Origin: JALSIF01 sp026981635 [NCBI: bacterium]
Lineage (GTDB): Bacteria > 4484-113 > JALSIF01
Length of the DNA: 6,389 nucleotides
Direction: 5' to 3'
NCBI GenBank assembly: GCA_026981635.1
Contig: JALSIF010000017.1
Span: 1-6,389 of the forward strand
The notes beneath the pieces were generated by a model, which worked only from the letters and a program-made list of their open reading frames with translations, did no database searches and was not told the DNA's origin. Position 1 is the stretch's first letter, and every line of letters begins with the position of its first letter. This document shows, one piece after another, positions 1 through 6,389 of the stretch. A program made the position numbers and the translations under genes.

Positions 1-494
1 ATGAGATGGCCGTCGCTTTCGGGATCGGGCCTGGCCCCGTCGGGAATGGGCACATCCCTGAGGGTGAGGAAGGGGGCCCAATCGGCGGTCAGGGTCACGT
101 CGTAGCGGGGGGTAGAGGAGTCGGCGAAGTAGACCGGCTGGGTCCAGAGGCGCTGGGAGATGACAAAGCCCATCTCGTTAGCGTCCTCAACCAGGGACTG
201 GACCATGAGGGCAGAGTTGGGGTCCACCTCGGCGTCGGGCGGGATGGGCTGGTTGAAGAAGCTGTCAGGGGCGAGGGGAAGCCCGGAGGGGAAGACCTGC
301 GCAAAGAGCTGGCGGTACTCCTGGTCGCTCAACACTCCCAAGTTGCCCCCTCCGGTGCTACCACCGCCAACTCCGGCTCCCCCGCCAGTGTCACCGACTT
401 GACTGCCCCCACCGCCGCCTCTCCCTCCACAGGCGGCAAGGGAAAAAATGGAAAACGTGGCCACCACAAGCACGAAGAGCCGACCAGTCCTCAT
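1..494 (-). CDS. Secreted lipoprotein of unknown function, N-terminal part (cut by window edge)
   Basis: The first 164 codons are visible; the rest lies left of the window. Residues 1-22 form a lipoprotein signal peptide: Arg2 and Arg5, a hydrophobic core (FVLVVATFSIFSL), then the lipobox L19-A-A-C22, so Cys22 should be lipidated and the protein anchored outside the cytoplasmic membrane. Residues 23-53 are a Gly/Ser-rich flexible linker. The folded part begins near residue 57. It contains a segment FFNQPIPPDAEVDPNS (79-94), a W-x-x-P-V-Y motif (117-122) and VPIPDGARPDPESDGHL (148-164). From memory these resemble a family of uncharacterised secreted proteins with SFWNxPLPxDAPLDPxS and VPIPxGARPxxGTDGH motifs in Actinobacteria; I cannot confirm this here and know no activity for it. 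The ATG at 494 is preceded by GGGAGGT about 7 nt upstream and by a TATAAT promoter, so the start is well supported. It is divergent from the 112-residue gene. Confidence 0.8.
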   Translation of the reverse strand, partial: MRTGRLFVLVVATFSIFSLAACGGRGGGGGSQVGDTGGGAGVGGGSTGGGNLGVLSDQEYRQLFAQVFPSGLPLAPDSFFNQPIPPDAEVDPNSALMVQSLVEDANEMGFVISQRLWTQPVYFADSSTPRYDVTLTADWAPFLTLRDVPIPDGARPDPESDGHL

Positions 495-523
495 GGGACC
501 TACCTCCCGAGGGATGTGTCGCA

Positions 524-554
524 ATTATATCCGCCCTACAGCAGAACCTAGCAA
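524..554 (-). promoter_or_regulatory. Promoter for the lipoprotein gene
   Basis: On the minus strand a perfect -10 box TATAAT lies at 529-524, and a -35-like TTGCTA at 554-549, with a 19-nt spacer that is slightly long. Transcription would start near 517, leaving a leader of about 22 nt that contains the SD of the lipoprotein gene. The box is seen directly; promoter activity is inferred. Confidence 0.6.
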
Positions 555-561
555 TCTGCTA
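540..561. promoter_or_regulatory. Overlapping inverted repeats, candidate operator in the divergent promoter region
   Basis: Two inverted repeats overlap here. AGCAGA (540-545) pairs with TCTGCT (555-560), and TAGCA (549-553) pairs with TGCTA (557-561) around a 3-nt centre. Both cover the -35 box of the lipoprotein promoter, a place where a repressor or activator could bind. The arms are short, so chance is possible. Confidence 0.3.
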
Positions 562-631
562 TCAGGTAGGATAAAGGTGATAACTGTCTGGGTAGTAGGA
601 TTTTAACTCTAATATCGGAGGTAAAACACAG

Positions 632-970
632 ATGGCAAAGACCTACCATTATGGGAGTACAACCATCACCGTTGAGTACGATCAGGCCAGCAGCCTCACT
701 CTTTTTGTAAAGGATGGGGCGGAGCAGAGGAGCCTCAACCTCTCCGCCTTCGGGCTGGCCGATCCAGAGGGGCAGGAGGCGGCTGATATCGGGGCCAACT
801 CCTGGAACCTGGTCCCTCCACCGGCGGTGTTCTGTCAGGCGGACGATGCCACCATGCAGCAGTTCAGCGCCGACAATCCTGACCTAGATCTGGGGCAGGG
901 CAGTGCGGAGGAGATCCGGCGGGGCTGGCACCACTACTGGAAGATTGACCAGGCCAACTGGTGCCCATAG
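632..970 (+). CDS. Hypothetical protein, 112 residues
   Basis: I do not recognise a family. The protein is soluble in character, without signal peptide or membrane segment. The N-terminal third alternates short polar and hydrophobic stretches (TYHYGSTTITVEYD, then SLTLFVKDG), suggesting beta strands. The C-terminal part is helical and rich in aromatics (RRGWHHYWKIDQANW, 96-110), ending Trp-Cys-Pro. It is acidic overall and has two cysteines, Cys68 and Cys111. A strong SD, GGAGGT at 617-622, lies 9 nt before the ATG, which fixes the start and argues for real translation. It is divergent from the lipoprotein gene, and the TPR gene follows on the same strand 48 nt after its stop. Those two could be cotranscribed, although the TPR gene has its own promoter-like box. 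Confidence 0.75.
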   Translation: MAKTYHYGSTTITVEYDQASSLTLFVKDGAEQRSLNLSAFGLADPEGQEAADIGANSWNLVPPPAVFCQADDATMQQFSADNPDLDLGQGSAEEIRRGWHHYWKIDQANWCP

Positions 971-989
971 GATGTTGAACTAACTGGCC

Positions 990-1014
990 GGGGAGGGCGG
1001 GTTAGAATCTCCCC
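990..1014 (+). other. Hairpin just before the TPR gene
   Basis: GGGGAG (990-995) is followed by its exact complement CTCCCC (1009-1014), with one more possible G-T pair and a loop of about 11-13 nt. No T-run follows, so it is not a typical intrinsic terminator. The purine-rich GGGGAGGG would otherwise look like an SD, but it is 21 nt from the GTG start, too far to work normally. The presumed -10 box of the TPR gene lies in the loop. A read-through transcript from the upstream gene could fold this hairpin; a transcript starting at the local promoter would lack it. Confidence 0.35.
1003..1008 (+). promoter_or_regulatory. -10 box for a leaderless TPR transcript
   Basis: TAGAAT matches the TANNNT -10 form and lies 10 nt before the GTG at 1019, so transcription would begin at or within a few bases of the start codon. 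No clear -35 box lies at 16-19 nt; TTGAAC at 975-980 is 22 nt away. Confidence comes mainly from the same spacing recurring at four other genes in this window. Confidence 0.45.
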
Positions 1015-1018
1015 ACCG

Positions 1019-1816
1019 GTGGAGCAAATAGACCTTGCCATTGAGCTTGCCAAGCGGGGGGAGTTCTGGCCCGCCATCCACCTTTATGAGGAGGCCTGGC
1101 TGAGGGCCGAGCAGAAGGGGGACGCCAAAACCCAGTTCAACGCCCTAAACGGCCTCTCCAATGTGGCCAACCTGCTCAACTCCCCTGCCATGGCCCGGGC
1201 GTGCCTGCTTAAGGCATGGGCGCTGGCCGAGCTAATCGGCGACCGGCGGATGCTCTCCGCGGTGGCCTACAACCTAGCCGGCCTGGAGTTCAGGCGGCAC
1301 AACTACGAACAGGCCCGGCTGTGGCTGAGGCAGTGCAGGGAGATCGCCGAGGAGCTGGAGGGGGGTGCCAAGGAGCTGGCCTATTCCTACCACGGCATGG
1401 CGGTCCTCCACGAGGAGTTGGGTGAACTGGAGGAGGCGCTGGAGTGCCTCCAGCAGGGACTTGAGGTTACAGAGCAGGTTGGGGACATAGAGCAGAGCTT
1501 TCGCGGTGCCCTCCTATCCACCCAGGGCAGCCTGCTCATCAAACTAGGCCGCTATCGGGAGGCGGTCCCAGTGCTTGCCGAGGCCCTCAACCTGTTGGAG
1601 GAAGCCGAAGTCTATCTCATATCTCCCCTGCTCAATCTGGCCGAAGCCCACTTCAAGCTGGGGGAGGAGGAGGCGGCTAGGCAGTGTTATCAACGGGCAA
1701 GCTCAATCATCAAGCGGCTGAAAGAGGCAGCCGAGCCCGACTTCCTGCTAAGGCTTAGGGAGGTGGGCAGGATGCTCGGCCGAGGTGGGGAGGAAAGCAG
1801 GGAGGGAAGGGCTTAG
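1019..1816 (+). CDS. TPR (tetratricopeptide) repeat protein, 265 residues
   Basis: The whole protein is a chain of paired helices typical of tetratricopeptide repeats, which act as protein-protein docking scaffolds. About six units can be drawn: residues 3-34, 39-74, 80-113, 119-155, 163-194 and 203-234. The typical spacing is visible in segments such as LGELEEALECLQQGLEV (134-150), LGRYREAVPVLAEALNL (176-192) and LGEEEAARQCYQRA (214-227). A short charged tail (251-265) follows. There is no signal peptide, membrane segment or attached catalytic or DNA-binding domain, so it is probably a cytoplasmic adaptor; the partner is unknown. GTG at 1019 is the only standard start between the in-frame stop at 968-970 and the first repeat, and removing it would cut the first helix. 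It lacks a usable SD and is probably leaderless. It converges with the PaaA-like gene, with 12 nt between stop codons. Confidence 0.85.
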   Translation: MEQIDLAIELAKRGEFWPAIHLYEEAWLRAEQKGDAKTQFNALNGLSNVANLLNSPAMARACLLKAWALAELIGDRRMLSAVAYNLAGLEFRRHNYEQARLWLRQCREIAEELEGGAKELAYSYHGMAVLHEELGELEEALECLQQGLEVTEQVGDIEQSFRGALLSTQGSLLIKLGRYREAVPVLAEALNLLEEAEVYLISPLLNLAEAHFKLGEEEAARQCYQRASSIIKRLKEAAEPDFLLRLREVGRMLGRGGEESREGRA

Positions 1817-1828
1817 CCCACTCCCGCT

Positions 1829-2788
1829 TCAGGCGGCTCTGCGGCGGGCAAAGCGCTCCAGCGCCTCGCGAATCCAGCGGCCCTCGGCGTAGTGGAGGCG
1901 GCGCAGGGCAAGGCGCTCCTTGGTCATCGGGCCATCGCCGCCTATCACCCTAAAAAGCTCATCCCAGTCAGGCTCGGTATAGACCCACCGCTTCTTCTCC
2001 TCGTCGTAGCGCAGGTTGGGGTCGGGGATGGTGAGGCCCAGCTCGCGTATCTTGGGCACATACTGGCTGAGGAACTTCTGCCGGTTCTGGTCGTTGGTGT
2101 AGAGCTTGAGCTTCCAGCGGTACATTTCGGGATGCTTGCCCAGCTTGTCGGCCGGACCGAAGAACTGCATGATGGGGCCCCACCAGCGGTTGAGGGCATC
2201 CTGGACCATCTCCTTCTGGCGCTTGGTGCCACTCATCAGGGTGAGGATGATGTCGTAGCCCTGCATCAGGTGGAAGGTCTCCTCGTAGCAGATGCGGGCC
2301 AGGGCCCGAGAGTAGGGGCCGTAGGAGGTGGCCCTGAGGCGCGACTGCATCACCATGGCGGCACCGTCAATCAGCCAGCCGATGATCCCCACGTCGGCCC
2401 AGGTCTCGGCCGGATAGTTGAACACGTTCTGGAAGCGTCCCTTACCGTTCAAGAGCTCCTCAATCATCTTCTCGCGGGGCTTGCCCAGGGTCTCTGCCAC
2501 CATGTAGAGGAGCTGGCCGTGGCCCACTTCGTCCTGGACCTTGGCGATGAGGGCAAGTTTGCGCTTCATGCTGGGGGCATAGGGGATCCATTCCCCCTCG
2601 GGGAGGGCCCCCATGATCTCGCTGTTGGCGTGGTTCTGGAGAAAGCGGATCAGGGTCTTGCGGTAAAGCTCGGGCATCCAGTCGCCCGGTTCAATTTTTT
2701 CACCCCGCGCGATGCGCTCCTCAAACTCGGCCAGCTTGTCGGGGTCCTCCTTGGCCAGCATCGCCTCAATCTTTGCCCGGTCCGCCAT
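1829..2788 (-). CDS. paaA: PaaA-like diiron oxygenase (phenylacetyl-CoA epoxidase subunit A homolog), solitary
   Basis: PaaA is the catalytic subunit of the PaaABCE complex, which adds one oxygen atom from O2 to the ring of phenylacetyl-CoA. The 319-residue protein matches E. coli PaaA (about 309) almost end to end, with conserved blocks [14 protein letters not shown] (36-49), KVQDEVGHG (83-91), SWAD-like [16 protein letters not shown] (129-144), SYGPYSRA (155-162) and [11 protein letters not shown] (167-177). All six expected iron ligands are present: Glu57, Glu87, His90, Asp141, Glu170 and His173, matching E. coli E42, E72, H75, D126, E155 and H158. About 15 extra residues precede the homologous core. 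A strong SD, AGGAGGT, lies 7 nt before the ATG. PaaA normally needs the structural subunit PaaC, and the reductase PaaE for electrons; neither is adjacent. The neighbour upstream is a metal-dependent repressor. Family assignment is firm, but the substrate is uncertain: it may act with distant paa genes or be a divergent orphan oxygenase. Confidence 0.9.
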
Positions 2789-2795
2789 CCTCGCT

Positions 2796-2834
2796 ACCTC
2801 CTACAAAAAAGTATATACGCTGACAAACCTTTTT
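2796..2834 (-). promoter_or_regulatory. Promoter, dyad and SD before the PaaA-like gene
   Basis: On the minus strand a -10 box TATACT lies at 2815-2810, inside an 8-bp palindrome GTATATAC (2811-2818). Transcription would begin near 2803, giving a short leader that opens with the SD AGGAGGT (2802-2796). The -10 is flanked by AAAAAG (2806-2811) and CTTTTT (2829-2834), perfect 6-bp inverted arms, and a smaller pair ACAAA/TTTGT lies at 2823-2827/2832-2836. No good -35 is visible. The AT-rich dyad over the -10 could be an operator, perhaps for the neighbouring metal regulator; that is inference. Confidence 0.45.
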
Positions 2835-2847
2835 GTTCCCTGGCGGC

Positions 2848-3531
2848 TCAATCCTGCGGCTCTTCCTCCACCACCACCATCTCAGTCATGGAGTGGCTCA
2901 GTCGGTAGGACGTTCCGGCGATCTCCACCTCAATGGCGTAGTCGGCTCCCTGGGGAGCGTGGCTAAGCACCCTCATCACCACGCCAGGGGTTACCCCCAT
3001 CTCCCCCAACCTTGTGAGCACCTCCCGGCTGTCGTCCCACACAGTCACCACTCTCACCCGCCGGCCCGGCATAGCCTGCTCCAGGGGGATACCCCTGAGG
3101 GGGGGAAGCCTACCCTCCCGGTCGGGGATGGGGGCGCCGTGGGGGTCAAACTTGGGGTGGCCCAGAAACGAATCCAGCCGGTCAACGAAACGGTCGCTCA
3201 CATAATGTTCCAGGGCGTGGGCTTCGTCGTGGACCTCCTCCCAAGAGTAGCCCAGCTTCTCCACCAAAAAGGTCTCCAGCAGACGGTGGCGCCGCACCAG
3301 GCGAATGGCTTCCCTCTCTCCGCGGGTAGTAAGCCGGGGAGCCTGGTAGGGGGAGTAGGTGATCAGCCCCGCCTCGGAGAGGCGCTGGAAGGACTCGCTG
3401 ACGCTTGCCTTGCTCACTCCCAGCCGCTCGGCGACGGCGGTGTTGGTGGGGGGTATGCCGCGCCGCTCCAAAAGCCAGAGCAGCTTTAGGCAGTCCTCCA
3501 GACCTACCAGGGGGCGGCGCGGAGAGAGCAT
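2848..3531 (-). CDS. DtxR/MntR-family metal-dependent transcriptional repressor with FeoA-like C-terminal domain
   Basis: The 227-residue protein has the DtxR layout: a winged helix-turn-helix (about 8-75, recognition part AERLGVSKASVSESFQRL), a metal-binding dimerisation domain (about 76-140, with VRRHRLLETFLVEKLGY and HDEAHALEHYVSD, then GHPKFDPHGAPIP) and an SH3-like FeoA domain (about 155-224). Such proteins bind Fe2+ or Mn2+ and then repress uptake or storage genes. Ligand positions by alignment from memory: His82, Glu86 and His101 match DtxR H79, E83 and H98; Glu108 and His109 match E105 and H106; Asp13 sits where DtxR has Met10 and MntR Asp8; His105 sits where DtxR has Cys102 and MntR Glu99. 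The second metal site is therefore neither canonical type, so iron versus manganese cannot be called. The start lies 9 nt after TATAAT with no SD, suggesting a leaderless mRNA. It lies between the DUF4010 gene and the PaaA-like gene, same strand. Confidence 0.9.
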   Translation of the reverse strand: MLSPRRPLVGLEDCLKLLWLLERRGIPPTNTAVAERLGVSKASVSESFQRLSEAGLITYSPYQAPRLTTRGEREAIRLVRRHRLLETFLVEKLGYSWEEVHDEAHALEHYVSDRFVDRLDSFLGHPKFDPHGAPIPDREGRLPPLRGIPLEQAMPGRRVRVVTVWDDSREVLTRLGEMGVTPGVVMRVLSHAPQGADYAIEVEIAGTSYRLSHSMTEMVVVEEEPQD

Positions 3532-3540
3532 CCTGGGGAG

Positions 3541-3546
3541 ATTATA
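3541..3546 (-). promoter_or_regulatory. -10 box for a leaderless dtxR-like transcript
   Basis: A perfect TATAAT on the minus strand (3546-3541) is followed by exactly 9 nt and then the ATG at 3531. A normal -10 to +1 distance puts the first transcribed base within about three bases of the ATG. The purine run needed for an SD is absent; the 9 nt are C-rich. A GGTCAG lies 18 nt upstream, in the -35 position, within a palindrome. Confidence 0.6.
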
Positions 3547-3564
3547 GAAGGAACCGGCCCCACC

Positions 3565-3576
3565 CTGACCGGTCAG
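3565..3576. promoter_or_regulatory. Perfect 12-bp palindrome, candidate operator upstream of the dtxR-like gene
   Basis: CTGACCGGTCAG is fully self-complementary. It covers the -35 region of the dtxR-like promoter and overlaps the TGA stop of the DUF4010 gene (3575-3573). Its position suits repression or autoregulation. It does not resemble the long A/T-rich DtxR or MntR operators that I know, so the binding protein is open. Confidence 0.4.
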
Positions 3577-4841
3577 AGCAGGGCTCTAAAGAGCAGGGCA
3601 GTGGCGACGGTGGCCAGGGCGAGCAGGCCAAAACCTATCCCCACCAGTCGGGTGAGGCTGGAGCGGTTGAAGTAGAACACCACGGCAAATTTGAAGACCA
3701 GGTTCACCAGGGTGGCCCAGACCACCAGCTCGGCGGCAAGCTGGGCCAGGATCTCCCCCTTGCCGGCAAGCTCGGAGAGGGAGAGGGTGATGGCGTCAAG
3801 GTCGGTAAGGCTGGAGAGCACGGTGGCGAAAGCCACTCCTGCCCCGCTCATGTAGTGCTGCGCGGCGGCCACCAGGATGAGCACCAGGGCAAAGATCACC
3901 CCAAACTGGAGGGCGGTGCCCAGGGCGGTGGGGTTGTGGACCGGCGGCAGGGTGAAGCTGTCGTTCAGCTTCTCTCGCGCTCTAAGCCACAGCACCCAGG
4001 AGATGAGCAGACCCACCAGCAAGAGGATGGTGAGGGGAAGGCTGGCCAGTCTGGCCACCGACCGGTTTACCACCCAGAGCAGGACCAGCAGGCGGAAGTA
4101 GAGGCTGGTGTTGGCAATAAGTATGGCGGCCGCCATGGGCTCGGGGGCACTCTTCCATTCGGTCTGCTGGCGGGCCAAACTGATGGAGGTGGCGGTGGAG
4201 CTGACCAGCCCACCAAGCAGAGCGGAGAGGATCAGCCCCTTCCGGGTGCCGAGAAGCTTAAGGGCCACATAGCCGGCAAGACTTACCGCCACCACCAGGA
4301 CCACCATGAGCCAGATGCGGCGGGGATTGAGCACCTCCCAGGGGCCGTAGCCCTGGTCGGGGAGGATGGGGAGAATGACGAAGGCCACCAGAGCGAACTG
4401 GAGGATGGCCAGGAAGTCGGTGCGGGTGAGGCGGCGGGCAAACTCGTGGAGCTCGGGCTTGAAGTAGAGCAGGGCGGGGATGGCGAAACCGGCCGCCACC
4501 GCCACCTCCAAGGGGCCGTACCAGACCAGGGCTCCCACCAGATAGGCGAGGGCGGCGGCCACCTCGGTGGTGTGACCGCGCTCGTGCTCTCCCTCGGAGG
4601 AGAAGCGGCCGGCAACGAAGTAGGCCACCACCGCAAGCAGGCCCACCACCACCACCCAGCCGCCGGCCCGCTCGGCGATGATGGCGGCAAGCGTCCCCCA
4701 CAGGGTGATCAGGGTGAAGGTGCGCACCCCTCCAGCGTGGGGACCGGTAAACTCGCGCTCAATCCCCAGGATGGCGCCCAGGCCAGCACTGATGGCAATT
4801 AGCACTAGCTGCTGCCAGACCTGGGGAAGAGCCTCATTCAT
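3573..4841 (-). CDS. MgtC/SapB-DUF4010 family integral membrane protein, 422 residues
   Basis: The N-terminal part (about 12-140) is an MgtC/SapB-type domain with the signature GLGAILGIERE (20-30), GGVRTFTLI (37-45) and HTTEVAAALAYLVGALV (90-106). The C-terminal part is DUF4010, with RTDFLAILQFALVAFVILPILP starting at 140, GLVSSTATSISLARQ (211-225) and a related LSSLTDLDAITLSLSE (342-357). I count about a dozen hydrophobic segments, so it lies in the cytoplasmic membrane. MgtC relatives are linked to Mg2+ limitation and ATP synthase control in pathogens; the function of the DUF4010 fusion is not established, and transport of a cation is only a guess. Length is normal for the fusion. The last codons contain a 10-bp direct repeat (3575-3584 and 3590-3599) giving ALLFRALL. 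The ATG has no SD but lies 9 nt after TAAAAT. A dtxR-like gene follows after 41 nt on the same strand, which supports a metal-related role. Confidence 0.9.
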   Translation of the reverse strand: MNEALPQVWQQLVLIAISAGLGAILGIEREFTGPHAGGVRTFTLITLWGTLAAIIAERAGGWVVVVGLLAVVAYFVAGRFSSEGEHERGHTTEVAAALAYLVGALVWYGPLEVAVAAGFAIPALLYFKPELHEFARRLTRTDFLAILQFALVAFVILPILPDQGYGPWEVLNPRRIWLMVVLVVAVSLAGYVALKLLGTRKGLILSALLGGLVSSTATSISLARQQTEWKSAPEPMAAAILIANTSLYFRLLVLLWVVNRSVARLASLPLTILLLVGLLISWVLWLRAREKLNDSFTLPPVHNPTALGTALQFGVIFALVLILVAAAQHYMSGAGVAFATVLSSLTDLDAITLSLSELAGKGEILAQLAAELVVWATLVNLVFKFAVVFYFNRSSLTRLVGIGFGLLALATVATALLFRALL

Positions 4842-4844
4842 CGC

Positions 4845-4906
4845 AAAAGGATTTTAAGCTGCCGGGAAAGATTTTCAGCCTCGGCGGGGAAAAGATTTCA
4901 CCTGCC
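4845..4906. repeat. Three imperfect direct repeats in the divergent promoter region
   Basis: Three 19-nt units of similar sequence lie in a row: AAAAGGATTTTAAGCTGCC (4845-4863), GGGAAAGATTTTCAGCCTC (4864-4882) and GGAAAAGATTTCACCTGCC (4888-4906). The common core is about GGAAAAGATTTTCA followed by a C-rich end. The GATTT cores are 20 and 24 nt apart, roughly two helical turns, so a dimer series could bind one face of the DNA. Unit one overlaps the DUF4010 -10 box and unit three ends 2 nt before the -10 of the 73-residue gene, so a binding protein could control both genes. No known operator is recognised. Confidence 0.5.
4851..4878 (-). promoter_or_regulatory. Promoter for a leaderless DUF4010 transcript
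   Basis: The -10 TAAAAT (4856-4851, minus strand) lies 9 nt before the ATG at 4841. A -35-like CTGAAA at 4878-4873 is 16 nt upstream. No SD precedes the start, so the message probably begins at or next to the AUG. The -10 lies inside the first of three repeats in this divergent region. Confidence 0.5.
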
Positions 4907-4908
4907 GA

Positions 4909-4914
4909 TATAAT
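4909..4914 (+). promoter_or_regulatory. -10 box for a leaderless transcript of the 73-residue gene
   Basis: A perfect TATAAT is followed by exactly 9 nt and then the ATG at 4924. No SD fits in that space. The -35 position (about 4886-4891) reads GGGGAA, a poor match, so an activator binding the adjacent repeats may be needed; that last point is inference. Confidence 0.6.
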
Positions 4915-4923
4915 TTCTGGGCC

Positions 4924-5145
4924 ATGGACAAAGCGAGCAAGGGGCAGGTGCTCACCGAGTTGGTTGAACAGGCCAACTCCATGGTCCAAACGCTTCCTCC
5001 CGAGGCTCGTCAGAGGGCTTTCCAGATCGTCCTTGACATGCTTATCCGCCACAAGTTCGGCATCAAGCCTCCCAAGAGCTGGCCGGAGATAGAAGGGATA
5101 GAGTTTGACCCCCAGGGGGTGGCCCGGCTGGCCACCTCAGGCTAG
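4924..5145 (+). CDS. Small hypothetical protein, 73 residues
   Basis: I do not recognise this protein. It is soluble in character. Residues 4-44 look like two amphipathic helices separated by a Pro-Pro turn (GQVLTELVEQANSMVQTL, then PEARQRAFQIVLDMLIRHKFG). The tail (45-73) is less regular, with KPPKSW, EIEGIEFDPQG and a final small-residue stretch. There are no cysteines, no signal peptide and no recognisable DNA-binding motif. Support for it being real: a perfect TATAAT exactly 9 nt before the ATG, normal GC-rich codon use like its neighbours, and a tight convergent fit with the acetyltransferase gene (10 nt between stops). It is divergent from the DUF4010 gene and shares a repeat-bearing control region of 82 nt with it. 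Confidence 0.7.
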   Translation: MDKASKGQVLTELVEQANSMVQTLPPEARQRAFQIVLDMLIRHKFGIKPPKSWPEIEGIEFDPQGVARLATSG

Positions 5146-5155
5146 TCTTCCAGCC
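5126..5155. terminator. Weak inverted repeat at the convergent gene ends
   Basis: GGCTGG (5126-5131) and CCAGCC (5150-5155) are perfect 6-bp arms around an 18-nt loop, spanning the stop of the 73-residue gene and ending next to the stop of the acetyltransferase gene. There is no T-run on either side, so this would be a poor intrinsic terminator. It is listed because it is the only candidate between the two converging genes. Confidence 0.2.
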
Positions 5156-6103
5156 CTAGTAGTCGTATCCGTAGTCCTCCTCCTCCAGCTCGGGGCGGCT
5201 GGTGGGAAAGAGCTTTATCCACAGGTTCATGTTGATGAAGTTGCCCTCGGGGTCGCGGTAGTCGTTGACTAGGGTGCCGGTGAAGCGGTATTCACGGTTA
5301 AACAGGGCCTTGTTGCTTCCCGGGTCGCGGGCGGGGATGAAGCCATAGACGCTGTTTAGTTCCAGCTCCCGGCAGATCCCCTCAAGGAGCCCGATCAGGG
5401 CCTGGGCCAGTCCACGGCCACGGTAGTCGGGGAGGGTGGCGCCGTGGGTCATCTGGCCAGTCTGGTGATCAAAGTCAATCTGCACCGCCAGCACGCTTAC
5501 CGGCCGCTCGCCCTCAAAGCCGATGGCGAAGGGGGTTGAGTTGGAGGCAAGCAGGCGGGAGATGTAGCCCTCCTCCAGCTCGGGGACCGGTGAATCCTGG
5601 TAGACCGCCCGGTAGATCTCCATTATCGCCTCAAGGTCGCCCGGCCCGGCACGCCGCATGGTAAAACCACCAGGGAGCTCCGCCGGACGGGGCCGTCCCT
5701 GGTAGAAGCGGCGAAGCATGGCCTGCTCCTTGCGCAAGGTGGGAGAGCTCTCCCGCTCGGGGTCTAGGAAGAGGGAGAGCAGGTCGGCATCCTCGCGCAG
5801 GTAGTAGCGAGGGAAGTTGGCCTCCTGGCGGAAGCCCTGGGCGAGGAGCTTGCTGGTCAGGTGGTCGGGGCACACCACCAGCAGCTTGGAAAGCTCCCGC
5901 TCTTCGGCCAGCTCACGCAGGGGGGAAATATCCACCTGACTGCTGGCAGGTTCTAGGTGGTCCACCAACAGGCGGCGGTGATAGAAGTCCAGTCTCCCCT
6001 GGAAGGTGGTGCCCCTCCTCTCCAGACGGAAGGTCTGGCTGTAGAGCTCGCCCCCTACCCTCAGTTCATCAGGTATGTAATCGCTGTAATCCTTTTCTGG
6101 CAT
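5156..6103 (-). CDS. ablB: AblB-like GNAT acetyltransferase (putative beta-lysine N6-acetyltransferase)
   Basis: AblB acetylates beta-lysine, made from lysine by the aminomutase AblA, to give N6-acetyl-beta-lysine, a compatible solute. The 315-residue protein fits that family from memory: an N-terminal domain (about 20-115, with RLDFYHRRLLVDHL and ELSKLLVVCPDHLTSKLLAQGF) and a C-terminal GNAT fold (about 146-298). The acetyl-CoA loop is in LPDYRGRGLAQALIGLLE (224-241), preceded by the strand AVQIDFDHQTGQMTHGAT (206-223). The end carries FTGTLVNDYRDPEG and FINMNLWIKL (289-298), very close to the AblB C-terminus. A short acidic Glu/Tyr tail (304-315) is extra. No ablA is in the window; the neighbours are nuoA (divergent) and a small unknown (convergent). 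ATG 6103 is the only standard start after an upstream in-frame stop at 6190-6188. No SD sits at normal distance. A related GNAT with another amine substrate cannot be excluded. Confidence 0.75.
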   Translation of the reverse strand: MPEKDYSDYIPDELRVGGELYSQTFRLERRGTTFQGRLDFYHRRLLVDHLEPASSQVDISPLRELAEERELSKLLVVCPDHLTSKLLAQGFRQEANFPRYYLREDADLLSLFLDPERESSPTLRKEQAMLRRFYQGRPRPAELPGGFTMRRAGPGDLEAIMEIYRAVYQDSPVPELEEGYISRLLASNSTPFAIGFEGERPVSVLAVQIDFDHQTGQMTHGATLPDYRGRGLAQALIGLLEGICRELELNSVYGFIPARDPGSNKALFNREYRFTGTLVNDYRDPEGNFINMNLWIKLFPTSRPELEEEDYGYDY

Positions 6104-6127
6104 GGCTGATGTGGGAAAAAAGGCCGT

Positions 6128-6166
6128 ACCTCCTGTCCTGAGTCCTCCCTGGCTAAAAATAGCATA
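6128..6166 (-). promoter_or_regulatory. Possible promoter and distant SD-like site upstream of the ablB-like gene
   Basis: On the minus strand two overlapping AT-rich boxes, TATGCT (6166-6161) and TATTTT (6161-6156), could serve as -10, giving a leader of about 45-50 nt. A perfect AGGAGGT follows at 6134-6128, but it is 24 nt from the only start codon, ATG 6103, with a run of six T between them. No ATG, GTG or TTG lies 5-10 nt after this SD in any frame. Confidence 0.3.
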
Positions 6167-6185
6167 ACCCCACCGGCCCAGGTTG

Positions 6186-6234
6186 GGTCAGCCCTTTGGG
6201 GATACGGGACTAAAATGGTCAGCCGGTGTATCCC
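6186..6234. repeat. Direct and inverted repeats around the nuoA start
   Basis: GGTCAGCC occurs at 6186-6193 and again at 6217-6224, 31 bp apart or about three helical turns, bracketing the -10 box. GGGATAC (6199-6205) and GTATCCC (6228-6234) form perfect 7-bp inverted arms around 22 nt, and the second arm overlaps the GTG start. They could be regulator sites. In a read-through RNA the inverted arms would form a hairpin over the start. Confidence 0.4.
6211..6216 (+). promoter_or_regulatory. -10 box for a leaderless nuoA transcript
   Basis: TAAAAT lies exactly 9 nt before the GTG at 6226, the same layout as at the DUF4010, dtxR-like and 73-residue genes. No SD lies in the 9 nt. A GGTCAG at 6186-6191 is 19 nt upstream, a weak -35 match that also occurs at the dtxR-like promoter. 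Confidence 0.5.
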
Positions 6235-6389
6235 GACTACAACATCGCGGGCCTGTTTCTCACCGCCGGCATAGTCACCCTGATGGCGGTATTTCTTCTC
6301 TGGTGGCTGGTCCGCGACCGGGGAAAGGGGCACATCCTGGAGCGCTCCACCTACGAGTCGGGGGAGCCGCCGGCGGGGGAGGCCTGGCG
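6226..6389 (+). CDS. nuoA: NADH-quinone oxidoreductase subunit A (NuoA), N-terminal part
   Basis: NuoA is a small membrane subunit of complex I, the proton-pumping NADH:quinone oxidoreductase. The 54 visible residues have a short N-terminus (MYPDYN), one membrane segment (about 7-29, ending FLLWWLV) and a charged cytosolic loop with the family motif YESGEPPAGEAW (43-54). The last matches the YE(S/C)Gxxpx-G-A pattern that precedes the conserved R/F-N-V-R-Y-Y region in NuoA, which would lie beyond the edge. E. coli NuoA has FESGIDSVGSAR at this point. The start is GTG; the motif begins at the usual distance after the first helix, so the length is right. The gene is open to the window end, and nuoB and other nuo genes are expected to follow. 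It is divergent from the ablB-like gene, 122 nt apart. It has no SD and is probably leaderless. Confidence 0.8.
   Translation, partial: MYPDYNIAGLFLTAGIVTLMAVFLLWWLVRDRGKGHILERSTYESGEPPAGEAW

Follow-up and report, generated by a model that had tools for sequence, protein, structure and literature searches.

Genes and start regions of the window

The stretch of DNA analyzed here, referred to as the window, comprises the first 6,389 nt of contig JALSIF010000017.1 and carries nine gene starts. Read from the sequence, a -10-type TANNNT box lies 9 or 10 bases upstream of five of the nine start codons (Table 1); we write such spacings as Nd, where d is the number of bases between box and start codon. 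All five layouts had been reported in the first-pass annotation and are present as described, and its remark that these genes lack a usable SD also holds, as none of the five has one within reach. The three genes it set against them do carry good SDs. In the ninth gene (GNAT, ATG 6103, minus strand), the sole GGAGGT lies about 24 bases upstream.

Table 1. Boxes, SD sites, genes and predicted transcription starts in the window. The offsets of the predicted starts are inferred from the genome-wide signature described below.
Feature	Position	Strand	Detail and basis
SD GGAGGT, lipoprotein-like gene	502..507	-	good spacing to ATG 494; sequence
SD GGAGGT, 112-aa gene	617..622	+	good spacing to ATG 632; sequence
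-10 box TAGAAT, TPR gene	1003..1008	+	N10, then GTG 1019; sequence
Predicted transcription start, TPR gene	A1015	+	4-base leader; offset inferred
TPR-repeat protein	1019..1816	+	265 aa, GTG start; Pfam TPR_12, 4e-35
SD AGGAGGT, paaA	2796..2802	-	good spacing to ATG 2788; sequence
DtxR/MntR-type metal-dependent repressor with FeoA domain	2848..3531	-	227 aa; Pfam
Predicted transcription start, DtxR/MntR-like gene	A3534	-	leader AGG; offset inferred
-10 box TATAAT, DtxR/MntR-like gene	3541..3546	-	N9, then ATG 3531; sequence
MgtC/DUF4010 membrane protein	3573..4841	-	422 aa; Pfam
Predicted transcription start, DUF4010 gene	G4844	-	leader GCG; offset inferred
-10 box TAAAAT, DUF4010 gene	4851..4856	-	N9, then ATG 4841; sequence
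-10 box TATAAT, 73-aa gene	4909..4914	+	N9, then ATG 4924; sequence
Predicted transcription start, 73-aa gene	G4921	+	leader GCC; offset inferred
73-aa orphan gene	4924..5145	+	gene-like codon use; codon score
-10 box TAAAAT, nuoA	6211..6216	+	N9, then GTG 6226; sequence
Predicted transcription start, nuoA	~6222-6223	+	offset inferred
nuoA-like gene, truncated at window end	6226..6389	+	match to class mate

For comparison we used nine genomes of the same class, a search for relatives of the same genus or nearer than class having returned none. The DtxR/MntR-like protein matches NCBIfam MntR at 2.6e-52, under that family's cut-off, and paaA is identified by NCBIfam TIGR02156 (1.8e-131); among the named loci listed, its closest counterpart is 69% identical and belongs to an Ardenticatenaceae genome. 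The nuoA-like fragment has no Pfam or NCBIfam match of its own, and its product is 38% identical over 50 aa to a PF00507 protein of a class mate. No homologue of the 73-aa gene was found in the nine class mates. Start codons were called with a home-made codon-model caller that is blind to boxes. It chose the same start codons as the first-pass annotation for the TPR, dtxR and DUF4010 genes, and it places the start of the lipoprotein-like gene, a label judged by eye from the N-terminus, elsewhere, at 335. The 73-aa gene, the gene at 632 and the cut nuoA score under the caller's limit.

The pattern TANNNT-N9-RTG occurs four times in the window vs. 1.50 expected, and all four matches fall exactly on gene starts; since 10 of 200 shuffles also reach four, the count within the window is by itself weak evidence. 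The N9/N10 share is higher in the window (5/9) than in the genome (64 hits at d = 9–10 on 684 starts), a selected comparison given that the window was chosen for its richness in these spacings.

A box peak at start codons across the genome

The genome-wide count of TANNNT boxes, split by presence of an SD, that the first-pass annotation had proposed as a check was run on 684 called starts, covering 47% of the host genome (the assembly is 85% complete). Boxes peak at d = 6–9, the counts for d = 6 to 10 being 35, 34, 23, 48, and 16 over a background of 7.63, with 13 at the largest single background position. At d = 12 the count (7) equals background, so a three-base periodicity past N9 was not found. 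A stronger form of the box (TANNAT or TANANT) at d = 9 precedes 57.0 per 1000 called starts. For the alternative in-frame starts of these ORFs the figure is 1.0 per 1000, and for all remaining RTGs it is 1.1 per 1000. When gene calling is bypassed altogether and TANAAT-Nd-RTG is counted over the whole genome, d = 6 to 10 yields 49, 42, 28, 51, and 27 matches vs. 2, 7, 8, 6, and 8 in reversed controls. The genome thus shows the hallmark of TA-led genes, an enriched TANNNT-like signal no more than about 20 bp ahead of the start. With the same script, boxes at d = 6–8 were counted at 92/684 starts here, 40/260 and 21/181 in two class mates (G001 and G004, respectively), and 36/304 on Deinococcus plasmids.

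SD sites are nearly absent from boxed starts (5/152, vs. 189/532 unboxed starts), and they occur at 40/124 starts whose box lies further off (d = 20–40). This exclusion is partly displacement: with control hexamers at d = 6–10, an SD occurs at 0/8 starts for the reversed hexamer TNNNAT and at 7/17 for ATNNNA. A search of this genome for the 16S rRNA bearing the anti-SD found none. Boxes at d = 9–10 also prefer the heads of transcription units, preceding 30/190 divergent starts vs. 12/228 tightly packed same-strand starts (p = 5e-4), although boxes overall precede 41/228 of the latter, which exceeds what a first-gene rule would predict.

Taken together, the box peak, the near-exclusion of SDs and the preference for divergent neighbors indicate a set of promoter-abutting, SD-less genes alongside genes that are SD-led, as in the TA-led class. 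Two initiation classes in one genome, which the first-pass annotation had suggested from the window, are therefore well supported. The boxes might instead be chance A+T-rich hexamers, or their genes might be read from longer, leadered transcripts starting further upstream; the mild enrichment by pattern count within the window agrees with this, but it is hardly credible given the fifty-fold enrichment at called starts over other RTGs, the near-exclusion of SDs, and an N6 signal that every one of the nine class mates shares (230 vs. 20 in the control for G001, for instance).

We also looked for other promoter elements around the box. TTGN stands at the -35 place (spacer 15–19) of 9/125 boxes, or 1.8 per position vs. 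about 0.8 for the remaining spacers in the count; a -35 element is at most a weak one. For an extended -10, with G and T counted singly rather than as a TGN unit, G two bases upstream of the box has a frequency of 0.49–0.55 here and 0.67–0.72 at N6–8 boxes in G001 and G004; the frequency of T three bases upstream is 0.24–0.25 here and 0.50 in G004.

Two spacing modes

On modest counts, this genome has a second spacing mode at N9, equal to that at N6. Over the whole genome, 51 boxes at d = 9 compare with 28 at d = 8 and 27 at d = 10 (Poisson p = 4e-5). In the nine class mates the peak is at N6 or N6–7, none of them shows an N9 excess (p from 0.19 to 0.98), and relative to all nine pooled, d = 9 is favored here over d = 8 and 10 with an odds ratio of 2.0 (p = 8e-4). 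A single broad-tailed distribution whose N9 peak is a fluctuation would fit the unequal halves obtained when contigs are split (11, 31, and 8 boxes at d = 8, 9, and 10 in one half, where N9 is strong, vs. 12, 17, and 8 in the other, where it is weak), and the finding was picked from an N9-rich window. Yet with the window genes removed there are still 46 boxes at d = 9 vs. 23 at d = 8 and 15 at d = 10, and this, along with the whole-genome count and the contrast with the class mates, makes a fluctuation unlikely.

Predicted transcription starts and leader lengths

A pyrimidine-purine step at bases 6/7 past the box marks 26 of the 53 genes with d = 9–10, compared to 3–13 of 53 at seven other offsets. 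Pooled over d = 7–10 (95 genes), the same position has 41 pyrimidine-purine vs. 10 purine-pyrimidine steps (p = 1.5e-5). The step recurs seven bases past the box at N6, N7, N9, and N10; the 14 N8 genes have none, with a purine in 5/14 at both positions. It is a statistical signature of the sequence rather than a mapped 5' end, and it leads us to expect 3–4-base leaders in N9 and N10 genes. At -3, N9 genes have a purine in 26/39, no more often than box-free genes do (0.66). What carries the argument is the pyrimidines immediately upstream: a purine at -4 is found in 10/39 N9 genes vs. 0.61 of box-free genes.

The alternative closest to the first-pass annotation, which read the five layouts as leaderless mRNAs, is that N9 and N10 genes are strictly leaderless, with polymerase reaching over a longer distance from the box to start on the start codon. 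All boxed genes would then form one class, and N9, equivalent to 14 bases, sits at the far end of the box-A-to-start range of 8–14 bases given in the passages of Zheng et al. (2011; PMC3160421) that were available. N10 falls outside that range, however, and none of the five window genes (four N9, one N10) has the N6–N7 spacing of strict leaderlessness. The base at -1 is a pyrimidine, as a transcription start on the next base would predict, in 24/27 N6 genes but only 18/39 N9 genes, and the N9 class as a whole lacks a pyrimidine-purine step at the start codon, while about half of the N9–N10 genes have theirs at the position described above. We regard strict leaderlessness of the N9/N10 genes as quite improbable. 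What remains of the earlier claim is the start-abutting promoter: the messages of the five genes probably begin 3–4 bases before the start codon and are near-leaderless.

Because N9 is N6 plus exactly one codon, the N9 starts could also be misassigned, with translation in fact beginning at the preceding codon, at the 5' terminus of the mRNA. We consider this very improbable, since ATG, GTG, TTG, CTG, ATT, or ATC stands at -3 in just one of 48 N9 genes (a TTG), an in-frame stop occurs within nine bases upstream of the start in 4/48, and box-free genes, too, often carry the triplets that are most frequent at -3 to -1 (GCC, AGG, CCC, CCG). Among 20 N9 proteins run against Pfam, 18 hit a family, and in 17 of these the match begins at residue 4–49, as early as residue 4 (PurE type, LpxC), 6 (MnmG), or 10 (AroC); with such early beginnings the N9 start calls look right.

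Functions of boxed genes

The Pfam run covered 20 of the 39 N9 genes outside the window that have the stronger box, and 10 of the 28 such N6 genes. Both samples are mixed housekeeping, the N9 genes matching families of ruvB, mnmG, aroC, thiG, purE, and lpxC among others, and a functional theme for N9 genes was accordingly rejected. The five window genes have no common function either, and the earlier hint that metal regulation and complex I are singled out is not supported. For complex I, we located 18 nuoA-family (PF00507) loci in the nine class mates, one of them cut before its start; with start regions judged by plausibility, a box 6–10 bases upstream was found in 0/17, and in two of the 17 TANNNT precedes another in-frame ATG, located downstream, by 8 bases. 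The nuoA box layout is not conserved in the class mates.

Proposed mechanism

Our preferred reading, to which we assign a probability of roughly three in four, is that housekeeping -10 boxes abut start codons in this genome, with N6 genes leaderless and N9/N10 genes carrying 3–4-base leaders. It builds on direct observations, namely the box peak, the near-exclusion of SDs, the preference for divergent neighbors, the two spacing modes, and the step seven bases past the box. TANNNT would be the -10 element of the presumed housekeeping sigma factor, mostly without a recognizable -35, and would abut the start codon. Transcription would start about seven bases past the box, so that at N6 the mRNA would begin on the start codon, and at N9 or N10 three or four bases before it. 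As a promoter that abuts the start codon leaves the mRNA no place for an SD, ribosomes would presumably recognize start codons that are 5'-terminal or nearly so, and the remaining genes of the same genome would use SD sites.

A further step, which we offer tentatively, is that N9 represents a second SD-less mode, as common as the one with the start codon at +1, in which the start codon sits at +4 and a three-base leader would fill the ribosomal E site. It is similarly conceivable, though we lean against it, that this +4 mode is a derived trait; neither the nine class mates nor the Deinococcus stretches we examined showed it.

Comparison with known systems

The genes described here resemble the TA-led genes of Zheng et al. 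(2011; PMC3160421), whose available passages report a TANNNT signal about 12 bp upstream of the start, a sigma70-type -10 close to the start, SD-led and TA-led genes in one genome, and a degenerate TAnnnT in high-G+C genomes. Those passages mention no second mode, unlike the N6–7 and N9 modes found here. In D. radiodurans, according to the parts available of a 2025 study (PMC12340547), the start-adjacent TANNNT is a -10 region that can act as a promoter, an added -35 raises expression, and nearly a third of genes are involved without pathway bias. The first-pass annotation had cited Deinococcus and Actinobacteria as precedents, which is correct for the kind of layout and not for the N9/N10 spacing: the D. 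radiodurans motif lies predominantly about 6–7 bp before the ORF, and our Deinococcus plasmid stretches have their mode at N6 (22, 9, 5, 3, and 1 boxes at d = 6 to 10, background 1.67), with no N9 mode. A small Thermus sample (94 starts) gave 7, 3, 0, 0, and 3.

For a three-base-leader mode, we found no paper in the open-access literature searched. If the mode is real, a three-base leader would be as common as none in a lineage whose ribosome reads the start codon one codon in, and the preference for the 5' end known from mycobacteria would not be universal. The box counts also add an uncultured class to the leaderless-rich groups, and the layout supplies a rule by which start codons called in genomes of this type can be corrected.

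The mycobacterial studies of Shell et al. (2015; PMC4633059) and Cortes et al. (2013; PMC3898074), in the portions available, share with this genome a TANNNT -10 with no -35 consensus and the use of both ATG and GTG at the 5' end. Mycobacterial leaderless initiation favors start codons that stand right at the 5' end: M. tuberculosis has RTG at +1 in 1098 cases, more than at +2 to +5 combined (558), and N-terminal peptides number 51 vs. 4. Here, by contrast, the inferred +4 position would be as common as +1. The box-abutting start layout is thus already known as a kind from Actinobacteria and Deinococcus-Thermus, and what differs in this genome is the equal mode at N9.

Gene starts in the window

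All five TANNNT layouts that the first-pass annotation described are present exactly as reported, on both strands, one with ten bases between box and start codon (N10) and four with nine (N9), and the five genes they precede have no usable Shine-Dalgarno (SD) site. Boxed starts make up five of nine in the window. Good SDs were likewise found at three other genes, at spacings of 7–9 bases, and the GNAT gene has its sole GGAGGT about 24 bases 5' of the ATG. Family profile searches gave no match for the 73-aa protein, and it has no homologue in the class. Besides paaA, whose closest named relative among the matches listed is from Ardenticatenaceae (69%), family searches recognised no further paa gene in the window.

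Genes of the window, with transcription starts predicted from box position
Gene	Position (strand)	Extent	Element	Probable transcription start	Remarks
TPR protein	1003 (+)		box	1015	family match
DtxR/MntR-type repressor with FeoA domain	3546 (−)		box	3534	family match
MgtC/DUF4010 membrane protein	4856 (−)		box	4844	family match
73-aa orphan	4909 (+)	4924–5145	box	4921	divergent from DUF4010 gene; gene-like codon use
nuoA	6211 (+)		box	6222–6223	truncated by window end; identified by 38% match with a PF00507 protein from a class mate
Gene starting at 494	494 (−)		SD
Gene starting at 632	632 (+)		SD
paaA	2788 (−)	1829–2788	SD		TIGR02156 match, 437 bits
GNAT protein	(−)	5156–6103			like beta-lysine acetyltransferase AblB; 146 bits, under 205 cut-off

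Boxes before starts across the genome

The window is contig C17 of the genome (G000), a 1.745-Mb draft of 317 contigs, 85% complete, of which 825 kb (101 contigs, 47%) was read at base level. A codon-model gene caller blind to upstream sequence yielded 750 genes and 684 usable starts. Within the window it agreed with the TPR, dtxR-like and DUF4010 starts, scored the 73-aa, 632 and nuoA genes below its limit, and set the start of the lipoprotein-like gene (494 minus) at 335; similar errors therefore occur elsewhere in the genome.

TANNNT counted per distance (d, the bases separating box and start) before these 684 starts peaks close to them, with 6, 35, 34, 23, 48, 16, 12 and 7 matches (not genes) for d = 5 to 12, against a background mean of 7.63 and maximum of 13 at d = 20–49. 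A box at d = 6–10 precedes 152 starts, where background predicts about 38 matches. As a control independent of start choice, TANNAT or TANANT, a stronger form of the box, was counted at d = 9; it precedes 57.0 per 1000 called starts, compared to 1.0 for the remaining in-frame starts in those ORFs and 1.1 for other RTGs (ATG or GTG). The original observation is right, and it is genome-wide.

The N9 starts were also examined through their products. Eighteen of 20 proteins scanned match a Pfam family, the first domain beginning at residue 4–49 in 17 (PurE-type AIR carboxylase, 4; LpxC, 4; MnmG, 6; chorismate synthase, 10; ThiG, 16; RuvB, 23) and at 240 in one. Just one of 48 N9 genes carries, at −3, a triplet that could serve as a start (TTG). 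The scanned genes are mixed housekeeping genes, as are ten sampled N6 genes.

Two spacing modes

TANAAT-Nd-RTG was counted over whole genomes, without gene calling, in ten genomes in all; G000 alone represents its genus, and its nearest comparators are at class level. For d = 6 to 10 it gives 49, 42, 28, 51 and 27. In the nine class mates the maximum lies at N6, or N6 and N7 are similar (97 and 101 in G006), with fewer beyond; G001, for example, gives 230, 63, 56, 51 and 48. The ratio of d = 9 to the mean of d = 8 and 10 is 1.85 in G000 vs. 0.79–1.14 in the class mates (odds ratio 2.0 for d = 9 against d = 8 plus 10, G000 vs. the pooled class mates, p = 8e-4). When the G000 contigs were divided into two halves, counts for d = 8, 9 and 10 were 12, 17, 8 and 11, 31, 8, so one of the halves by itself would not have revealed a clear second mode; with the window excluded, counts were 23, 46 and 15.

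TANAAT-N6-RTG is abundant in all nine class mates (81–253 matches each vs. 11–39 for a reversed control), and the entire class therefore looks leaderless-rich from its sequences. Start codon choice varies with spacing in some genomes. N6 genes of G001 use GTG 14, ATG 9 and TTG 2 times, vs. ATG 32, TTG 1 and GTG 0 for N7–N12; G000 has 23 GTG and 12 ATG at N6 vs. 14 and 33 at N9 (p = 0.0017). G004 departs from this pattern (GTG/ATG 7/2 at N6, 7/4 at N7, 4/1 at N9).

Predicted transcription starts

If transcription started at a point tied to the start codon, the bases just 5' of it should be alike at every spacing. Among boxed G000 genes they are not: a pyrimidine occupies −1 in 24/27 N6, 11/28 N7 and 18/39 N9 genes. 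A pyrimidine-purine step instead recurs at the sixth and seventh bases after the box in 26 of 53 N9–N10 genes (3–13 of 53 at other offsets), and pooling d = 7–10 (95 genes) gives 41 such steps vs. 10 purine-pyrimidine (p = 1.5e-5). N8 genes alone (n = 14) have no step, with purine in 5/14 at both positions. At −3, N9 genes have purine about as often as box-free genes (26/39 vs. 0.66); what is in excess is pyrimidine before it (purine at −4 in 10/39 vs. 0.61). The step thus goes with the box and not with the start codon, and N6 genes should then be leaderless, N9 genes carry three-base leaders and N10 genes four-base leaders. The proposal of leaderless mRNAs was right in kind, but with the step at this position the five window genes would be near-leaderless. 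We infer only tentatively a connection between a three-base leader and the ribosomal E site.

Boxed and SD-led starts

Splitting the count by SD presence bore out two initiation classes: SDs stand at 5/152 boxed vs. 189/532 unboxed starts (p = 1e-18). Part of this exclusion is mere displacement, since the box sits where an SD would lie; where control hexamers stand at d = 6–10, SDs occur at 0/8 (TNNNAT) and 7/17 (ATNNNA) starts, and at 40/124 starts with a box at d = 20–40. Boxes at d = 6–10 precede 63/190 starts with a divergent neighbour vs. 41/228 tightly packed same-strand starts, and SDs follow the reverse trend (35/190 vs. 85/228). TTGN occupies the −35 place of only 9/125 boxes.

Comparison with known systems

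A 2011 survey of 953 bacterial genomes describes SD-led genes side by side with TA-led ones, which have TANNNT close to their starts (PMC3160421), and a review accepts that a start codon may lie right at the 5' end or very close to it (PMC9031893). In Mycobacterium tuberculosis, RTG at +1 exceeds +2 to +5 (1098 vs. 558), with N-terminal peptides for 51/1098 vs. 4/558 (PMC4633059). The annotation had taken N9/N10 as the distance known from Deinococcus; this did not hold, as the D. radiodurans motif, a −10 region without pathway bias, lies about 6–7 bp 5' of the ORF (PMC12340547). With the gene-based script used on G000, Deinococcus plasmids (four species, 450 kb, 304 starts) gave 22, 9, 5, 3 and 1 for d = 6 to 10 (background 1.67) and Thermus (94 starts) 7, 3, 0, 0 and 3 (background 0.40), with a few therefore at N10; a Streptomyces plasmid (31 starts) is too small a sample to judge. 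We found no report of an equal second mode at N9 in the portions of the open-access literature searched; otherwise, the main finding belongs with the known TA-led and leaderless genes.
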